Shown here: positions 1 through 64,000 of the stretch, one piece after another
Position numbering within the stretch: position 1 is the stretch's first letter
Layout: each line of letters starts with the position of its first letter
Source of the DNA: a virus
Virus record (IMG/VR): IMGVR_UViG_3300042884_001120
Location: 1-64,000 of that record
DNA: 64,000 nt
Reading direction: 5' to 3' (one strand)
The notes under the pieces: model-generated
Told to the model about the DNA's origin: nothing
Seen by the model: the letters and a program-made list of their open reading frames with translations, nothing else
The model's database searches: none
Position numbers and translations under genes: made by a program

Positions 1-667
1 TCGCATGAGTATGCGTAGCATTTGCGTAGTTACCCGTAACTTGCTTCGCATCTAGCGCAGACTGTAACCCTGTAACGTCTGAAATCGCATGAGTATGCGT
101 AGCATTTGCGTAGTTACCCGTAACTTGTTTACCACTCAACGCCGATTGTAAGCCATTAATGCCTGACATTTCGTGAGTATGCGTAGCATTTGCGTAGTTA
201 CCCGTAACTTGCTTCGCATCTAGCGCAGGCTGTAACCCTGTAACGTCTGAAATCGCATGAGTATGCGTAGCATTTGCGTAGTTACCCGTAACTTGCTTCG
301 CATCTAGCGCAGGCTGTAACCCTGTAACGTCTGAAATAACTAGTGTAACGAAACCAACCTTTCCGGCAACGCTATCTACTGCAGAAGTAGGTATTTCTAT
401 ATACATACTTCCCGACCAACGGTATGTCTTACGAGTACCTATTGCTAAATAGATTTTTCCAGTTTCACCAGTAACGGGAAAATTTTCAAAATTTGAGTAT
501 TCTAATATCTCGTCTACGTAACTAGGAAGTTGCGATGATGGAATTACACCATTTACTAAGGTTGAATAATTTCCAGTCTCTTGTTTTGAGTCTAGTGCAG
601 TTTGTAGACCCCTAATTTGGGAAATTTCGTGTCCTTCTACCTTATCTACTGATGAAATTTTAATCAT
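1..667 (-). CDS. tail fibre protein with tandem repeats (C-terminus outside window)
   Basis: Probable tail fibre or receptor-binding virion protein. The ATG at 665-667 opens a 222-codon frame that runs off the left edge, so the C-terminal tip is missing. Residues about 30-100 contain SSQLPSYVDEILEY and GETGKIYLAIGTRKTYRW, a segment type common in phage fibre proteins. From about residue 110, 28-residue repeats built around SDVTGLQ, ALDAKQVTGNY and ATHTHA begin, and four copies are visible. THTH and ALDAKQ repeats are typical of trimeric fibre shafts. A late-type promoter motif sits five bases before the start, matching a late virion role. Which receptor it binds cannot be told because the tip is not in the window. 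Confidence 0.8.
   Translation of the reverse strand, partial: MIKISSVDKVEGHEISQIRGLQTALDSKQETGNYSTLVNGVIPSSQLPSYVDEILEYSNFENFPVTGETGKIYLAIGTRKTYRWSGSMYIEIPTSAVDSVAGKVGFVTLVISDVTGLQPALDAKQVTGNYANATHTHAISDVTGLQPALDAKQVTGNYANATHTHEMSGINGLQSALSGKQVTGNYANATHTHAISDVTGLQSALDAKQVTGNYANATHTHA
2..337. repeat. four tandem 84-bp repeats inside the fibre gene
   Basis: Four copies of an 84-bp unit start near 2, 86, 170 and 254. Copies 1, 2 and 4 are nearly identical; the copy starting near 170 differs at several positions. 84 is a multiple of three, so each unit encodes 28 residues in frame on the minus strand. Near-identity at the DNA level suggests recent duplication or recombination and makes this spot prone to copy-number change. 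Confidence 0.9.
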
Positions 668-672
668 AAGAG

Positions 673-681
673 TATTTACAC
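673..681 (-). promoter_or_regulatory. late-type promoter motif GTGTAAATA
   Basis: On the minus strand GTGTAAATA lies five bases before the fibre start codon. It resembles the T4 late promoter TATAAATA and recurs before other virion genes in this window. Assignment is by position and recurrence only. Confidence 0.55.
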
Positions 682-729
682 TAAGTGTAGCACATTATGA
701 TAGATTTAGTTTTCTATTTTTATTATGTG

Positions 730-762
730 TATAGACGGAACATTAATTCTTTAATGTCTATA
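730..762 (-). terminator. hairpin between two virion genes, possible terminator
   Basis: ACATTAA (740-746) pairs with TTAATGT (751-757) over a four-base loop, and the flanking TATAG/CTATA can extend the stem. It lies downstream of the gene ending at 824 and upstream of the fibre gene. There is no strong U-run, so intrinsic termination is plausible but not certain. Confidence 0.4.
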
Positions 763-823
763 TCATTAAATGGTGCCCTTATAGTTTAAAACGCATCATT
801 AATTACTAAATAGCAATTAATAA

Positions 824-1381
824 TTATAGGTCAATTTTTACAAGAGCGTAGCCTTCTGTATCTACAGCACTTAAAAACTTGCCCACTACAACAATTCCAT
901 CGGTAGCAATTTTACCGTCATCACCTGCGTAAGCGGCATCACCAACATCTGGTAATCCGCCACCAGCACCACGATCAGTTAAATCAAAATCATTTACGAA
1001 AATAATACCCTTTGTTAAAATTGGCACTGCTTGGTTTGGTAACACGGCATCCATTTCAGCAAGTTTTCTTGGGTTATAGATAAGATACTCACCATTTTCA
1101 TCCACTTCTCTTACGTCTTTTAAGATAACACCAAAAGGTGCTGGAACCGTATTGTAAGTTGGTGTAGCAGTTACCTCTGCGACAACATCAAATCTGGCTG
1201 ATACAGCATTTGCCACACTTGAAAGGTTTGTTGGCAATTGTGATACGCCACCGTCAGTATTTTTCCAAGTATATACTGGTGTAACTAAAGTGCCCTTGGT
1301 TGTTGGGGCCTGTCCGGAATAAGAATACAAGTTTATTACGTCGTGCTCGCTATAGTTACGAAATGGTTTTAAATTTGGCAT
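824..1381 (-). CDS. putative virion structural protein
   Basis: 185 residues, starting MPNLKPFRNYSEHDVINLYS, with no signal peptide or membrane segment. The composition (Gly/Val/Asp-rich, few Cys or Lys clusters) and the stretch VLPNQAVPILTKGIIFVNDF look like head-decoration or small tail proteins of large phages. I do not recognise a named family. It sits between the fibre gene and further surface-protein genes, so a virion role is inferred from context. The start is the only ATG near the 5' end of the frame. Confidence 0.5.
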   Translation of the reverse strand: MPNLKPFRNYSEHDVINLYSYSGQAPTTKGTLVTPVYTWKNTDGGVSQLPTNLSSVANAVSARFDVVAEVTATPTYNTVPAPFGVILKDVREVDENGEYLIYNPRKLAEMDAVLPNQAVPILTKGIIFVNDFDLTDRGAGGGLPDVGDAAYAGDDGKIATDGIVVVGKFLSAVDTEGYALVKIDL

Positions 1382-1462
1382 AATCTTTAATAATGATTGT
1401 TAAATACAATTACACTTATTTTTATAAATCTGTAATATTTTTAATTTAAAAAAATACAGGTA

Positions 1463-1942
1463 TTATACGCCACTAGGTAGCGGCCAAACTGACGGCCCCC
1501 AACCGCAAGATCCATCTAACAGAGTATCAAACCTACGTCCTGTACAGTCTGCATAGGTTAATGTTAATGAACTACTACCCGTAATTGCCCTATACGAATA
1601 GGTTATACCATTTGTGTCTACAGCTGCCATTTCAACACTTGAATACGATAAACCACCAGAACAAATACCTAGAACCGAATCCCCCGATCCACTAATTGTT
1701 CCAAGATATTGCCAATCACAGCCTACGCAAAAAGTCGCCTGTGTGCCCTCTGGGGGACTAGTAAAAGAAATTCCACCAACTTTATAAACCAAATAAGTAG
1801 TAACATTTCCTAATGGGGGACAGCACTCTATAGTACTGCCGTCCTGAGCAGTGGTTTGGAATCTATATTGCTCGTCGCATTCACAAGGTGATCTATATCC
1901 TTGTGCCTCGCAACATAAACATGGGGCGGCATTTGTACTCAT
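1463..1942 (-). CDS. cysteine-rich putative virion protein
   Basis: 159 residues with a strikingly Cys-rich N-terminus (CLCCEAQGYRSPCECDEQY, then ECCPP, FCVGCDW and GICSGG), which suggests disulphides or metal binding. The rest is Ser/Thr/Gly-rich and beta-like, as in secreted or surface-exposed phage proteins. TATAAATA occurs just before the start codon on the minus strand, identical to the T4 late promoter -10. It lies between virion-like genes. Function unknown. Confidence 0.5.
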   Translation of the reverse strand: MSTNAAPCLCCEAQGYRSPCECDEQYRFQTTAQDGSTIECCPPLGNVTTYLVYKVGGISFTSPPEGTQATFCVGCDWQYLGTISGSGDSVLGICSGGLSYSSVEMAAVDTNGITYSYRAITGSSSLTLTYADCTGRRFDTLLDGSCGWGPSVWPLPSGV

Positions 1943-1947
1943 ATTAT

Positions 1948-3072
1948 TTATATATAATTTACTTTAACGTTGAAAATAATGACCTGATTACAGTTACTTG
2001 CATTTACACATCTAAGTCTCCAAATAACGCCCTCAATTCCAAGACTATTAAATGAGCTAACGTAAACTGGTTTAGCTATACGATATGAAGAGAATTGGCC
2101 CTGCGAGTTTAAAAGAGCAAATCTTTCAGTTTCTCCAACATTAGGGTTGTCTCTTAAATATAAATTAACCTTATAAGCGTTAGACAAACTTGTTGACCCC
2201 AAGTAAGCGGCGCTTGGATATTCAATATTAACAGTACTAGCTTGTTGTGGGGCTAATTGTATTGACGGAGTACATGTAATAAATGGTCTTCTACCAGTAC
2301 ACTTATCTACAACGTAACCTAATTTAATAAACCCAACTTGGGTTGGCTCTGGTCTAAAGTCTGTTAAATTAGCATTTCTAAATTCTGCAAATTGATTTTT
2401 AATCTGTGCGGCTAGGTCAAATGTTTTAAATGCTGTTGTTCCTCCGGTTTGGTACTGTAATGTAAAAGTTCTAGTTATTGTTGCGGGAGGTGCTATTGTG
2501 ATATTTGTAGATGTACGTGTAGGTGCTGCATGAAATTGATTATTACCACCTTGAGTATAATTAATTTTTATTGTTCCTATTTTTAGCAAACTCAATAAAC
2601 GCGTTGCAGAGTTAATAGTTGCCCGTCCAGTACCATTTGTAACAGTTATTGTAACTGGTAGACCAGAAGTTGCCGTGCCAGCCGATAATGTAGTTGTGGT
2701 GCCACAAGTGTAAGGCCCCAAGTTAAGTGTTGCTGAAATAGTCTGCTGTCTTTTGCAAACAAATTGAATAGATTTAGTTGCCGCTGTCCAAACATTACTG
2801 CCGCTATTGCTTCCTGTTAAAATAAAATCACCCGGCGTTGTAACGGTAATATCAACCAAGTTAGCACGATTACCAGTGCCTTTAGTAACTGTTGCTACCC
2901 CACCATTACTACTACTAACTGTATAATTAATAGCTATAGCCGCATTACTTGTAAATGCATTAAATGTTATTATGGTCGAAGGACTGTTATAACTATAAAG
3001 CCTTGAGCTTTGAGTATTTGTAATACTCGAAACACTAATTATTTGTGTTTTTTTTGCAGTTACGATGGACAT
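1948..3072 (-). CDS. putative virion protein with Ig-like N-terminal repeats
   Basis: 374 residues. The first ~200 are Thr/Ser/Asn-rich with repeated beta-sandwich-like patterns (for example VTKGTGNRANLVDITVTTPG and ITVTNGTGRATINSATRLL), consistent with two or three Ig-like or MBG-type domains. The C-terminal ~170 residues form a distinct domain. Ig-like domains are common on phage heads and tails, where they bind surface glycans. It follows the gene at 1463 with a short gap. A late-type motif GTGTAATAT lies seven bases before the ATG. The specific virion part is unknown. Confidence 0.5.
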   Translation of the reverse strand: MSIVTAKKTQIISVSSITNTQSSRLYSYNSPSTIITFNAFTSNAAIAINYTVSSSNGGVATVTKGTGNRANLVDITVTTPGDFILTGSNSGSNVWTAATKSIQFVCKRQQTISATLNLGPYTCGTTTTLSAGTATSGLPVTITVTNGTGRATINSATRLLSLLKIGTIKINYTQGGNNQFHAAPTRTSTNITIAPPATITRTFTLQYQTGGTTAFKTFDLAAQIKNQFAEFRNANLTDFRPEPTQVGFIKLGYVVDKCTGRRPFITCTPSIQLAPQQASTVNIEYPSAAYLGSTSLSNAYKVNLYLRDNPNVGETERFALLNSQGQFSSYRIAKPVYVSSFNSLGIEGVIWRLRCVNASNCNQVIIFNVKVNYI

Positions 3073-3079
3073 ACTTAGT

Positions 3080-3088
3080 ATATTACAC
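3080..3088 (-). promoter_or_regulatory. late-type promoter motif GTGTAATAT
   Basis: GTGTAATAT on the minus strand, seven bases before the ATG of the Ig-like virion gene. It belongs to the recurrent family of late-like motifs in this window. Confidence 0.5.
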
Positions 3089-3121
3089 GTAACTTTATTT
3101 TAATGCGTAAAAAATGATTTT

Positions 3122-3355
3122 TTACCCCATATTTAAAAGGTTTTGTATACCATTTATTTCAAAAGCAATTTCTTCACTACATGTAATGTGGTTTATTCTG
3201 AATTTATATTTATTGTTAAAATAGTTAACAGTAGATTCTAATTCTTTTTTTGCCTCTTCAAGCGTTTTGAACCTACTTCTCATTCCACAATCCTTCCAAG
3301 CGGTTGTGTCTGGTTCCAATATTTCTAATAAATAAGTATCGCCTATGGTTGTCAT
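3122..3355 (-). CDS. hypothetical protein
   Basis: 77 residues, no recognised domain. It looks soluble, with a helical middle (SRFKTLEEAKKELESTVNYF). It is joined to the upstream gene by TAATATG: the upstream TAA, one base, then its ATG. That arrangement indicates co-translation. No Shine-Dalgarno sequence is visible. Confidence 0.55.
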   Translation of the reverse strand: MTTIGDTYLLEILEPDTTAWKDCGMRSRFKTLEEAKKELESTVNYFNNKYKFRINHITCSEEIAFEINGIQNLLNMG

Positions 3356-3356
3356 A

Positions 3357-3596
3357 TTATATTTTAGTAAAACAATCGATATTCAAATAATCATGCCATT
3401 CAATATGTTCATCTATCTCACGAGAAAAAGCAGTTAGTAAAAAATTAACTACTTGTTTTCTAGTTTTGCCCTGTTGAAAACAGTTGGTAATTGCCATTTC
3501 AATCTTAGTATCATTTTCTCCAGATGGTAAATCTATCATCCAGCTGGCGGCATTTTTCCTTCTCTTTTCTAAAAAGATATTCATTGAGTCGTTCAT
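3357..3596 (-). CDS. hypothetical protein
   Basis: 79 residues. No recognised domain; acidic C-terminus (EIDEHIEWHDYLNID). It is the upstream partner of the gene at 3122 in a two-gene unit. The frame has one good ATG at the 5' end with an AT-rich leader. Confidence 0.55.
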   Translation of the reverse strand: MNDSMNIFLEKRRKNAASWMIDLPSGENDTKIEMAITNCFQQGKTRKQVVNFLLTAFSREIDEHIEWHDYLNIDCFTKI

Positions 3597-3655
3597 ATAT
3601 AATTACATTGATTAATTATGAGTTACCCTTTTTATTGTAGGGGTATTGTTAACTG

Positions 3656-3829
3656 TTAGTGATTGATAGCAAACCATGCTATTATAGTAGCAATTATTGC
3701 AAGTACAGTCAAGCAAAGAATAGCATAAATAGCTTTACAAAAAAACGTGAATATTTTATATAAACCAAATAATAATACAAACGGTATTAGTATAAATCCC
3801 CAACACGCAGATATAAAAGGATCTAGCAT
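3656..3829 (-). CDS. small membrane protein, 57 aa
   Basis: Short frame from ATG at 3827-3829 to TAA at 3656-3658. The product is very hydrophobic, with two likely membrane segments (around WGFILIPFVLLFGLY and AILCLTVLAIIATIIAWFA) separated by a short basic turn (KIFTFFCK). It lies just downstream of tRNA-Ser on the same strand. Small two-helix membrane proteins are frequent in phages (holin-like or membrane-modifying), but nothing here assigns a role. Confidence 0.5.
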   Translation of the reverse strand: MLDPFISACWGFILIPFVLLFGLYKIFTFFCKAIYAILCLTVLAIIATIIAWFAINH

Positions 3830-3850
3830 AATATTTATTACACTAAAAAA

Positions 3851-3938
3851 TGGCGGAAGCAGTAGGATTCGAACCTACGAAGGCTTTAATACCTCAGCTG
3901 TTTTCAAGACAGTGTCCTCGACCAACCGGGCTACTTCC
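3851..3938 (-). tRNA. tRNA-Ser (anticodon UGA)
   Basis: A complete cloverleaf can be drawn: acceptor GGAAGTA pairs with TGCTTCC, the anticodon loop is CTTGAAA with anticodon TGA between CTGT and ACAG, there is a long class II variable arm, the T-loop is TTCGAAT, and the discriminator G is followed by an encoded CCA (3851-3853). It reads UCA codons, which suit an AT-rich genome. Confidence 0.93.
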
Positions 3939-4019
3939 ATTAATATATAGTCCTGAGAAAATTGCTCTAGCGGGGCTTTTGGCCCGGACGTTACGCGCGC
4001 ACACTAGATACAGTGTAAT

Positions 4020-4104
4020 TGGTGGGCAGAGAAGGACTCGAACCTTCGAACTCTAATGAGAGCGGATTTACAGTCCGCTGTAATTGCCGCTATACGACCT
4101 ACCC
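4020..4104 (-). tRNA. tRNA-Tyr (anticodon GUA)
   Basis: The acceptor stem GGGTAGG pairs with the CTCTGCCC side, the anticodon loop CTGTAAA carries GTA within GCGGA/TCCGC, the variable arm is long as in bacterial tRNA-Tyr, and CCA is encoded (4020-4022). The ~80 bases between this gene and tRNA-Ser are unusually GC-rich and hold no gene I can support. Confidence 0.92.
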
Positions 4105-4113
4105 AAGAAAATG

Positions 4114-4184
4114 AGCCCAGCCAGAGAATTGAACTCTGCTTTCCGATTTACAAAAACGGTACATCGCCACAATGTTTGCCGGGC
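4114..4184 (-). tRNA. tRNA-Thr (anticodon UGU), compact
   Basis: The seven-base acceptor GCCCGGC pairs with GCTGGGC (one G:U). The anticodon loop TTTGTAA carries TGT. The T-arm is AGAG-TTCAATT-CTCT. The D-arm is small and the anticodon stem contains one T:T mismatch. No CCA is encoded. The overall length of 71 is short, so the identity is likely but the fold is imperfect. Confidence 0.75.
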
Positions 4185-4267
4185 GTAAAAAATTATGCAG
4201 AATTTGTTTTTATCTCATTAGCCTTGATCTGCTTTTGCTCTTCAGTTGGGTGCGACCCAACATAGCC

Positions 4268-4703
4268 TGGACGCGGCGGGAGTCGAACCCGCGTGTTTAA
4301 TATTGATTACTATATATTCATTCACATGTTTTGGTAAATTCAGCATTTGATTGACTAAAGGCTGCTATGGTTTACCGACCTATCTTTTAGAGTCTGCCTG
4401 ATATAGTGAAGAGTCTACATCCACCCCCTACGCTTGTTTTACGAGTATCGTAGATACTACTCTAACCTACTATATTTTCCAAAAGCTTAGTAGGATCTGC
4501 TTTTGGCGTTTATGCGGCCAATGCGTAAGACTCTTCTTCGGAGAAGAATTCCACAACATTTGTCATCACTGACTTGACTGCATTAACTGCATTAGTAATA
4601 ACTTTTGCATTTATGTTTTCGATCAGCTTTTAAGGTAGCCAACTGATCAACTACCACATGCATATACAGTTTTCAACGATTAAGTCGAAACCAGTACGCG
4701 CCC
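4268..4703 (-). ncRNA. ssrA: tmRNA (transfer-messenger RNA)
   Basis: Phage-encoded tmRNA, which rescues stalled ribosomes and tags the nascent protein. The tRNA-like ends pair over seven bases: 5' GGGCGCG (4697-4703) with 3' CGCGTCC. They are followed by the conserved ACTGGTTTCGACT motif and a T-arm GCGGG-TTCGACT-CCCGC. Pseudoknot PK1 is explicit at 4621-4655 (GGTAG/CTACC interleaved with GATCAG/CTGATC). About 12 bases after PK1 an in-frame GCA (4606-4608) can act as resume codon. The tag frame runs to TAA at 4510-4512 and ends SYALAA, the classic protease-recognition tail. From that GCA the tag would be 32 residues, longer than the usual 8-20. CCA is not encoded. The remaining ~240 bases downstream presumably hold further pseudoknots, which I did not resolve. 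Confidence 0.92.
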
Positions 4704-4828
4704 GAAAATTTTTAAAAGATCATTTGCAAAGACTGGCTCTGCAACTAGAGTTTATCTAGTATAGGATAATTACACAAAGTAATTTTGCCTACACACTTAT
4801 AATAAAATTATTTATGTATATTGTCAAA

Positions 4829-5023
4829 TTATTTCTTAACTTTTTTCCAAAACCAGTATGGGCCAACTATATCGTCAAAATATAAAGACAAATGCATGAA
4901 TTTTTGGTAGTAATAAAAACAAAATTCATTATTAATCTTGCTTAAGAAATCCCCACAATAGTAGAAAAATACAACTAAAAATTTATAAAATAAAATTTTA
5001 TTATTTAATAGAAGTGCGCGCAT
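4829..5023 (-). CDS. small aromatic-rich protein
   Basis: 64 residues from ATG at 5021-5023, immediately after the stop of the upstream gene. Rich in Phe/Tyr, with a hydrophobic N-terminal half (ILFYKFLVVFFYYC) that could be one membrane segment. No family recognised. It is the last gene before the ~125-base untranslated stretch (4704-4828) that leads into tmRNA; I see no ORF in that stretch. Confidence 0.45.
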   Translation of the reverse strand: MRALLLNNKILFYKFLVVFFYYCGDFLSKINNEFCFYYYQKFMHLSLYFDDIVGPYWFWKKVKK

Positions 5024-5028
5024 ACAGA

Positions 5029-5256
5029 TCAAAAGCAGTATTGATAAATTAAACTAATAAAAAAATAAACAAGAGACGGAACGAATAAAAAGCCACCATA
5101 CCCAATTAGGATATTTATCCAAGTGTTTTTAGGGTCTTCCACGAAAGCATCTACGTCTTCCTTGTAAATGAGAAATATTGCAATAATAGAAAAAACTATT
5201 GTAATAAGGTATACAATATCAAAGGTTATAAGTATTCTATTAATCAAGTTAAACAT
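5029..5256 (-). CDS. small membrane protein
   Basis: 75 residues from ATG at 5254-5256. Two membrane helices are evident (around ILITFDIVYLITIVFSIIAI and the C-terminal VPSLVYFFISLIY), separated by an acidic loop (KEDVDAFVEDPKN). A longer frame exists upstream but overlaps tRNA-Ala, so the internal ATG is preferred. Function unknown. Confidence 0.55.
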   Translation of the reverse strand: MFNLINRILITFDIVYLITIVFSIIAIFLIYKEDVDAFVEDPKNTWINILIGYGGFLFVPSLVYFFISLIYQYCF

Positions 5257-5271
5257 AATTATTAAAGGTTT

Positions 5272-5523
<252 letters not shown>

Positions 5524-5532
5524 AATTAAAAT

Positions 5533-5608
5533 TGGTACGCGATGAGGGATTTGAACCCCCGACATTTTCCGTGTAAAGGAAACGCTACTACCACTGAGCT
5601 AATCGCGC
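5533..5608 (-). tRNA. tRNA-Val (anticodon UAC)
   Basis: Acceptor GCGCGAT pairs with ATCGCGT (terminal G:U), the D-arm is AGCTC/GAGC-like, the anticodon loop TTTACAC carries TAC in TTTCC/GGAAA, the T-loop is TTCAAAT, and CCA is encoded (5533-5535). Confidence 0.93.
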
Positions 5609-5653
5609 GCTATTATAATAATACTCTATATTTACGAAATTTTCAAGTAAAAA

Positions 5654-5863
5654 TTAATCACAATTTTTAACAGATGTCACAACTGTAAATTTATATAGTA
5701 GCATTGGGTTTTTCTTTTGAACTATCAATTCCTTTTTAGCGGAAACAATTAATTTTTTTAAAGACATTATGCTAACTTGCTTTTGTAGGGACTCTTCCGC
5801 TTCCTTCTCTGTTTTATAAAAACCACTCCATTTTTCAATATTGTTATTGAAGTTAGTTTCCAT
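5654..5863 (-). CDS. hypothetical protein
   Basis: 69 residues, Lys-rich, with a likely amphipathic helix (TEKEAEESLQKQVSIMSLKK). No recognised domain. A weak promoter CTGACC-N17-TATTAA lies upstream, five bases from the ATG, so it may be transcribed on its own between tRNA-Val and the HExxH gene. Confidence 0.5.
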   Translation of the reverse strand: METNFNNNIEKWSGFYKTEKEAEESLQKQVSIMSLKKLIVSAKKELIVQKKNPMLLYKFTVVTSVKNCD

Positions 5864-5930
5864 AATAATTAATACACCAAGAAGTATAATCGGTCAGTAG
5901 TTAAAAAGAAATTTTTAAACATATAATAAT

Positions 5931-6632
5931 TTATCTATTATTCTTTCTTGCTGACATAGTTGTGGCAAATAATTCTTGCAGTTTTGACTGAATATTTTGG
6001 AAGTTTTTCTTTTCCCTTTTGTTCATTTTTGCGCTATCGGTAAGTTGATGTGAATCTACGCATATATATGCATTTATTTCGTCGGTTATTACCTGCTTTG
6101 AATATCCTATATTTAATAAATGAGATCTAAACTGCGCAAAAACAGATCTATTTAATTGGGATATAATTAAATTTACTTGCTCTCGATATTGACTGTCTAA
6201 ATAATAAATGGCATGACACATTTCATGTTTAATAGTATCTTTATCTTTAGGTTCGGCACCAATTAGGTAATATGGATTAGTATCATTGTATGACTCGTAT
6301 TCATCGGTAATTTTCCAATGAATTTCATCTATTACAAAATCGTACTCGTTGCCCCAATCCTCAAAATTTGCAGACATGAACTCGTCCACAACCGCGCCCG
6401 GCACGTTAAATCCAGCCCAATCTACGGGATATGTAAATACCCCATCACCAAACTTTTTGGCGTACATTCTTTGAAATTCTGTTATAGTAAAAGTTTTACC
6501 ACGAACTTGTTTAAATGGCGATTCGTAATACTCTTGTAAACGACAGAACGTCATTGCAAGATCGTATTGATCTTTTATAGTTACTAAAAAAATTCTCTTA
6601 TAAATTTCTTTGAGTTTGTAGTTAATTTTCAT
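5931..6632 (-). CDS. HExxH putative zinc metallopeptidase-like protein
   Basis: 233 residues. The central motif KHEMCHAIYYLD is a HExxH zinc-binding site, and TDEINAYICVDS about 50 residues later could supply a third ligand. The N-terminal part (KTFTITEFQRMYAKKFG, TYPVDWAGFNVP) resembles a family often seen in large myoviruses, annotated only as hypothetical. No signal peptide, so cytoplasmic. A protease acting on a host or virion protein is an inference from the motif. It neighbours tRNA genes and a macro-like gene. Confidence 0.6.
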   Translation of the reverse strand: MKINYKLKEIYKRIFLVTIKDQYDLAMTFCRLQEYYESPFKQVRGKTFTITEFQRMYAKKFGDGVFTYPVDWAGFNVPGAVVDEFMSANFEDWGNEYDFVIDEIHWKITDEYESYNDTNPYYLIGAEPKDKDTIKHEMCHAIYYLDSQYREQVNLIISQLNRSVFAQFRSHLLNIGYSKQVITDEINAYICVDSHQLTDSAKMNKREKKNFQNIQSKLQELFATTMSARKNNR

Positions 6633-6672
6633 TTTATATCTACTGAAAGTTAATATTGTGAATTTTAAAAAG

Positions 6673-6755
6673 CTGGGCAGGAACGACTTGAACGTTCAGC
6701 GTCTTTCGACAGAGGTTCCAAAGACCCCCGAGTTTACCAATTCCTCCACTGCCCA
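6673..6755 (-). tRNA. tRNA-Gln (anticodon UUG) on a class II, Leu-like body
   Basis: The cloverleaf is complete: acceptor TGGGCAG with CTGCCCA, anticodon loop CTTTGGA (anticodon TTG) in GGGGT/ACCTC, and T-arm GAACG-TTCAAGT-CGTTC. U1-A72, discriminator G73 and anticodon UUG are the known E. coli GlnRS identity elements, hence Gln. The D-arm (GTGG, GGAATTGGTA) and a 14-base variable arm with a GTC/GAC stem are typical of tRNA-Leu, not tRNA-Gln. The loop differs from a Leu UAG loop mainly at position 35. CCA is not encoded. Confidence 0.8.
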
Positions 6756-6770
6756 TTAAATTTTTACTAT

Positions 6771-7193
6771 CTAAGTTACAACTAGTCTTTCTTTATATAA
6801 ATCACTTGCAAATTGTTCCGGAAGTATAACGTTTAGTGGTACCGAATAGAATAGTGGCGCAATATCTTTAGGGTCATATCCTGCCAAACCACATCCAATA
6901 AGAGTAACTAGAAAAGTTTTAGCGGGATTTTGTCTGGCAAAAGTAATGAAATCCTGAACGTGTTTTTCTATATCTGAATATTCAAGCGTTTCTATCGAAA
7001 AATCTTTAGTTGGTATGGCATAGGAATTACCATACATTCCAATGCCTTTGCCCAACACTGCCCCGAATTTTTCCCTTGCTAGTTTTGCGGCACCAGTCCC
7101 ATGAATACCAGCTAGATTACTACCAAAAACAAAAACTTCATTGTTTTCAAGTGAAGTTATGTTATCTGGCGTATAGTCGTAATTTTTACCCAT
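6771..7193 (-). CDS. macro-like phage protein
   Basis: 140 residues. EVFVFGSNLAGIHGTGAA near the N-terminus, SYAIPTKD in the middle and VTLIGCGLAGYDPKDIAP near the C-terminus match the phage-associated macro-like family annotated in many bacteria and phages. Macro domains bind ADP-ribose or related nucleotides; for this subfamily the substrate is unknown. A plausible role is reversing or sensing host ADP-ribosylation, which is inference. Cytoplasmic. It lies between tRNA-Gln and the AT-hook gene. Confidence 0.7.
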   Translation of the reverse strand: MGKNYDYTPDNITSLENNEVFVFGSNLAGIHGTGAAKLAREKFGAVLGKGIGMYGNSYAIPTKDFSIETLEYSDIEKHVQDFITFARQNPAKTFLVTLIGCGLAGYDPKDIAPLFYSVPLNVILPEQFASDLYKERLVVT

Positions 7194-7208
7194 ACTAATT
7201 TAGTAATA

Positions 7209-7736
7209 TTAAGATAGGCGATAGACTTTTTTGGGCTTACCCCTGCCACCAGAAATTTCCTTCACAATGGTAACCTTACCCTGCTTAAGGGCACTTCTTA
7301 CCAAATTATGGGCTTCGTATTCCTTGATGTCATTTTTGGAAACAATATCGTTTACGGTAAACTCTCCAGAAGTTCCGCCTAGTTCGTTTAGCGGCTTGGT
7401 ATGTTTCGATGGGCGCCCCCTTCTGCGGGGCGAGACGTTTTCTGCATTTTCTGTATTCATATTTTTATTTTCTGTTTTTTGTGAAAGCTTGGGTTCGCGC
7501 GTGGATTCCTTGGAAGACTTCTCAACTATGACAACATTTACATCGTTAGAAATGGGGAACCTAAAGCTTTTCCAATCGTCTGTAACGCTGTCTCTGCGTT
7601 CTCCTTGTACAGAAGTGCTTGACTCGTTGGTAGAAATAACCCTTAGATTTCTCATTAACTCTTTTAATGAAGGTATTTCAAAGCTATCTTCTGGCTCAAG
7701 CCATCCGAGTTTCTGTGTTTTTTGTGTATTCTTCAT
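7209..7736 (-). CDS. AT-hook / winged-helix-like DNA-binding protein
   Basis: 175 residues. Residues ~1-100 are polar and probably disordered. At ~104-111 RRRGRPSK is a canonical AT-hook. The C-terminal ~55 residues (EFTVNDIVSKNDIKEYEAHN to KKVYRLS) look like a small winged helix in which a basic GGRGKPKK forms the wing. Likely a DNA-binding regulator or nucleoid-type protein. A TTGCTA-N17-TACCAT promoter ends six bases before the ATG. It is divergent from the plus-strand fibre genes, so it may act at the shared intergenic region. Confidence 0.6.
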   Translation of the reverse strand: MKNTQKTQKLGWLEPEDSFEIPSLKELMRNLRVISTNESSTSVQGERRDSVTDDWKSFRFPISNDVNVVIVEKSSKESTREPKLSQKTENKNMNTENAENVSPRRRGRPSKHTKPLNELGGTSGEFTVNDIVSKNDIKEYEAHNLVRSALKQGKVTIVKEISGGRGKPKKVYRLS

Positions 7737-7771
7737 TTATACATGGTAAATCTATTTTTATAGTTTAGCAA
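7737..7771 (-). promoter_or_regulatory. promoter, leaderless register
   Basis: Minus strand: TTGCTA (7766-7771), 17-base spacer, TACCAT (7743-7748), six bases, ATG of the AT-hook gene. The predicted +1 is the A of ATG. Confidence 0.55.
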
Positions 7772-7866
7772 GTATTTTTTTTTCAAAGTAATTTAAATTC
7801 TTTTTTTTATTATACCCTAGAAAATTAAAAACAACACGCATCTATAGTGGAGTGGTTATTGATTTG

Positions 7867-7875
7867 GTGTAAATA
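7867..7875 (+). promoter_or_regulatory. late-type promoter motif GTGTAAATA
   Basis: GTGTAAATA on the plus strand, 17 bases before the fibre ATG at 7893. The motif equals that before the fibre gene at 667 but the leader is longer here. Confidence 0.45.
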
Positions 7876-7892
7876 CTTTGGTGATCCAGAAA

Positions 7893-9389
7893 ATGATAAA
7901 TACCGTAGAGCAGTCAAGTGCTGCAAATGTTGATTTAACTGCCAGTGGTTTTATAACAACTGGGCAAACTGGCGCTTTCTACGCCGCAAACAACCCAAGC
8001 GGCTTTATTACTGGCGTTAACCTTTCGAGTTACATCACAACTGGACAAACTGGCGCTTTCTACGCCGCAAACAACCCAAGTGGATTTACTACAGCAAGTG
8101 AGTTAGCAACGGGATTAACGGGTGTCGTACAATTGGCAATTGGGTATTCGATGTCTAGCGCAAATGCCGCAGTTAGTGGGTTTGCAGATTCTTTATCAGG
8201 AACTTTATCAGGATACGTTAAAACCGGACAGACTGGCACTTTCTATACTAGCAATAACCCAAGTGGATTTATTACTGGTGTATCTCAATTTAACTTTAAC
8301 AATGGTGGGGATCTAAGTGGTAGTTTGCTTTCCCCAACAGTAACCAAAATCCAAGGTAATCCTATTGGTAATGAAACACCAGTTGGTGGTCAGACCCTAC
8401 AATGGAATGGTACGGCTTGGGTTCCCGGCAGTATTCCAGCGGGTGGTAATGGCGGTGGCGGTAGGGTTTATTATTTTAATTTCGCACACACAAGCGGAAT
8501 AGCTCCTACCGGCGGGTTGCCAACTACTGGCGATTTCCCACTTTCACTTTTAGGTACGACATATTACGAAGGAAGTGGACAAGCACAGAGCGTCGACTTA
8601 GATCCTCAGCAGACTTACCACTTAATATGCGGCTTTGTGAGTGCTAGTGGTGATCCTGGTATAACAGAGATTCCAGCTGGTCTTTGGGATTTTAATATTT
8701 GGGCTAGCGTAAATAGTACGAGCGCAACGCAATCATCAATTAAAACAGTTCTTAATATATATAACCCAACCAACTCAACTTATCGTCAAGTAGCTGAATC
8801 AGATGATGTGTATCTTTACGATACTGCAACCCCAGCTCAGTATATAGCAAATATAACTGTACCGCAAACTGGTATTTTGGCGACCGAGCGTTTATATGTA
8901 GAAATATATGGTAAAAAATATACCAATAATGAAAGAAGAATTACTTTGTACTTTGATAGTTATCGCCCATCTCACGTTCATACAACAATTCCTAGCGTGG
9001 CTGGTAACGGCGTAGTTAAGGTTATAAATGGCGTACTACAAACTCCTGCTACTGGTATTTTTAACGACGACATTGATGCGAATGCTCAGATTCAGCAGAG
9101 TAAGATACAAAATTTAACAACTAGTTTGGCCAATCTTTATCCAAGAAATAACCCAAGTGGTTATATTACTGGCGTTGATCTTTCTAGTTATGTAACAAAT
9201 AGTGAAACTGGAGCTTTTTATCCTAGAACCAACCCAAGTGGATTTATTCCCACGATAAGTGGAACTGGAGTTTCAAATGGTGGCAATGTAATTACTGGTA
9301 ATTATACCGTGTCATCTATTGTGTATTTAACACAATCGCAATATAATGCGATCACCCCTGATGGTAGAACTTTATATCTAGTAGTTTAA
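7893..9389 (+). CDS. tail fibre / virion protein with GQTGAFYAANNPSGF repeats
   Basis: 498 residues from ATG at 7893; a TTG 15 bases upstream is possible but less likely. Residues ~15-140 and ~410-460 carry repeats around TTGQTGAFYAANNPSGFITG with SSY segments, a shaft-like repeat. Residues ~160-340 form a beta-rich domain with a Gly-rich linker (AGGNGGGG), and GNGVVKVINGVLQ is typical of fibre connectors. The C-terminus (VYLTQSQYNAITPDGRTLYL) matches the end of many phage fibre and baseplate-hub proteins. It is plus-strand with a late-type motif and is followed directly by a second small virion gene. Confidence 0.75.
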   Translation: MINTVEQSSAANVDLTASGFITTGQTGAFYAANNPSGFITGVNLSSYITTGQTGAFYAANNPSGFTTASELATGLTGVVQLAIGYSMSSANAAVSGFADSLSGTLSGYVKTGQTGTFYTSNNPSGFITGVSQFNFNNGGDLSGSLLSPTVTKIQGNPIGNETPVGGQTLQWNGTAWVPGSIPAGGNGGGGRVYYFNFAHTSGIAPTGGLPTTGDFPLSLLGTTYYEGSGQAQSVDLDPQQTYHLICGFVSASGDPGITEIPAGLWDFNIWASVNSTSATQSSIKTVLNIYNPTNSTYRQVAESDDVYLYDTATPAQYIANITVPQTGILATERLYVEIYGKKYTNNERRITLYFDSYRPSHVHTTIPSVAGNGVVKVINGVLQTPATGIFNDDIDANAQIQQSKIQNLTTSLANLYPRNNPSGYITGVDLSSYVTNSETGAFYPRTNPSGFIPTISGTGVSNGGNVITGNYTVSSIVYLTQSQYNAITPDGRTLYLVV

Positions 9390-9390
9390 T

Positions 9391-9654
9391 ATGATTTACT
9401 ATGGCCAGAATAGTTTAACTGCGCTATACGTTGGTTCTAATGCTATTACTATTGGCTATCTAGGATCCAATATTGTTTGGTCACCCTTAACTGGAAATTT
9501 AACTGGAAATTTTTGGTATAATATTACATCTACTGGATGTGCTTCTGTAACAATAAATAGTTCCAATAATATTAATAATGGGTTATCGTGGGGTAACAAT
9601 GTTTATTCCGGTATTTTATCTGGAACAAACAAGTATACCTATTGCTATAGTTAG
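9391..9654 (+). CDS. small virion-associated protein
   Basis: 87 residues, rich in Asn/Gly/Ser/Thr/Tyr, low in charge. Opens with YYGQNSLTALYVGSNAITIGYLGSN, a repeated xxVGSN-type pattern seen in short phage adhesion proteins. Joined to the fibre gene by TAA-T-ATG, so co-translated with it. Probably a partner or tip of the fibre; this is inferred from composition and coupling. Confidence 0.5.
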   Translation: MIYYGQNSLTALYVGSNAITIGYLGSNIVWSPLTGNLTGNFWYNITSTGCASVTINSSNNINNGLSWGNNVYSGILSGTNKYTYCYS

Positions 9655-9658
9655 TTAC

Positions 9659-10675
9659 TTAGCTTAAGGTAGAATTAATCTTATTTAAACACGCGCACTT
9701 ATCAACAAGTGCGATATCAATATTTATCCTTTGATTATTAAGTGCTTCTAGATATAGATTATTAGAATCATTTAATATTTGCATTCTTTCGTTTAATTCT
9801 TTAGCGTCTTTTACAATAAGAAAATCGCTGATTTTATAACCACGTTCCCTTGCCTTGTTTATTGTTTTAACACATTTCGCATCAAAAAACAAAATAACAT
9901 CACACATTAGGCATTCGTAAAATCTATTCGCAAGTCCGGAATACACATCATGAGTGTGAACATCTTCAAAATAGATTGAATATTTGTAATTTTTAAGTGT
10001 TTCGTTTCCAGTAGTCCAGTCTAACTTGTCTAGGTAGTTAGCCTCAATACCGGCATTTTGATATTTTAACTGATTTTTTATTGATGAAGAAATGTAGTAA
10101 TTATCAACCCCATTAAAAGCAATCATGTCTTTATACCTGTGCTTTCTAGGTGTGCCAAAATATATACAATCTTTTTTATTTTTTACTGCATCCTGATCCA
10201 GTGGTTTGGAGTAATTGAAAATTAATGAATTTAAATTTGCTACATGCCATTCATCAATCCAATCGTTTAGCTTTTTTTCTTCGAGTTTTTTACCTAAAAT
10301 CCAATGACGATATCCAGATCTTTCCGTGTTGCAAATAACATTGTACTTTTTATGGTATTTCTTTACCACGTTTCTTAATAGAACGTTATCTTCTAGGTCA
10401 TAATCATTTACTAAAAACCACAATTTCGCATTAGGGTTATTGTCGATAATATCCATATATGCCTTGTATTTCATATAGGGAGAAGCGTAGCAACAAACAA
10501 TGTGATCCCATTGCTTTTCCAAGGCCTTGGGTATTTGTGACATGTGTGTAACTAATTCATAACCAAGTTCTTTCTTTAAAATTAGTGAGTTCCTTACATG
10601 TACTATGGAAGTATTGGAAAAATTTTCTTCTATAGTCTTTTTCTCACAGCTTTCTATCAATAGAACATTACTCAT
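9659..10675 (-). CDS. glycosyltransferase-like protein
   Basis: 338 residues. The C-terminal half contains NYKYSIYFEDVHTHDVYSGL followed by NRFYECLMCDVILFFD, the pattern of the nucleotide-sugar binding domain of GT-B fold transferases in T4-like phages. The N-terminal domain (VLLIESCEKKT, DHIVCCYASPY) is Rossmann-like. Predicted to transfer a sugar to DNA, virion protein or host glycan; substrate unknown. It ends head-to-head with the plus-strand gene at 9654, with almost no gap. No membrane segment. Confidence 0.6.
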   Translation of the reverse strand: MSNVLLIESCEKKTIEENFSNTSIVHVRNSLILKKELGYELVTHMSQIPKALEKQWDHIVCCYASPYMKYKAYMDIIDNNPNAKLWFLVNDYDLEDNVLLRNVVKKYHKKYNVICNTERSGYRHWILGKKLEEKKLNDWIDEWHVANLNSLIFNYSKPLDQDAVKNKKDCIYFGTPRKHRYKDMIAFNGVDNYYISSSIKNQLKYQNAGIEANYLDKLDWTTGNETLKNYKYSIYFEDVHTHDVYSGLANRFYECLMCDVILFFDAKCVKTINKARERGYKISDFLIVKDAKELNERMQILNDSNNLYLEALNNQRINIDIALVDKCACLNKINSTLS

Positions 10676-10679
10676 AATA

Positions 10680-11414
10680 TTAAGTCCAGAACATCTCGCG
10701 CTGTTGCATCATCCACACTAGAAGCTCGGTGTCTTTTTGTACGATCTTTGCCTCAATTGCGTTATGCTTTGCGTAACGCTGCTCATAAGTACCTTTCTTT
10801 TTATCTGTTGCAACCGTAAGCGCGGCATCGGCCTTGTTTTCTAGCGCCGGACGCTCGACTTCAATATACTTAACAGCGGCTTTAACTTTTTTAAAGAAAT
10901 CTTTATGTGCATTATTGTCATTCCAATCTACAATTCCATCAACCATTTCATCGTACCAAAAATCAAGTAGTAGTGCAAAGTTAACCTTGCGCAGTGCCTC
11001 GCTAACATCTGTATATTGATGTCTAGGCATTGACTTTCGAAAGCGCGGATAAAAAGGTTTGATAAAACGCTTTACAGCGTACTTCTTTTCCCTATAATCA
11101 AAATATAATCCTTTAAAAAACGAGTAAACTGGATTCTCCCAACTAAAGCACCATTCACGAACGAACCACTGTACAGGATAAAGGCGTTTAATCTCTTTAC
11201 GCCATGCGCTCCACCCTTTCTCCTTCGACGTGTTTCCACCGAACAACGAGGCACGGTCGATAGGTAGCGCAAAAGGCTTTCTATAAAGTCCGTAAAGTTC
11301 GCGCTCTGACTTTGGTAGCGCAAAGTACTCGTCAACCGAGGAAACTTCTATATATTTAGGGAAGGTAGGCCCAGCGAGCCTCTTTTCTAGGGTTCTGATA
11401 ATTTTCACATCCAT
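10680..11414 (-). CDS. conserved phage hypothetical protein
   Basis: 244 residues, very rich in Trp/Tyr/Phe/Arg/Lys (for example YPVQWFVREWCFSWENPVYS and KRFIKPFYPRFRKSMPRHQY), with a helical C-terminus. Such aromatic-basic proteins occur in large myoviruses without known function. No catalytic motif is visible. G+C looks somewhat higher than its neighbours. Its promoter (TTGACA-N17-TATTAT) ends exactly six bases before the ATG. Confidence 0.5.
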   Translation of the reverse strand: MDVKIIRTLEKRLAGPTFPKYIEVSSVDEYFALPKSERELYGLYRKPFALPIDRASLFGGNTSKEKGWSAWRKEIKRLYPVQWFVREWCFSWENPVYSFFKGLYFDYREKKYAVKRFIKPFYPRFRKSMPRHQYTDVSEALRKVNFALLLDFWYDEMVDGIVDWNDNNAHKDFFKKVKAAVKYIEVERPALENKADAALTVATDKKKGTYEQRYAKHNAIEAKIVQKDTELLVWMMQQREMFWT

Positions 11415-11449
11415 TAATATATAATAATACTATATGCACTATATGTCAA
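11415..11449 (-). promoter_or_regulatory. promoter, leaderless register
   Basis: TTGACA (11444-11449), 17-base spacer, TATTAT (11421-11426), six bases to ATG at 11414, minus strand. Consensus -35. Confidence 0.7.
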
Positions 11450-12036
11450 TTCCAATTTAAGAACATTTCCCACTCTTTTACATTATGTTTATTTTTAATA
11501 TAAAAAGTAGACGGTAGTTCTTTGGGGTCTTGTGGCTTTTTAATTAATTTTAAACCAGCCTCTTCTGGAGTTCTGTCCGCTTTTTTTGAATTAATATCTT
11601 TATGCGTAAGAACACAATTTGACCAGTTGGTTTTTCCTCCTCGTGAGCGAGGAATCACATGATCTATATTAGCGTCTATTGGAAAAAGTTTTTTCCCCGT
11701 GTACTGGCACATACCGTTGTCCCTTTCCCATATAGCTTTTGCAGAAAATTTGGGCCGCTTTCTAGGCACTAGATTATAGTGACACAAAACAATTACTTTC
11801 GGTATTTTAATTTTGCCCTTAATTGTCTGTATATAATTATCCGTTTCTTCTGAAACATTTAATTTAATCCAATCATCCCATTTTAATGGAACCATGTTAT
11901 CTTCGCCGCGAATATCAAGACCAGTGGCATTGTTAGTATACATCATAGAAATTGCTTCTATGGCATTCTTAACATGAATTGCTTGCCAGTTCCTATTTAA
12001 AACTAGAACTGTTTCGTTTCTAAGTTTATCGTTCAC
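11446..12036 (-). CDS. HNH endonuclease
   Basis: 196 residues. The HNH core is at residues ~120-170: AIWERDNGMCQYTGKKL (zinc-knuckle half), then DHVIPRSRGGKTNWSNCVL with the catalytic His, Asn and following His, and INSKKADRTPEEAGLKL. The N-terminal ~100 residues (VLVLNRNWQAIHVKNAIEA) match the bacterial and phage HNH family in which the nuclease follows a small alpha/beta domain. Could be a free-standing homing-type or genome-processing nuclease. The 3' end overlaps the downstream promoter; the 5' end overlaps the preceding gene by 11 bases. Confidence 0.85.
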   Translation of the reverse strand: MNDKLRNETVLVLNRNWQAIHVKNAIEAISMMYTNNATGLDIRGEDNMVPLKWDDWIKLNVSEETDNYIQTIKGKIKIPKVIVLCHYNLVPRKRPKFSAKAIWERDNGMCQYTGKKLFPIDANIDHVIPRSRGGKTNWSNCVLTHKDINSKKADRTPEEAGLKLIKKPQDPKELPSTFYIKNKHNVKEWEMFLNWN

Positions 12037-12421
12037 TGGTAACGCTCGTATCGGTATTGGTAGAATCTGGATCTATGTTTGCTTTATACAAATAGTCCAT
12101 TTCCAAAACTAAATCTTTCTTAGCTTGCTCTAGATATTCATCTGTTGGATATTTGTCCAACGATTCTCTAAGAAGATTCCCAATAATATCATTAACAGAA
12201 ATATCTTGTTCACATGAATAGGTTATTAGCATTTCAAGAATTTCTCTAGGCCAATCTTCAATATCAATTTCTATTTTCTTATAAGGACGAAGCTCAATTG
12301 AGCCATTGTCGTGAAGCTTAACACTAAATTTAGTTCCTGCGCTCGCCCCAATTTCCTGAAGTTCTTCTTCGGTAAACTGGATATAGGCATCATTAGTTGG
12401 TTGTAATGCTTTCTTTATCAT
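12026..12421 (-). CDS. small acidic protein with AbrB-like N-terminus
   Basis: 131 residues. The N-terminal half (YIQFTEEELQEIGASAGTKF, then KLHDNGSIELRPYKKIEIDI) resembles swapped-hairpin AbrB-type DNA-binding domains. The C-terminal half is helical (SCEQDISVNDIIGNLLRES). A regulator is possible but unproven. Its promoter is TTGACA-N17-TACAAT with a 12-base leader, so unlike many neighbours it may have a short 5' UTR. Confidence 0.45.
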   Translation of the reverse strand: MIKKALQPTNDAYIQFTEEELQEIGASAGTKFSVKLHDNGSIELRPYKKIEIDIEDWPREILEMLITYSCEQDISVNDIIGNLLRESLDKYPTDEYLEQAKKDLVLEMDYLYKANIDPDSTNTDTSVTSER

Positions 12422-12462
12422 AATTGTTAAGGAATTGTAAATGATTTCAACCGCTTTGTCAA
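12422..12462 (-). promoter_or_regulatory. promoter with short leader
   Basis: TTGACA (12457-12462), 17-base spacer, TACAAT (12434-12439), 12 bases to the ATG at 12421. Good consensus match. Confidence 0.6.
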
Positions 12463-12486
12463 CTGTTAATTCACCATAATAAGTAC

Positions 12487-12864
12487 TTATTTTTCAAATT
12501 GTGCTTTAATTATTTTTACGCTTTCACCCCTATTATCCATAGCCTGTTGAGATATACTAACAGGATCGGTAATATACGCTCTCGTCCTGTAACTGCCTTT
12601 GGAGTCATAAGTCCAAAGCTGATTTTTTGAAGGTGGGTATAGATAAGCAACTATCGCATGACCGGAAAGTTTTTGTTTTCTATTATAGTCTATATAACTC
12701 ATAGTAATAACTTCTGACCATACATTATATTTTCTTAACCCCTCTCTAAATGAAATCGCCGTTGGAAGACAGGCGTTCTGTTCAAATTCCATCCATGCAT
12801 TAGGATTTTTAGGTGTGCTTTCACAACCCGTTAATAAAATTAAAGCAAAGATAATTTTTTTCAT
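12487..12864 (-). CDS. lipoprotein with cysteine-peptidase-like motif
   Basis: 125 residues. MKKIIFALILLTGCES is a type II signal peptide with lipobox LTGC, so the mature protein would be acylated at Cys14 and anchored in a host membrane. The mature part has QNACLPTAISFREGL, then SGHAIVAYLYP, then TYDSKGSY, a Cys-His-Asp order as in transglutaminase or C39-like peptidases. The enzyme role is inferred. An exported phage lipoprotein could act in superinfection exclusion or envelope remodelling. Located in the early-gene block. Confidence 0.6.
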   Translation of the reverse strand: MKKIIFALILLTGCESTPKNPNAWMEFEQNACLPTAISFREGLRKYNVWSEVITMSYIDYNRKQKLSGHAIVAYLYPPSKNQLWTYDSKGSYRTRAYITDPVSISQQAMDNRGESVKIIKAQFEK

Positions 12865-12870
12865 ATTCTA

Positions 12871-13212
12871 TTATCCCCCTACTCTATTATCAAAGTCATT
12901 CTGTCGACCAACCTCCCAAACTGTCTCCCAAAGAGAATCAATAGTGTGACAGATTTCTACCTTCTTCTTACCAACTGTCTTATAAGCTTTGTTAGGCTTT
13001 CCATTCTTTAATAGAGATGGTCTTTCATAAAGATACCAATCAATCCATCCAATTTGTTCATCATTGAAATGAGACTTCAAAAGGACATCAATAACCCTTT
13101 CATATGGTTCAGTATAATTCATTAGATCAATACCAAGATCATAAGTCTTTCGACCCTTTTCATGCATTAACTGAAGCTTTAAGATAATTTCTTCAAAGAG
13201 TTCTTTTGTCAT
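12871..13212 (-). CDS. conserved phage hypothetical protein
   Basis: 113 residues. Contains LMHEKGRKTYDLGIDLMNYT and IGWIDWYLYERPS, features I associate with small T4-type early proteins. No catalytic motif. Its ATG is exactly six bases after a TTGACA-N17-TAGAAT promoter. Confidence 0.55.
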   Translation of the reverse strand: MTKELFEEIILKLQLMHEKGRKTYDLGIDLMNYTEPYERVIDVLLKSHFNDEQIGWIDWYLYERPSLLKNGKPNKAYKTVGKKKVEICHTIDSLWETVWEVGRQNDFDNRVGG

Positions 13213-13247
13213 AATCTTATTCTATATTCTTTAGGAGGATGTGTCAA
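13213..13247 (-). promoter_or_regulatory. promoter, leaderless register, CCTCCTAAAG spacer
   Basis: TTGACA (13242-13247), 17-base spacer containing CATCCTCCTAAAG, TAGAAT (13219-13224), AAGATT, ATG. The sequence is nearly identical to the promoters at 22254 and 28347. Confidence 0.8.
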
Positions 13248-13450
13248 TCCTCTTTATATGCTACACAATTAATTCTTTTATTAAAATCAGAGATGAGATT
13301 GGCTGTAATCCTAGAACCATCCTGAAGAGTTACACCAAGCCACCAATGACCATTATCCATTCTTTCTAAATGAAATAACTGAACATCTTCGGCAACAATC
13401 TCATCAAGATTGCCTTCACTATTATATCGAAATTCCCATTCAGGATTCAT
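13244..13450 (-). CDS. hypothetical protein
   Basis: 68 residues, beta-rich, with FHLERMDNGHWWLGVTLQDG. No family recognised. Its last codons overlap the -35 box of the next promoter by four bases. It starts five bases after the end of the gene at 13455. Confidence 0.5.
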   Translation of the reverse strand: MNPEWEFRYNSEGNLDEIVAEDVQLFHLERMDNGHWWLGVTLQDGSRITANLISDFNKRINCVAYKED

Positions 13451-13454
13451 AATA

Positions 13455-13703
13455 TTACCAGTTATCGAAGTCTAGGCCTCTTTGTGTCATAATCTCCCAA
13501 AACTCTTTTCTAGCTTCTTCGAGTGCTTCGTAATACTCATCAGGCTTTCCTTTATTGTCTCCAGTGTCTTCTGGATACTTGATCTTGTCTCTTAGGTATT
13601 GATCTATGTCCCAAGCAACCAAATACCAGCTAGTGGCATTGGATGCAAGTTTAAAGTCTGATTGCTCTTCTGGCAAATTAAAAGTTAATGTTCCTGTTGG
13701 CAT
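13455..13703 (-). CDS. conserved phage protein
   Basis: 82 residues: LTFNLPEEQSDFKLASNATSW, then VAWDIDQYLRDKIKY and YEALEEARKEFWEIM. This layout (short beta strand, WDIDQYLR helix, acidic helix) recurs in phage proteins of unknown function and is one of the more recognisable small families here. Soluble, cytoplasmic. Confidence 0.6.
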   Translation of the reverse strand: MPTGTLTFNLPEEQSDFKLASNATSWYLVAWDIDQYLRDKIKYPEDTGDNKGKPDEYYEALEEARKEFWEIMTQRGLDFDNW

Positions 13704-13716
13704 ATTATGTATAATA

Positions 13717-14541
13717 TTAATTTTTTGGAAGACGTGTCAAGTCTTGTATTTTCTTTTCTAGCTTTACTAATTTTAAAGCTAAATCGCTTGCCGCCTCTTC
13801 CCACGTTGGCTCTTGAAATTCATTAGAAAATGTCTTCGGCAAATCTTGTATATTTAAATATTTATCACACTTGCATTGTTCTTTTATATGTTGACATTTA
13901 TAACACCATGTGCACACACGCTCGCCTTCTACGGGGTCTCCGTTATTCAATTCGGACTCGACAAGATCAATAATGTTTTTGTCATATCCACCCCAATGAA
14001 GTGGATACATAGGATGCTTTTGAGATTCATTGTCTTCTTTAAGACTTGTGATCTGACATTGTAAACTCTTATTATATGTTTTTAATTTCTTTTCTCTTTC
14101 CCCATACATTAATTTTAATGCTTCAATCTCCTTATTAGCAGCATTGAGTTGATGCTTATATTCCTCCCTCTCTTCGGCACATTTCTTGTAGTCATTCTGA
14201 ATAATCTGAGTTTTAGCCTCATTAAAGGTTATGCCATAACTACTCCCCTCCTTCTGAAGCAGTCTTTCAATTAGCTCAACGTTCTCAGTCTTTAGATGTC
14301 TGAGATCTCTGACTTCCTTGGTAAGCTGTACGTTTTCATTATAAAACTTCTCTGCCTCTTCTCTTAAATGTGCTACTGACTGTCTAAGATTTATTGCATT
14401 ATTGTGTTCTGTAGTTCCATCTTCTTGGATGGCCTTGAGAATATCTTCAAGGGTCTTATTTTCTCCCTTTAGCCTTGCGTTTTCCTCTAATTGGTTCTCA
14501 AGTTGCCTCTTAATCCGTGAGTAGTTAAACCAGTTGTACAT
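13717..14541 (-). CDS. coiled-coil protein
   Basis: 274 residues. Most of residues ~5-175 is heptad-rich and Glu/Lys/Leu-rich, predicted coiled coil. A CWCYKCQHIKEQCKC cluster near residue 215 could bind zinc. The C-terminus is again helical. Possible scaffold or host-interaction protein; no family recognised. Its promoter TTGACA-N17-TAACAT ends six bases before the ATG. Confidence 0.55.
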   Translation of the reverse strand: MYNWFNYSRIKRQLENQLEENARLKGENKTLEDILKAIQEDGTTEHNNAINLRQSVAHLREEAEKFYNENVQLTKEVRDLRHLKTENVELIERLLQKEGSSYGITFNEAKTQIIQNDYKKCAEEREEYKHQLNAANKEIEALKLMYGEREKKLKTYNKSLQCQITSLKEDNESQKHPMYPLHWGGYDKNIIDLVESELNNGDPVEGERVCTWCYKCQHIKEQCKCDKYLNIQDLPKTFSNEFQEPTWEEAASDLALKLVKLEKKIQDLTRLPKN

Positions 14542-14576
14542 ATAAATATGTTACTGATATATGATAGCTATGTCAA
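14542..14576 (-). promoter_or_regulatory. promoter, leaderless register
   Basis: TTGACA (14571-14576), 17-base spacer, TAACAT (14548-14553), six bases, ATG at 14541. Confidence 0.7.
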
Positions 14577-14578
14577 TA

Positions 14579-14851
14579 TTAAAATGCAAACATTAGTGCA
14601 GTTTGGGCAACAATGGGTTGATTACCCCCATGAAACTTAAAATCCCTACTGATAATACCACCTAATTGGCAGTCTTTTTTCTTTGATACTTTAAGATGGT
14701 ACTTGGATTGTAACCTATTAATATCCTCTATAACGTCTCTACTATCATGGTAAGCGCCAATATAGTCAATTAATTTAAATTCTGGCTTTTCGTATGCATA
14801 CGTGTTTGTCGCCAGTAATATACATAATATAATTATATTTTTATATCTCAT
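14579..14851 (-). CDS. small exported protein
   Basis: 90 residues from ATG at 14849-14851. MRYKNIIILCILLATNTYA is a signal peptide with likely cleavage after TYA. The mature part has two Cys-flanking basic segments (SKKKDCQLGG). One of the few genes with a Shine-Dalgarno-like AGGAG, eight bases upstream. The start overlaps the preceding gene. Periplasmic role unknown. Confidence 0.55.
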   Translation of the reverse strand: MRYKNIIILCILLATNTYAYEKPEFKLIDYIGAYHDSRDVIEDINRLQSKYHLKVSKKKDCQLGGIISRDFKFHGGNQPIVAQTALMFAF

Positions 14852-15044
14852 AGTGCCAACTCCTCTTGAACTCTTCAAATTTCTTTAGCCAAAGATTAAA
14901 CTTTCTAAGTCTTTTGGTTCCTTTTTCGCCTTTCTTCTTTACCTTCTTAACTCCTTTTGATATCATCCAAAAGAACATCAGCATTCCAAATGCTAATAGA
15001 CCCACTGTTACATGACCAATAACATGAATATCATTATGTTGCAT
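14841..15044 (-). CDS. small membrane protein with basic tail
   Basis: 67 residues. One membrane helix (VTVGLLAFGMLMFFWMIS) followed by a very basic cytoplasmic-type tail (KGVKKVKKKGEKGTKRLRK). Abuts the PhyH-type gene at 15045 and overlaps the following exported-protein gene. Function unknown; topology is visible. Confidence 0.55.
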   Translation of the reverse strand: MQHNDIHVIGHVTVGLLAFGMLMFFWMISKGVKKVKKKGEKGTKRLRKFNLWLKKFEEFKRSWHYEI

Positions 15045-15866
15045 TTAATGCTGTCCACCCTCCCATGTACTACCACAGGGCCCACCACTCTCATTAACAT
15101 CGATCACAATATCTTCTCCTTCAGGTGTTATCAAGGGTATATAATGTCTGCTGATGCGCTGAGTGGATTTTGGAACATAATGGCAGATAAAGGATCTACG
15201 AAATCTGTCTTTGGATCTATTTGGCCCTGAGCCATGAATTGAACTACCATTAAAGAATAATGTATCACCTGATTTCATAATACAAGGAACAGCCTTTTTT
15301 CCTTTTGGAGTTGGTACAAAATGGTTTGTGAATGACTCTGCTGCATTGGCTTCTTTTGGACATATAATTTCCTCTTCTGCTGTATCTGCTACAAGATACA
15401 TTCCACCATTCTCTGGATCTGCATCATCGATAGCAGTCCATGCTGCAACACATGTTTGTGGTTCAACTAAAAGATAGAAATTATCTTGATGCATTGCCTG
15501 TCCTCTAGAGCCTGGTGGTTTATAGTAAAACATGCTTTGAGCAGCAAGTACATCTTCTTGCATAAGCTCTTTCAAGCAAAAAAGAACAGCTGGATGGACA
15601 AGATTTTTGCGTGATACAGAGTCATAACGATGTGGTTGCAGCACTCTCGGAAATTCTTTTAAAGGGTCTCCATTTGATTCATCTTTAGAGACAGGGTAAA
15701 AATAATCTTCAATAGTACCACTCTTTGCAATTCGATCAAAGGTATTTTTAATTTCTTCTACTTCAGCTTCAGAAAAGAGGCCTCTTGCTACAGCATAACC
15801 ATGTTGCTTGAAAGAGGCCTTCATCTCTTCAAGGTTAACAGATTCGGGCAGTGTATATTTATTCAT
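15045..15866 (-). CDS. phytanoyl-CoA dioxygenase (PhyH) family protein
   Basis: 273 residues, full family length. Non-haem Fe(II)/2-oxoglutarate oxygenase. The HxD iron motif is in GQAMHQDNFYLL (~residue 127), the distal His in NGSSIHGSGPN (~218), and the 2-oxoglutarate Arg in RFRRSFICHYVP. ENGGMYLVADT is also typical. The substrate is unknown; relatives hydroxylate small molecules, lipids or antibiotics. It may modify a host metabolite or lipid. It stands among small early genes as an auxiliary metabolic-type gene. A GTGTAAATA motif precedes the start, but that motif overlaps the stop of the upstream gene. Confidence 0.85.
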   Translation of the reverse strand: MNKYTLPESVNLEEMKASFKQHGYAVARGLFSEAEVEEIKNTFDRIAKSGTIEDYFYPVSKDESNGDPLKEFPRVLQPHRYDSVSRKNLVHPAVLFCLKELMQEDVLAAQSMFYYKPPGSRGQAMHQDNFYLLVEPQTCVAAWTAIDDADPENGGMYLVADTAEEEIICPKEANAAESFTNHFVPTPKGKKAVPCIMKSGDTLFFNGSSIHGSGPNRSKDRFRRSFICHYVPKSTQRISRHYIPLITPEGEDIVIDVNESGGPCGSTWEGGQH

Positions 15867-15874
15867 ATTATTAT

Positions 15875-16042
15875 TTACACCTCTTTATACTCTACATAAC
15901 TCTCAAGTATTTTATCTTCGTGCTTAAACTGGATGCAGTTTTTGCCTTCATGGGTATATCTTTGTATAACGGTAATCTGCGACAAGGGAATCCATTGCTG
16001 AATATCTTCTACCCAAACTGATGCTATCTTTACACTATTCAT
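15875..16042 (-). CDS. hypothetical protein, 55 aa
   Basis: Frame from ATG at 16040-16042 to TAA at 15875-15877. The product is acidic at the C-terminus (EDKILESYVEYKEV) with WVEDIQQWIPLSQITV in the first half. It overlaps the stop of the gene at 16039 (TAAATGA), which supports translation by coupling. Confidence 0.55.
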   Translation of the reverse strand: MNSVKIASVWVEDIQQWIPLSQITVIQRYTHEGKNCIQFKHEDKILESYVEYKEV

Positions 16043-16398
16043 TTACTTGTTATAAGCATTACCCTAGTTATAATCTCTTCCAAGTCATCCTTGTCATATC
16101 TTGGATGCTGATCCCAATCTGGATCTCCATAATGTTCCAAATACCAATCAATTTCATTGATGATAGATTTAGATATAACTTTAATAAGTTCTACTTCAGC
16201 TTCTTCTGTAGTCTCCCAATCTGTATCTTCATAATCATGGTTGATATAACCAGCATGTTGGACTGTATAAACAACTTTTTCACCATACTGATAATCTGTA
16301 ATAATATAAAAATGACAATCACGATCCTTGTGGTAATCGCCACAAATAGTGTTATACCAAATCTTATTTAATTCAATAATTTTATTATGATTGTTCAT
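16039..16398 (-). CDS. hypothetical protein
   Basis: 119 residues. Contains YGEKVVYTVQHAGYINHDYE and an acidic helix DWETTEEAEVELIKVISK. No recognised domain. It lies between a metallophosphoesterase and the 55-residue gene, with minimal gaps, as part of one transcription unit. Confidence 0.55.
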   Translation of the reverse strand: MNNHNKIIELNKIWYNTICGDYHKDRDCHFYIITDYQYGEKVVYTVQHAGYINHDYEDTDWETTEEAEVELIKVISKSIINEIDWYLEHYGDPDWDQHPRYDKDDLEEIITRVMLITSK

Positions 16399-16400
16399 TA

Positions 16401-17030
16401 TTAATATCCCATATTAAGCTCTTGGGCTTGTGCCGCAAGTTCATCCAAAGCTTTTGCACGAGAATCAAATCCAAAAACTTCTATCTCAATAGCACCAAGC
16501 TCCATTGGGGTATAGTTTATATGTTCACAAGAAACACAGAAGTATCTTGGATCTGGTTTAATATTATATGTAACAGATCTGTCTAAAATTACATCAGGTT
16601 CATTTATCTTTACAACTTTATCATGGATGTGACCATGCACATTCACTTTATGAGCCTTGCCAAAGGAACTAGGATGAATTGGGATATGACTCATGAGAAT
16701 ACCGTTTTCTAAACGATGAGTACCACGAATGTCTTTGAAATATTTTAGATAAGATGATGATGGGTATATATCATGGTTGCCAGCAATTAGAATTTTACGA
16801 GAACCATTTAATCTTCCAATCTTTTCAATATCGCTTTTCTTTTGAGCAACATCGCCAAGAACGTAGACACGAGCATCTTTTGGAACCACTTTATTCCAGT
16901 TTGCTATAATAGTCTCATCATGCTCTTCAATAGAAGAAAATGGACGCAAAGGGTGTCCATTTTCTTTCTTCAAACTACACATATCAAAATCCCCGATGTG
17001 CAAATCTGCAATTACGAAAGTTGGTCTCAT
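16401..17030 (-). CDS. metallophosphoesterase
   Basis: 209 residues, full-length calcineurin-like domain. Metal ligands are seen in order: ADLHIGD (D-x-H), VYVLGDVAQ (GD), IAGNHDIYP (GNHD), MSHIPIHP (H) and NVHGHIHD (GHxH). It hydrolyses a phosphodiester or phosphomonoester; substrate unknown. It is the first of three such enzymes in this window, and the three are divergent in sequence. It has its own TTGACA-N17-TAGCAT promoter. Confidence 0.88.
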   Translation of the reverse strand: MRPTFVIADLHIGDFDMCSLKKENGHPLRPFSSIEEHDETIIANWNKVVPKDARVYVLGDVAQKKSDIEKIGRLNGSRKILIAGNHDIYPSSSYLKYFKDIRGTHRLENGILMSHIPIHPSSFGKAHKVNVHGHIHDKVVKINEPDVILDRSVTYNIKPDPRYFCVSCEHINYTPMELGAIEIEVFGFDSRAKALDELAAQAQELNMGY

Positions 17031-17067
17031 ATTTAAATATGCTACATGTTTATGATTTATTTGTCAA
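17031..17067 (-). promoter_or_regulatory. promoter for metallophosphoesterase gene
   Basis: TTGACA (17062-17067), 17-base spacer, TAGCAT (17039-17044), eight bases to ATG at 17030. At most one or two untranslated bases are expected. Confidence 0.6.
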
Positions 17068-17103
17068 TCTTTTCCTTTTACCCACACAATTCCTACCTCT
17101 ACT

Positions 17104-17130
17104 AGTATAGGTTTTAGGTGGACACTTCAA
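17104..17130 (-). promoter_or_regulatory. orphan promoter-like sequence
   Basis: TTGAAG (17125-17130) and TATACT (17104-17109) with a 15-base spacer lie just after a stop codon, and no ORF follows closely. The TTGAAGTGTCC start is shared with the promoters at 27081, 27842 and 29045, so it may be a decayed copy or drive a short RNA. Confidence 0.35.
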
Positions 17131-17131
17131 G

Positions 17132-17530
17132 CTACTTCTTAATCTTCAGACTCTTTACATCAACTCCAAATTTCTCAGCAATGTCCTTCAAAGTAACTTC
17201 TGTTACTAGGTTTGGATTAGAGATTCTATTTCCTTTTGAATCAAACCAAGCTTCAGATCCAAAAGAGTCCTTGCGATGAATCAAATTATTATTCTCATCA
17301 TATTCTTTCCAAAATTCAAATCCATCTGAGTTCTTGTAATGAATCAGATTATTATTCTCATCATATTCATACCAAGATTCAGATCCATCTGAGTCCTTGT
17401 AATGAATCCGATTACTATTCTCATCATATTCATTCCAATATTCATATCCATCTGAGTCCTTGATATGAATTTCATTTCCTTTTGAATCTTTGGTTACGAG
17501 TGGATAATTGATTACAGGTTTGTTTTTCAT
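17132..17530 (-). CDS. repeat protein with WxEYDENNNxIHYKDSDG units
   Basis: 132 residues. About four and a half repeats of ~21 residues occupy residues 15-100, each with YWNEYDENSNRIHYKDSDG-like sequence, similar to YD-repeat or MORN-like beta hairpins. The C-terminus (LKDIAEKFGVDVKSLKIKK) looks like a helix-turn-helix-type cap. Function unknown; the repeats suggest a protein-binding scaffold. Repeat DNA is similar but diverged, so the array is not very recent. Confidence 0.6.
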   Translation of the reverse strand: MKNKPVINYPLVTKDSKGNEIHIKDSDGYEYWNEYDENSNRIHYKDSDGSESWYEYDENNNLIHYKNSDGFEFWKEYDENNNLIHRKDSFGSEAWFDSKGNRISNPNLVTEVTLKDIAEKFGVDVKSLKIKK

Positions 17531-17567
17531 GTTTTTATATTCTATATGCTTTAGGAGGAGGTGTCAA
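17531..17567 (-). promoter_or_regulatory. promoter, CCTCCTCCTAAAG spacer
   Basis: TTGACA (17562-17567), 17-base spacer with CCTCCTCCTAAAG, TAGAAT (17539-17544), eight bases to ATG at 17530. Confidence 0.7.
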
Positions 17568-17575
17568 GATAATAA

Positions 17576-17848
17576 TCAGATCTTCTTATTCCAAACAATC
17601 TCAAAGAGATAACACTCCCAAGCAATTCCTATCTTTGTATATGAAGAGCAATTAAAGAAAGTTGGACATACCTTCTTCTTATTAAGAACAGGAAACTCCC
17701 AAAGACCCACGCTAAGCTTATTCCAGAGATAATTATTACAAAAATACATCTTAGCAGGTTTTGCGTTCTTTAGAATCTTCTTTGTTTTTTTTGTCAAAGG
17801 TTTGGAAACATTTACATATGTTTGATGATTTACTCTAATTTTATTCAT
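17576..17848 (-). CDS. hypothetical protein
   Basis: 90 residues, basic and aromatic (MYFCNNYLWNKLSVGLWEFP, CPTFFNCSSYTKIG). No recognised domain. Overlaps the gene at 17841 by eight bases. Confidence 0.5.
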   Translation of the reverse strand: MNKIRVNHQTYVNVSKPLTKKTKKILKNAKPAKMYFCNNYLWNKLSVGLWEFPVLNKKKVCPTFFNCSSYTKIGIAWECYLFEIVWNKKI

Positions 17849-18038
17849 AATTTACTTCAGCAGCTTGTTTTAACCAGTCTGAAAAAGCTTCGTCATATGA
17901 TCTAATTTCAAAACCACCATGGAAATCTTCATGGGTAAGTGATAAATTGTATTTTTTAGAAAGTTGTATAACTTCACTAAGAAAATTAATTGCATTCTCT
18001 GATCTATCTTTATTATAGAGGTATTTTTTAGTTGTCAT
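17841..18038 (-). CDS. hypothetical protein
   Basis: 65 residues; SENAINFLSEVIQLSKKYNL then EDFHGGFEIRSYDEAFSDWL. No recognised domain. Overlaps both neighbours by a few bases (four at 18035), indicating a translationally coupled unit. Confidence 0.5.
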   Translation of the reverse strand: MTTKKYLYNKDRSENAINFLSEVIQLSKKYNLSLTHEDFHGGFEIRSYDEAFSDWLKQAAEVNYE

Positions 18039-18232
18039 ATTTCTAAACCATCTAAATATAAAATTTCTTTATTAAATTCAATCGTTATTTCGTCCCCGCC
18101 ATTTCTTGGAATTATATTTATGCTATTACCATTTATATAGGCCCTTTGTGCATTCAATATATCAACATTATCAAATAGCAGGTTACAGTCTTCATCAATA
18201 CCGTCACTAATAGTAGCCCGAATTCTTTTCAT
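18035..18232 (-). CDS. hypothetical protein
   Basis: 65 residues from ATG at 18230-18232. The open frame extends further upstream, but that part lies inside the GC-rich gene at 18237, so the internal ATG just after that gene's stop is chosen. Beta-rich with RNGGDEITIEFNKEILYLDG. Unknown function. Confidence 0.5.
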   Translation of the reverse strand: MKRIRATISDGIDEDCNLLFDNVDILNAQRAYINGNSINIIPRNGGDEITIEFNKEILYLDGLEI

Positions 18233-18236
18233 TTTA

Positions 18237-18845
18237 TTATTGAGTAAGCGCAGTGTCCTGTGCGTTGCGTCCAATTTCGGAATGCCAAGTGACGGGCGGC
18301 ATAACCTTATACTTGGGAATTGATCCATCTTTCACAAAAGAGTCGTCGTGCCAGACGATTCGGTTGTTAGGCTGTGCGGCTATCTGGCCTGACCCATCTG
18401 CCAGTAGCAGGAGATGATAGCATTTATGCTCTGATGGATACTGGCTGAATCCATTGTCGGTGTGATCCAAGGTGAACCAATAGCTGGCCGGAACCCTGTT
18501 GCCATCTCGGTCAAGGTAATGGCATGACATCTCGCGCAAATACTCGTATCTGCACACTGCGAAATCCCAGCCATGGCAATCCCACATTTGCAGGTGTGTG
18601 ATTGGGTGAGGTTCTACGCCGTTCTCTGGCTCTTCGTGGTATAACTTGTGCAATGGTATCCTCGCCCATTGTGCGCCTGATTCGCATAGGATGGAGAAGT
18701 GCAATGCTCTAGATGGAATGCTAGTGACCCCGATTATCACGCATGGCTCTAGGCCTTTGCGTCCATCCAGCCCATGCAGTATGTCTGCGGCGACATATCC
18801 GTACAGGTGTTGAGGAGTAGAAGCGTTTAGGCAATAGTGTGACAT
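18237..18845 (-). CDS. GC-rich hypothetical protein, likely foreign
   Basis: 202 residues, with no family I can name. Visible features: many His/Trp/Cys (HLQMWDCHGWDFAVCRYEYL, CHYLDRDGN, SYWFTLDHTDNGF, KCYHLLLLADG). The DNA is visibly about half G+C and uses codons ending in G or C, unlike the AT-rich genes on either side, so it was probably acquired recently. Its neighbours keep normal composition up to its borders, so the insertion is gene-sized. Confidence 0.6.
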   Translation of the reverse strand: MSHYCLNASTPQHLYGYVAADILHGLDGRKGLEPCVIIGVTSIPSRALHFSILCESGAQWARIPLHKLYHEEPENGVEPHPITHLQMWDCHGWDFAVCRYEYLREMSCHYLDRDGNRVPASYWFTLDHTDNGFSQYPSEHKCYHLLLLADGSGQIAAQPNNRIVWHDDSFVKDGSIPKYKVMPPVTWHSEIGRNAQDTALTQ

Positions 18846-18846
18846 T

Positions 18847-18951
18847 TTAAAAAAAGAAGTACTTTATTAAGGTAAAAAGTCCGTACCAAATAATTAACCC
18901 AAATACAGCGCTAATTAAATAGGGCCAAAATGGGTTGTTATTTTTATTCAT
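18847..18951 (-). CDS. 34-aa membrane peptide
   Basis: Start ATG at 18949-18951. MNKNNNPFWPY followed by a single membrane helix (LISAVFGLIIWYGLFTLI) and a basic-aromatic end. Joined to the upstream gene by TAA-T-ATG, which supports it as a real gene. Role unknown. Confidence 0.5.
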   Translation of the reverse strand: MNKNNNPFWPYLISAVFGLIIWYGLFTLIKYFFF

Positions 18952-18952
18952 A

Positions 18953-19585
18953 TTATGCAATATTTCTAATAACCCAAATTTGAAGCTTTTGAATTTTTTG
19001 TGCAATCCAGTAGAGACCTTTTGAAACAACTCTACTCCAGAAAATTGTCCAATAACCAAAAGTAATTTTATTTAGAGCTCTTTTAGTCCGCGTCCAAGGA
19101 TGCGCCTCATGTGCGGCGAGTTGGTCTTTCCAATGCTTTTCTCTTGCGGCATTCTCTTCTGCCGTACTTGAGATTTCTCCTTTTGCTAGTTTAATATTGG
19201 TAAGTTTCCCAGTATTAAAAACGGCATCAAATTCGATATCCCAAGTATTACCATCTGCATCATCTTTATAATGATAAAAATTAATAGTGCCATGATATGG
19301 TACTTTTACGGTCTCTCGGCCAGACTCAACAAATTCATAGGGCCATACCCACCTCTTGCTCTTTCGGGCCTTCTTTTCGTCTTCCTCTGTCATGGTTCTA
19401 ACCATCTCTCCATCAACTTTATCAAAGTAAAGTCCAGTACCCTTAATGGTGTAAGTGGTCATGGTGTTTTCTATATCCTTTGTTTGAAAGCCCTCTTTAG
19501 ACCAATCGGTATCAGGAAAAGCCTTTTTGAGTTCTTTGTTTAGTGGAAGCTTGCGCTTAATAAGAATTGTGTCGAACATGCCCAT
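18953..19585 (-). CDS. hypothetical protein
   Basis: 210 residues from ATG at 19583-19585 (MGMFDTILIKRKLPLNKELK); an ATG two codons later is the alternative. The long upstream extension is rejected because a TTGACA-N17-AATAAT promoter ends six bases before this ATG. Beta-rich middle (GTINFYHYKDDADGNTWDIE) and a basic, hydrophobic C-terminus that may touch membranes. I recall MFDTILIKxK-type openings in phage proteins of unknown function. Confidence 0.55.
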   Translation of the reverse strand: MGMFDTILIKRKLPLNKELKKAFPDTDWSKEGFQTKDIENTMTTYTIKGTGLYFDKVDGEMVRTMTEEDEKKARKSKRWVWPYEFVESGRETVKVPYHGTINFYHYKDDADGNTWDIEFDAVFNTGKLTNIKLAKGEISSTAEENAAREKHWKDQLAAHEAHPWTRTKRALNKITFGYWTIFWSRVVSKGLYWIAQKIQKLQIWVIRNIA

Positions 19586-19620
19586 ATTTTTATTATTGTT
19601 TATTTTTGTTTTTATGTCAA
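19586..19620 (-). promoter_or_regulatory. promoter, leaderless register
   Basis: TTGACA (19615-19620), 17-base spacer, AATAAT (19592-19597), six bases, ATG at 19585. It decides the start codon of this gene. Confidence 0.6.
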
Positions 19621-20171
19621 TTAATTTTTTTAAATTCTTTTTCAAGATATAAAGACATGCTTTCGTTATCAAAAAGCGCGCTTTGTAATTTAATAGCAAC
19701 GCCACCGGCCTCTGTCCAGCTATCTATATATGGTTGAAAGTCATCTATTAAAACATTTTTAGAGCCGTCGTTATTTAAGGCGTATTTTGATTTTTTATCT
19801 GGAAAAACTGCGCCCTTGAAGTATTTGGAATATTTTGGAACAATGTGTTTATCTATCCATTCTAATTTGCCTTCTATACATTGGTCTACTGACATTTTAG
19901 ATGGGTGGGAGCAAATGTAAAAACCCCCAAATTTTTCAATTACTTTATTTATTAAAGTGTCGTTAGTACTATATGGTTCAAGATTGGCAAATAAACTTTT
20001 TGGCGTACCTAGTTTTTGATAAAACAAATCCTTATCAACCCAAACGCTTTTAATTTTCAGTTTTTCTGAATCTGTTGCGTCAATATAATTTTTATTAATA
20101 ATTTTATTAGAAATAAAATCAAATAGATTAGCAAGCAAACCATCCATATCAAGATAACATTTGGTCTGCAT
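19617..20171 (-). CDS. HAD-family 5'-nucleotidase-like phosphatase
   Basis: 184 residues. The nucleophile motif is near the N-terminus (CYLDMDGLLANLFDF, DxDG type), motif II Ser in FYICSHPS, a Lys in PKYSKYFKGAVFPDKKSKY and the acidic motif in VLIDDFQPYIDSW. The layout matches the NT5C-like deoxynucleotidase family often carried by phages, which trims nucleotide pools. Cytoplasmic. Its promoter is in leaderless register. Confidence 0.8.
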   Translation of the reverse strand: MQTKCYLDMDGLLANLFDFISNKIINKNYIDATDSEKLKIKSVWVDKDLFYQKLGTPKSLFANLEPYSTNDTLINKVIEKFGGFYICSHPSKMSVDQCIEGKLEWIDKHIVPKYSKYFKGAVFPDKKSKYALNNDGSKNVLIDDFQPYIDSWTEAGGVAIKLQSALFDNESMSLYLEKEFKKIN

Positions 20172-20206
20172 TTTATGATAATAATATATTTAGGAAAATA
20201 TGTCAA
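20172..20206 (-). promoter_or_regulatory. promoter, leaderless register
   Basis: TTGACA (20201-20206), 17-base spacer, TATTAT (20178-20183), six bases, ATG at 20171. Confidence 0.7.
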
Positions 20207-20880
20207 GCATTATTGTGATGATCTGGACAACTTTGTGTTCTCTTTCTCATCTCGGCCCTCAGTTCACCAAATGTAATAGGACTAGGGCAATTCTCAACAG
20301 AAACTTCATAGTTCAATCCTGTCTTTAGATACATCCTTCCAAGTTCTGATCTATTGAGATTACCGTGAACGTGCGCGAAAAGATGGTATGCCCCCTTGCC
20401 TGCTCCATTCCAAGACAGTATAGGAAAATGACTTAGAACAATAGGCTGACCATTCACAAACGTCTCTAGATAGTTAGGGACAAATATAATTTCCCTTTTA
20501 TCATTATGATCCCAAATATTGCTCATGTAGAAAGTATTGTTCTCGCACCTGTCTAAAATCTGCTTGTAGCCAGCCTGATGATTGCCGGGCAGTACATACA
20601 GGGTCTTATACTCTAGCCTCTGAAAAAGTTCTAGTAGTCTCTCATCGGCATTATGCCCAAAAATCGTATCACCGAGAAGAAACCCTATAGTGTTTTTATT
20701 TGCCTTTTTATTCCAATTCTCTATTAGTCCCTCGTCATGCTCTCTGGAACTATTATAACCCCTTGTCTTCCAGATAGGGACATCCCACTTGGGATCATGT
20801 CCATAGTGCATACAGCCCCAAAACAGAACGTCATGGTCTGTACTTGAAATTTTAACAGGCTTGTAAAATAAATCTTTCAT
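20203..20880 (-). CDS. metallophosphoesterase
   Basis: 225 residues. Ligand motifs: WGCMHYGHD (the D-x-H position is occupied by C-x-H, a deviation), GFLLGDTIFG, VLPGNHQAG (GNH), LSHFPILSWN and LFAHVHGNL (H-x-H). The overall order matches calcineurin-like phosphoesterases. The replaced first Asp may lower activity or change the metal. Second of three phosphoesterases here. Confidence 0.75.
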   Translation of the reverse strand: MKDLFYKPVKISSTDHDVLFWGCMHYGHDPKWDVPIWKTRGYNSSREHDEGLIENWNKKANKNTIGFLLGDTIFGHNADERLLELFQRLEYKTLYVLPGNHQAGYKQILDRCENNTFYMSNIWDHNDKREIIFVPNYLETFVNGQPIVLSHFPILSWNGAGKGAYHLFAHVHGNLNRSELGRMYLKTGLNYEVSVENCPSPITFGELRAEMRKRTQSCPDHHNNA

Positions 20881-20918
20881 AATCTCTAAAGTATATAGAG
20901 ATTTTTATAGCTGGGCAA
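20881..20918 (-). promoter_or_regulatory. promoter-like sequence
   Basis: TTGCCC (20913-20918), 17-base spacer, TATACT (20890-20895), nine bases to ATG at 20880. Confidence 0.5.
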
Positions 20919-20923
20919 GAAAA

Positions 20924-21142
20924 TTACCTAGGAATTATAACAGCTTCACAATCTGCTTTCTCTGTGTCAGTTACATGATGAACTTCATGCTTTCCATAAT
21001 ACCAATGTTCATGGACATTTAGTCTAATAGGAGTCTGATAAGGCTTTTCTGGAGCATCAATTCCCCCTTCATAGCCTTGTACCATAACAAGCATCTCGGG
21101 ATCAAACTGCTGTAGCATTTCAATTAGTTGTTTTACTTTCAT
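20924..21142 (-). CDS. conserved phage hypothetical protein
   Basis: 72 residues: VKQLIEMLQQFDPEMLVMVQ then GYEGGIDAPE and ADCEAVIIPR. This short fold, a helix with PEMxVMVxGYEGG, is recurrent in tailed phages. Function unknown. The start lies inside the end of the upstream gene. Confidence 0.6.
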   Translation of the reverse strand: MKVKQLIEMLQQFDPEMLVMVQGYEGGIDAPEKPYQTPIRLNVHEHWYYGKHEVHHVTDTEKADCEAVIIPR

Positions 21143-21299
21143 ATTTTAATATTACATGAGAAGAGTAACACTTGTCAAGATATTTAAACTCGTATACATC
21201 TTGACCAAATAAATCTTCAGAGATGCCAATGAATTCTGTTTTAGATACAGGAACCCATTCGCCTTCTACTAATACATGGGGCGTTTGTTCGTCGTTCAT
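21120..21299 (-). CDS. hypothetical protein
   Basis: 59 residues from ATG at 21297-21299 (MNDEQTPHVLVEGEWVPVSK). A longer upstream start is less likely because it lies in the coding end of the gene at 21296. Overlaps its downstream neighbour by 23 bases. Confidence 0.45.
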   Translation of the reverse strand: MNDEQTPHVLVEGEWVPVSKTEFIGISEDLFGQDVYEFKYLDKCYSSHVILKYESKTTN

Positions 21300-21613
21300 A
21301 TATTCCAAGTTGTTGTTCCTCCATGATGACCGCAAGTCTCACAGTAGCCTTTATCTGATTCATAATCATCATACTGAAAACATTCCACTAAACTTTTAAA
21401 ATCACAAGTACCTCTTTTAATTTCTTTTTTAAGTTTTAATAAAAGATAATCAAGAAGTTCGTCATCTTCTTCGGGTTGCTTAACGCCCTCATCTACCTCC
21501 CCACTTCTCCATACACCATTGATACTAAACCCCCAATTATAACAGGACATCTCATCATAGACTATTTTATATTTTGGCCTATCATCTTCTAAATCTTCTT
21601 TAAAATCACTCAT
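21296..21613 (-). CDS. hypothetical protein with possible zinc-binding C-terminus
   Basis: 105 residues, acidic N-terminus (FKEDLEDDRPKY), C-terminal CETCGHHGGTTTW which could be half of a zinc ribbon. No family recognised. Coupled to both neighbours by short overlaps. Confidence 0.5.
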   Translation of the reverse strand: MSDFKEDLEDDRPKYKIVYDEMSCYNWGFSINGVWRSGEVDEGVKQPEEDDELLDYLLLKLKKEIKRGTCDFKSLVECFQYDDYESDKGYCETCGHHGGTTTWNI

Positions 21614-21815
21614 ATTTTTCTCCAGTATAGTATTTGTAGATTCTCTTCAATGCTTTAAGATCCTTTGTATTCTCTTTAATGTCTTCAATGATATAAGGTC
21701 TTGGATTCTTTATCTTTTTGAGATCTTTAGTGTTATTTGAAAGTATCTCAATAGTCTCAGCCAATGACTTGGCAAATGCCAAGTCTAAATGCTCATCATT
21801 AATTTCTATTTGCAT
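21606..21815 (-). CDS. small helical protein
   Basis: 69 residues, Lys/Glu/Leu-rich helices (HLDLAFAKSLAETIEILSNN, ENTKDLKALKRIYKYY). Unknown role. Its promoter's -35 box lies inside the coding end of the preceding gene. Confidence 0.5.
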   Translation of the reverse strand: MQIEINDEHLDLAFAKSLAETIEILSNNTKDLKKIKNPRPYIIEDIKENTKDLKALKRIYKYYTGEKYE

Positions 21816-21850
21816 AGTCTTATTCTAAATGAATTAGTACGATTTGTCAA
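21816..21850 (-). promoter_or_regulatory. promoter, leaderless register, embedded in upstream gene
   Basis: TTGACA (21845-21850) lies within the last codons of the gene at 21834; 17-base spacer, TAGAAT (21822-21827), AAGACT, ATG at 21815. Confidence 0.75.
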
Positions 21851-21989
21851 CTGGATACCATAGAACTTTACCCCATTGGTCAACCTTGAAGGTATTGCCG
21901 AGTTTGTCCCGCAAAACGGTTGTATCTTCGGTTGTTTCGATGATAATACAACCTAGTTCTAAAAGGAATTTGACTTTCTTTTCTTTCAT
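21834..21989 (-). CDS. hypothetical protein, 51 aa
   Basis: Frame from ATG at 21987-21989 to TAA at 21834-21836. Sequence starts MKEKKVKFLLELGCIIIETT and ends KVDQWGKVLWYPVDKSY, a compact beta-type protein. Support comes from its own promoter TTGACA-N17-TGGAAT-N6-ATG. Confidence 0.6.
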   Translation of the reverse strand: MKEKKVKFLLELGCIIIETTEDTTVLRDKLGNTFKVDQWGKVLWYPVDKSY

Positions 21990-22024
21990 GATTTTATTCC
22001 ACATGCTCTAAGAGGAGATGTCAA
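21990..22024 (-). promoter_or_regulatory. promoter, leaderless register, CTCCTCTTAGAG spacer
   Basis: TTGACA (22019-22024), 17-base spacer, TGGAAT (21996-22001), six bases, ATG at 21989. The spacer is a diverged copy of the CCTCCTAAAG type. Confidence 0.65.
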
Positions 22025-22031
22025 GAAAATC

Positions 22032-22253
22032 TTACCAGCCATAAGCTGTTCCTTGCTGGCCCCACCAGCTACCACCATTCACTATACCACGTTGATGAAC
22101 ATAACGAGGCCCATTGTAGATATGTCTATCTGGATCAATCTTAGCCTCTTTAACAATCTTTCCATCTGGTGCCCTACAAATGCCTTTGCTATCAACCTTA
22201 TAAACAGTTGCACAACCCGTGAGAGCTAAGACGAACAATAATGCAATTTTCAT
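22032..22253 (-). CDS. small lipoprotein
   Basis: 73 residues. MKIALLFVLALTGCATVYKV is a signal peptide with lipobox ALTGC, so a lipid anchor at Cys14 is expected. The mature part is Gly/Trp-rich at the C-terminus (IVNGGSWWGQQGTAYGW). Early promoter in leaderless register. Possible surface-exclusion or envelope function, unproven. Confidence 0.65.
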   Translation of the reverse strand: MKIALLFVLALTGCATVYKVDSKGICRAPDGKIVKEAKIDPDRHIYNGPRYVHQRGIVNGGSWWGQQGTAYGW

Positions 22254-22288
22254 AATCTTATTCTATATGCTTTAGGAGGATGTGTCAA
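22254..22288 (-). promoter_or_regulatory. promoter, leaderless register, CCTCCTAAAG spacer
   Basis: TTGACA (22283-22288), 17-base spacer CATCCTCCTAAAGCATA, TAGAAT (22260-22265), AAGATT, ATG at 22253. Confidence 0.8.
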
Positions 22289-22562
22289 TCTTATTTTCTT
22301 TCATTTCATTCCAAAAGAACTCATCTAAAGACTCTGCTTCATCAGCTGTCATTGGTCTTATTCCTTCAACAAAGTCATTATAGGTTTTATTAGATAACCA
22401 CTTCTCTGGCTTCTCTGTATACTGTGCTTCTTCTCCTAATAGAGAATAGTAAGCCAATTCCAATCCAATAAGCATACCATACATATACTCATCATAGTTA
22501 TAGTTACCATTCTGCTTTTGGATGTCAATGAGACCTTTGATTTTGTCTGCTGCTTCTTTCAT
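22272..22562 (-). CDS. hypothetical protein
   Basis: 96 residues from ATG at 22560-22562 (MKEAADKIKGLIDIQKQNGN). The internal start is chosen because it forms TAA-T-ATG with the upstream stop. Helical, acidic C-terminus (RPMTADEAESLDEFFWNEM). Unknown function. Confidence 0.55.
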   Translation of the reverse strand: MKEAADKIKGLIDIQKQNGNYNYDEYMYGMLIGLELAYYSLLGEEAQYTEKPEKWLSNKTYNDFVEGIRPMTADEAESLDEFFWNEMKENKIDTSS

Positions 22563-22563
22563 A

Positions 22564-22869
22564 TTAGTCTCTATTAAAGTCATTGAAGATAGCTTTCCAT
22601 TCATTAAGAAGATACTCTCTAATTGGATTATCTTGGTACATTACATCAATATCTTTTACAATTCTATCAAAATTCTTTACCATTTGCTCACCTTTCCTCT
22701 TATACAGATTTGCTACATCTTCCCAATCAACATATTCGTTTGGTACTGGAATTACCATATCCTTATCACAATGAACACAAGTACAATGTACTCTCTGACC
22801 TATAACAGGTGCAAACTCTAAAGTTTCTTCATCCAAAAATGGATTAGCAAATATTGTTTTGTGTTGCAT
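22564..22869 (-). CDS. hypothetical protein with Cys cluster
   Basis: 101 residues; VHCTCVHCDKDMVIPVPNEY near residue 30 is a possible zinc-binding loop, followed by an acidic helical part. No family. Coupled to the downstream gene by TAA-T-ATG. Confidence 0.5.
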   Translation of the reverse strand: MQHKTIFANPFLDEETLEFAPVIGQRVHCTCVHCDKDMVIPVPNEYVDWEDVANLYKRKGEQMVKNFDRIVKDIDVMYQDNPIREYLLNEWKAIFNDFNRD

Positions 22870-22873
22870 ATTA

Positions 22874-23116
22874 TTAGACAGGGTAACCTAAATCATCATA
22901 TCTAGGTGGTAGTATATTCTCTTTTGGTATATATGACGAATAACTCACAGATACATGTTTATGTACATTAAATTGTTTTCCACACTCATTACACTGAAGC
23001 CCTCTAAAGAAATCATCATCTGGATTGTAAAAGATTTCATATGACATTTGAAACTCATAACCACAATGAGGACAAACTATTTCATCTGTATAAGAGCAAT
23101 CAATTTCTTTTTTCAT
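22874..23116 (-). CDS. zinc-ribbon protein
   Basis: 80 residues. Two CxxC knuckles: VCPHCGYEF at ~residue 15 and LQCNECGKQF at ~46, separated by an acidic segment (IFYNPDDDFFRG). A classical zinc ribbon, as found in small nucleic-acid or RNA polymerase-binding proteins. Could be a phage transcription effector; this is inference. Confidence 0.65.
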   Translation of the reverse strand: MKKEIDCSYTDEIVCPHCGYEFQMSYEIFYNPDDDFFRGLQCNECGKQFNVHKHVSVSYSSYIPKENILPPRYDDLGYPV

Positions 23117-23117
23117 A

Positions 23118-23402
23118 TTAATTAAAAATTACTTCTCCCTCATATACTACTTTCCAAGGTTCTAATTCAAAATCTCTTTCTACTTGAATTACACATCCAG
23201 CAATTTCTAGAAATGTTTCACCCATAGTTCTCATATGCTCTGGCATAACAAGAATTTGATCCAAAGCTCTGAGTCCACATTTAATAGTAATCTCTGCTTT
23301 CTTCTCTTGAATTAAAAGTTCTAAAAGAGCTTCTCTAATTGCTAATCTCTTTGATGCAGCAACATCTTCTGGTGATGGTTTGGGTATATAAACAGACATC
23401 AT
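23118..23402 (-). CDS. hypothetical protein
   Basis: 94 residues (or 93 from the second Met). Helical, with AASKRLAIREALLELLIQEK and a beta end (WKVVYEGEVIFN). TAA-T-ATG junctions on both sides. Unknown function. Confidence 0.5.
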   Translation of the reverse strand: MMSVYIPKPSPEDVAASKRLAIREALLELLIQEKKAEITIKCGLRALDQILVMPEHMRTMGETFLEIAGCVIQVERDFELEPWKVVYEGEVIFN

Positions 23403-23403
23403 A

Positions 23404-23814
23404 TTATTTTAAAAGTTCTGGATTCTCAAAGATGTTACCAATTACTACTATTGCAGGTTTGTTGTTTAATTTTTCAATTATATTACTTTTTGCAGTAATA
23501 TCAATAAAACACTCATATGTTAGACCACCCCAATTAACAATAAAACTACCATTCAAAAATTCTACAACCCCATTACAGTCTTCCATATTACCATCATTTG
23601 ATATATAACGAACAATATCCCCCTCATAGATCTCAACACCATTTTTATCTTTAACACCAGTGTATTGTTGCATTACATAGTTATCATCAAGTGCATTTCC
23701 TCCATGAATATACCACTTACAATCAACATAAATGATATCATTGTCTATATCAATTTTATGCAAAAATCCTTTTCTTTCTGTATCCCAAACTCTGAATTTA
23801 AATTCTCTGTTCAT
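23404..23814 (-). CDS. YopX family protein (copy 1)
   Basis: 136 residues. Hallmarks of the YopX family: REFKFRVWDTERKGF at the N-terminus, VMQQYTGVKDKNGVEIYEGD in the middle (YTGxKDKNGxEIYEGD), and IVVIGNIFENPELLK at the C-terminus. YopX proteins are common in Firmicutes prophages and lytic phages; their biochemical role is unknown. A paralog follows immediately at 23816, pointing to tandem duplication followed by divergence. Confidence 0.85.
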   Translation of the reverse strand: MNREFKFRVWDTERKGFLHKIDIDNDIIYVDCKWYIHGGNALDDNYVMQQYTGVKDKNGVEIYEGDIVRYISNDGNMEDCNGVVEFLNGSFIVNWGGLTYECFIDITAKSNIIEKLNNKPAIVVIGNIFENPELLK

Positions 23815-23815
23815 A

Positions 23816-24178
23816 TTATTTTAAAAGTTCTCTGTGCTCAAAGATGTTGCCAATGACTTCAAAATCAGGACAGACTTCATCTAATAAGTCATCAGTTTGA
23901 TTTCTCCAATCAATAATAAAGCTACTGGCAAAATAATCTACAATCCCAACCCTATTTTTAATACCATAGTGTATTTCACAGAAAATAATATCTCCCTCAT
24001 AAATCTCAACACCATTCTTATCTTCAAGACCAGTGTATTGCTGCCAAACCATATCATCATACAGTCCTTTATACTCTGGCATTTTACTTAGCTTCAAACA
24101 GCCATAAACATTTTCAGGATCATACCAATACCTATTAACATCCTTCGACCACATTCTGAATTTAATTTCTCTTTGCAT
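23816..24178 (-). CDS. YopX family protein (copy 2)
   Basis: 120 residues from ATG at 24176-24178. Same hallmarks: REIKFRMWSKDVNRYW, WQQYTGLEDKNGVEIYEGDI and FEVIGNIFEHRELLK. It is shorter than copy 1 and differs strongly in the variable centre. Linked to the next gene by TAA-T-ATG. Confidence 0.85.
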   Translation of the reverse strand: MQREIKFRMWSKDVNRYWYDPENVYGCLKLSKMPEYKGLYDDMVWQQYTGLEDKNGVEIYEGDIIFCEIHYGIKNRVGIVDYFASSFIIDWRNQTDDLLDEVCPDFEVIGNIFEHRELLK

Positions 24179-24179
24179 A

Positions 24180-24266
24180 TTATTTAAAAGTAAAGTTTGC
24201 AACCATAGCACCAATTATAACAATTGCTAAAATAGCTATCAACCTAATTGTATTAGAATCATCCAT
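24180..24266 (-). CDS. 28-aa membrane peptide
   Basis: ATG at 24264-24266, TAA at 24180-24182. MDDSNTIRLIAILAIVIIGA plus VANFTFK: one membrane helix with an acidic N-terminus. Fits exactly between two one-base gaps, which is the main evidence that it is translated. Confidence 0.5.
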   Translation of the reverse strand: MDDSNTIRLIAILAIVIIGAMVANFTFK

Positions 24267-24267
24267 G

Positions 24268-24558
24268 TTAATCTTCTCTTGGATCAAATTGTTCTTTGTA
24301 CTCTTTAATTGCTTCACTCTTAATCTCTTCAATCCTCTGATTAAAAACATTCAAGAGGTAATTCATAAAGATTTTTGCTGAATCTTCCATATCACCTTCA
24401 AACTTCAGCTTATCTTCATTAAAATCTAAACAACCACTTACTTTAGTTCCATTGTCGAAGATAAACTTAATAGTATAATCTGGTTTAAAAAAAGATACAT
24501 CATCACCACAAGTAATTTTACTCCAATCTATTGTATCAATTTTTAGTTCTTCGTTCAT
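24268..24558 (-). CDS. hypothetical protein
   Basis: 96 residues from ATG at 24556-24558; a start three codons earlier is possible. Acidic: KITCGDDVSFFKPDYTIKF, then an amphipathic helix near the end. Unknown. Confidence 0.5.
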   Translation of the reverse strand: MNEELKIDTIDWSKITCGDDVSFFKPDYTIKFIFDNGTKVSGCLDFNEDKLKFEGDMEDSAKIFMNYLLNVFNQRIEEIKSEAIKEYKEQFDPRED

Positions 24559-24587
24559 ATTATTCAACAGTTATAGTTTCATTAAGT

Positions 24588-24695
24588 TTACTTTTTAACT
24601 ATTTTTACAACCAGAAAAGCTAATCCTAATATACCAAAGAATGTACAGTTGTTAATTATTACCTTAATTAATAGTAAAGCATCTTCGTGTGTCAT
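24588..24695 (-). CDS. 35-aa membrane peptide
   Basis: ATG at 24693-24695. MTHEDALLLIKVIINNC followed by a membrane helix (FFGILGLAFLVVKIVKK) ending in a basic patch. TAA-T-ATG junction upstream supports expression. The 29 bases after it hold no gene. Confidence 0.5.
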   Translation of the reverse strand: MTHEDALLLIKVIINNCTFFGILGLAFLVVKIVKK

Positions 24696-24696
24696 A

Positions 24697-24909
24697 TTAT
24701 CCCACTTTAAAGAAGTGTAATCCAAGATTACCAATGTTGCATTGTCTGGCAACAAATCTTGTAATCTTTTTAAGATCAGAATCATATGAGTTATTGAACT
24801 CATAGTTATGTGTACCAAAGAATCTAATAAAAGGTCTCCATGAGACTCTAAATGTATACTTGGTATTGAATATAACTGTGCTATAATCTATTAAGAATGT
24901 TTCTTCCAT
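24697..24909 (-). CDS. hypothetical protein
   Basis: 70 residues from ATG at 24907-24909. Aromatic-rich (TKYTFRVSWRPFIRFFGTHN). No family recognised. Start set by the TAA-T-ATG junction with the gene at 24911. Confidence 0.5.
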   Translation of the reverse strand: MEETFLIDYSTVIFNTKYTFRVSWRPFIRFFGTHNYEFNNSYDSDLKKITRFVARQCNIGNLGLHFFKVG

Positions 24910-24910
24910 A

Positions 24911-25417
24911 TTATTTCCTAATATAACACCAAATTGTAGCCAAGTCAATAACAAAAAGCAGAATGACCATAAAGAACATAATCATAGATTCTCTTGTTAA
25001 TTTCTTAATATGATTAAAGTGTCTCTCATTGATCATATTTTGAGCAGATTTGAATACATCTAGGTTGAGCTTATTATTATCAATTCTCTTATTATGACTA
25101 TAGAGCTTGTCTTCTACTACATCTTTATTCTGTTCAATATTATGTTCAAGATCCTTAATTTCAGCAAATCTATTTACATTTTGTTTATTAAGCTCATCAA
25201 TTTTCTGTCCATGTTCAAAGGTGAGATTAATAGTACTATGCAAAGCCTTTTCTGTCTTTTCAAACCTCTCTTCAAGTCCTTCTACATTCTCTTTTGGTAC
25301 TTTAGCTGATCCAATTACATTAGAAATAGTAGAAGTTGGTTCATTAAAGGAACTCAGAGTAACACCATTTCCTTTTTCATAATTGTATTTCACAGCAGGG
25401 TTGTTGAATATGCTCAT
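24911..25417 (-). CDS. coiled-coil protein with C-terminal membrane anchor
   Basis: 168 residues. Residues ~40-130 are heptad-rich (VEGLEERFEKTEKALHSTIN to KDVVEDKLYSHNKRID). Residues ~145-165 form one membrane helix (MIMFFMVILLFVIDLATIW). A tail-anchored coiled coil, probably at the inner membrane. Unknown function; could organise a phage-induced membrane site. Confidence 0.6.
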   Translation of the reverse strand: MSIFNNPAVKYNYEKGNGVTLSSFNEPTSTISNVIGSAKVPKENVEGLEERFEKTEKALHSTINLTFEHGQKIDELNKQNVNRFAEIKDLEHNIEQNKDVVEDKLYSHNKRIDNNKLNLDVFKSAQNMINERHFNHIKKLTRESMIMFFMVILLFVIDLATIWCYIRK

Positions 25418-25418
25418 A

Positions 25419-25766
25419 TTATTTGTTTCTCATTTTATGAAGCTTTTCTTGAAGCTCAAGTCTCTTCTCATAGCTTCCATTATAAAACATTTCTTCAATA
25501 CACAAATCAGTAAAATTATAAGCTTCCTCTAAATCTTCTTGTAGTTTTTCAATCTTCTTAACTCCAATATTAAGCCACTGTTCTAGTTCTTCCTTTAGCC
25601 TTTGATTCTCTTTTAAGATCTTTTCAGATGGTAAAGCATCAGAAGCAAAAGCTAACTCAATAGCCTTTTTGTACCTGTTCTCCAAATCTCTAAAATCCTT
25701 TAAAGACACAACAAAAGCTGATTTCTCAAAATCATTTGCTTCTTTATATTCAATATCACTTTCCAT
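25419..25766 (-). CDS. coiled-coil protein
   Basis: 115 residues from ATG at 25764-25766 (MESDIEYKEANDFEKSAFVV). Mostly helical and Glu/Lys/Leu-rich; ends KLHKMRNK. Overlaps the preceding gene by 11 bases. Unknown. Confidence 0.5.
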   Translation of the reverse strand: MESDIEYKEANDFEKSAFVVSLKDFRDLENRYKKAIELAFASDALPSEKILKENQRLKEELEQWLNIGVKKIEKLQEDLEEAYNFTDLCIEEMFYNGSYEKRLELQEKLHKMRNK

Positions 25767-26067
25767 ATTTCTCCAATGCTCTGTTATAAGCTCTGTCATA
25801 AGCATCCCCAATAGGATCAATTACAACATCACCAGTTTCATCCCTACCTACTCCATTACTCTTCAATAGTTTAAGAAGCTCATCAATAATCATTTCATTA
25901 TAATAAACTTCTTTTGCATAATACTCACCATATTTGCAACCATGATTAAGAAGACACTGTTCAATAGGACAACATCCTTCCTCACCACAGCTTTTACATT
26001 TCTTACAATAAGGACTATCAAAATAATCTCTTTTCCAATCTATAAATTGTTGCCAAAGATTTATCAT
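25756..26067 (-). CDS. cysteine-rich hypothetical protein
   Basis: 103 residues. CKKCKSCGEEGCCPIEQC at ~residue 20 followed by NHGCKYGEYY gives seven Cys in about 25 residues, a likely metal or disulphide knot. The remainder is helical and acidic. No family recognised. Confidence 0.55.
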   Translation of the reverse strand: MINLWQQFIDWKRDYFDSPYCKKCKSCGEEGCCPIEQCLLNHGCKYGEYYAKEVYYNEMIIDELLKLLKSNGVGRDETGDVVIDPIGDAYDRAYNRALEKYGK

Positions 26068-26068
26068 A

Positions 26069-26443
26069 TTAGTCTTTATTTGGAATGTATGGACCTGTAG
26101 GAACTTTCTTAAATGATTTGATCTCTACATTATAGTCAATATCATAGTCCTTATAGGTCTCTGGATCTTTGATATAATAAGCTCCACCAGAGGTTTGTGC
26201 AAGGAATAAGAACTTCCAATACACCTGAGTCTTTAGAGCATAGACAATAGATTCATTACCAGACCAACCACCTGTAGCAATCTTCAGCCATCCATTCTTT
26301 CTATTCCAGACTCCATATCCTCTTTGATATGCCTTCTCAGCAAACTTCAAGCAATTTACAAAATCATTCACAGGCCATTTCTCAATAGCCTCAATAGTAT
26401 CATCAGATGGATAACCATCAATATCAAAGGTTGGTTCTTTCAT
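26069..26443 (-). CDS. hypothetical protein
   Basis: 124 residues with FAEKAYQRGYGVWNRKNGW and TSGGAYYIKDPETYKDYD. No recognised domain. One-base junctions to both neighbours. Confidence 0.5.
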   Translation of the reverse strand: MKEPTFDIDGYPSDDTIEAIEKWPVNDFVNCLKFAEKAYQRGYGVWNRKNGWLKIATGGWSGNESIVYALKTQVYWKFLFLAQTSGGAYYIKDPETYKDYDIDYNVEIKSFKKVPTGPYIPNKD

Positions 26444-26444
26444 A

Positions 26445-27080
26445 TTACCAGCCCTCCTCTTTCTTTCTTGGTGCTGTTACCCATACACCAAGATATGAGT
26501 TTTCTTCGTTTATCGCAAGTTCATATTTGTCACCTTTAGGTAGAGTCTTCCACTTTTTATCAATCAGATCATAACACTCTTGATATTTCTTGTCACAAAA
26601 GAGATCATACATTTTTGTTCTGATATTGTTTGGTACTCTAAAGAACTTCCTAGTACTAAATCCCTCTACAACTGGATTAGGAACATCTGAATAACTTCCC
26701 CAAGTTGTATCAAAATCTCTTCCAGAACCAGAATAACCATCATTTCTCTCATAAGCCATATATTGTCTAAGAGTCTTTGAGATCATATAGGCTTCTTCAC
26801 CACCATGTCCATACTGACCAATACCCCAAGCTGCATTAGGACTATTAAGGTCTTTGAAGTATACAGATCTAATAAGCTTCTCAATATCCTTATTGTCATC
26901 ATAGTGATGATAGTTTTCATCCTTTAACATCTTAGACTGCTTATCAGAATAGACTTCATCCATAGCCATATCAATCTGACCACTACGAAGTCTCATGTAA
27001 CATTCCAATGCTCTATTGATCACTGGTAAATGTCTTTCATCAAAGGTTATAGTTACCTTCTTAAATTTTTTATTCTTCAT
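26445..27080 (-). CDS. conserved phage hypothetical protein
   Basis: 211 residues. The N-terminus VTITFDERHLPVINRALECY and the later YMAYERNDGYSGSGRDFD recall a hypothetical family in T4-like phages. No catalytic motif. First gene of a cluster driven by the TTGAAG-N17-TATACT promoter, six bases before its ATG. Confidence 0.55.
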   Translation of the reverse strand: MKNKKFKKVTITFDERHLPVINRALECYMRLRSGQIDMAMDEVYSDKQSKMLKDENYHHYDDNKDIEKLIRSVYFKDLNSPNAAWGIGQYGHGGEEAYMISKTLRQYMAYERNDGYSGSGRDFDTTWGSYSDVPNPVVEGFSTRKFFRVPNNIRTKMYDLFCDKKYQECYDLIDKKWKTLPKGDKYELAINEENSYLGVWVTAPRKKEEGW

Positions 27081-27115
27081 ACTCTTAGTATATAGGAATT
27101 TTTAGGACACTTCAA
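27081..27115 (-). promoter_or_regulatory. promoter, leaderless register, TGTCCTAAAAATTC spacer
   Basis: TTGAAG (27110-27115), 17-base spacer, TATACT (27087-27092), AAGAGT, ATG at 27080. Shares TTGAAGTGTCCTAAAAATTC with two other promoters. Confidence 0.75.
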
Positions 27116-27121
27116 GCCTTA

Positions 27122-27460
27122 TTAGCTTTCACCTAAAGTATTCTTCAATCTAAGAACAAAATCCTTTATGTTTAACATCTGATAATCATCATAAGTCATA
27201 TAGCTGTCTCCAAATTCATCAACGCTAATATCAGCTAAAATATGCTTTTTACCATTTGTTGTTACAAATTCTTCAATTACAAATTCCTCATCATTAATCT
27301 CGAAAGAATATTCTATAGAGTGTTTAATAGCTCCTTTTGTATAATTTTTATCATTCTTCTCATACTTTACCCCATTCCTATCAAGTAAAGATAATACCAT
27401 CTGTACAATATTGCCTTCAACATTCTCCATAATATTTTCAACCAGTTTATCGAATTTCAT
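27122..27460 (-). CDS. hypothetical protein
   Basis: 112 residues; beta-rich middle (EYSFEINDEEFVIEEFVTTN), helical ends. No family recognised. Its stop lies just upstream of the promoter at 27081. Confidence 0.5.
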   Translation of the reverse strand: MKFDKLVENIMENVEGNIVQMVLSLLDRNGVKYEKNDKNYTKGAIKHSIEYSFEINDEEFVIEEFVTTNGKKHILADISVDEFGDSYMTYDDYQMLNIKDFVLRLKNTLGES

Positions 27461-27485
27461 ATTATTATTTAATATATATTAACTC

Positions 27486-27713
27486 TTAAATTGAATTCAA
27501 AATCTCATCAAGTTCAGCTTCCATATCCTCCTCATACCCTTCATACTTTATACTGTTGATTGTGATAGGTGCATCATAAACACAATCCTTAACAGCCTCT
27601 CTACAAGCCCTAAAGATATGCTTATTAAGTGCTGAACCCTTCAGATCATCTTCGACATTAATAATTGTATCGAAGTCAATAATCATCCTCCCCCTTACTT
27701 CAATATCTTTCAT
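27486..27713 (-). CDS. hypothetical protein
   Basis: 75 residues, acidic C-terminus (EGYEEDMEAELDEILNSI). Start overlaps the stop of the 43-residue gene (ATGA), indicating coupling. Unknown function. Confidence 0.5.
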   Translation of the reverse strand: MKDIEVRGRMIIDFDTIINVEDDLKGSALNKHIFRACREAVKDCVYDAPITINSIKYEGYEEDMEAELDEILNSI

Positions 27714-27841
27714 ATAAGAGATCGAAACAAGACAGACATATGCTCTTCCTGAAGCTCAACAGTAACAGGCTGACGAACTTTCTTCTTATAATTCTTTACA
27801 GCCTTCTTAGGGTTCTTTTTAGCTTGTGCTTTTGTAGTCAT
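27710..27841 (-). CDS. basic peptide, 43 aa
   Basis: ATG at 27839-27841, TGA at 27710-27712. MTTKAQAKKNPKKAVKNYKK then KVRQPVTVEL: strongly basic N-terminal half, likely nucleic-acid binding. Has its own promoter and a four-base overlap with the next gene, so I consider it real. Confidence 0.55.
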   Translation of the reverse strand: MTTKAQAKKNPKKAVKNYKKKVRQPVTVELQEEHMSVLFRSLI

Positions 27842-27879
27842 TATGTTTTTATAATATATGAATTTTTAGGACACTTCAA
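27842..27879 (-). promoter_or_regulatory. promoter, TGTCCTAAAAATTC spacer
   Basis: TTGAAG (27874-27879), 17-base spacer, TATTAT (27851-27856), nine bases to ATG at 27841. Confidence 0.65.
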
Positions 27880-28240
27880 GCTTTTTCAAAACAAGATCTG
27901 GAATGCTCTTACCAATGTCCTCTACAGAACCATTCTTCATAATGTATTCTGAGACCTTACCCCACTGATTCAGAACTACTAGAGCTTCTTCCTTCCATTG
28001 TCTTAACTGCTTATTAATATCCCTTAGGTCATTAATCTCCCTCTCATCCTCTTGAGTTTTGACCCACAGAGCATCTCTCTCCAGCTTTACTTGTTCTAGC
28101 TCTTCAGCAGTATCCCTTAATTGATAGATCTCCCTAAATATATCAAACTCGAATTCCTTCTCATCAATATCATCATCCATATTCTTTATAGTCTCTGCTC
28201 CTCTAAGGATTTGATTTATTTTATCTTGGTATCCAATCAT
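27866..28240 (-). CDS. coiled-coil protein
   Basis: 124 residues, long heptad region from ~40 to 95 (YQLRDTAEELEQVKLERDAL). No domain recognised. Its 3' end overlaps the -35 box of the next promoter. Confidence 0.55.
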   Translation of the reverse strand: MIGYQDKINQILRGAETIKNMDDDIDEKEFEFDIFREIYQLRDTAEELEQVKLERDALWVKTQEDEREINDLRDINKQLRQWKEEALVVLNQWGKVSEYIMKNGSVEDIGKSIPDLVLKKLEVS

Positions 28241-28241
28241 A

Positions 28242-28346
28242 TTAAAGATGCTTAAAACAAATTACTTCACCAGAGATCAGATAATAGACATAGAGTGCTG
28301 CAATAGTTGTAATGACTGTATAAAAAAGGTACTTAAGTTGTTTCAT
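28242..28346 (-). CDS. 34-aa membrane peptide
   Basis: ATG at 28344-28346, TAA at 28242-28244. MKQLKYLFYTVITTIAALYV then YYLISGEVICFKHL: one membrane helix with a basic N-terminus. The strong promoter with exact six-base register is good evidence that it is expressed. Confidence 0.6.
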   Translation of the reverse strand: MKQLKYLFYTVITTIAALYVYYLISGEVICFKHL

Positions 28347-28381
28347 AATCTTATTCTATATGCTTTAGGAGGAGGTGTCAA
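28347..28381 (-). promoter_or_regulatory. promoter, leaderless register, CCTCCTCCTAAAG spacer
   Basis: TTGACA (28376-28381), 17-base spacer, TAGAAT (28353-28358), AAGATT, ATG at 28346. Almost identical to the promoters at 13213 and 22254. Confidence 0.8.
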
Positions 28382-28639
28382 TTAAAAAGGTGGTTGGTTG
28401 TTTTTGTACTTCATTCTCCAGTACCAATAAGGAAATGGTGTACTGTACCAAAGACTAATCCACATCCTCCTAAAGCTCTTATGCCATCTCTCTTCTTTAG
28501 CAAAATGCATTCCACACTCAGTATACCAACAGGCAAGATGGTGTAAAGCCTTCTTGGGATCTTTTGCCCACTCTTCTGTATAGATACCAGTGGTCATCAG
28601 CTCTTCAATGATTGCTTCTTTCCAGATATTCTTAGCCAT
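28382..28639 (-). CDS. conserved phage hypothetical protein
   Basis: 85 residues, Trp-rich (HHLACWYTECGMHFAKEERW, then RRMWISLWYSTPFPYWYWRM). Recurrent type of small aromatic phage protein; no known function. Confidence 0.5.
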   Translation of the reverse strand: MAKNIWKEAIIEELMTTGIYTEEWAKDPKKALHHLACWYTECGMHFAKEERWHKSFRRMWISLWYSTPFPYWYWRMKYKNNQPPF

Positions 28640-28651
28640 ATATAAAGGAGT

Positions 28652-29044
28652 TTACTTCTTCCTATTAGCTTCTAGGATAGGAAGGTTAGCTTCTGTAGGA
28701 ATATAGATTACCTGATTCTTTGTGTTCTCAAGATTATTAACAAAAAGGTAGCGAAGATATTCCTCATTGTTTTTCAGAGACTCACCAATGATCTTGTTAG
28801 CCTCTGCAACCCCCCTCGCCCTTTCAATCTCTGCCTTTGCTAGCAAAGATGCACTCTCCATCTTAGCCTTTGCCTCAGCAACAGCTACCTCTCGGGAGGA
28901 TTGAGCATGGGCAAGGATTGCCTCACCTTCCATCTTCTTTGAATAGACATCATACTTTGGGCATCCCCACATTCCAAGGGTAATAACTCCAATGAAGAGA
29001 ATTGCTACAAGTGTTGTTAATGATACTGCTGTTGTTGTTTTCAT
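28652..29044 (-). CDS. membrane-anchored SPFH-like (band 7 C-terminal) protein
   Basis: 130 residues. The N-terminus is a membrane helix that ends in GMWGCPK, a lipobox-like site. It is followed by a long Ala/Glu/Lys helix (GEAILAHAQSSREVAVAEAK, AKAEIERARGVAEANKIIGE) like the coiled coil of band 7/HflC/prohibitin proteins. Short band 7-like proteins are known in T4-type phages. May form rings at the host membrane or act on host proteases; inferred. Own TTGAAG promoter. Confidence 0.6.
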   Translation of the reverse strand: MKTTTAVSLTTLVAILFIGVITLGMWGCPKYDVYSKKMEGEAILAHAQSSREVAVAEAKAKMESASLLAKAEIERARGVAEANKIIGESLKNNEEYLRYLFVNNLENTKNQVIYIPTEANLPILEANRKK

Positions 29045-29081
29045 ATTTTTATATATTAAAGGAATTTTTAGGACACTTCAA
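29045..29081 (-). promoter_or_regulatory. promoter, TGTCCTAAAAATTC spacer
   Basis: TTGAAG (29076-29081), 17-base spacer, TAATAT (29053-29058), eight bases to ATG at 29044. Confidence 0.65.
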
Positions 29082-29083
29082 GC

Positions 29084-29506
29084 CTAAACTTTGATTTTAT
29101 CCATTCTATCTGCGACAACATTATTTGTTCCAGAGAATCCATGATCAACAAGTAAACAGGGAATATCATTCATTATACAAGCTGTACAGACTTCTACCTG
29201 ATCATCAATCATCAAAGTACAATTGAGCTTCTTTAGAACAGGAATTTTTGATCTTCCTGATGTACTATGAATAGCCTTAATAGGTAGATTGTGCTTTTTT
29301 ACAAAATCTTCTACTTCTGGAATATCTTCTTCTTTTCTATACGTAACCACATGTATATCAAACCCCTCTCTATCCTTCTCTAGGACCATATCAACAATCT
29401 TTTGAATAGGCTTTAGAACACCTGTACCTACAGCAATCCATCCTCCTGACACTTCTTCAATGGCTAAAGTGTAGTCAAAATCGAATGCTATAACTGGCCT
29501 GTTCAT
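29084..29506 (-). CDS. HAD-family hydrolase
   Basis: 140 residues. AFDFDYTLAIEEVSGGW is motif I (DFDYTL), VVTYRKEEDIPEVEDFVKK holds motif II, KIPVLKKLNC the Lys of motif III, and TLMIDDQVEV motif IV (DD). Small cytosolic phosphatase, substrate unknown, perhaps nucleotides or sugar phosphates. Promoter TTGACT-N17-TATTAT in exact leaderless register. Confidence 0.75.
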   Translation of the reverse strand: MNRPVIAFDFDYTLAIEEVSGGWIAVGTGVLKPIQKIVDMVLEKDREGFDIHVVTYRKEEDIPEVEDFVKKHNLPIKAIHSTSGRSKIPVLKKLNCTLMIDDQVEVCTACIMNDIPCLLVDHGFSGTNNVVADRMDKIKV

Positions 29507-29541
29507 CTGTCTATAATAGAGACTCTTAAGGGATTAGTCAA
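29507..29541 (-). promoter_or_regulatory. promoter, leaderless register
   Basis: TTGACT (29536-29541), 17-base spacer, TATTAT (29513-29518), AGACAG, ATG at 29506. Confidence 0.7.
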
Positions 29542-29543
29542 GC

Positions 29544-29903
29544 TTATTCACTATTACCTAAAAGCTTTTTAAAGAGATTATAGCATGAGATATAATAATC
29601 ACACATTATTGGGTCTTTTGAATCCACGGCGTTATCAAATTCTAGAGTATTTTCTGTAATATCTTGTTGCAAACTCTTCTTGAAATCTGGATTTAGCTTA
29701 GATTGAATAAGATCTAAAATAGGCTCCATATCCTTATCAGACAAATGCAAATTAATTTCAGAACCATCATATTTTGATCCATAGTTGAAATTGATTTTAA
29801 CCTCTACAGGAGGATGCCTAAAATTGGTATCAAAAGGCTCACCTGAAAAATCAGAGAAGTAAATTGCTTCTTCGTTCTGTTTTGGCTTTAGTATCTTCTT
29901 CAT
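29544..29903 (-). CDS. hypothetical protein
   Basis: 119 residues; VEVKINFNYGSKYDGSEINL then helical, acidic C-terminal half. Four-base overlap with the phosphoesterase gene. Unknown function. Confidence 0.5.
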   Translation of the reverse strand: MKKILKPKQNEEAIYFSDFSGEPFDTNFRHPPVEVKINFNYGSKYDGSEINLHLSDKDMEPILDLIQSKLNPDFKKSLQQDITENTLEFDNAVDSKDPIMCDYYISCYNLFKKLLGNSE

Positions 29904-30796
29904 GATTTGTTTAACTTGTTATAGATGTCATCATATGCTCCAAGGTTATAGAGATATTTCTTCTTTTGTTCTTCCTTATTCTTCTTTTCTTGTTCTACGA
30001 ACTTTCTTTCTGAAGCTCTGTAAAAACTCTCAAGTCCAGTGTCAATGATATTATATGTACCATCTTCTAAGATTTCAAGCACCTGAGACAAACCACAATC
30101 AATATCAATACAGAGACCTTTGTTTGAAGTCTCTTCGACATCGATACCATTTCGCATAGGGGTATGTCCACTTACTTGCTTAATACCAGACTCATCATTC
30201 CAGTAAGAACCAGTATAGGATTCCCTTATAGCATCTCGCCAGATCAATCCTCCCACACGATGAATACCACCTCTACACCTTCCAGCAGCACCAAGCTCGT
30301 TGCTGAACTCTCTATCCTCAATAGCTTTTTGAATCTTCTTAAGCTTTATCTCAATAATCTCATCATCCATTCCATAAGGAGGACTTGAGAACCAAAAAGG
30401 ATGGAATCCAGCATGAGAGAACCAAAAGCCATTTTCTTTGTGGGCAAGCTTTATCTTGTCCCAATCATCATTAGTCATAATGCGATTGATAGCATCGTCC
30501 TTGGCTGGGGTGTATCCTGAGCAATTATAGATCTGATCTCCAAGACTGGAACCGGGCCTTAGGTTAAAATGGGCATAATTTATGTCATGATTGCCCATCA
30601 AGTGAACTCGATTAGGCTTGGATAATGACTCTTTAAGCCAGCTAGCTGTTTGACCAGCCTCTACAGCAGAGTCGCCAAAGTCGTCAAAGTAATCGCCTAC
30701 AAATACAATAGTATGTGTTGCATCATACTTTGATGCAATAGCCTCTGCCTCAACCCAGTGATTGTGCAAGTCTCCTATGGCAATAATTTTACTCAT
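29900..30796 (-). CDS. metallophosphoesterase / Ser-Thr phosphatase-like
   Basis: 298 residues. Motifs: IAIGDLHNHW (GDxH), IVFVGDYFDDFGD (GDxxDxG), HLMGNHDINY (GNHD), FSHAGFHP and VSGHTPMRNG (GHTP). The C-terminal ~40 residues are a Lys-rich extension. This set is closest to PPP-type phosphatases such as phage lambda PP. May dephosphorylate proteins. Third phosphoesterase in the window, not a close copy of the other two. Confidence 0.88.
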   Translation of the reverse strand: MSKIIAIGDLHNHWVEAEAIASKYDATHTIVFVGDYFDDFGDSAVEAGQTASWLKESLSKPNRVHLMGNHDINYAHFNLRPGSSLGDQIYNCSGYTPAKDDAINRIMTNDDWDKIKLAHKENGFWFSHAGFHPFWFSSPPYGMDDEIIEIKLKKIQKAIEDREFSNELGAAGRCRGGIHRVGGLIWRDAIRESYTGSYWNDESGIKQVSGHTPMRNGIDVEETSNKGLCIDIDCGLSQVLEILEDGTYNIIDTGLESFYRASERKFVEQEKKNKEEQKKKYLYNLGAYDDIYNKLNKS

Positions 30797-30834
30797 TATT
30801 CTAGTAATATAGAATATGTTTTAACAAAAGTCAA
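30797..30834 (-). promoter_or_regulatory. promoter-like sequence
   Basis: TTGACT (30829-30834), 17-base spacer, TATATT (30806-30811), nine bases to ATG at 30796. Confidence 0.55.
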
Positions 30835-30841
30835 TATAATT

Positions 30842-31261
30842 TTAACTATAATGCTTTTTTATCCATTCTAGTATTTCTCTCTCTCTAGATTTAGAATAAG
30901 AAAAGCTATAATGTCCAAATATTTTTCTCATTTTTCTTGCGTCCCATTCTTTTTTTGCCCACCATTCTATCCAGTTTTCTACTTTAAATGCTATTTGTGG
31001 CGACACTACTTGTTCATGAAATTTTTTCCAAATGCCATGATCCATACAGTATATATGTCCAAGTTCATGAAACATGGCGGAAGCCATTCTATTATTTGAG
31101 AAACTTTTATTAATATAAATAACTCGTTTTTGGGGGCATGGCGAACATAGCCCATCAACAATGGATCCGGTATCGTTTTTTAATTTTTGTTGAAAACGTA
31201 TTTTTACTGAATAGTCTGCACATATATTTCTAAGTATTTTTTGTGCAGTTATCTTTTTCAT
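30842..31261 (-). CDS. HELGH zinc metallopeptidase-like (ImmA/IrrE-type)
   Basis: 139 residues. SAMFHELGHIYCMDHG gives the HExxH motif, and ENWIEWWAKKEWDARKMRK about 35 residues later could provide the third ligand helix. RVIYINKSF before the motif matches the usual strand. ImmA-type peptidases cleave repressors in mobile elements; in a lytic phage the target could be a host regulator. No DNA-binding domain is attached. Confidence 0.7.
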   Translation of the reverse strand: MKKITAQKILRNICADYSVKIRFQQKLKNDTGSIVDGLCSPCPQKRVIYINKSFSNNRMASAMFHELGHIYCMDHGIWKKFHEQVVSPQIAFKVENWIEWWAKKEWDARKMRKIFGHYSFSYSKSREREILEWIKKHYS

Positions 31262-31281
31262 TACTATTTATTCAAAATGTT

Positions 31282-32490
31282 TTATATTAAAATATCTTTT
31301 CTATTGTACCAATTATTGTCTTTGTCAACTGGCCAGTATACATATTTATGTGGATTAGCGTGGGATTTAAATTGCGCATTTAATAATGGTTTGTATTCAT
31401 ATAGGTCTTGCCTGTAGAGGAGGTTGCCATTAATGTCCTCGACACCTACGTAAATAAATTTAAAGTTATCTGTTTCTGGTATATAAAGATTAAGATTATA
31501 AGTTTTCTCTTCTAATTTAAACCAGTCAGAAGTGTCGTTAATAGGAGGGTTGATTCCTTTTATAGTATTCGGATGCAATTTTCTATTTTTAAAGCTTATA
31601 CCCGCATAAAGTTCATAATCGGCGTGACTTCTTGTGGTTCCTAAATCATATTCACCTAAGTCTACTTGGTTATCTTCTTCTCTTAGCATGTGTCGGAGTC
31701 TTTTTTTACTTTCCAGATCCATCTCCCACCACTGTTTTTCTACTTTGCCTGTTTTTTTATTTTCTTCGTTAAAGTCTGTCCAGTGTTTCGTTCTTCCCTC
31801 TCTTGTGTATTCGTGCCAAACAATAGTTTTATGTGGGTGAAATAAATCATAACCCAACGTAAAGGAACGTATACTAAGACTAATCTCATCTCCAGCAAAA
31901 TATAAATTGGGGTCATATTTGTATTCCTTGCAGTGAATACCAAGGGTAAAGTAAAAGTGCCCACTAACAAATCGTGCCGGAATAGGAGACTTAAGCTGAT
32001 TCCAATCTGAAATTATTTGAGGAAAAAATAAAATAGTGCCAGAATCTGTAAATTTGTTGGCAACCATTTTATATGGTTCAATATTTAATAACTCATTTGT
32101 GCTTGGTTTGTACATTCCAGCATAAGAAGTAATAATCGGCTTGGTAGATTTGGTAGACTTCATCATGCCTACTAACTCTTCGTCCCAATTTTGTGCAAAT
32201 CTGTGATGACTATCTAGTTGCATTGTATATTTTTCGCCATTCCATAGTTTTTGGATAAGGCTTCTTGCCCAACATAATCCCTTACTTTCATACCAAGGCA
32301 CATCTATAATTTGAAATCTATCATCATCTTTAAATTCATCCAAAGATTCATGCTCATCCCTCTGCCAACAAATACCAAAAGTAAGATTTTCTGGATATTT
32401 TGCCTTGTCGAGACAGTCTTTTATGGTTGGTAGTAGCTCCGGATCTCTATATGAAGCTATCTGCACAAAAATTTTGTTAATTTCGTCCAT
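31282..32490 (-). CDS. GlcNAc-transferase-like glycosyltransferase
   Basis: 402 residues from ATG at 32488-32490. IFVQIASYRDPELLPTIKDC opens the family pattern of (Skp1-type) GlcNAc transferases, followed by FGICWQRDEH, the DxH-type site YTMQLDSHHRFAQNWDEELV, RFVSGHFYFT, FAGDEISLSIRSFTLGYDLF and HPHKTIVWHEYTR. The C-terminal ~90 residues add a beta domain. Predicted to add GlcNAc to a virion or host acceptor. Upstream TTG start rejected because the ATG fits the family start. Confidence 0.82.
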   Translation of the reverse strand: MDEINKIFVQIASYRDPELLPTIKDCLDKAKYPENLTFGICWQRDEHESLDEFKDDDRFQIIDVPWYESKGLCWARSLIQKLWNGEKYTMQLDSHHRFAQNWDEELVGMMKSTKSTKPIITSYAGMYKPSTNELLNIEPYKMVANKFTDSGTILFFPQIISDWNQLKSPIPARFVSGHFYFTLGIHCKEYKYDPNLYFAGDEISLSIRSFTLGYDLFHPHKTIVWHEYTREGRTKHWTDFNEENKKTGKVEKQWWEMDLESKKRLRHMLREEDNQVDLGEYDLGTTRSHADYELYAGISFKNRKLHPNTIKGINPPINDTSDWFKLEEKTYNLNLYIPETDNFKFIYVGVEDINGNLLYRQDLYEYKPLLNAQFKSHANPHKYVYWPVDKDNNWYNRKDILI

Positions 32491-32529
32491 ATTAATTATA
32501 GATAAACTGCTGTCAAATTCCAAAATAGC

Positions 32530-32538
32530 GTGTAATAT
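32530..32538 (+). promoter_or_regulatory. late-type promoter motif GTGTAATAT
   Basis: GTGTAATAT on the plus strand, five bases before the ATG at 32544. Confidence 0.55.
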
Positions 32539-32543
32539 TGTTT

Positions 32544-32888
32544 ATGTCAGCATATTCATTCATTGGAACAGCGAGTTTAGCTACAGGACAGGCCACTCCC
32601 TTTACTGGGGAATGGGCAAACGTTGCGGTGGCTAGAAATATCATGCTTGCAGTTTACGGCAATAAATCCGGTACTGTAAAAGTTGGGGTACAGTGTAAAA
32701 CAGCATTATCTGGATCAGCTGTTTTTCAGACTGGCGGCATCTATGAGGGCATTGACATATATGAATTTAGTCAGGTTGGGTCGGGCTATGCATCGCCTGC
32801 TTTTATGGATTCGCCTGTTAGTCATATTAGATTATACTGTAATGAAACAGGTAATAATATTTGGGGTTACGCAAGTCTACAGAATTAA
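32544..32888 (+). CDS. putative virion protein
   Basis: 114 residues from ATG at 32544. Small-residue-rich (IGTASLATGQATPFTGEW, YGNKSGTVKVGVQC), a compact beta protein similar to head or fibre decoration proteins. Plus strand, late-type motif, isolated between two minus-strand genes. Virion role inferred. Confidence 0.5.
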   Translation: MSAYSFIGTASLATGQATPFTGEWANVAVARNIMLAVYGNKSGTVKVGVQCKTALSGSAVFQTGGIYEGIDIYEFSQVGSGYASPAFMDSPVSHIRLYCNETGNNIWGYASLQN

Positions 32889-32889
32889 A

Positions 32890-33339
32890 CTACTTATTTT
32901 TTAAGTGTTTTGAATTAAAGTGGTCTGTTATAATTTTTTGCCACTCATTCATTATAAATACCGCTTTAGTACCAGATAAATCGTTACTATTATTTATAAT
33001 TTCTTCGTTTAAGAATCTTTGATGTTCTTTAGTGTCTAGCATAAAATTTGTTAAATATGCGAAAACTTCTTCTTTTGTGTTAAAGATATAAGTATCATTA
33101 TATTTCATGCTTATATATTGATTATTGGTATACTTTTTCTTTGAAATGTCAAATATTTTAAGAAAAACCGCGTATTGATTTGTATTTTTTATATATAAAC
33201 CAAATATATTATAAAATGCATTTTTTATAATCTTCTTATTTCTGGTGAGAACTAGGGTTGATTTTGGCGCAGCACAAAATAAAATATTAACAACTAAGTT
33301 GTCTAATAGTTCTAGCTGTTCATTGTATTCGCTGCTCAT
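32890..33339 (-). CDS. hypothetical protein
   Basis: 149 residues, Lys/Asn/Ile-rich, no recognised motif (KIIKNAFYNIFGLYIKNTNQ, EHQRFLNEEIINNSNDL). Ends one base from the convergent plus-strand gene. Its start faces the late motif of the next plus-strand operon. Confidence 0.5.
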   Translation of the reverse strand: MSSEYNEQLELLDNLVVNILFCAAPKSTLVLTRNKKIIKNAFYNIFGLYIKNTNQYAVFLKIFDISKKKYTNNQYISMKYNDTYIFNTKEEVFAYLTNFMLDTKEHQRFLNEEIINNSNDLSGTKAVFIMNEWQKIITDHFNSKHLKNK

Positions 33340-33385
33340 GTCGCTATTAAATCATAGCTAATAAGTGATACGATTTATAAAAATA

Positions 33386-33394
33386 GTGTAAATA
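33386..33394 (+). promoter_or_regulatory. late-type promoter motif GTGTAAATA
   Basis: GTGTAAATA, seven bases before the ATG at 33402; it heads a three-gene plus-strand virion operon. Confidence 0.55.
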
Positions 33395-33401
33395 ATCTGT
33401 A

Positions 33402-34028
33402 ATGAATGTTGTTGAAAATAAAAAGTTGGGACAAGCTCAGGTTTCTAGCTCTTTAAAAAATTTATCTAATATTTCCCCGATTTCCTACTCGGGAAGTAGT
33501 GATTATTCGCTTGGTGGAACACTTTCGATTTCTCGTTCTGACGACTTAACGCGCCCACCTCAAGTGGCAGTTACATATAAATCATTTAATGATATTTTTA
33601 ATACTTCAAAGGTAGCGTTATATGACAGCGTAAGTACCTATAGTGGTACATTACCAAGTGGTAATATAATTGCTGTTAGTGGGAATAATATTTATAAAGA
33701 TTTAATTTTTTCTAAACAAGATTTAAAGAAGCTTGGGAGTAATTACTTACCCTATTCTATTGAATTTAATGGTTCTCCTTATACTGGGGCTAAATCAAGT
33801 GATACTCCATCTGGCTATTTTTCTGAGTTCGTTACTATTAGTGGCGCTGGCCTAAATAGTTTAATAGGGGTAATTGATTGCTCCGGAAATAATATTAACT
33901 TATATACATATGCATCTAGTTTAAAAACTGTAAATATACCCGTAACTCCAGCAAGTGGGCATAGAATTTGTGTTTATGGTAACTGTTTTAGTTTAAATAC
34001 TGGCAATAAAACACTAACACTAATATAA
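33402..34028 (+). CDS. putative virion structural protein
   Basis: 208 residues. Ser/Gly/Tyr/Asn-rich, beta-type (SYSGSSDYSLGGTLSISRSD, SVSTYSGTLPSGNIIAVSGN). No named family. First of three adjacent plus-strand genes with two- and eleven-base gaps, behaving as a late structural operon. Confidence 0.55.
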   Translation: MNVVENKKLGQAQVSSSLKNLSNISPISYSGSSDYSLGGTLSISRSDDLTRPPQVAVTYKSFNDIFNTSKVALYDSVSTYSGTLPSGNIIAVSGNNIYKDLIFSKQDLKKLGSNYLPYSIEFNGSPYTGAKSSDTPSGYFSEFVTISGAGLNSLIGVIDCSGNNINLYTYASSLKTVNIPVTPASGHRICVYGNCFSLNTGNKTLTLI

Positions 34029-34030
34029 TT

Positions 34031-35161
34031 ATGTCGCTAAATACAGAAGAAATTTACAAAAAATTAGGAAATTCATTAGAAATTTCGGTACTGAAAGGCA
34101 CTAACTTATTCGCAACTGGCGCTAATAAAGCTAGTGTTTCTAAAACCTCAGTTAGACCAATTATATCTGATGATTCGTCTGTATTTACGGCGGGTATTCT
34201 AGTAGAAAAGGGTACAAATAAATTCGATTGTACTGTTTTATCTCAAGATTCTAATATATTTTATACATCAGAAATTAGTATTGAAGATACTCAATATGGA
34301 GAATATCAGAAATTTTTGATCCCATTGGGTTTAAAATTGGGAGATACGGATAATGAAAATCTTACTTTTAACCCAGTGAGACTAGTGACTGGGCATTCTA
34401 TAGAATATGGCGCATTAGATTTTAGCGCACGTATTTATCCTAATAATTATTATGGTAAATGTGATAGTGTAATTGATGGTTTATTGTGTGTTTCAACTGG
34501 TAGTGAGGCAGATAAAAAAATAGTATTCGTATCTGACCATGATTTGATTACTGGCAGGGCTTTTAGTGGTTTATATACTACTGGTTCATATGCTACTGGT
34601 AGTTTTTATTCTGGCGTAACTAGCGTAAATAAAACCGGATGTATAGCAAGTGGTTTGGTTGCCAACCCGTATTTATCGGGAGGATTTTTAAGTGGTTTTA
34701 ATGATTATTTAAAACAGTCTGGAAATTTGACAGGAACTAACTTTTTTAATCTTTACGGCAATACTCTTGGAAATGTAAATTCCGGAGTTACTTGGGATGG
34801 CACAATACCATCGGGAGTTCCTTACTCTATTTTTATATTAAGTACTGGGGGTTTTTCCAGTAAAATGCTAGATCTTTCTATATATAATACTGGTATTCAA
34901 AATTTATTTTCTAGCGGAAGTTCTTTTGAGGGGCTGTCCGTATCTTTAAGTGGGGAACTTGATTTAGTATTAAATAATTTATTTTTAAATTCTTATAGTG
35001 GCATTGGCAATGGTATTGCTAGAACCGATAGATTTGCACAGTCTACTGCCTATTTGAATGCTATTAAAGATATAGAGGAACAGAAATATTCTGTACAAAA
35101 TACTTACAGGCAGCTAATTAATACCACCCCATCATCATTAACTACTGGTGAGGATAGCTAG
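34031..35161 (+). CDS. putative virion structural protein
   Basis: 376 residues. N-terminus SLNTEEIYKKLGNSLEISVL, then beta-rich, then repeats such as SGLYTTGSYATGSFYSG and a helical C-terminus (NAIKDIEEQKYSVQNTYRQL). Resembles tail or baseplate structural proteins. Middle gene of the operon at 33402-35661. Confidence 0.55.
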   Translation: MSLNTEEIYKKLGNSLEISVLKGTNLFATGANKASVSKTSVRPIISDDSSVFTAGILVEKGTNKFDCTVLSQDSNIFYTSEISIEDTQYGEYQKFLIPLGLKLGDTDNENLTFNPVRLVTGHSIEYGALDFSARIYPNNYYGKCDSVIDGLLCVSTGSEADKKIVFVSDHDLITGRAFSGLYTTGSYATGSFYSGVTSVNKTGCIASGLVANPYLSGGFLSGFNDYLKQSGNLTGTNFFNLYGNTLGNVNSGVTWDGTIPSGVPYSIFILSTGGFSSKMLDLSIYNTGIQNLFSSGSSFEGLSVSLSGELDLVLNNLFLNSYSGIGNGIARTDRFAQSTAYLNAIKDIEEQKYSVQNTYRQLINTTPSSLTTGEDS

Positions 35162-35172
35162 GCAAATTTGTT

Positions 35173-35661
35173 ATGCCACAAGCCGCTGTTAACATAAGGG
35201 CAAGAAGAAATTTTTACGCAGAATTTATTGGAGCGCGTAATCTTGCGTCTAATGCTCAATCAGTATTCTCATTAAGGACAGAAAATTTTACTGGTGGGGC
35301 AGACTATACCAACCCTTTGGCTGTCAGATTCGGACAATATTCTATAACACCATCATCAATAGAAAGAGGGGCCGTTGATTATTATAATAGTTTATTAACA
35401 ATGACTTCGCCAACAGAGGAGCAAATGTCAATTATTGGTGGTTTATATGAATTTTATAAAAACAATACCGAAATAGTGGTTAAAGCTTTTTATCGGAGAT
35501 ACCCTGAGAGAGTGCCATCAATTAATACTGAGGGGCAAGCAAGAGTATTTGCACTTAATTTACCTATAGTTCTTCAGATTCCTGTCGAATATACAACCTG
35601 CCCTAGTTTGCGTATATTAAAAGTTGCCCCACCCATTACTGTTTCAATTGAGCAATTTTAA
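35173..35661 (+). CDS. putative virion structural protein
   Basis: 162 residues. No membrane or signal segment; INIRARRN-like basic start, then ARVFALNLPIVLQIPVEYTT. Last gene of the operon. About 40 AT-rich bases separate it from the convergent ThyX gene, with no clear terminator hairpin. Confidence 0.5.
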   Translation: MPQAAVNIRARRNFYAEFIGARNLASNAQSVFSLRTENFTGGADYTNPLAVRFGQYSITPSSIERGAVDYYNSLLTMTSPTEEQMSIIGGLYEFYKNNTEIVVKAFYRRYPERVPSINTEGQARVFALNLPIVLQIPVEYTTCPSLRILKVAPPITVSIEQF

Positions 35662-35699
35662 AATTGCAAACCTATATTAGTTAATTTAAAAAAACTATT

Positions 35700-36320
35700 T
35701 TATAAAGAGAAAGCTTCTAGCGTATATTTGAAAGGATTGCCTTCGATATTTTTAACTGCCACTAGCATTTTCGAGGCGATGTCTCGTATTTCTACTTGAG
35801 CATGTTCGGAATTTCTTAGTCTTTGAAAATTAACAAAACTACGAAAATTAAACATTACGTCTGCCTGTATTTGTGAATTGTATGTCTTAAAAAAGCGCGC
35901 CGACTCCTTTGCTCTTTTTCTATCTAGCCCAGCTGCTTCTAATCCAGCCAAGCATTCGTGGTACAGGTCATTGCCAGCTTCTGTATAGGCCTGTAGCTTG
36001 CTTTTCCATTCATCTGGCCAGTCATTGGGTATGTAGAATTTATCCTCTTTTAATTCTTTATATCTTGCGCTCTCGGCATTGAGAGAACTAATCCTATGTT
36101 TTAATAGGTGAATGTGGCTGGCTATTTCAGTATTAACTAAGAAATGCAAGTTAGACTTCTCAAATGGCGTTTCGTGTCCATTTTCTGCAAGCATCTTTAA
36201 AAGATTAGGAATTCTATTCTTTTTCTCTTCTGTTAGTTCTCTACTGGTAGAAGTCCATGCACTACAGGCATTTACTGTATCACCTCCATACCAGCCTATT
36301 AGTTCTACGGTATTATTCAT
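35700..36320 (-). CDS. thyX: flavin-dependent thymidylate synthase
   Basis: 206 residues from ATG at 36318-36320 (MNNTVELIGWYGGDTV). Makes dTMP from dUMP with methylene-THF, FAD and NADPH. The ThyX signature appears as KHRISSLNAESARY (consensus RHRxxSxNxxSxRY), and FKTYNSQIQADVMFNFRSFV provides the usual C-terminal FAD/dUMP part. Overlaps the MazG-like gene by eight bases. A longer upstream start lies within that gene and is rejected. Supplies thymidine for replication with the dCMP deaminase, dNMP kinase and RNR. Confidence 0.93.
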   Translation of the reverse strand: MNNTVELIGWYGGDTVNACSAWTSTSRELTEEKKNRIPNLLKMLAENGHETPFEKSNLHFLVNTEIASHIHLLKHRISSLNAESARYKELKEDKFYIPNDWPDEWKSKLQAYTEAGNDLYHECLAGLEAAGLDRKRAKESARFFKTYNSQIQADVMFNFRSFVNFQRLRNSEHAQVEIRDIASKMLVAVKNIEGNPFKYTLEAFSL

Positions 36321-36855
36321 TAATTGCAAGCTGTTGATCAATATATTTACCAACGTTTGCTGGTGTATAGGATGGGCTTTTTTGAACTTTCCCATCCTTT
36401 GCTTTAACAAGAAATGACCTTCCCGAAAACTCAACGGGCTTTACTGTATAAAGATCTGGATTTAATTGCATTACCTCTTCTTCCGTAAACAGTTTTGTCA
36501 TGTTTGAATTATGAACCTCTTCCTCAACTGGCGCAATATCTATTCCATAGGCATTCGCCACGCCGTAATTAACGTAGGAAATATCTGCAACCGCATCCGC
36601 TATCCCAACTAGGGATACTGGCGTGTTTTGAATTTCTTTGAATTTAATTTTATTTGTCTTAATTGAGCTGGTATCTAGGGGGGTATTAAATGTATCGAGT
36701 ATTCGAATACTACTTGCTTCGGCAAGTTCCAAAACCTCCTCTAAAAGTAACTTTATTCTTAAAATTCTAATATCTGTAGAAGGTATTGTTGGTATGCTGG
36801 GGCATTCTTGACCAAATACGTTCATGAACTCTTTTACTTTTTCTTGGTAATGCAT
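36313..36855 (-). CDS. MazG-like nucleotide pyrophosphohydrolase
   Basis: 180 residues. The EExxE motif is RIKLLLEEVLELAEASS and the second acidic motif is VGIADAVADISYVNYGVANA (D-x-x-x-D), typical of all-alpha NTP pyrophosphatases and phosphoribosyl-ATP pyrophosphatase-like phage proteins. The C-terminal ~60 residues (PVEFSGRSFLVKAKDGKVQK) are an extra domain. Likely hydrolyses (d)NTPs or (p)ppGpp-type nucleotides. Overlaps thyX and is driven by TTGATT-N17-TATATA. Confidence 0.8.
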   Translation of the reverse strand: MHYQEKVKEFMNVFGQECPSIPTIPSTDIRILRIKLLLEEVLELAEASSIRILDTFNTPLDTSSIKTNKIKFKEIQNTPVSLVGIADAVADISYVNYGVANAYGIDIAPVEEEVHNSNMTKLFTEEEVMQLNPDLYTVKPVEFSGRSFLVKAKDGKVQKSPSYTPANVGKYIDQQLAINE

Positions 36856-36889
36856 ATCTATATATAAATAAATTTTAATAAATAATCAA
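36856..36889 (-). promoter_or_regulatory. promoter for mazG-like/thyX pair
   Basis: TTGATT (36884-36889), 17-base spacer, TATATA (36861-36866), five bases to ATG at 36855. Confidence 0.6.
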
Positions 36890-36906
36890 TATAATTTTTA
36901 TTAATT

Positions 36907-36915
36907 GTGTAATAT
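36907..36915 (+). promoter_or_regulatory. late-type promoter motif GTGTAATAT
   Basis: GTGTAATAT on the plus strand, four bases before ATG at 36920; divergent from the early promoter at 36856. Confidence 0.5.
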
Positions 36916-36919
36916 ATAT

Positions 36920-37714
36920 ATGAACTGGATACCATCCCCACCTCCTAATCAAGGGCAAATCCTTCCAGATGGAACTTTTGACCCTATAGAGAATGGCGGA
37001 TATAGTAGATCTAATAGTTTTCAAGAACGTAAATTGAATTTACAAATCCCATTAAGATGGGATTTTGATATTACGTTAGCTCCTGATGTTGTGGGGGTTG
37101 CAGTTACTCAAGCGCCGTTGGTTATTCAACGACAGCAGAGATCAGGTCCTAGTATATCCATAACTGCAGAAGAAAAATTTAAGGTAGTATTAACTCCGGC
37201 CACACAAGTTATTGCGGGGTGGCCACCGGACTCACCCCCATTTAATTCTTTTGCTAGTCTTGGTCCCGTAGCTTCGAGTGATAAATGTCCTTGGGCGAAT
37301 GAAAATGAATTATTAATAAATAATTTTGATTGGGTTAAAAATGTTCGTGATTTTGGGCAGTACTGGCATTCTTTTGAGGCGAAACGTCGTGTACAAAAAT
37401 GGTTAGACGATTGGTTTATAGTAAAATGGGTTAGATTTGCGCGCGATAGTACAGAACTTGTATTATATGGTGATCTTATAGCTTTGGACAAGTATGGTAA
37501 TGTGCTTGGTAGTTGGAGTAATTATGCTAACCAAGAGGCAGCTGTTGCAGCTACTTTGTCTGTTAATTTTAAATTAATTTTATTGTGCCATGAATTATGT
37601 AACTACACATACCTTCAAGAAGGTTCTATAGGTTATTTTTATCGCCAAAGACCAGATAGTGAGGAGGCAATAAATTGGAGCATAGATGAAAACGGGTACT
37701 GGGAAGAACAGTAA
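36920..37714 (+). CDS. putative virion structural protein
   Basis: 264 residues from ATG at 36920. Pro-rich start (MNWIPSPPPNQGQILPDGTF), then beta-rich with PLRWDFDITLAPDVVGVAV. The C-terminal half is Trp/Tyr-rich (FGQYWHSFEAKRRVQKWLDD). It looks like a baseplate or tail-associated protein; family not recognised. Confidence 0.5.
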   Translation: MNWIPSPPPNQGQILPDGTFDPIENGGYSRSNSFQERKLNLQIPLRWDFDITLAPDVVGVAVTQAPLVIQRQQRSGPSISITAEEKFKVVLTPATQVIAGWPPDSPPFNSFASLGPVASSDKCPWANENELLINNFDWVKNVRDFGQYWHSFEAKRRVQKWLDDWFIVKWVRFARDSTELVLYGDLIALDKYGNVLGSWSNYANQEAAVAATLSVNFKLILLCHELCNYTYLQEGSIGYFYRQRPDSEEAINWSIDENGYWEEQ

Positions 37715-37811
37715 TACGGTTATATATACAATATATAAGATATATTCAATAATTTTTACATGAAATATACAATTTAATGTAAAATAAATTTATTTGAATG
37801 TAAATAAGTAT

Positions 37812-38138
37812 ATGTCAATTAGCAAAGAGCAAGTTAACGATTTTATAAAAAAACCAAAGTTAGATAACATCTTATCTGTAGATAATATCTGGAAAGTTTC
37901 CGTTCTTGCTTTTATGGCGGCAAATTTGTATTTACAGCAAAATTATACAAGTAGAATACAGTTTGAGCGCATGGATGATAGGGTTAAAAAAATTGAGTTA
38001 ATTTTGGCACAATTAGAAATTAAAAATCAAATAGATGCCACTCAAACATCTCAGTTACAATCAATTGATTCTAGAATCAGAGATCTTGAAAAAACATCTG
38101 CAGTTTTATTGAGATTAATAGAACAGTCAAAAAATTAA
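37812..38138 (+). CDS. membrane-anchored coiled-coil protein
   Basis: 108 residues from ATG at 37812; a TTG six codons earlier is possible. One membrane segment (VSVLAFMAANLYLQ) at ~residue 38, then a coiled coil to the end (RMDDRVKKIELILAQLEIKN, SIDSRIRDLEKTSAVLLRLI). The layout resembles spanin-like or holin-accessory proteins but no lysis motif is visible. The ~95 bases upstream are AT-rich and contain no gene. Confidence 0.5.
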   Translation: MSISKEQVNDFIKKPKLDNILSVDNIWKVSVLAFMAANLYLQQNYTSRIQFERMDDRVKKIELILAQLEIKNQIDATQTSQLQSIDSRIRDLEKTSAVLLRLIEQSKN

Positions 38139-38145
38139 AAACAAA

Positions 38146-38358
38146 ATGAAACAAAGGAGCACGGCAGTTAATAAAAGAAGGAAGTTAAGGGCAATTTGTA
38201 CAGTTTTTGACTTACTGCTCATTCTAAGTATAATTGCCCTATTGCTCACTGTTTTATGTATGATGTTTGGGGCCACAATAGGTGCCGCTATGATAGGCTC
38301 ATATGGCTTGGCTGGGTTAGCCGCATGGTCATTTCTTAGGAGTATGCTTAATTTTTAA
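38146..38358 (+). CDS. small two-helix membrane protein, holin-like
   Basis: 70 residues. Basic N-terminus (KQRSTAVNKRRKLRAI), two membrane helices (FDLLLILSIIALLLTVLCMM and GATIGAAMIGSYGLAGLAAW). Size and topology match class II holins, but no lysin is adjacent, so this is a guess. Ends overlapping the convergent AAA gene by four bases. Confidence 0.45.
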   Translation: MKQRSTAVNKRRKLRAICTVFDLLLILSIIALLLTVLCMMFGATIGAAMIGSYGLAGLAAWSFLRSMLNF

Positions 38359-39392
38359 AAGTATACAACATTACCAATTTTTTTTAACGACTGATTGATT
38401 TTTGATAGTATCATTGGATCAATTGCTTTTAGTTTAGATATTTCTTCTAGCGCATCTTTGAACATTTGTGAGTTTTCTAGAATATATTTCTGAGATTTTT
38501 CGTCAGAGAAAAATACTGCTGTAAGTCGTTCGTTATTAATTAGCGGCAAAAAGAATTTTAAATATTCTTTGTTTCTTTTAATTATTGGCAGAGATCCTTG
38601 GAAATTGTTTTCATTTGTAAAAAACTCCCGTGTTTCTTTGCCATTTTTTTCTTCAAACAGTTGTTTAATCTTGCTCTCCAAACTGCCAACTTGCAATGTA
38701 ACTAATAGTTTTGTGGGATTAGTTTTTTCATCTAAAACGTCGTATATATCGCCCCCTTCATTAAAAACTTCAAGCGCATAATCTAAACGCCTTGGTGACA
38801 CTAGTTTTTGAGCGTCTTTGGGTAATCCATCCCACCACTCAATTGCTCCATGGGCAATTTTAGTTCCGAATTTATTATTAAAATAATCGAAATCAGGAAC
38901 ATAGGGAACTTTGATTTTAATTTGAAAGCGGTCAATTTGTGCCGAATCTAGATTTTCCACATCGTATGTTTCATCCTCGTCATCCGAGGGATTAATTGCC
39001 GCCCATACTACTTTTAGATTAGGAAATTTTCTGCCATTAATGCTTTTAAACTGTATTAATTCCATGGTAGCATTTCTGACTTTCTTGTGGCTTCTGTTAT
39101 ACTCATCGAAGAACATTGCTTTTAAATTAGTATTGATCATTTGTTTCGGCAATATAAAATCCAAACAAGGTTCATTATTTATTTTCGATTCTTTGGGTAC
39201 ACCAATTAAATCTGTCCATGGGTCTAGGGTACTAGAAGAGAAATATATCCAGTTATTCTCGCCAAATTCTTCATTAAAGATTTTTTGAATCAATGCTGTT
39301 TTACCAACTCCGTGCTTGCCCTCTAGCATTACATTTTTATTTAATTTTAAATAAATTCGAAGTTTGTTTTCTAATTCTTGCGAGTTTAGCAT
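38355..39392 (-). CDS. MoxR-type AAA+ ATPase
   Basis: 345 residues. Walker A is MLEGKHGVGKTAL (~residue 25), Walker B AMFFDEYNRSHKK (~95), sensor 1 VVWAAINPSDD (~135), Arg finger region SAQIDRFQIKI and sensor 2 VSPRRLDYALE. The C-terminal helical region is long. MoxR AAA proteins act as chaperones with VWA partners that load metals or remodel complexes. It follows directly the VWA gene at 39425, so the two form a pair. Cytoplasmic. Confidence 0.85.
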   Translation of the reverse strand: MLNSQELENKLRIYLKLNKNVMLEGKHGVGKTALIQKIFNEEFGENNWIYFSSSTLDPWTDLIGVPKESKINNEPCLDFILPKQMINTNLKAMFFDEYNRSHKKVRNATMELIQFKSINGRKFPNLKVVWAAINPSDDEDETYDVENLDSAQIDRFQIKIKVPYVPDFDYFNNKFGTKIAHGAIEWWDGLPKDAQKLVSPRRLDYALEVFNEGGDIYDVLDEKTNPTKLLVTLQVGSLESKIKQLFEEKNGKETREFFTNENNFQGSLPIIKRNKEYLKFFLPLINNERLTAVFFSDEKSQKYILENSQMFKDALEEISKLKAIDPMILSKINQSLKKIGNVVYF

Positions 39393-39424
39393 AAAGGTAT
39401 ATTATTTCATTTTTGTATAAATGT

Positions 39425-40681
39425 CTACTCAAAATTTTCTAAAAGGTATGTTTTGCACCCTCTCGGAATGTATCTTTGGCAATTATCCTTGGTTAAAAAC
39501 CAGCTCCATTTTTCTTGTTCTTTATCAGGTATAGGAGGATAGTCTCCATAACCATCAGTCAAAACCCAAACATAAGGATTTGCGTTCTTTTGCTTATATA
39601 CAAAATCACTAATACACCTAAAGCTCGTGCCACCAAAGCCAAATAATTTTTTATCTTTCATGTTGACTTTGTATACTTGCGTATCAAAACAATAATACTC
39701 AACATCGAATTTATCTTTATTAATACTGTTAGCTGCATCAAAGAAGCGTTGTGCTAGTCCTTGACATGAGCCACTTGTGTCCATAAAAAAATAAGTCTTG
39801 ATTTTGTCTTTATTTGTTTTTCTTATACTAAACTCAATTTCAGATGGCAGGCAAATATCAGATATGATATTGTACATCCTTCTATCTCTTAACGCCCAAT
39901 AAGAGTCGGTTGTTTCTTCTTTTCCAAAACTTTTTTCAAACCGTTTAATAATTGTTTCCCATTTGGATTTTTGTTTTATTGGTTTCTTTTCTAGTTTTTT
40001 TATTAAATTGCCACTTTGCGATCCAGCTATCTTATCGCTATTATTTTCGTTTTTGCTATTCTGTTCACTTCTTTGTGCAATATTTTTTAAAATATCTGCT
40101 TCCTCGTCAGAAAGTGAGTTTATTATTTTTTGTGCGAAATCTTCTGGAATATCTAGTCCCGAGTGATTGTTCACGTAAGATTGTGAGTTTTGTGGAACCT
40201 CTATGTTTTCTTCTATAATTTTATTTAAATAGTATTCAAAACTATTTTCCCTTAAAATTTCTGGTTTATTTTTAAATATAGAATTAAACCAAACATATTC
40301 ATTTTTCGGATCTATTTCTATTTTATTAAAGCCAAAATACTTTACAAGTGACTCGTTTACTACTATATCCATCGCGCAATTAGCTTGTTCAATATTTTGC
40401 GCTAGTTTTTTCTTCCCGCGTTTGCCGTGAGAGTTAATTACATGCATACACTCATGACAAATAACAAATTGCTTTTTTCTTTCTGAAATGGATTTCCAGA
40501 AATCTTCGTTAATTAAAAATTCCACACATTTGCCATCGTTATTAAAGCTAACACACGCTGTGTCGATTTCTTCTGAAAAACATGGCTTTATTAATCTCCA
40601 GAATTGGTAAAATATCGCATGATAATTTACCAAAGAATTTAAAATTTTTTGATATTCTTGGAAATCTAATGCTTTTGACAT
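39425..40681 (-). CDS. VWA domain protein with HExxH motif (DUF2201-like)
   Basis: 418 residues. FVICHECMHVINSHGKRG at ~75 is an HExxH zinc site inside the putative metallopeptidase-like region. After a variable Ser/Asn/Glu/Lys linker (~205-230), the C-terminal VWA domain has the MIDAS motif FFMDTSGSC (~295), FGFGGTSFRC (Thr ligand) and VWVLTDGYGD (Asp ligand). The HExxH-VWA fusion beside a MoxR ATPase is a known bacterial pairing of unclear function. Probably co-transcribed with 38355. Confidence 0.82.
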   Translation of the reverse strand: MSKALDFQEYQKILNSLVNYHAIFYQFWRLIKPCFSEEIDTACVSFNNDGKCVEFLINEDFWKSISERKKQFVICHECMHVINSHGKRGKKKLAQNIEQANCAMDIVVNESLVKYFGFNKIEIDPKNEYVWFNSIFKNKPEILRENSFEYYLNKIIEENIEVPQNSQSYVNNHSGLDIPEDFAQKIINSLSDEEADILKNIAQRSEQNSKNENNSDKIAGSQSGNLIKKLEKKPIKQKSKWETIIKRFEKSFGKEETTDSYWALRDRRMYNIISDICLPSEIEFSIRKTNKDKIKTYFFMDTSGSCQGLAQRFFDAANSINKDKFDVEYYCFDTQVYKVNMKDKKLFGFGGTSFRCISDFVYKQKNANPYVWVLTDGYGDYPPIPDKEQEKWSWFLTKDNCQRYIPRGCKTYLLENFE

Positions 40682-40682
40682 T

Positions 40683-40934
40683 TTAATGTATGATTTTTTC
40701 AGTTCTGGTTATTATAGAAATATATCCACCATTAGGTAATGGTCTTAGGTCCACCCTGCACTGATCTGTAAATCTTTTTTTACTATTGTACATTCTAGTA
40801 TTGGCATCATTACATGCATTAAATGATGTTGAACCAAGTCCAATTATTGTTACTTGCCTATACTCTGGAGGTTTGATATCAGAACAAAAAGCTGAACTCG
40901 TTCCTAATAGGATTGCTAATAATATTGTCTTCAT
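40683..40934 (-). CDS. small exported protein
   Basis: 83 residues. MKTILLAILLGTSSAFCSD is a signal peptide with likely cleavage at SSAF-CSD. The mature part has three Cys (ACNDANTRMYNSKKR, DQCRVDL), typical of a disulphide-linked periplasmic protein. Its promoter has exact leaderless register. Joined to the VWA gene by TAA-A-ATG. Confidence 0.55.
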   Translation of the reverse strand: MKTILLAILLGTSSAFCSDIKPPEYRQVTIIGLGSTSFNACNDANTRMYNSKKRFTDQCRVDLRPLPNGGYISIITRTEKIIH

Positions 40935-40969
40935 GTAATGAAGATAGTATCATTTTAACATTCCGTCAA
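40935..40969 (-). promoter_or_regulatory. promoter, leaderless register
   Basis: TTGACG (40964-40969), 17-base spacer, TATCTT (40941-40946), six bases, ATG at 40934. Confidence 0.6.
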
Positions 40970-41246
40970 TCTTTTTTTGTAGATTGTCTGCTTCGGTATA
41001 ATAACCAGCATTTGCCAAAACTGATGGGGTATAGCAAACATATGTCTCGTCTACAGAGGACATTTTGTCATTTGAAACCATAATTACCATGCCCAAATTA
41101 GGTGGCGACGGAATGTCTAGGGCGCTATTGCTTTTTTTTATTAAAGTTTCTATAACTAGCGTGGCTAATTCCATAGGGTTAGAATCCTTAGGTGCCGTTA
41201 ACTGTTCTTGCCAGTCACAACCTTCAATTGTCCATAATGCGTTCAT
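40950..41246 (-). CDS. hypothetical protein
   Basis: 98 residues, MNALWTIEGCDWQEQLTAPK, mostly helical and acidic, with YTEADNLQKKIDGML at the end. No recognised domain. Overlaps the following promoter. Confidence 0.5.
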   Translation of the reverse strand: MNALWTIEGCDWQEQLTAPKDSNPMELATLVIETLIKKSNSALDIPSPPNLGMVIMVSNDKMSSVDETYVCYTPSVLANAGYYTEADNLQKKIDGMLK

Positions 41247-41281
41247 TATTGCATTATAAGTTAATATTTATTTAATGTCAA
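41247..41281 (-). promoter_or_regulatory. promoter, leaderless register, full consensus
   Basis: TTGACA (41276-41281), 17-base spacer, TATAAT (41253-41258), six bases, ATG at 41246. Both hexamers are perfect. Confidence 0.8.
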
Positions 41282-41286
41282 TTAAA

Positions 41287-42579
41287 TTAAGCGCCAACCT
41301 TCTTACTGGGCGACCAAGACCACTGGCATGACCAGTATCTTGCTTTCCATTTTGGACCCGGATTGTCACAATTATGTCTTGATCTAAAGTTTTCTCTGCG
41401 CTGTGGTATGTCGCGCTTAATTTCCATATTTGGGTCGCCGAACCTTACAATAACAACATTACCACTTTCATTTTTAGTATACACCGCAAATTTTTTGGGG
41501 CCATTTGGAGTTCTGAATGGCCTATTTAATGTAACTTTACTGCCTTGGTATTCAGCGCCTTGAGCTTTTTCCCAAGCATCTGGTGAGGGACGATCTTTAT
41601 CTCCAACCTTGGCTGGTTTATAATTTTTCCCCTCTCTTTTTTTCTTGCGTCTTATATTCTCCCAAAGACCGGGCCTTTCTTTTGCAATGTCGTATTGAAA
41701 CGTATCCGCCTCATTAAGGGCAATTTCTTCATTACTTACATATTCGCTCTCTTCTGGAATATAAAGATTATCAACCGTAAGATCTTCTGCGGTCATATAT
41801 TCTTCAGTTTCATTCTCGGTTTCTTCGCCGGATTCATTTTCTGTTTCCTCTGTATCTTCTGTCTCCATGGTGTCCATGGTGTCCTCGTTTTCTGTTTCGG
41901 ATTCAGTTTCATCCTCGTCGGACTCGTCTGTAAATAGTATGTAATCAGCAACATCCTTAAGATTATCATCAATAATGGCTATTTTCCCCTGTAGCCAAGG
42001 CTCTGTTAAGTTGTATTTGGCGTTCTCGTCGGCTTCCAATGCCATGAAAATAGAGTCAATCCTAGCTTTAATTGATTTCAATGAAGATAGCGACATACCG
42101 AGAAATTCAGCTTGATAGTCTTCAATGGTATCTTCAGAGGCTTTGATTTTATACTCATCCTTAATTGACTGGGGAAGTGCTTTTACAAAGTCAGCACCTC
42201 TTGATCTTACCTTTTTTACTAGTCTACGCTTAAAATCATTGTAATCCTTCCCCTTGCTACGTCCAAAGCTATTAACGGCATCTTTAACGTCAGCTGGCGT
42301 TACGATGGGGAAACTTCTTTCGTTTGGGTATAGGAAATCACTATTTTTTAATTCGCTACGCTTTTTGCCCCCATAAGTTTTTTGGGCAGAAAATAAAACT
42401 TCATTATCACCACTTCCCACTACTGCGGTTGCTTCTTTTTTTGCACTGTCCCACTGTGTATAGCAGATAGCAATTCTTTGCTTTTGATCTGGAAAGTCTT
42501 TAGCTGTTTGGTTGTCGCCAATACAACGTGATACGAACTCAGAACGCTTTTCTTGTTTTTTGGGACTAGGAAGTGGCAT
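41287..42579 (-). CDS. head-related phage protein with acidic linker
   Basis: 430 residues. The N-terminus (KKQEKRSEFVSRCIGDNQTA, then PDQKQRIAICYTQWDSAKK) is the short module found in prohead and portal-associated proteins of many phages. Residues ~220-265 are an acidic Glu/Asp/Thr repeat (ESETENEDTMDTMETEDTEE). The C-terminus has KKFAVYTKNESGNVVIVRFG and RSRHNCDNPGPKWKARYWSC, a frequent module in large-phage head genes. It may be a scaffold-protease-type fusion, but no catalytic site is clear. A GTGTAATTA motif lies 14 bases upstream. Confidence 0.65.
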   Translation of the reverse strand: MPLPSPKKQEKRSEFVSRCIGDNQTAKDFPDQKQRIAICYTQWDSAKKEATAVVGSGDNEVLFSAQKTYGGKKRSELKNSDFLYPNERSFPIVTPADVKDAVNSFGRSKGKDYNDFKRRLVKKVRSRGADFVKALPQSIKDEYKIKASEDTIEDYQAEFLGMSLSSLKSIKARIDSIFMALEADENAKYNLTEPWLQGKIAIIDDNLKDVADYILFTDESDEDETESETENEDTMDTMETEDTEETENESGEETENETEEYMTAEDLTVDNLYIPEESEYVSNEEIALNEADTFQYDIAKERPGLWENIRRKKKREGKNYKPAKVGDKDRPSPDAWEKAQGAEYQGSKVTLNRPFRTPNGPKKFAVYTKNESGNVVIVRFGDPNMEIKRDIPQRRENFRSRHNCDNPGPKWKARYWSCQWSWSPSKKVGA

Positions 42580-42625
42580 AGAGTTATAGTATATAATTAC
42601 ACTTTTAATTAATAAAAATCAATAT

Positions 42626-45163
42626 TTATTTTAAATCACGCATATTCTTGTATATCTTACAGTCTTGCTTGATGATCTTGTCGGCAAAAATTGCATCACT
42701 GCCCTTTAATCTGCCCTTAATAGCTACTATATCGCCTTCCTCTGGAAAACTACCTCCATTATCATACTTGCATTCATCTAATAACCCCTGCTTTCCATCA
42801 AATAGTAAACAAGTAATTGTTCCCGTGTCATCTGCGACTACCGCTTTATAGAATTTATTACCATTCTTAGATTTGGACTGTTTGCACTCAAGCACTTGTC
42901 CAACGGCTAAAACCTTGTCATTTTCCTTTCTATTTTGTTTAATATACTCTATGGTATTGAATTCATTATTTTTCTTTTTAAATAGTCTTGTTAGGTTTTG
43001 GCTATAGCTAAAACCAAGGCAATTTCTTTCGTAGAAATAATTTGTTACGTCTTCGTTTCTACTATTTAGCATATAGATATCCTTATAGGTATTATATTTA
43101 CTTTTTATAGTTTCAAAACGACTATCCTTAATCTGAGCTTTGTCATTCAATAGCTTAATAATTAGCAAGATATCCTTGTTATCAGTGTCATCATGTACAT
43201 CTTTAACTAAACGCTTCTCTCTATCAGTTAGTAAATTATAGGTTTGTGCCTCAAGAACTAACCTAGTTCTTTTCGTTTCTAAATCATCTAAAGAACCAGC
43301 CTGTATCAAAGAGGAAAGCACTCCAATATTTAAACCTGCCTGTTTTGCGGCAACAAAACAGTCGATCTTGCTATCATATTCGCCACGGAATTTGATTAAT
43401 TTTTCCATCGCGCTATCTGAAACCCCCTTAATTGCGCTTAGTCCATAACGAATATTATTTCCATCTATTTTAAATTTCATGTCAGACTTTAATAAGTGTG
43501 GGGGTAGCAACTTAATTCCAAAATGGGGAAGTTCTTGCTGCATTTTTCTAATTTCCTCCATTGGGTCTGGAAGACGCTGGCTAGCATTTAGACATGCTGT
43601 AAAGAATTGTAATGGATATTTATACTTAAGATAGACGGTAAGCGCGCCAAGGTAAGCCGTTGCCATTGAATGTGACTTATTGAATGAATAGTCCGCCGAA
43701 TCGCTACAAACCTTCCAAATAGCCTCTGCTACTTGCTCACCGAATCCATTCTTTTCACAAGTTTCAAATACTCTATCCTTCCATTTGGGCATCTCATCAC
43801 GCTTCTTTTTGCCAATAACTCGTCTAATGATTTCCCCCTCATCTGCCGAAAACCCAACGGCTACCAGACTTTGAATAAGTTGTTCTTGATAAAGTGGAAG
43901 ATTTCTACTTTCCGCAAAAACCTCCCTCAATTTCTCGTGTGGCGGCTCACCTGACATGCAAACATATTTATCTTCATATGCTAGCGCGCCAGGTCGAGCT
44001 ATAGCGTTTACATCGCTAAGTTCCTGAATATTTGCTGGTTTGATTTTTTGACATACTCTATACGCGCAATCAGCACTGATTTGATAAAGGCCGTAGGGTT
44101 TTAAATTATCGCTTTGTAAATGTTTATAAACATCAATATTTGTATCAAGCTCGATATCTTCAATTGATTCTGGAATATTTTCGAAAATATCTTTAATAAT
44201 TTCATTGCTTGTTAGACCAAGAAGATCAAGTTTAATGCCAAATTTTGCGGCAGTGTTCATTTCGTAAGAAATACTTATCTCACCTTCTTTATTTAATTCT
44301 ACTGGAATAAATTCGTTTAATGAAGAATAAGATATGAAATATCCACTAGCATGTGTTGATTTACCACGAATCAGGTCTCTTAACTTAAGGGCTACTCTAT
44401 AAGACTCGGGGTACGAGTCCGCCCATTCTTTAAACTTTTCGCTATTCTTGTAAGAGTCCTCAATATCCTCAACTACTCCAAAGGTTTTGCCAATGGTGTC
44501 GGATAGGTCAGAAGCCATTTCTTCTGTAGCTTCATTTATTATTTTAAAAACATCTTTTACTAGAATTTTACCAGAAAAAGTTGAAAGTGCTGCAATTTTA
44601 GCAACCTTGTTCGGATAGCAAGATTTTAGCCATTCAATTATCTCTTCCCTAACGCCACCCAAGTTAATATCAACGTCTGGAGCAAGATCTCCCTGTATAT
44701 ATGTCACACCATCAATAATTTCCTTCTTTGCTCTTACTCTCGAAATAAATCGTGTAAAAAATAGTTTTTTATCTATTGGGTCAACCCCTGTTACCCCAAT
44801 CAAAAAGAATATTAAACTACCAGCCGCACTACCACGACCCCAATCAATGAATGCGCCCATTTGTCGTGCTTTGTTAATTACTCTCCAAACCAACAGGAAA
44901 TAATCCACAAATCCTAGATCCTGAACAATTACGAATTCTTCTTGAAGTCTCTCGATATATTTAGGCCATAAATCTTTATTTACCTTATCTCTAAAAGAAA
45001 TCCAACCTTGGTTAATTAATTGTTGTAAAAACTCATCATTATTATTTACAGGCTTCGCAATAATATTTTTCTCGCTATCCGTAAGATCAATGCTTGGTAA
45101 GCGAACCAAGTTGATGTTATCTATTTTTATTTGACCGAATTCTTTAAGAAATTTATTGTTCAT
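42626..45163 (-). CDS. dnaE: DNA polymerase III alpha, polymerase core (lacks PHP)
   Basis: 845 residues from ATG at 45161-45163. Replicative polymerase of the C family. The palm motif WGRGSAAGSLIFFLIGVTGV, the Asp pair APDVDINLGG and the third Asp in KLDLLGLTSNE are present. These are followed by SFNKSHSMATAYLGALTVYL, the HhH-type YGLSAIKGVSDSAMEKL and a C-terminal OB fold (VLAVGQVLECKQSKSKNG). The N-terminal PHP domain of normal DnaE is absent here and encoded separately at 46628. The upstream ATG-less extension overlaps the endonuclease gene and is rejected. A TTGCGA-N17-TACCAT promoter overlaps the endonuclease 3' end. Confidence 0.93.
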   Translation of the reverse strand: MNNKFLKEFGQIKIDNINLVRLPSIDLTDSEKNIIAKPVNNNDEFLQQLINQGWISFRDKVNKDLWPKYIERLQEEFVIVQDLGFVDYFLLVWRVINKARQMGAFIDWGRGSAAGSLIFFLIGVTGVDPIDKKLFFTRFISRVRAKKEIIDGVTYIQGDLAPDVDINLGGVREEIIEWLKSCYPNKVAKIAALSTFSGKILVKDVFKIINEATEEMASDLSDTIGKTFGVVEDIEDSYKNSEKFKEWADSYPESYRVALKLRDLIRGKSTHASGYFISYSSLNEFIPVELNKEGEISISYEMNTAAKFGIKLDLLGLTSNEIIKDIFENIPESIEDIELDTNIDVYKHLQSDNLKPYGLYQISADCAYRVCQKIKPANIQELSDVNAIARPGALAYEDKYVCMSGEPPHEKLREVFAESRNLPLYQEQLIQSLVAVGFSADEGEIIRRVIGKKKRDEMPKWKDRVFETCEKNGFGEQVAEAIWKVCSDSADYSFNKSHSMATAYLGALTVYLKYKYPLQFFTACLNASQRLPDPMEEIRKMQQELPHFGIKLLPPHLLKSDMKFKIDGNNIRYGLSAIKGVSDSAMEKLIKFRGEYDSKIDCFVAAKQAGLNIGVLSSLIQAGSLDDLETKRTRLVLEAQTYNLLTDREKRLVKDVHDDTDNKDILLIIKLLNDKAQIKDSRFETIKSKYNTYKDIYMLNSRNEDVTNYFYERNCLGFSYSQNLTRLFKKKNNEFNTIEYIKQNRKENDKVLAVGQVLECKQSKSKNGNKFYKAVVADDTGTITCLLFDGKQGLLDECKYDNGGSFPEEGDIVAIKGRLKGSDAIFADKIIKQDCKIYKNMRDLK

Positions 45164-45195
45164 ACTTCGATTGAAGATAATGGTAGCATATTTTT

Positions 45196-45975
45196 TTAAT
45201 AATCGCAAGATTTTATAAAAAGAGATTTATATGTATCAAATTTTCTATGCAATTTAAAGGATAATTTTTTTTTATAAATATAGTCTAAAAATATTTTTTG
45301 ATTTTTTTTGTGTAAAATCTCAAACCTAGAAAAACTAGTAGTAGATGTTTTGTATCTATAAATGTTATATTTAATATTTAAATTAGTACTTAATGTAATT
45401 AAAGCGTCCCATTTTTGATGATAAGATCCACATATTGTTAGTGTCTTTGAAATATGCCCATCGGCATCAAACCATCCTCTAAAAAAATGGTTATGTAGTT
45501 TATGCGGAATCAAAGAAAGTATTTTTACTGGGCTTTCTAGGGATTTATTGCAAAAATCGCTATTTTGCAAAAATATTGCTAATTTTTTATGGTTAAAATA
45601 AAACATGGTCTGGGGTTTCCAATTAGATTTTTGTGGTTTTTTTTGATGTATTTTCCACCTATTATCAAATAGGTTTTTAATATCTATAGCGTCCTCGCGC
45701 TTTATCGTAAGAGAAACGTGCCCCCCTCTTGAGGTGCTTTTTACTGTGCCATCTCCCCAAATAAAACCCAATAAATAAGAAATATTTTCTGTATTTATAT
45801 GAATAAAATCATTAATATTTGAATTATTTTCTCTGCAATTGGTTTTTATTTTAAGCTCACTAGCTACTCTCCTGATGGAGTCGGAACTTCTATTTATATA
45901 TTCTTTAACTTTTTTACAGCCGCCGTTTGGGTAATGTATCCTAATAATTTGTTTTTCGTAATCAGAATACTTCAT
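45196..45975 (-). CDS. free-standing LAGLIDADG homing endonuclease
   Basis: 259 residues. Two LAGLIDADG motifs, YLLGFIWGDGTV (~residue 65) and FFRGWFDADGHI (~165), each ending in the catalytic acid. The N-terminus (YEKQIIRIHYPNGGCKKVKE, SIRRVASELK) is a helix-turn-helix. No intein splice motifs and no intron ends are visible, and it does not interrupt a frame. It sits between the exonuclease and polymerase core genes. It has a late-type motif GTGTAATAT six bases before the ATG, unlike its replication neighbours. Confidence 0.88.
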   Translation of the reverse strand: MKYSDYEKQIIRIHYPNGGCKKVKEYINRSSDSIRRVASELKIKTNCRENNSNINDFIHINTENISYLLGFIWGDGTVKSTSRGGHVSLTIKREDAIDIKNLFDNRWKIHQKKPQKSNWKPQTMFYFNHKKLAIFLQNSDFCNKSLESPVKILSLIPHKLHNHFFRGWFDADGHISKTLTICGSYHQKWDALITLSTNLNIKYNIYRYKTSTTSFSRFEILHKKNQKIFLDYIYKKKLSFKLHRKFDTYKSLFIKSCDY

Positions 45976-45981
45976 GTAGTT

Positions 45982-45990
45982 ATATTACAC
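45982..45990 (-). promoter_or_regulatory. late-type promoter motif GTGTAATAT before homing endonuclease
   Basis: GTGTAATAT, then six bases, then ATG at 45975, minus strand. Same element and spacing as at 58591. Confidence 0.6.
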
Positions 45991-46005
45991 TACATTGTGT
46001 GCCAA

Positions 46006-46638
46006 CTACACCTCGATGGCATATATCTGTTTCATAAATATTTTAAATACTAACGAGTTATCGTACAGTGAGTCATGCGCTTTATTTTCATCGTAGTCAA
46101 TATCATACACAGAACAAAGATGTTTAACAGATGTTTTTAATCCTCTTTGTCTAAAGTTTTGCATTTGAAAATTCCAACCACTACGATCTTCGGGTATTGA
46201 TTTAAGCCCTAAGTATATACCCTTTTGCATTGATTGTACATCAAGAATTCTATCTACATAAGAATAATCAGTCTCTAATCCCGCCGCCTTTCTTAAGTTA
46301 TTGTGTTGATAAACATCGAAACCAAGTAGGTTTGCACCAATAATTATATAGTCTTTATTGTAAAGATATTTATCAAAATCAGTAACAACCTTTTTAGGAT
46401 CTTCTGACTTTTTTGCCCAAGCCGCCCTATCAAAGCGTGTTATTTTGGCGGCACCATCAGACATCTTTAAATCATCCCAATAAATAAATCTATCTTCATT
46501 TTTTATAATTTTATTACCTTCTGCAATTGACCAGCTTAATTGCCAAGGCCTTGAATTTGCCAAGTTTAAACTTTCGGTTTCAGTGTCGAAAATTAAATAT
46601 TTCTGTTTTTTCTGAAAGCGTAAAAGATTATCTTGCAT
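46006..46638 (-). CDS. DnaQ-like 3'-5' exonuclease (DEDDh)
   Basis: 210 residues. ExoI motif YLIFDTETESLNLANSR (D-x-E), ExoII GANLLGFDVYQHNNLR (Asp) and ExoIII KAHDSLYDNSLVFKIFM (H-x4-D), so the DEDDh class. It probably proofreads for the phage polymerase. It is encoded between the PHP-like gene and the polymerase core and overlaps the PHP-like gene by 11 bases, so the three are co-translated parts of one replicase. Confidence 0.88.
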   Translation of the reverse strand: MQDNLLRFQKKQKYLIFDTETESLNLANSRPWQLSWSIAEGNKIIKNEDRFIYWDDLKMSDGAAKITRFDRAAWAKKSEDPKKVVTDFDKYLYNKDYIIIGANLLGFDVYQHNNLRKAAGLETDYSYVDRILDVQSMQKGIYLGLKSIPEDRSGWNFQMQNFRQRGLKTSVKHLCSVYDIDYDENKAHDSLYDNSLVFKIFMKQIYAIEV

Positions 46639-47374
46639 TGTTCATTGCCTCCATACAGAATTCATTGCTTCCAAAGTGGGATAGTTCCGGCTTCTGAAAG
46701 TTTGATCTATTTAAAATACATCTATAAGTCATATAAGCATTAAAATCTGATTTATTATTATAATAGATAGTCTTACTTTCTATCTGGTCATACTTTATAC
46801 TTGATTGTATCTGTTTTTTTACAATACTGTCAAATGGTAAATTGTTATTTTCTATTGAAATATATGGGCTTGTAAAATCTATGTCCGGAATACAATAGTG
46901 ACCATGTAATAAATTATTGAATATAAATGAATCGTAAAATGGAATTAGCATTAATAAATTTTTAGTCCAATTCTTTTTTAAGATATTATAATCTAACCGT
47001 GGCTTACCATTAAAATTACCAATAGTAGTTGAGATATTATGAAGTTTAACTAGATCGGTAAAGCTATTGCTTTTAGCGAAAATAATCAACTTGCCTTCAG
47101 TTTGAGTAGAGGCATCTGTTTTATCTTCTATATTATTACATACGCTTACTCTAAAACCATAACGTAAATTTAGCCCGGCATTAGACGCGTTTTCATATGC
47201 TTCAACCATACCGCTTAAATTATTATCTGCAATAAAAACATCTTTAATATCGTTATCTTTACAGATATCAAATACTGAATCTGCTCGATTCAATTTCCTA
47301 TCGCTAATATCCGTACCCTTATCAAGGGTTAGTATGGACGTTAGAGAATAATTTGATCTAAATATTGGTATCAT
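46628..47374 (-). CDS. split-off PHP-like N-terminal part of DNA polymerase III alpha
   Basis: 248 residues. The order matches the DnaE N-terminus: IPIFRSNYSLTSILTL (where active PHP domains have HxHSxYS), SVFDICKDNDIKDVFIADNN, GMVEAYENASNAGLNLRYGF, KLIIFAKSNSFTDLVKLHNI, and ending SHFGSNEFCMEAMNNAR, which corresponds to the PHP-palm junction of DnaE. The metal-binding His pair is replaced by Arg-Ser-Asn, so it is probably structural. It precedes the exonuclease, with the homing endonuclease and polymerase core downstream. Confidence 0.75.
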   Translation of the reverse strand: MIPIFRSNYSLTSILTLDKGTDISDRKLNRADSVFDICKDNDIKDVFIADNNLSGMVEAYENASNAGLNLRYGFRVSVCNNIEDKTDASTQTEGKLIIFAKSNSFTDLVKLHNISTTIGNFNGKPRLDYNILKKNWTKNLLMLIPFYDSFIFNNLLHGHYCIPDIDFTSPYISIENNNLPFDSIVKKQIQSSIKYDQIESKTIYYNNKSDFNAYMTYRCILNRSNFQKPELSHFGSNEFCMEAMNNAR

Positions 47375-47937
47375 TAACCTTGATTAATTAGTGTAGATAT
47401 GGAGTATTCTCTAGAAATATTTAATCTAGGACTATCAATATGATCAACGATACCATACTTTTTAGCCTGTTTCGCGTTTAGATATAAATTACTATTTTTA
47501 TTACTTTCTACGGCCTTGTAGAAGAAGCCACTAGCCTTTCCGCAATTTTTATCTAGAATGGAAAATAACTGTTTATTAAGTGCGAGAGCATGGTTTGTAT
47601 CAATATTCACATCACTAACCTTTGTTTGGCCAGTGCCAGTGAGAACTTCGTGAACCATGATGTGCGCATATTCGCTTGCGAATCTAAGCCCCTTTGTTCC
47701 ACAGCTTAGTAGGATTGCGGCGGCGCTCATTGCTTTTGAGTCTACTATTGTGCATACTTGCTTTTCAGTGCTCTTTATGATACTAACCATTCCAAGAACA
47801 GAATAAACTTCGCCACCATAACAATCAATAACTATTGGTATTATAGGTTGATCGGTATTCCTGTCTAGGTTCCAGAACTCTTGACGAAACTTTCTAAGGC
47901 CGTGCTCGTTAATTTGGTTTACGCAGATATATTCCAT
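47374..47937 (-). CDS. clpP: ClpP-like serine protease
   Basis: 187 residues. The catalytic Ser lies in VDSKAMSAAAILLSCGTKG, the His in AHIMVHEVLTGTG, and a probable Asp in the handle region near SDVNIDTNHA. YGGEVYSVLGMVSIIKS matches the ClpP/SppA oxyanion-side strand, and YLNAKQAKKYGIVDHI the end of the family. Phage ClpP-like proteins usually serve as head maturation proteases, but here it lies inside the replication operon (TAATG junction with the PHP gene), so proteolysis during replication or host takeover is also possible. Confidence 0.88.
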   Translation of the reverse strand: MEYICVNQINEHGLRKFRQEFWNLDRNTDQPIIPIVIDCYGGEVYSVLGMVSIIKSTEKQVCTIVDSKAMSAAAILLSCGTKGLRFASEYAHIMVHEVLTGTGQTKVSDVNIDTNHALALNKQLFSILDKNCGKASGFFYKAVESNKNSNLYLNAKQAKKYGIVDHIDSPRLNISREYSISTLINQG

Positions 47938-47961
47938 ATTTCTATATTATCAATATTTTTA

Positions 47962-48963
47962 TTAGAAGTCAAATGCATCTTTTTGTTTTTTAACTTCCCA
48001 AGCCGGACACCCTTCGTATCTCCTTTCCTCGACAGTAAAACCTTCCTTAATATCTTCTGCGTTAATATCTTCCGAGGCAAATACTGATTTAATTATTTTT
48101 TTATCTTTATCAAGTAAAACTTTATAATTCATTGCTTCAAGATATGGGCACTTCCATCCAGATTTTGTTTTACACATCCACTTTTTACTGAACTCGTTTT
48201 TTGCAAAATTGGATTTTGCAGACTGTTCGTTAAATGATTGTAATAAATTAGAAGTATATTCTAGATAATGCTCAAACCCATCAAGTTCGTTATCTGAAAA
48301 AGCTGGAGAAGATTTTTCTGGATCATTTGGGTATCTCAAGAAAAGAAATTTTGCAATAATTTCCTTATATTGATTTGGATATTTTTTCTTAAGGGCTAGG
48401 GAATACATCATTGATTGCAGATTACTTTCAAGTTCTGCGGTATCAAATGTTTTTTTACTGCTTTTATAATCTCTTACTATTAATTTTCCATCCTTGTCTT
48501 TTACAAGTCTATCAACAAATCCTACAATTCTATATTTTGGACTTTCGTTTGTAATATCAAAAGCCCACTCACTACCTATAAATCCATCTATATTGATAAA
48601 ATCAAACTTTAAACCAACTAAAATCATTTGATCTATACATTTTAGATTAGTAACTTCTGGCTCCTTCTTAAGGGGCTTTACCATTTCATCTAAATCTAGT
48701 CCAATTTTTCTTGCGGTCTTGAATATAAGATTCCAAACAGAGGGAACGGCCTTGCATGTTTCTTTTTTTATTATTTTTTTTACATACTTGTGATGCCTTG
48801 GGTTTGAGAGGATTTCAAATATTAAGTGGGCAATAGTGCCCCTCATTGCACCAGAGTTATTTGTTTGCGGCAATTTTAATACATAATTCGAATAATAACT
48901 CCAAGTACATGACTGAAGGGTTTTAATTCTACTTGCAGAAAGCCTAACTAGTTCTTCGCTCAT
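47962..48963 (-). CDS. PD-(D/E)XK nuclease, Cas4/RecB-like
   Basis: 333 residues from ATG at 48961-48963, which overlaps the deaminase stop (ATGA). LSASRIKTLQSCTWSYYSNY is the Cas4/AddB-type first segment with a Cys. RIVGFVDRLVKDKDGKLIVR then DYKSSKKTF gives the nuclease D...DxK core. WMCKTKSGWKCPYLEA and YEGCPAW contribute three more Cys, enough for an Fe-S cluster. Likely a 5'-3' or recombination exonuclease. Upstream alternative start rejected because it lies inside the deaminase gene. Confidence 0.82.
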   Translation of the reverse strand: MSEELVRLSASRIKTLQSCTWSYYSNYVLKLPQTNNSGAMRGTIAHLIFEILSNPRHHKYVKKIIKKETCKAVPSVWNLIFKTARKIGLDLDEMVKPLKKEPEVTNLKCIDQMILVGLKFDFINIDGFIGSEWAFDITNESPKYRIVGFVDRLVKDKDGKLIVRDYKSSKKTFDTAELESNLQSMMYSLALKKKYPNQYKEIIAKFLFLRYPNDPEKSSPAFSDNELDGFEHYLEYTSNLLQSFNEQSAKSNFAKNEFSKKWMCKTKSGWKCPYLEAMNYKVLLDKDKKIIKSVFASEDINAEDIKEGFTVEERRYEGCPAWEVKKQKDAFDF

Positions 48964-49445
48964 ACGGCAACTTCTTCTCCGTTGATTAGGCACTTAATTC
49001 CTAGTTCTTTATTTAACAATAATATTGTAACTCCCGCCTCGGCAAACATTTCTTCGGCTTTTGATACTGATTTTGACCACTTTCCATGTGACAGTGTTGG
49101 GTATTGCTCGTGCAGTACCACAGTGTTTATTCCGGCCTGAATGATTGCTTTGGCACATTCATTACATGGCATTCCAGAAGTATAAAGCGCAGAACCCTTG
49201 GTGGCAATTCCATTTCTAGCCGCCGAAAGAATAGAGTTATGTTCTGCGTGGGTAATATAAAAATATTTATCTTCTCTGTTATTTAGTCTCTCCTCGGTAT
49301 CTTTTACTCCTCTTGGGAAGCCGTTATATCCAATTGATATGATATTATTATCACGAACCAGTACGGCACCAATTTTAGTGCTAGGGTCTTTGCTTTTCTG
49401 AGATGCCAAATATTGATGGCGTATGTAGTATTCTGTCCAGTTCAT
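48960..49445 (-). CDS. dCMP deaminase
   Basis: 161 residues. Zinc motif HAEHNSILSAA (HAE) at ~residue 67 and TSGMPCNECAKAIIQAG (PCxxC) at ~95. KIGAVLVRDNNIISIGYNGF and PRGVKDTEERL fit the family. Produces dUMP for thymidylate synthase. Allosteric details not visible. TAA-T-ATG junction with the primase gene. Confidence 0.92.
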   Translation of the reverse strand: MNWTEYYIRHQYLASQKSKDPSTKIGAVLVRDNNIISIGYNGFPRGVKDTEERLNNREDKYFYITHAEHNSILSAARNGIATKGSALYTSGMPCNECAKAIIQAGINTVVLHEQYPTLSHGKWSKSVSKAEEMFAEAGVTILLLNKELGIKCLINGEEVAV

Positions 49446-49446
49446 A

Positions 49447-50349
49447 TTATTTTAAATTGTTGTACCAGCTAATGTTTTCCTGATCATTCTGTTCACCGAA
49501 ATCATTCTTGATAGGGTGCGCGATTTTGATTTGATTTTCGTCAAAAAATTCAGTAAGTTTTTCCTTGATTCCTTTCGCTGCTTTCTGTCCGGCTTGGTTT
49601 GCATCATTATTAGTTGCAATAATAATACTTTTTGGATCTAAGCGCAATATTGCTTTTATTAAACCATTGCCTATATCAGTTCCAAATGTTATCCCTATAT
49701 TTTTGATTCCAGATTGCCACAATGACAACATGTCTCCTATGCTTTCAACTAATATAATTTCATTTTTATCGTTTATATATTTATAACTAAAAACTAATGG
49801 ATATGCCCAGTCATTCTTTTTGCCAATATGTTTCCACTTGATTTTTGAACTTCCAGATACATCTCTTCCCGAGAATCCTTCTATTTTTTTTCTAGAATTA
49901 AAAATTGGAAAAACATACCTATTTTGCATTTTACCACTCCCACATATTCCACTCTGGAATACTTTTAAGGTATCATTTTTTATTCCTCTACCATTCCAAT
50001 AAGAATGATCATCCTTCAGGGATAAAATATCATCGCTAGAATAGTATTTTACCGTTTTATTGAATGGGTCTTGATCGTCTATTGATGCGAAACAGGATGA
50101 ATAATACTCTTTTGTTCCATTTATTATTTTTTCTACTTGTTCGTAAGATTTTAAATTTAATGTCTTTTTCAAAAAATCCTCAAGTGACATTGTTTTGCTA
50201 GTAACGAAATCATGAACAGTATTTGTTTGTAAATAAACAGCAACAGAAGTTGGGTCATCGCCACCACGATATTTCGCAGTACATGTTAAATATGTACCAT
50301 GGTTTCTAGGCTGGCAACCAGCACTGCGCAATATGTCTATTAGGTTCAT
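49447..50349 (-). CDS. DnaG-type primase (TOPRIM)
   Basis: 300 residues. The N-terminal part (CQPRNHGTYLTCTAKYRGGD) is a degenerate zinc-like or CHC2-like module. The TOPRIM domain holds EIILVESIGDMLSLWQSGI (Glu), GITFGTDIGNGL and KSIIIATNNDANQAGQKA (DxD replaced by NNDAN, still acidic at one position). Makes RNA primers for replication. Four-base overlap with dnaB, as in many phage primase-helicase pairs. Confidence 0.82.
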   Translation of the reverse strand: MNLIDILRSAGCQPRNHGTYLTCTAKYRGGDDPTSVAVYLQTNTVHDFVTSKTMSLEDFLKKTLNLKSYEQVEKIINGTKEYYSSCFASIDDQDPFNKTVKYYSSDDILSLKDDHSYWNGRGIKNDTLKVFQSGICGSGKMQNRYVFPIFNSRKKIEGFSGRDVSGSSKIKWKHIGKKNDWAYPLVFSYKYINDKNEIILVESIGDMLSLWQSGIKNIGITFGTDIGNGLIKAILRLDPKSIIIATNNDANQAGQKAAKGIKEKLTEFFDENQIKIAHPIKNDFGEQNDQENISWYNNLK

Positions 50350-51833
50350 AGCAATTCTTCGCCATCTTGTTCTTCCTTGTAATCTCTATCAAATATATCA
50401 ACCTTTACGCCAGATTTTGAGTCAACAATATCCTGCAACGTTCCCTTTTCCTGAACATCGAAATTATTTACATTAAACGAAATAAAGTTCTTTTTATATT
50501 TGAATTGATTGCCATCTTTAACTTTGATTAGATCATTATGCCCATGAGCATTTTTACCTTGATATCTGGCCGCAAGTTCGATCATCTTATGTGTTCCATA
50601 TTGAATTCCATCTTCAGCCTGTTCCTCTAGAGTCTTTCTTCTAAAGATACCAACGTATGCGGCAAACCACTGTAGACGATCACTCTGCGAGATTGCCGAA
50701 CTATCATCAGCGCCATTTTCCGCACTTCTATTTAGCTGACATGCTGTTAATAGTGGTATATTCAATCTAACAGAAAGATTCTTCAGCGAGTCAACCTTGT
50801 CGCCAATTAACTGATATTCCTGTTTGTTTTTATCGCCAGTTTCGCCAGTAAGCTTGATGTAATCGTAAACAACCATAGCTGGATTACCACGACCAACTTC
50901 ACTTAAATACCATCTCTGAATAATAGATTCAATTTCTTGAACTGGTTTTCCAGCCACCTGCATATGATTAACCCTGCCTTGAATTAGTGAGAGTTCTGTT
51001 TTCTTGCTATTCCATCTGGCCAATAATTCTTTATTATTTTTAAAGTTACCAGTTTCCAAATACCACATCGGAATACCTGTTATGCTACTAGCGATACGAA
51101 ATTTCATTACGTTAGTTTGCATTTCCGTATCAAGGATAAGTGCTCGCATATTAGGATTGATAATAGTAGATTTAGTTGCTATATCATTAAGAATAGTACT
51201 TTTACCATGCTTTGGCCTAGATACCCAAGCATATAATTCACCGGGCCTCAGTCCACCATACATTTGATTAAAATGTTTATATGGTGTCATATAACCAAGT
51301 TCCGCAACTGGCGCGTTGGCCCTCTCTTCAATTAATTGTTCTATATTGGCAAACAAATCCTCTGGTTTTACATCTAAATCATAGGCGCTAATCTTGTCAT
51401 TATACATCTTATCGGCAAGACTGATAATTTGATCTGGATTTTGATCTCCAGAGTTCAACATTGAGTCCTGAATTTGGGAACAGGTGTCAAATAGTTCCCT
51501 GCGAATGGTAACTGTTTTCAGTTCTTTACAGGCCTCAAGAAGAGATTTTTCACTTATTTTGATGAAAGTTAAGCCCTCGATGTAATCGAAAACATTAAAA
51601 TCCTGTTTATTAAATGTAATCCCTAAATTCTTTATCTTCTCCGAAAGAATAACTGCATCCAGAGGATGGTTATGCATTATTTGGTTTTTTATTACATTAA
51701 AAATAGTCTTGTGCCCATTCGTAAAGTCTTGCTCATTGATAAAATGAGAAACGTCATGATATACTTTTGGATGTTTTATGAATCCCGCAAGTACATGTTT
51801 TTCTACGTTAACGCTACGAATTTTTTGCTGCAT
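50346..51833 (-). CDS. dnaB: DnaB-like replicative helicase
   Basis: 495 residues. The N-terminal helical domain (VEKHVLAGFIKHPKVYHDVS) resembles DnaB-N. The RecA-type core has Walker A VSRPKHGKSTILND, Walker B MVVYDYIKLTGET and the sensor TACQLNRSAENG. Ring-forming 5'-3' helicase that works with the primase encoded just downstream. The start is inside the end of the dNMP kinase gene (20-base overlap). Confidence 0.92.
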   Translation of the reverse strand: MQQKIRSVNVEKHVLAGFIKHPKVYHDVSHFINEQDFTNGHKTIFNVIKNQIMHNHPLDAVILSEKIKNLGITFNKQDFNVFDYIEGLTFIKISEKSLLEACKELKTVTIRRELFDTCSQIQDSMLNSGDQNPDQIISLADKMYNDKISAYDLDVKPEDLFANIEQLIEERANAPVAELGYMTPYKHFNQMYGGLRPGELYAWVSRPKHGKSTILNDIATKSTIINPNMRALILDTEMQTNVMKFRIASSITGIPMWYLETGNFKNNKELLARWNSKKTELSLIQGRVNHMQVAGKPVQEIESIIQRWYLSEVGRGNPAMVVYDYIKLTGETGDKNKQEYQLIGDKVDSLKNLSVRLNIPLLTACQLNRSAENGADDSSAISQSDRLQWFAAYVGIFRRKTLEEQAEDGIQYGTHKMIELAARYQGKNAHGHNDLIKVKDGNQFKYKKNFISFNVNNFDVQEKGTLQDIVDSKSGVKVDIFDRDYKEEQDGEELL

Positions 51834-52422
51834 ATATTTTTTGTTCTATAAATTCATGGTAAACCTTTTTTACATCATTTGCAAGATCAGAAAGGTCTTC
51901 CGGAGCATATGTTGGCCAAATTACAGAGTAATCTGCGCTATCTTTAATTAATTTATCATTAATTGATTCGTCCATATTTGCTGGTGGAACAATATCGCCA
52001 TTAATGTCCTTTCTTTCTATATGGATTAGAATACCTTTCATTTTTTCTTTAAGCCAAAAAACTTCGTCTTCTGGATATTGCAGATATCTAACATCTGGAA
52101 CTATGCAAATTTCTGGAGACTCTATTTCTACCTTTTTAGTGAGAAGGTTAGTCCAATACTTTCCTTCTGATTGCTGTCTTTTTACTTTACCATACCAAAC
52201 TAGCATTTCTCTAAAAATAGCCTTTTCTTCTGTCTTGTCAGTCCAAACGTCAAGATTAAGCTTTGATGATATAAACTCCTTACAGTCATGCTTTAGTGGT
52301 TCCGCTAAAGAGCTTTTAATTGCTTTAAAATTATTTTGTTTTAAAATTTCTAAAAGATTATTGGCGAAACTGTCTTTTCCAGATCTGGCGACCCCTCCTA
52401 TGCCTATATAAAAAATACTCAT
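51814..52422 (-). CDS. deoxynucleoside monophosphate kinase
   Basis: 202 residues. P-loop GVARSGKDSFANNL at the N-terminus, EPLKHDCKEFISSKL, EEKAIFREMLVWYGKVKRQQ and PDVRYLQYPEDEVFWLKE match the T4 gp1-type dNMP kinase. VPPANMDESINDKLIK is the C-terminal part. Feeds nucleotide synthesis together with RNR, ThyX and dCMP deaminase. Confidence 0.85.
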   Translation of the reverse strand: MSIFYIGIGGVARSGKDSFANNLLEILKQNNFKAIKSSLAEPLKHDCKEFISSKLNLDVWTDKTEEKAIFREMLVWYGKVKRQQSEGKYWTNLLTKKVEIESPEICIVPDVRYLQYPEDEVFWLKEKMKGILIHIERKDINGDIVPPANMDESINDKLIKDSADYSVIWPTYAPEDLSDLANDVKKVYHEFIEQKIYAAKNS

Positions 52423-52456
52423 ATCTAAAGATATGATATCTTTGTCGAGAAGTAAA

Positions 52457-52873
52457 TTAAATTATTTCTATGTCGAATTTTTCTTTAAACCACTCTATTG
52501 TCAGGTCTTTAATTTCGTGATCAAAGATCTCTATAATCTTAAAGCCATTTTGTTCAAGCCAGTTATATTTTTGTAAATCTCTTTTAAATGATTTTTTAAA
52601 TGCAGTTCTATTCTTGTGAAAGAAGGGTACAAATTTATCGTGCTGTTGTCCATGTGTTTCTACGGCAATTTTCTTGGTTAGATTCAGTAGGTCGCACCTC
52701 ATTCTGCTACCCAAAACTGGAAATTCTTCACAAACTATGTTGCTACCCCAGTATGGCTCAAAAAACTTTTTAACATTTGTTTGCGCCTTGCTCCTGCACG
52801 GCTTGTCCCATTCGGCTAAATATGGGGTTATATTCTTGTTTACATATCTGCCGTATAAGTTTTTAAACTTCAT
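52457..52873 (-). CDS. PD-(D/E)XK-like endonuclease
   Basis: 138 residues. SRMRCDLLNLTKKIAVETHG carries Asp and E-x-H of a restriction-type core, followed by HDKFVPFFHKNRTAFKKSFK and RDLQKYNWLEQNGFKIIEIF. Similar in layout to Vsr/DUF559-type nucleases. Could cut host DNA or resolve replication intermediates. Function inferred from motifs only. Confidence 0.6.
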   Translation of the reverse strand: MKFKNLYGRYVNKNITPYLAEWDKPCRSKAQTNVKKFFEPYWGSNIVCEEFPVLGSRMRCDLLNLTKKIAVETHGQQHDKFVPFFHKNRTAFKKSFKRDLQKYNWLEQNGFKIIEIFDHEIKDLTIEWFKEKFDIEII

Positions 52874-52875
52874 AT

Positions 52876-53226
52876 TTAATAACCTATTTTAACTTCGGCG
52901 TATGAACTATCAAACCATTTTTCTTGTAAGGCTTTCTTGGCTAGAAATCTTTTGTAATTTGCAGCATCAACTTCTTTTCCTAGGCAGGGGTCTAGTTTAA
53001 CTGCATCTACCAGCTCGAATGTTTCAAGATTTGCAACGCATAGGTCATTGTATTCTTTACTCTCAATTATATCTGCGGTTTTTTCTTTTCCAATTTGATT
53101 TGAAATTTCATTCAATAAAGCGCTAAAACTATTTAAATGAATGGAGTTTTCTGTGGATTTGATCATCTTGACTTGATAAACAGATAGAATATCAAAGATG
53201 TACCCTTCTGGCAGTGTTACTTTCAT
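52876..53226 (-). CDS. hypothetical protein
   Basis: 116 residues. No catalytic motif; FSALLNEISNQIGKEKTADI is helical. Four-base overlap with the upstream FkbM-type gene and two-base gap to the nuclease, bridging the glycan and replication operons. Confidence 0.5.
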   Translation of the reverse strand: MKVTLPEGYIFDILSVYQVKMIKSTENSIHLNSFSALLNEISNQIGKEKTADIIESKEYNDLCVANLETFELVDAVKLDPCLGKEVDAANYKRFLAKKALQEKWFDSSYAEVKIGY

Positions 53227-53825
53227 TTTTTTAAATTTATTATTAGTTGCTGTATTTCTTGATGGTGTTTTCCTTCACAAATAATTGGCGAATAAACTGA
53301 TTCATCTACCATGGTTGGATCTATGTACCAGTCTTCAAATTCTTTATTGTCCAGAACTTTAACATCTTTACATATTAACTTTAGCCCATTATGTTTAAAA
53401 ATCTCTCTAGATTTTGTTCGCATATGTTCGTCGCCGGTATAGGCATCATGTTCGAATGTAATGCATCTTACTTTATAAGATTTGAAGTTAAAGCTTTCTA
53501 GGCATGTTAGTGATGCCCCATGATCCAAGTCTAGTGATATATAATCAATTATATTTGGGGCGTTATTTTGATTTAAAATATCACAGATATTTTCTTTTGT
53601 CAAGTCTGCACAAATTGCTGGACTTGCTCTTTTTTGTGAGCAAAGGTTAACAAGATTCGGATCATAATCTACTAATATGCCACTCCATCCCATTTGCTCT
53701 AAAAGGGCAGTGTTATTGTATTTTACTGGTTCATTGCACCCTAAATCTAAAAAGTATCCATTTGTGGAATACTGATTTATATGAGCGGCAAAAACATCTT
53801 GACTCGCCTGAGAATTGGAGTTCAT
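53223..53825 (-). CDS. FkbM-type SAM-dependent methyltransferase
   Basis: 200 residues. SAM motif NGYFLDLGCNEPVKYNNTA at ~25, LVDYDPNLVN (acidic end of strand 2), and IIDYISLDLDHGASLTCLES matching the FkbM pattern (Dx.E near strand 4). Probably O-methylates a sugar. Last gene of the overlapping glycan operon, so it may decorate the same glycan as 56129. Confidence 0.78.
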   Translation of the reverse strand: MNSNSQASQDVFAAHINQYSTNGYFLDLGCNEPVKYNNTALLEQMGWSGILVDYDPNLVNLCSQKRASPAICADLTKENICDILNQNNAPNIIDYISLDLDHGASLTCLESFNFKSYKVRCITFEHDAYTGDEHMRTKSREIFKHNGLKLICKDVKVLDNKEFEDWYIDPTMVDESVYSPIICEGKHHQEIQQLIINLKK

Positions 53826-54634
53826 AGCAAATTATGAATAGAATTTATAATATTGTCAAAATTAATATTACTTGCACTGTCTGCTTCTAGAAAAATAGCA
53901 TTTGGATTAATGGGAGTTCTATTTTGGAGCGGCGCACAATGGGGATACGAGTTGGTGGAGTATAGGCCTAATGTTTTATGTTTATAGCCAGACATTATCC
54001 AGTTCATACCTGTATCTGCGGTAACTAAAAATCTACAGGATCTTGCTACTCTAACGTCTTCAAAAATACTTCCACCCACTGCGGGTAAAGTTGTATTGAG
54101 TTTTTCATGTGATGTCAACCCTAATTGAACTGTCCTTAATCCTAAGGAGTGTATATATTCAATAATTTTATTACTCAAATCTTTTGGTACATCCCTTATC
54201 GCACCGGCGCTTGAAAAGGTTGTGAATGCTACATAGTCATCATATTTTTCAATTTTATCTGGCAAATCAGTTAAATCTATCTGCAGGTTACTTGGGGGTG
54301 TTAGATCATGCATTTTGCACACCGCACTTGTATGGTGCTCATATAGATACCATAAATTATTTTTATGTTGGGGCATTGGATTGAAAACTATGTCAAAATT
54401 ATTATTTTTAATATACTCTAGATCAGCATTCGACGGCCAATTGTCGTAATTCTCCCAAATTTTAATTTCATCTATAAGGGAATTGTTTTCAAAAATTGGC
54501 GCACATGATTGATACTTTTTATTTATCCCAAAAACTAAATGCGATCTAGGATATTTTTCTTTAAATGCTCTACATGCGATTAAATTCATGGCTAAATCGC
54601 CAATTTGTCCTTGATTAAATCCTATTGCTTTCAT
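53822..54634 (-). CDS. GT9-like glycosyltransferase
   Basis: 270 residues. AIGFNQGQIGDLAMNLIACR at the N-terminus is the heptosyltransferase-type GxGD motif. RVARSCRFLVTADTGMNWIM and SGYKHKTLGLYSTN are the C-terminal nucleotide-sugar part (D-T-G as in GT9). Acceptor and donor unknown. Four-base overlaps on both sides. Confidence 0.78.
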   Translation of the reverse strand: MKAIGFNQGQIGDLAMNLIACRAFKEKYPRSHLVFGINKKYQSCAPIFENNSLIDEIKIWENYDNWPSNADLEYIKNNNFDIVFNPMPQHKNNLWYLYEHHTSAVCKMHDLTPPSNLQIDLTDLPDKIEKYDDYVAFTTFSSAGAIRDVPKDLSNKIIEYIHSLGLRTVQLGLTSHEKLNTTLPAVGGSIFEDVRVARSCRFLVTADTGMNWIMSGYKHKTLGLYSTNSYPHCAPLQNRTPINPNAIFLEADSASNINFDNIINSIHNLL

Positions 54635-55302
54635 GATATTTTCTCTACAGTGCCAGCTATTAAATCGCGTCTCTCTATATTACCATTCTCGTCTTCCCTG
54701 ACGCTGTATCTTCCGTTATTACAGAATAACATTTCCCAGTTATGGTGAACTTTATAGTTATTTTTTTTAAAATGATTTTGTGTTGATTCCTCGCTCCAGA
54801 ATATTTTGTGCTCAAATGGTCCCGGTCCGCCATAGGCTAAAGTGGGATTTTCTAGTATAGTATTTTTATTAATAAAATGAGCGCGTTCTGAGTATCTATC
54901 ATTATGCCCCGCACCACCAGAAAGGTCAATTGATGCATATTCGCTCTCGCAGGTTTTTATCATTTCGTGTAATTCTTTTTCTTCAAAATCTCTGCACATA
55001 TATTGATCATTTTGTACGTACATACAATAATCTGTATCACAAAAATTAAATAATGTGTTCGTGCCATGACCGCATCCGTAATTTTTCTTGCTGAGTATAA
55101 GCCTATCTATAAGATTAAGATTGTAAAATTCTCCTAAATAATCTTGTGTTCCGCCATTGCTAAGAAGCACGACTTCATAATCATTAAAACGAGTAAACTG
55201 TTTAATAGAAGACAAGCAAGCAGCTGTTTCAGACGGCTTGTTAAAATCCATGACAAGAAATGTCAACTTATGGTTAAAAAGATTTCTATTTCCGTAGTCC
55301 AT
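54631..55302 (-). CDS. GT2-type glycosyltransferase
   Basis: 223 residues. LTFLVMDFNKPSETAACLSS and VVLLSNGGTQDYLG are the GT-A nucleotide-binding start. CMYVQNDQYMCRDFEEKE holds the metal-binding acidic motif in the form QND. GGPGPFEHKIFWSEE is typical of the acceptor loop. Overlaps the GT9 gene at 54634 by four bases. Confidence 0.72.
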   Translation of the reverse strand: MDYGNRNLFNHKLTFLVMDFNKPSETAACLSSIKQFTRFNDYEVVLLSNGGTQDYLGEFYNLNLIDRLILSKKNYGCGHGTNTLFNFCDTDYCMYVQNDQYMCRDFEEKELHEMIKTCESEYASIDLSGGAGHNDRYSERAHFINKNTILENPTLAYGGPGPFEHKIFWSEESTQNHFKKNNYKVHHNWEMLFCNNGRYSVREDENGNIERRDLIAGTVEKIS

Positions 55303-55304
55303 AA

Positions 55305-56132
55305 TTATATTATATGATCAGAGTAATGATTTAGGTTATTCAAAATAACTTCGGGAAAATATTTATCAATATTAACGCGAGAGAATGGTGTCTCTTTCTT
55401 ATCAAGTTGCTCAAGATGAATAAAAAACCTATCACCCGATTGTTTAAACTTTTCAAAGTGTTCTTTGAATTGCTCCAGTGATGGGAGTTTTGTTTTGTCA
55501 AATGGCTCTATACATGAAAGACTTTTCTGGTAAATTTTTTCATATCCACCTAGCCAGCTAAAGTGCCATCCCGCATTTACTATTAATGGGTAATAATCTT
55601 TACTGTTCCTAATTGATTGGCAGCTATGCTGTTTGAATGTACTGAAATTACATGCCGTGGTTCCCACCCAAGATCTGTTTGAGGCTTTTAAATTTAAAAA
55701 GTATGCAAAAAAATCAAGCTCTAAAGAATAAATTAGGTCATGATTTTTCGGGTCTGAAAAAACTGTTTTTAAAGCCTGTATTGATTGCTGTCTGGGTATT
55801 TCATCAAGATCAGAAATCATTATTATATCTCTGGCATCTGGGTGTAGATCTATTACCGCTTTTTGAATGTAGTTTCTTTGGAAGTTCTCCATATTCCATA
55901 AATTATCATCATTATTAACGCATTCATTTTTTGGTATTTTGATATGCACTATTTTATCTTGGAATTTAGAAAGTTTATGTTTATTGTCTTCAAAGTAAAA
56001 TGGTTTATCCAGAAGACTCTGTGTTACGGCCGCCTCTACTAGTACAAATTTATCTACATGGCTATAAAGTTCTTCTAGCCTTACCTGCAGAAGATCTAGT
56101 TCGTTAAAAAATGTGAAACAATCAATTATCAT
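55305..56132 (-). CDS. GT17-type N-acetylglucosaminyltransferase
   Basis: 275 residues. IIDCFTFFNELDLLQVRLEE, KFVLVEAAVTQSL, ARDIIMISDLDEIPRQQSIQ (DxD) and NAGWHFSWLGGYEKIYQKSL match the GT17 family (beta-1,4-N-acetylglucosaminyl transferase fold), which is common in bacteria and in large phages. Full length. Likely GlcNAc donor. Confidence 0.85.
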   Translation of the reverse strand: MIIDCFTFFNELDLLQVRLEELYSHVDKFVLVEAAVTQSLLDKPFYFEDNKHKLSKFQDKIVHIKIPKNECVNNDDNLWNMENFQRNYIQKAVIDLHPDARDIIMISDLDEIPRQQSIQALKTVFSDPKNHDLIYSLELDFFAYFLNLKASNRSWVGTTACNFSTFKQHSCQSIRNSKDYYPLIVNAGWHFSWLGGYEKIYQKSLSCIEPFDKTKLPSLEQFKEHFEKFKQSGDRFFIHLEQLDKKETPFSRVNIDKYFPEVILNNLNHYSDHII

Positions 56133-56797
56133 AATTTAGGCAGTCTTTCATTGGGTATCAATACTAAATGTTTATGTGTATTCGGGATGGGATTCCAGTC
56201 TGCATCTTGCAATATATTACCATGCGGATTATCAATAATTGAGTATTGGTAGTCTTTTAAGTTATTAAAGTTAAAACCGCCATCCTCAGGCCACTTCCAG
56301 TGAGGATTATTTTGATAGTCATCTTTATTATTTTTTGAAGATGCGTGTATTTCTACATGAATCGTCGGGCGCTTATTCTCGAAAAGGAAATCAAAAGTAT
56401 TTAATACGATGCTTTCCATGCCTTCAATATCCATTTTAATAAAATCTGGTAAATCTATATTATGTATTTTTATAAAATCGTTTAGTCGTGAATATTTAAT
56501 TGGCTGCTCTCTATTTCTTTCTCCGTGAATTCTAAATTCTGAACAGTCTTTAAAGCGAGTGTTACAGTCATAATTTTTATCGTTAAGCGCTATGTTGTAG
56601 CAATGAATATTGTTGTGTCCTGAAGTATTATTCAATAAATCAGAAAAATTTAATGTAGAGGGTTCAAATGTAAATACTTTTCTTGCGCCAAGATTTACAA
56701 ATTTAATACTCATTTCACCAATATATCCGCCAATATCATAAACTATACTATTGGGTTCTAAGTATGTTTGATATAAAATGTCTTCGATGTTATTCAT
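56129..56797 (-). CDS. FkbM family methyltransferase
   Basis: 222 residues. SIVYDIGGYIGEMSIKFVNL (SAM motif I), KVFTFEPSTLNFSDLL, KYSRLNDFIKIHNIDLPDFI and KMDIEGMESIVLNTFDFLFE are a textbook FkbM set (DxEG). Transfers methyl to a sugar hydroxyl. Overlaps the GT17 gene by four bases. Confidence 0.88.
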   Translation of the reverse strand: MNNIEDILYQTYLEPNSIVYDIGGYIGEMSIKFVNLGARKVFTFEPSTLNFSDLLNNTSGHNNIHCYNIALNDKNYDCNTRFKDCSEFRIHGERNREQPIKYSRLNDFIKIHNIDLPDFIKMDIEGMESIVLNTFDFLFENKRPTIHVEIHASSKNNKDDYQNNPHWKWPEDGGFNFNNLKDYQYSIIDNPHGNILQDADWNPIPNTHKHLVLIPNERLPKL

Positions 56798-56799
56798 GG

Positions 56800-57755
56800 T
56801 TATATATATTTTCTTTGTATTATTGTATTTTCTATTGTATTTCCGTATTCGGGAAACATGCTTGATGCTGGATGTAGGGTTGAATTAATTACTAATTGAG
56901 ATATCGCATTTATATCGTAATGCATTGGTAGTACATATTTCTCAAATACTAGCCACCTTAATAGGTGCGAAGGCGCGGGATTAAATGGTTGTTTACAGTA
57001 CTTAGAAAAAACATAGGTAGGTTTTCCGTAGTGTAGTGGGAAATATCTCAATCCAGAGTCTACGCCAATAAAGGCGGAACATGCCTCGCTTAATGCAAAA
57101 AAATCTTCTAGTGAGCAATCTGTCAAAGTAAAGTTTGGATATTGAAGATCTGAGATTTCTTTATAAAAATCCATATATTCGGTTTGACACACCGAAACAA
57201 CCTGCTTACCAGACGCTAATAGCTTTTTAAGCAATGCTATAACATACCACTGTTCAACATTATGATCAGAGTTGGGTCTTGGGTAAAGATGTGTAAGAAT
57301 ATAACTATCTTTAATATCAGACAACTGATTATTTATCTCTGGTCTTGGAAAGAAATAAAAATATCGTTTCCAATCAAAACTATAATTTAGCCAGTCAAGG
57401 TTGTCTATGCACAGGTTATAGAAGTAATCTGAGTCGTTAAGTAGTTTAATATATTGATCTGGTAGATTATCTAGATGGCAGTTATAAACCTCTTCTCCAA
57501 ACTGGCTTTTTACTTTAAAATCTTTACTTTTTCTACTTTCAATTACTTTGCAATTATTATTTGTATAAATACTTGGCCAAGCATACTTAAGCAAATTTAT
57601 CTGTTTGTGGTTATTTTCAGTATCTGAATAGAAATTTAATTGAGCATTAGGGTGCTTTTCCCTGATGGCCGCGACAAATCTATTAGATAGAAGATGATCT
57701 CCGATACCTAACCGCCCTCAAGACGAATAGAAACAGTGTGCTTACTTGGGGGCAA
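56800..57755 (-). CDS. GT9-type glycosyltransferase, 5' end frameshifted
   Basis: The downstream frame (from about 57714 to 56800) encodes LGIGDHLLSNRFVAAIREKH and continues through LLKYAWPSIYTNNNC to a C-terminal half with CSAFIGVDSGLRYFPLHYGK, a GT9 heptosyltransferase pattern. The expected first residues, SKHTVSIRLEGG, are encoded just upstream in another frame, ending in TAG at 57708-57710. Reading one base back there, or restoring one T, would join them into SIRLEGGLGIGD. No ATG starts the downstream frame. A TTG at 57753-57755 is the only start-like codon for the upstream piece, and it lies within the 3' end of the homing endonuclease gene. Either a one-base deletion, a sequencing error or a programmed -1 frameshift. 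Confidence 0.7.
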
Positions 57756-58584
57756 TTAAACCACCCCCTTGTACTTGTGAAAAAAAATCTTCCATTTTAA
57801 GTTTTTTTCTGTTTAAAAAAATGTTTGCATCTTTATATAGAAAGTTATATATAGATAGTATATCTTCTTGCGAATAAATGCAAGTATTATATAAATTAAA
57901 ATTTGTATATTTAGAGATAGAAACCCTTGGTCTTACTCCTGTAAGCTTTTGTATATGAAACTTAGCTTTTTCGTGCCATTCTTTTGTACTAATGATAGAA
58001 AATTCCCCGTTAATATAATTTCTTTGGTTTTTTTTAATTTTAAAACAGCCATCCCCATCAAACATTCCTCTTATATAGTGCCTAATTAATTCTTTTTGTA
58101 GATTTGGGAATTTTAAATTTACGGTCTTGTCTTGAATGCATCCAAAAGACAATAAGTCTTCACTGATTTTTCTTATGGGAACATAAAGTTTGTGCATGTT
58201 TTTTTTGCCCTTCTTTCCGGGTGGACGGTTTTGTAACGGCCTATCCCCAAAAAATAGAGAACTTATATTTTTTAGTATATAACCATCTTCTTCTTGTAGA
58301 GATATTTCGATCTTTCCTCTTTTTACATCGTTATAACCATCTGCATGAAAGAGCCCTAAAAAATAAGCTTTTTCTTGGGTATCGATGCTTGTAAAAATAT
58401 TTTTATTAGTTGGATATAATATATTTCTTTTTTGTATTGCTCCGTTCTTTTTAAGAACGTAATAAATTTGGTCCTTTGTCAGTCCTAATTCTGAAGAAAT
58501 TTCGTTGTATGGCTTTCCATCTAAATATAAGGATTTCATAGTGCATAACTGCTTTTCGGTGGGATAAAACGGTTCTTGTCTCAT
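57742..58584 (-). CDS. free-standing LAGLIDADG homing endonuclease
   Basis: 280 residues. Motifs AYFLGLFHADGYND (~residue 75) and HYIRGMFDGDGCFK (~170). N-terminal helix-turn-helix (ISSELGLTKDQIYYVLKKNG). It is not a copy of the enzyme at 45196. It lies between recA and the disrupted GT9 gene, overlapping the GT9 5' end by about 14 bases. A GGAAGGAG stretch and GTGTAATAT late-type motif precede the ATG. Confidence 0.88.
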   Translation of the reverse strand: MRQEPFYPTEKQLCTMKSLYLDGKPYNEISSELGLTKDQIYYVLKKNGAIQKRNILYPTNKNIFTSIDTQEKAYFLGLFHADGYNDVKRGKIEISLQEEDGYILKNISSLFFGDRPLQNRPPGKKGKKNMHKLYVPIRKISEDLLSFGCIQDKTVNLKFPNLQKELIRHYIRGMFDGDGCFKIKKNQRNYINGEFSIISTKEWHEKAKFHIQKLTGVRPRVSISKYTNFNLYNTCIYSQEDILSIYNFLYKDANIFLNRKKLKMEDFFSQVQGGGLIAPK

Positions 58585-58590
58585 TAAATG

Positions 58591-58599
58591 ATATTACAC
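58591..58599 (-). promoter_or_regulatory. late-type promoter motif GTGTAATAT before homing endonuclease
   Basis: GTGTAATAT, six bases, ATG at 58584. Identical motif and spacing to the other homing endonuclease. Confidence 0.6.
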
Positions 58600-58622
58600 T
58601 CCTTCCGATCGTACAGTCGTTA

Positions 58623-59723
58623 TTATTTTGCTAGTGCGCCCTTGAACTTATTGAATAAGTAAAGACAAATTTCTTTATTTTCTTCCAAGAAAGTTCTTAA
58701 CTTTTCCATTCCTTGGATCGTGCTTGGTACTGCTTGCCCAGTTTCTTTTGCTACTTCGTCTATTAATTTAGAATCAAGATTAATCCATGCTCCAGCCTTT
58801 TTTGCAAAACCCCATTGAATTAGCATGTCAGATACTTCGTATTCAATCCAAATGCTATTTCCACCAGTTCTACCATGGCGAATTGGGTACAATATTTCAG
58901 TTCCTTCCTTCTCGTTCGTGGTCTTTCGGAGAAGAATTTTTGCCCAATGACCAATAATTTTTCCATCTTCAACTATCTGGTCTGCTTTATACCTAGGTTG
59001 GAACTCGAAAATCCAATCAGCATAATGCTGTAGAGCATTGCCACCAGAACTATTTGTAAGTTTTGGATCTGTTTTGGCGTACGGATTAATTTGAACATTA
59101 GAACGCACCTGTGAGATTAGCGCGCAAACGTGTCCAAAAGTTGATAGTGGCAACATGATCATTTTTAGAAAATGCGAACTAATAACTGCTCCAGCGGCGA
59201 CTTTTTGACTATCTTCAAAGCCCTTGGCGGCATCGTTTTTAGCGATAAGCGCATCCATGCTATCAATTAAAAAATAATATCTAGATTCGTCTGGATTATT
59301 CTTAATTAATTCCAAGATAATACTTGCAACATTTTCATAAATATTAGTACGCAATACGAAGCAAGTTCCATCAACCCAATCTTCGGCCTTGTCTACAAAC
59401 TTAACTCCAGATACGTTTTTTACATTAGAGTTAAGCCTTCCTTCTGCTTTAACTAGAAAACCCTTACCCTTTGGTACCGTATCTAGGAAATTCTTCATAA
59501 TAAGAAGAGCGGAACTGGTTTTTCCACCACCACTTACTCCAGTAAAACGTAAAATTGCTGGAACTTCTAACGATCCCCCCATCTCTGAATCCAAGAGGAG
59601 TGAGCCCGTAGATACGTTAAAAATTTTTTCGTCTTCAAAGTTATAGTGTTCACCTTTCGTGCTCTTTAGAAAGGATGCTAATACGGATTGACTTGAGTTT
59701 GATTTTACTTCTTCTTTTGCCAT
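58623..59723 (-). CDS. RecA/UvsX-like recombinase
   Basis: 366 residues. Walker A FTGVSGGGKTSSAL (~residue 60), Walker B YYFLIDSMDALIAK (~155), Gln sensor ALISQVRSNVQ and L2-type KLTNSSGGNALQHYADWIFE. The length and features match phage RecA/UvsX strand-exchange proteins that support recombination-dependent replication. Start chosen at the only ATG that keeps the acidic N-terminus (MAKEEVKSN). Overlaps the gene at 59705 by 19 bases. Confidence 0.9.
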   Translation of the reverse strand: MAKEEVKSNSSQSVLASFLKSTKGEHYNFEDEKIFNVSTGSLLLDSEMGGSLEVPAILRFTGVSGGGKTSSALLIMKNFLDTVPKGKGFLVKAEGRLNSNVKNVSGVKFVDKAEDWVDGTCFVLRTNIYENVASIILELIKNNPDESRYYFLIDSMDALIAKNDAAKGFEDSQKVAAGAVISSHFLKMIMLPLSTFGHVCALISQVRSNVQINPYAKTDPKLTNSSGGNALQHYADWIFEFQPRYKADQIVEDGKIIGHWAKILLRKTTNEKEGTEILYPIRHGRTGGNSIWIEYEVSDMLIQWGFAKKAGAWINLDSKLIDEVAKETGQAVPSTIQGMEKLRTFLEENKEICLYLFNKFKGALAK

Positions 59724-60223
59724 AAATTTAAAAATTCTCGCACTGTCATAGGTGCTTGTACAGTTTCACCTATTTTTCCCTGAAACTCAATATTATTATT
59801 TTCCAGAACAAAATTCTGTGGTTTTTCAGGTTCAAAAATGAATTTTTTGTATTCAGTATTTAACATTTTCCTTCCTTCGTCGGAAAGGAACCAGCAAAGA
59901 CTATTTAACTGAAATCTTAATGTTAAAGAATTCCAGAATAAATCATTTGGAAAAATTTTTAGGAGAGAATTTACTATCTTCATCTCTCTTGGCCAGACTA
60001 TACTCGCGTCTGGTTTAGTAAACTTTAAAACAAAATCTCTTTTATTTAGACTCGTATTCCGAACAGCCTTCGCAGGTTTCTTTTTGGATTTTGAAAATTT
60101 CCCTCTTTTCGCAGAAGAATCCTTTGTCTGTATAGTTTCCCCCTCTACAGGCACATCTAGTAATAAGTCTTTCCTGCTCATCTTGTGAGCGGAATTTACA
60201 AGTGCTAAGTTTTTCTTCTCCAT
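59705..60223 (-). CDS. basic protein, N-terminal third overlaps another frame
   Basis: 172 residues from ATG at 60221-60223. Residues 1-60 are low-complexity and basic (FSKSKKKPAKAVRNTSLNK). Residues ~62-172 look folded (FVLKFTKPDASIVWPREMKI, DLFWNSLTLRFQLNSLCWFL). The first 60 codons coincide with the Cys-rich frame at 60042-60227, so either both frames are used or the true start is a non-ATG codon after 60042. Function unknown; overlaps recA at its 3' end. Confidence 0.55.
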   Translation of the reverse strand: MEKKNLALVNSAHKMSRKDLLLDVPVEGETIQTKDSSAKRGKFSKSKKKPAKAVRNTSLNKRDFVLKFTKPDASIVWPREMKIVNSLLKIFPNDLFWNSLTLRFQLNSLCWFLSDEGRKMLNTEYKKFIFEPEKPQNFVLENNNIEFQGKIGETVQAPMTVREFLNLWQKKK

Positions 60224-60227
60224 TCAT
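60042..60227 (-). CDS. Cys-rich small protein in overlapping frame
   Basis: 61 residues from ATG at 60225-60227. CKFRSQDEQERLITRCACRG, then FFCEKREIFKIQ and ETCEGCSEYESK give six Cys with the spacing typical of small phage and bacterial zinc-type proteins (CxxR...CxCR...C...CxxC). The pattern is too regular for a shadow frame. It ends in TAA at 60042-60044, from where the folded part of the frame at 59705 begins. Confidence 0.55.
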   Translation of the reverse strand: MNGEEKLSTCKFRSQDEQERLITRCACRGGNYTDKGFFCEKREIFKIQKETCEGCSEYESK

Positions 60228-60237
60228 AAGGATTATG

Positions 60238-61281
60238 TTACATATTTACACTATTTTCAATAACTAAATCCCTTTCAACCATTCTTTTTATAAGTTCTTT
60301 GAAGGAAATTTTTGGAACCCATGCTAGTTCAATTCTTGCCGTTGATGAATCGCCCCAAAGTAAATCAACTTCCGCTGGACGATAAAACTCTGAATTAATT
60401 TTAATTAAAATAGACCCATCCTTATCAATAAATTGTTCATCTATGCCATCACCTTTCCAGTTTCCTTGGATTTTAGCGTTTTCAAAAGCTAATTCAATAA
60501 ACTCTCTTACTGTATGTGTTTCTCCAGAAGAAAGTAGATGTTCCTTGGGCTGTTCTTGGTTTAACATTTTCCAAATACCATCTACAAAATCAAGCGCATG
60601 ACTCCAGTCACGCTTTGCGTCAATATTGCCTAGTTCTAACGGAGCAAATGGAATATTGTTATTAATAGCATTTTTAATTCTGGCGACTCCCTTTGTGATT
60701 TTTCTGGTAACAAATTCTACACCACGACGTTCTGATTCGTGATTATATAATAACCCCTGAATTGCATATAAATTATAACTCTCACGATATACTTTTACAA
60801 TATGCCTAGCGGCAGCTTTAGCTGCGCCATATGGACTTCTAGGTTTTAACGGATGGTTTTCATCTTGTGGCGAGTAATCAACATTACCAAGTTCTTCGCT
60901 AGAGCCTGCATTATAAAACCTGCAATTTGGTGCGTGTTTGCGAATTGCCTCTAAACACCTAATAATCCCGACAGCGCCAACATCGAATGTTTGTTCTGGA
61001 ATTTGCCAACTGCTACCAACAAAGCTTTGTGCTGCTAGATTAATAAAATAATCTGGATTAATTTCTTTAACAATGGAATCTATTGATTGACTGTCAGATA
61101 AATCTCCCGTAATAATAGTTAATCTTGGGTTATTAAGTAAGTGTGATATGTTAACAGTATTTAAATTGCTACTTCTTCTAACCATTCCAAAAATATGGTG
61201 ATCAGTATTTTCAAGTAGATAATCAACCATATAACTACCATCTTGACCAGTTATTCCTGTTACTATAATTTTTTTAACCAT
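60238..61281 (-). CDS. gmd: GDP-mannose 4,6-dehydratase
   Basis: 347 residues, full family length. NAD-binding start VTGITGQDGSYMVDYLLENT, NLAAQSFVGSSWQIPEQTFD, FYNAGSSEELGNV (Ser/Thr and Glu of the active site), SPYGAAKAAARHIVKVYRES (YxxxK) and FYRPAEVDLLWGDSSTA. Converts GDP-mannose to GDP-4-keto-6-deoxymannose, the route to GDP-fucose or GDP-rhamnose sugars. Probably feeds the glycosyltransferases at 53-57 kb. No reductase partner is visible in this window. Confidence 0.93.
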   Translation of the reverse strand: MVKKIIVTGITGQDGSYMVDYLLENTDHHIFGMVRRSSNLNTVNISHLLNNPRLTIITGDLSDSQSIDSIVKEINPDYFINLAAQSFVGSSWQIPEQTFDVGAVGIIRCLEAIRKHAPNCRFYNAGSSEELGNVDYSPQDENHPLKPRSPYGAAKAAARHIVKVYRESYNLYAIQGLLYNHESERRGVEFVTRKITKGVARIKNAINNNIPFAPLELGNIDAKRDWSHALDFVDGIWKMLNQEQPKEHLLSSGETHTVREFIELAFENAKIQGNWKGDGIDEQFIDKDGSILIKINSEFYRPAEVDLLWGDSSTARIELAWVPKISFKELIKRMVERDLVIENSVNM

Positions 61282-61314
61282 ATTTATTATAGATTATTAC
61301 CTATTGTAATTCAA
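61282..61314 (-). promoter_or_regulatory. promoter for GDP-mannose dehydratase gene
   Basis: TTGAAT (61309-61314), 17-base spacer, TATAAT (61286-61291), only four bases to ATG at 61281, so transcription would begin at or inside the start codon. Confidence 0.6.
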
Positions 61315-61320
61315 ATAAAT

Positions 61321-61695
61321 TTATTTATCAATATTTTCGTTAAAATGCTTTTCAATTTTTTTTATAATATTGTTATATATTTCTTGGTAATCTTCTGTTG
61401 TTGATGCTTCTTCTCCCTTATTCTGTAAAATGGAATAAAATATATTAACTGGAGAATTTAGTACGTTATTAATTACGTTTAAATCTTGTTTAATTATATT
61501 TTCTATAGCAAACTTCTTCCATTCTTTAAAGAAAATACTCTGTATTTTTACCTTGCTATCAAAGTCGTTTTGGCTATTAATTTGTTCACAAATTTGTTTA
61601 AAAACAAACAATAACATCGACCATTGCAGGTTATCTAGAAGTTTTTTTTCTATTAATTCGGAAATATCCTCAATTTCACTATTGTTTTCTTCCAT
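61321..61695 (-). CDS. helical hypothetical protein
   Basis: 124 residues, acidic and helical throughout (EIEDISELIEKKLLDNLQWS, IYNNIIKKIEKHFNENI). Seven-base gap after nrdA. No recognised domain. Confidence 0.5.
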   Translation of the reverse strand: MEENNSEIEDISELIEKKLLDNLQWSMLLFVFKQICEQINSQNDFDSKVKIQSIFFKEWKKFAIENIIKQDLNVINNVLNSPVNIFYSILQNKGEEASTTEDYQEIYNNIIKKIEKHFNENIDK

Positions 61696-61702
61696 TGTAC
61701 TG

Positions 61703-63364
61703 TTATGCTTCGCAAGATTTGCACGTCATTATAGAGCGAGCTAATTCTTTTGCGGGATTGCTAGAGCGCTGATAATAAAGGCTTTTAATTCCGTTTTCCC
61801 ATGCAAAGATAATAAGCTCATTAACTGCTTTTGGTGGAGTTCCGGCAGGAATCATTAAATTTAAACTCTGCCCTTGGTCGATGAACTTCTGGCGAGAAGA
61901 GGCCTGAATGACAATCTCTCTTTGAGATGTTTCGGCAAATGTTTTGAATACATCCTTTTCTTCTTGAGTAAGGAAATCGAGATGCTGAACAGATCCTCCA
62001 TGAATTAGGATGGACTTCCAAGTTTCCTCATCATTCTTATCCTTGGACTTGAGAAGATTCTTAAGATAAGGATTCTTGTAGGTGAATTTGCCTTTTGCCA
62101 GATCCTTAACAAAGTAGTTAGATTCAAGAGGCTCAATACTTGGAGATACTTGACCAAGAATAAAGGAGCTTGAAGTAGTTGGGGCAACCGCAAGAGTTGT
62201 TGTGTTTCTACGACCGTATCCCTTGAGAAGTTCTGGTTCACCAAATATTCCAGCAAGCTCGGAACTGGCTTTGTCCGCTCTCTCGCGAATTGTTTTCCAG
62301 ATAGTTGAATTAAGAAGCTTTGCTTCCATTGATTCAAATCCGACCATCTTAGATTGAAGGAGGGAATGCCAACCAAGAACGCCAAGACCTAGTGCGCGAT
62401 GATTAATTGCAAAGTTACGAGGTGCATCCATGAACTTGATTCCTTCTGTTTTATTGATGAATTCTGACATAACAGCATCCAAGAAATAGATCATGGTTTC
62501 AATTGCATCAGTATCCTTCCACTCTTCCCAACGCTCAAGATTCATTGAGGAAAGGTCACAAACAAACGACTCTTCTTCGGAATCTGGTAACATAATTTCA
62601 CTACAAAGATTTGAGTGACTAATATTTAGTTTTTTATCCTTGTAAACTTGTGGTGCCTGATTATTTACATTGTCAGTAAAAAAGATATAAGGATATCCAG
62701 ATTCAAAACGTTTTTTTAGAACTAATCCCCAAATTCTACGCTTTTCCTTGTCTCCATCTACCATAGACTTCATCCATTCGTCAGAAACCGTTACACCAAT
62801 AGAAAGATCTTGAATACTATTTCCTTCAGAACGAATCTTTAGAAATTCTTCAATATCAATATGGTCAACTGGAAGATAGGCCGCAAAGGATCCACGACGG
62901 ACATTGCCCTGAGAAACTACATTCATCAGTTTGTCAAACATTTCCATAAAATGAACAGAACCAGTAGATTCTCCGCCAGATGAAATTGGTAGGCCTCTTC
63001 CACGAAGAGCGCCAAAATAAGCGGAAGTTCCGCCACCATTTTTTGTCATCATTCCTACTTCGGCAATCTTTTCTAAAATACCCTCCATTGTATCAGGAAC
63101 GTAAGAACCAAAACACGATATAGGGAGTCCGCGCTTGCGACCAAAGTTTGACCAAATAGGTGACGCAAGTGAATAAAATCCACGGTGCATGTAATTTTCA
63201 AATTTTTTAGCAAATCCTTTTTGACCGAGAATTTTTTCTGCTGATTTGGAAATATCAGAGATTCTCTGCTCTGGAGTCTCGCCTTCTAAAAGGTATCCTC
63301 TTTGTAGGAATTTTCTAGAATCTTTATTTAGCCAGTAAATATCGCCGTTAATTTCAATGCTCAT
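61703..63364 (-). CDS. nrdA: class I ribonucleotide reductase, large subunit
   Basis: 553 residues. Reduces NDPs to dNDPs. The first redox Cys is in GLPISCFGSYVP, the active-site set in SHSNLCSEIMLP (N-x-C-x-E) and SFVCDLSSMNLE, the tyrosine relay in SLYYQRSSN, and the C-terminal CKSC reductant pair. The ATP-cone of long NrdA proteins is absent, so dATP feedback inhibition is likely missing. Divided from nrdB by 26 bases. Promoter TTGTTT-N17-TATCAT in leaderless register. Confidence 0.94.
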   Translation of the reverse strand: MSIEINGDIYWLNKDSRKFLQRGYLLEGETPEQRISDISKSAEKILGQKGFAKKFENYMHRGFYSLASPIWSNFGRKRGLPISCFGSYVPDTMEGILEKIAEVGMMTKNGGGTSAYFGALRGRGLPISSGGESTGSVHFMEMFDKLMNVVSQGNVRRGSFAAYLPVDHIDIEEFLKIRSEGNSIQDLSIGVTVSDEWMKSMVDGDKEKRRIWGLVLKKRFESGYPYIFFTDNVNNQAPQVYKDKKLNISHSNLCSEIMLPDSEEESFVCDLSSMNLERWEEWKDTDAIETMIYFLDAVMSEFINKTEGIKFMDAPRNFAINHRALGLGVLGWHSLLQSKMVGFESMEAKLLNSTIWKTIRERADKASSELAGIFGEPELLKGYGRRNTTTLAVAPTTSSSFILGQVSPSIEPLESNYFVKDLAKGKFTYKNPYLKNLLKSKDKNDEETWKSILIHGGSVQHLDFLTQEEKDVFKTFAETSQREIVIQASSRQKFIDQGQSLNLMIPAGTPPKAVNELIIFAWENGIKSLYYQRSSNPAKELARSIMTCKSCEA

Positions 63365-63399
63365 TTGTATATGATATACTTTTTTATCAATTAAAACAA
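63365..63399 (-). promoter_or_regulatory. promoter-like sequence, leaderless register
   Basis: TTGTTT (63394-63399), 17-base spacer, TATCAT (63371-63376), six bases, ATG at 63364. The -35 is weak. Confidence 0.45.
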
Positions 63400-64000
63400 G
63401 TCATCTTCGTCAAAAGATTGATTTTTCTTTGAATACTCTACTGGTCTACTGTGAAAAAAATCAGTCATATTATTCCCCAAAAGCTCCTCTTCAAACCATT
63501 TGGTTTTTTTTATCAATTCCATGTCAACATCAAAGGCTTTTTTAAAACCAATTTGTAACAGAGATTCATTAATTCTATTTTTAATAAATTCCTTTAAAAT
63601 ATCTGCATTAAGCCCCTCTTCTTTAATTCCGTTTACCATCCAGTCCACAATTTTAGACTCTGACTCAAACGCCTGTAATGCTTCCTTGTTAATTTTTTCC
63701 TCTAATTCAGAGTCGAATAACTCTGGATATTCCTGACGAATAGTATTAATTAATTTAATACCAACTAGTGCATGAATATTTTCTTCATTGCGAGTATACT
63801 TTACTTGCTGATCGGTATCTTTTAGCACATTTTTGAAGCGCGCAAACCAGTTAATTACGTAAAACTGGGAAAATAGGGAGACATTTTCCACAAAAAGAGT
63901 AAAAAGAATTAAAGCATATAAATACTGTTTCTTACTATCCTTATAGAATCTATGGGTATATTTTCTTAGGTATTTTACACGGCCTTGTATCCACTCTAAT
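63391..64000 (-). CDS. nrdB: class I ribonucleotide reductase, small subunit (5' end outside window)
   Basis: The frame is open to the right edge, so the N-terminus is missing; about 202 residues are visible. An internal Met at 63889-63891 is not the start, because ILFTLFVENVSLFSQF reads straight through it. RNEENIHALVGIKL holds Glu and His of the iron site, and the C-terminal peptide (KKNQSFDEDDLF) is the usual docking tail for NrdA. Supplies the radical for nrdA. Confidence 0.9.
   Translation of the reverse strand, partial: LEWIQGRVKYLRKYTHRFYKDSKKQYLYALILFTLFVENVSLFSQFYVINWFARFKNVLKDTDQQVKYTRNEENIHALVGIKLINTIRQEYPELFDSELEEKINKEALQAFESESKIVDWMVNGIKEEGLNADILKEFIKNRINESLLQIGFKKAFDVDMELIKKTKWFEEELLGNNMTDFFHSRPVEYSKKNQSFDEDDLF

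Follow-up and report, generated by a model that had tools for sequence, protein, structure and literature searches.

Separate genes for the PHP domain, the exonuclease and the polymerase core of a DnaE-type replicase in uncultured phages, with a LAGLIDADG gene at one junction

The window, a stretch of 64,000 nucleotides of phage DNA (positions 1 to 64,000 of the 154-kb record IMGVR_UViG_3300042884_001120), contains a LAGLIDADG gene among genes that together resemble the alpha subunit of DNA polymerase III and its exonuclease. This locus raises the question of whether the endonuclease divided a continuous gene or entered a replicase that was already encoded in pieces.

Identity of the PHP, EXO and POL products

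The four ORFs of the locus are open on the minus strand (Table 1). The ORFs and their Pfam matches bore out the order read in the initial annotation, that is, a PHP-like protein, a DEDDh exonuclease (EXO), the LAGLIDADG gene and a DnaE-type core (POL). The PHP and EXO genes overlap by 11 nt in the window phage.

Table 1. Features of the replicase locus (positions in the window)
Feature	Coordinates	Strand	Remarks
PHP-domain protein, 248 aa	46628..47374	-	N-terminal part of DnaE-type Pol III alpha, as a gene of its own
EXO, DEDDh 3'-5' exonuclease, 210 aa, proofreading type	46006..46638	-	Pfam RNase_T, structural model, alignment
Foreign 3' end of EXO	46006..46135	-	Some 43 codons with the H188/D193 motif and the stop
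Motif TGTAGTGTAATA	45983..45994	-	Immediately 5' of the endonuclease ATG
LAGLIDADG homing endonuclease gene, 259 aa	45196..45975	-	LAGLIDADG_3, phrog_4645; recent insertion
Remnant of the old EXO 3' end of the recipient, TTCAATCGAAGT	45164..45175	-	5' of POL; match to L002
POL, DnaE-type Pol III alpha core without PHP, 845 aa	42626..45163 (likely start)	-	Palm, fingers, HhH, weak OB

The product of the first gene matched the Pfam PHP family (E = 1.6e-7, above the cut-off). Structure prediction had been proposed as the test of this identity, and the AF2 model (pLDDT 89.3) does have the PHP fold seen in Pol III alpha: its top Foldseek matches were the E. coli and Thermus proteins, with E values down to 3e-12, and the best 22 PDB matches were all C-family Pol III (22/22). 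The active PHP site carries the motif HHDHEH[C/H]DH, with nine metal ligands (PMC12926913). The histidine loss described earlier (RSNYS instead of HxHSxYS) was confirmed by the alignment and extends to the remaining ligands, since the HxH, TDH, E, H and NDxH positions are all substituted; the cultured phage Goby retains its ligands in the same alignment. As had also been proposed, the end of this protein and the start of the core fall at the PHP-palm junction of E. coli DnaE. The 46628 protein is thus a DnaE-type alpha-subunit PHP domain that has lost its metal site. A separate chain devoid of metal ligands, which in some relatives is set apart by intervening genes, could instead be a free-standing protein with another role, merely left in the operon. 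We consider this unlikely, given that its gene lies 5' of EXO and POL at each locus with enough upstream sequence, that its C-terminal end coincides with the PHP-palm junction, and that 19 invariant and 19 nearly invariant columns were found among 51 diverse sequences.

The Pfam RNase_T match of EXO is slightly above the cut-off (24.9 bits versus 24), and residues D18, E20, D108, H188 and D193 are invariant in 49/49 sequences. The closest fold to its model (pLDDT 93.1) is DnaQ (8h18). By its active-site residues and fold, EXO is a DEDDh (DnaQ-like) exonuclease. In the model, the final helix spans residues 190-204 and the chain stops at residue 210, without a C-terminal extension such as the PHP-binding one of E. 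coli epsilon.

The POL region (42626-45208) matched the Pfam families DNA_pol3_alpha (E = 1.7e-47), finger (E = 5.4e-21) and HHH_6 (E = 2.8e-17), and residues 769-837 gave a tRNA_anti-codon (OB) match of 24.9 bits, below the cut-off of 27. The POL profile matched residues 381-953 of Taq Pol III alpha (E = 8.9e-110) and also residues 284-898 of E. coli alpha, and the catalytic residues D163, D165 and D313 are invariant in the alignment of relatives. With this aspartate triad and its palm, finger and HhH regions, POL is a DnaE-type C-family polymerase; the PHP domain usual at the N-terminus of a DnaE-type alpha chain is absent from it. The mechanically called start, TTG 45208, was rejected, as it adds 15 residues absent from all relatives. 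ATG 45163 aligns with the POL start in relatives and is the likely start codon. An intact PHP-Pol gene elsewhere in the genome would have contradicted the idea of a divided alpha subunit; neither PHP nor Pol III alpha gave a further match in the 154-kb record. No clamp or clamp loader was found in this record; however, the same search, with PF00929, missed the EXO of the window itself, and the clamp and clamp-loader negatives therefore carry little weight.

Distribution of the split among relatives

Two features escaped the initial annotation: the sharing of the split across a clade, and the replacement of the EXO 3' end by the endonuclease insertion. Among distinct related viral or MAG loci, PHP and EXO are separate genes wherever both could be seen (154/154), and the same holds for EXO and POL (159/159 distinct loci). 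The split polymerases form a single clade (branch support 100). Outside it lie the polymerases of cultured phages and E. coli, which have PHP and POL fused or are encoded by a single long gene. No tblastn match to PHP or EXO was obtained in cultured phages when the proteins of the window and of two relatives were used as queries. The division between PHP and polymerase is therefore old and common to a large clade of uncultured phages.

The position of the endonuclease gene between EXO and POL, together with phage precedents for such splits (PMC2988022), would fit a continuous PHP-POL gene broken by the insertion, comparable to mobE/nrdA of phage Aeh1. This would require an unsplit gene in relatives that lack the endonuclease; these relatives are split as well, and therefore the endonuclease of the window did not cause the split. 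The insertion is also recent, with an empty site in L002, a near-identical relative described below. Hence, of the two roles initially allowed for the endonuclease, invasion is favored and driving the split is not; we give the latter hardly any credence for the present insertion, and rejected it on this account. A much older endonuclease, since lost, is possible as the first cause.

The neighboring replicase genes overlap in most loci of the split clade, and the POL of one relative (L143) contains a split intein, which could indicate that programmed frameshifting, RNA splicing or protein splicing joins the products into a PHP-EXO-POL or PHP-POL chain. However, the PHP/EXO overlaps measure 1, 4, 8, 11, 14, 20 or 26 nt among relatives, and the EXO stop and POL start overlap by 4 nt in 69/92 and by 1 nt in 17/92 distinct loci; therefore, the frames are not conserved. 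Moreover, unrelated genes of 0.2-1.3 kb interrupt the PHP/EXO/POL junctions of many relatives, Rfam finds no group I intron, and the window proteins have no intein match at E <= 1 in the Pfam library that detects the intein of L143. Joined chains are, on this evidence, extremely improbable. A 9-mer, ATGAACAAT, present both where PHP ends and where POL starts, was also considered as a trace of an intron or of a repeat-borne insertion; this reading was discarded, since the POL and EXO starts are constant in relatives, Rfam indicates no intron and the repeat is not conserved in other relatives.

The LAGLIDADG gene and the 3' end of EXO

The endonuclease matched Pfam LAGLIDADG_3 (E = 3.9e-9, in two stretches) and phrog_4645 (E = 6e-21), and its two LAGLIDADG motifs, LLGFIWGDG and FRGWFDADG, are intact with their acidic residues. 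A single-sequence scan of viral contigs returned no homologues. The gene is absent from the EXO/POL site of L002 and of other relatives. L002 is near-identical to the window phage (POL 99.9%; both flanks of the insertion 98-99%). When EXO was compared with its counterpart in L002, the first 503 bases included 500 identities, but 38 of the following 127 bases, up to the stop, differed (Fisher p = 1.6e-25 for 3/503 versus 38/127). From window position 45175 into POL, a 39-nt exact match to L002 resumes, which includes a 12-base EXO remnant before POL. These comparisons show that the LAGLIDADG gene entered the EXO/POL junction recently and brought a foreign EXO end with it. The locus thus holds the features that define a mobile ORF with C-terminal replacement (a diverged in-frame end, a native remnant and an empty allele), and its presence or absence relative to L002, together with the replaced flank, agrees with homing.

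The exact arrangement occurs in one record only, and the donor of the EXO end was not found, the closest sequence among relatives being 74% identical; both would be compatible with the endonuclease and the EXO tail being a chimera of the metagenome assembly. Nevertheless, the joins preserve the frame, motif and stop of EXO, and the endonuclease and POL remain open. Since both flanks, at 98.3-98.6% identity to L002, come from the same phage and the ORFs are intact, a chimera would need two clean false joins. LAGLIDADG genes are also present in the PHP/EXO/POL junctions of two further relatives, L007 and L173. We regard an artifact as very unlikely, and a genuine insertion is retained.

An exact copy of TGTAGTGTAATA lies 5' of another LAGLIDADG gene, in L007, and its core, GTGTAATA, sits 5' of several genes of the window phage. 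A hairpin masking the start of the endonuclease was rejected: the TGTAGTT/AACTACA arms are present, but the folding was not clearly more favorable than that of shuffled sequences (z = -1.25).

Proposed assembly and comparison with known replicases

The best explanation of the whole, which we hold with good confidence, is an alpha subunit encoded by three genes and reassembled from its products, into whose locus an endonuclease recently entered with a swap of the EXO tail. PHP, EXO and POL would be produced in step through translational coupling, with the EXO stop overlapping the POL start, and the three chains may reassemble in trans, PHP and POL docking via the contact surface that, in an ordinary DnaE, lies within one chain. 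Operon position and conservation suggest that EXO binds the replicase and proofreads in trans, because the PHP site cannot proofread. The putative endonuclease would home by cutting the EXO 3' end of phages without it. The incoming end, a diverged copy with its motif intact, would keep EXO whole and probably destroy the target; of the old end, 12 bases are left before POL. It is also reasonably probable, though less so than the explanation as a whole, that hundreds of uncultured phages possess an undescribed form of C-family replicase, in which alpha always has to be put together from a catalytically dead PHP subunit and a core devoid of PHP, and in which the intervening gene yields a DEDDh exonuclease. 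If so, PHP and core would meet at a joint between two chains, possibly a regulated one, and both gene junctions would be permanent ports of entry for endonucleases and cargo genes.

The surveys of C-family polymerases consulted regard PHP and polymerase as one chain (PMC3919608, PMC12926913), and the earlier one puts the phage examples at "a handful" (PMC3919608). We found no description of a three-gene replicase in the literature searched, and a mention in an older survey of viral replicases is possible. The occurrence of PHP as a separate gene in a clade of hundreds of phage contigs constitutes a natural experiment on the role of this domain in replicative polymerases, as it is retained beside the polymerase genes despite the loss of its metal site. 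A three-chain replicase with separable proofreading would be a directly testable system, and the insertion is a clean, recent case, with a near-identical empty allele known, in which a selfish gene has altered the end of a replication gene that carries active-site residues.

E. coli DnaE and DnaQ share with the split clade the PHP fold, the palm/finger/HhH core, the catalytic aspartates and an exonuclease on its own chain; in the split clade, however, PHP is a separate chain, about 14 junction residues are absent, the exonuclease gene lies between those for PHP and polymerase, and EXO lacks the C-terminal extension of epsilon. In PolC, too, a single locus encodes the exonuclease along with PHP and polymerase; there the exonuclease interrupts PHP in one chain, and the OB is N-terminal (PMC3919608). 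The window genes do not have this arrangement: their PHP is uninterrupted, the exonuclease is 3' of it, and the core fits DnaE far better than it fits PolC. A DnaQ-like gene lies directly 5' of the polymerase gene in Wifcevirus WFC, as does an unnamed gene of exonuclease-like size in Pbunavirus S12-1; the polymerases of these phages are single ORFs of 967-1035 aa, whereas the split clade has a PHP gene 5' of the exonuclease. Mobile endonuclease ORFs with a replacement C-terminus are known in fungal mitochondria (Allomyces atp6; Glomus atp6, atp9, cox2 and nad3), and they resemble the window in the diverged foreign 3' end in frame, the endonuclease gene and the native remnant behind it (PMC3630166). 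The window case differs in its location in a phage replication operon, in a native remnant of only 12 nt and in a donor that was not found. Finally, the nrdA of Aeh1 and gene 43A/43B of Aeromonas phages also encode a replication or nucleotide enzyme in separate chains beside a homing endonuclease gene, and both NrdA and the gene 43 polymerase remain functional when split (PMC2988022); in contrast, the split in the window coincides with a boundary between domains, extends over the whole clade and is older than the endonuclease.

Layout and identity of the separated polymerase genes

Pfam and PHROGs bore out the order proposed in the initial annotation, a PHP-domain protein (PHP), a DEDDh exonuclease (EXO), a LAGLIDADG endonuclease and a DnaE-type Pol III alpha core (POL), at the same coordinates. 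The most likely start of POL is ATG 45163 and not TTG 45208; the latter would add 15 residues not found in relatives. The surrounding replication cluster encodes a ClpP-like protease, a PD-(D/E)XK nuclease, a primase-like Toprim protein, a DnaB-like helicase, a RecA-like protein and ribonucleotide reductase. The virus record that contains the window (154,360 bases) yielded a single PHP match and a single Pol III alpha match, with no sign of an intact PHP-Pol gene elsewhere, the finding that would have spoken against a split.

The structure predicted for PHP (mean pLDDT 89, from a 51-sequence alignment) retrieved C-family Pol III in all of its top 22 PDB matches, the first being E. coli 5fkw (E=3e-12), which confirmed its assignment as the PHP domain. 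In sequence profiles, PHP covered Thermus alpha up to residue 255, and the match of POL began at residue 284 of E. coli alpha and at 381 of Thermus alpha. In the joint alignment, PHP stops after the E. coli segment 'SEEEM' and POL resumes at 'TVEIAKRC', some 14 residues being absent; on this alignment the cut falls at the PHP-palm junction, as had been claimed. The reported replacement of the PHP metal His residues also held, and the metal ligands are replaced in all aligned members of the split clade; phage Goby, whose polymerase is fused, keeps them. Judged by the PMC12926913 criterion, PHP is inactive. All five DEDDh residues of EXO were invariant (49 sequences), and its model (pLDDT 93) matched DnaQ 8h18 best. 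The catalytic Asp residues of POL were likewise invariant, and its domain order is that of DnaE.

Features of the window and of relatives' loci (L handles)
Feature	Position	Strand	Remarks
PHP gene	47374-46628	-	Pfam and PHROGs agree
EXO gene	46638-46006	-	Pfam and PHROGs agree
LAGLIDADG gene	45975-45196	-	Pfam and PHROGs agree
POL gene	likely start ATG 45163	-	Pfam and PHROGs agree
tmRNA gene	4267-4703	-	beside five tRNA genes
Second LAGLIDADG gene	57742-58584	-	adjoins RecA-like gene; related to L007 LAGLIDADG gene
GTGTAATA sites	45983-45994; 58592-58603	-
GTGTAATA site	L007 4543-4554
GTGTAATA sites	L015, L017		upstream of endonuclease genes
LAGLIDADG gene	L007		between PHP and EXO
LAGLIDADG gene	L173	antisense	between EXO and POL
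IMP dehydrogenase-like genes	L184, L201		junction inserts
Cupin-like genes	L193 (Pfam); L095, L096, L116, L137 (by eye)		junction inserts
phrog_18407 protein	L009, L221		junction inserts
Small ORFs, ~71-78 aa	e.g. L154 3724-3939		between EXO and POL; one branch, ~20 relatives
Polymerase gene	L143 5629-8510		interrupted by split intein; GIY-YIG endonuclease gene, antisense, apparently between halves (by eye)
Polymerase region with LAGLIDADG-like gene	L061 3212-7471		Lactococcus phage LW81; gene annotated hypothetical, between two DNA polymerase III alpha-annotated pieces
dnaE	L054 3002-6582		Tenacibaculum phage Larrie

Extent of the split among relatives

Scans of viral contigs gave 42 relatives with POL as query, 217 with the EXO alignment (80 kept) and at least 567 with the POL alignment (80 kept); a genome scan added five contigs listed under MAGs of Woesebacteria, Flavobacteriales, Flavobacteriaceae and Verrucomicrobiales. 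Among 160 loci distinct by EXO sequence, PHP was its own gene wherever visible (154/154), as was POL (159/159), and no fused PHP-POL member of the split clade was found. The POL tree placed 47 split sequences on one side of a long-stemmed branch with support 100, the order of the cultured phages being unsure because of their long branches. By these loci and the tree, the split is old and clade-wide.

The EXO stop and POL start overlapped by 4 nt in 69 of 92 distinct loci and by 1 nt in 17, a pattern suggestive of coupled translation. Between PHP and EXO, overlaps differed among loci in length and frame, disfavouring a conserved frameshift product that joins the genes. Gaps above 300 nt separated PHP from EXO in 27 of the 160 loci and EXO from POL in 10; since the junctions hold inserts, contiguity of the three coding regions is not required. 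The small EXO-POL ORF, for which PHROGs gave no match, may encode a fourth, small member of the set.

Endonuclease insertion in the window

A near-identical relative without the endonuclease gene (L002) belongs, by its identity, to the same phage lineage (POL 99.9%, PHP 99.6%, flanking DNA 98.3-98.6%); there, EXO stop and POL start overlap. Window EXO differs from it at 3 positions over the first 503 bases and at 38 over the following 127 (p=1.6e-25); within the aligned flanks (~13 kb), any stretch of 127 bases has at most 15 mismatches. The leftover of the old EXO end, TTCAATCGAAGT, part of a 39-base exact match to L002, lies behind the endonuclease gene, immediately before POL. Both LAGLIDADG motifs of the endonuclease are intact. 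This comparison identifies it as a recent invader of the locus, whose target would lie within the replaced EXO end. Since the H188/D193 active-site motif and a stop are both present in the new end, EXO is, on paper, a working hybrid; the insertion breaks the EXO-POL overlap, and POL must therefore start ~32 bases past the endonuclease stop. The same structure of EXO end, endonuclease and remnant is known from mobile endonuclease ORFs of fungal mitochondria, where a foreign C-terminus was brought in with the endonuclease (PMC3630166), and homing in phages is known to co-convert flanking DNA (PMC2988022).

The octamer GTGTAATA occurs at 14 sites in the whole virus record, nine of them a few bases ahead of an ATG (binomial p ~3e-5), and precedes all five LAGLIDADG genes examined in the phage group. 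One possibility is a phage promoter whose transcripts would be nearly leaderless.

Proposed replicase and known systems

Coupled translation would yield PHP, EXO and POL; to judge from fold and cut site, PHP would dock onto POL as within one-chain DnaE, with no nuclease role given its lost ligands, and EXO, with its complete active site, would proofread. No description of such a three-gene replicase was found in the open-access literature searched, and in that sense it is undescribed. The C-terminal tail of E. coli epsilon binds PHP; EXO stops shortly past its last helix, without a comparable tail. The dnaE of the cultured phage Larrie is broken within the polymerase core, at a place other than the cut of the split clade, and its first piece carries PHP. 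E. coli and cultured phages with C-family polymerases mostly carry one long gene, whereas the split clade has separate genes.
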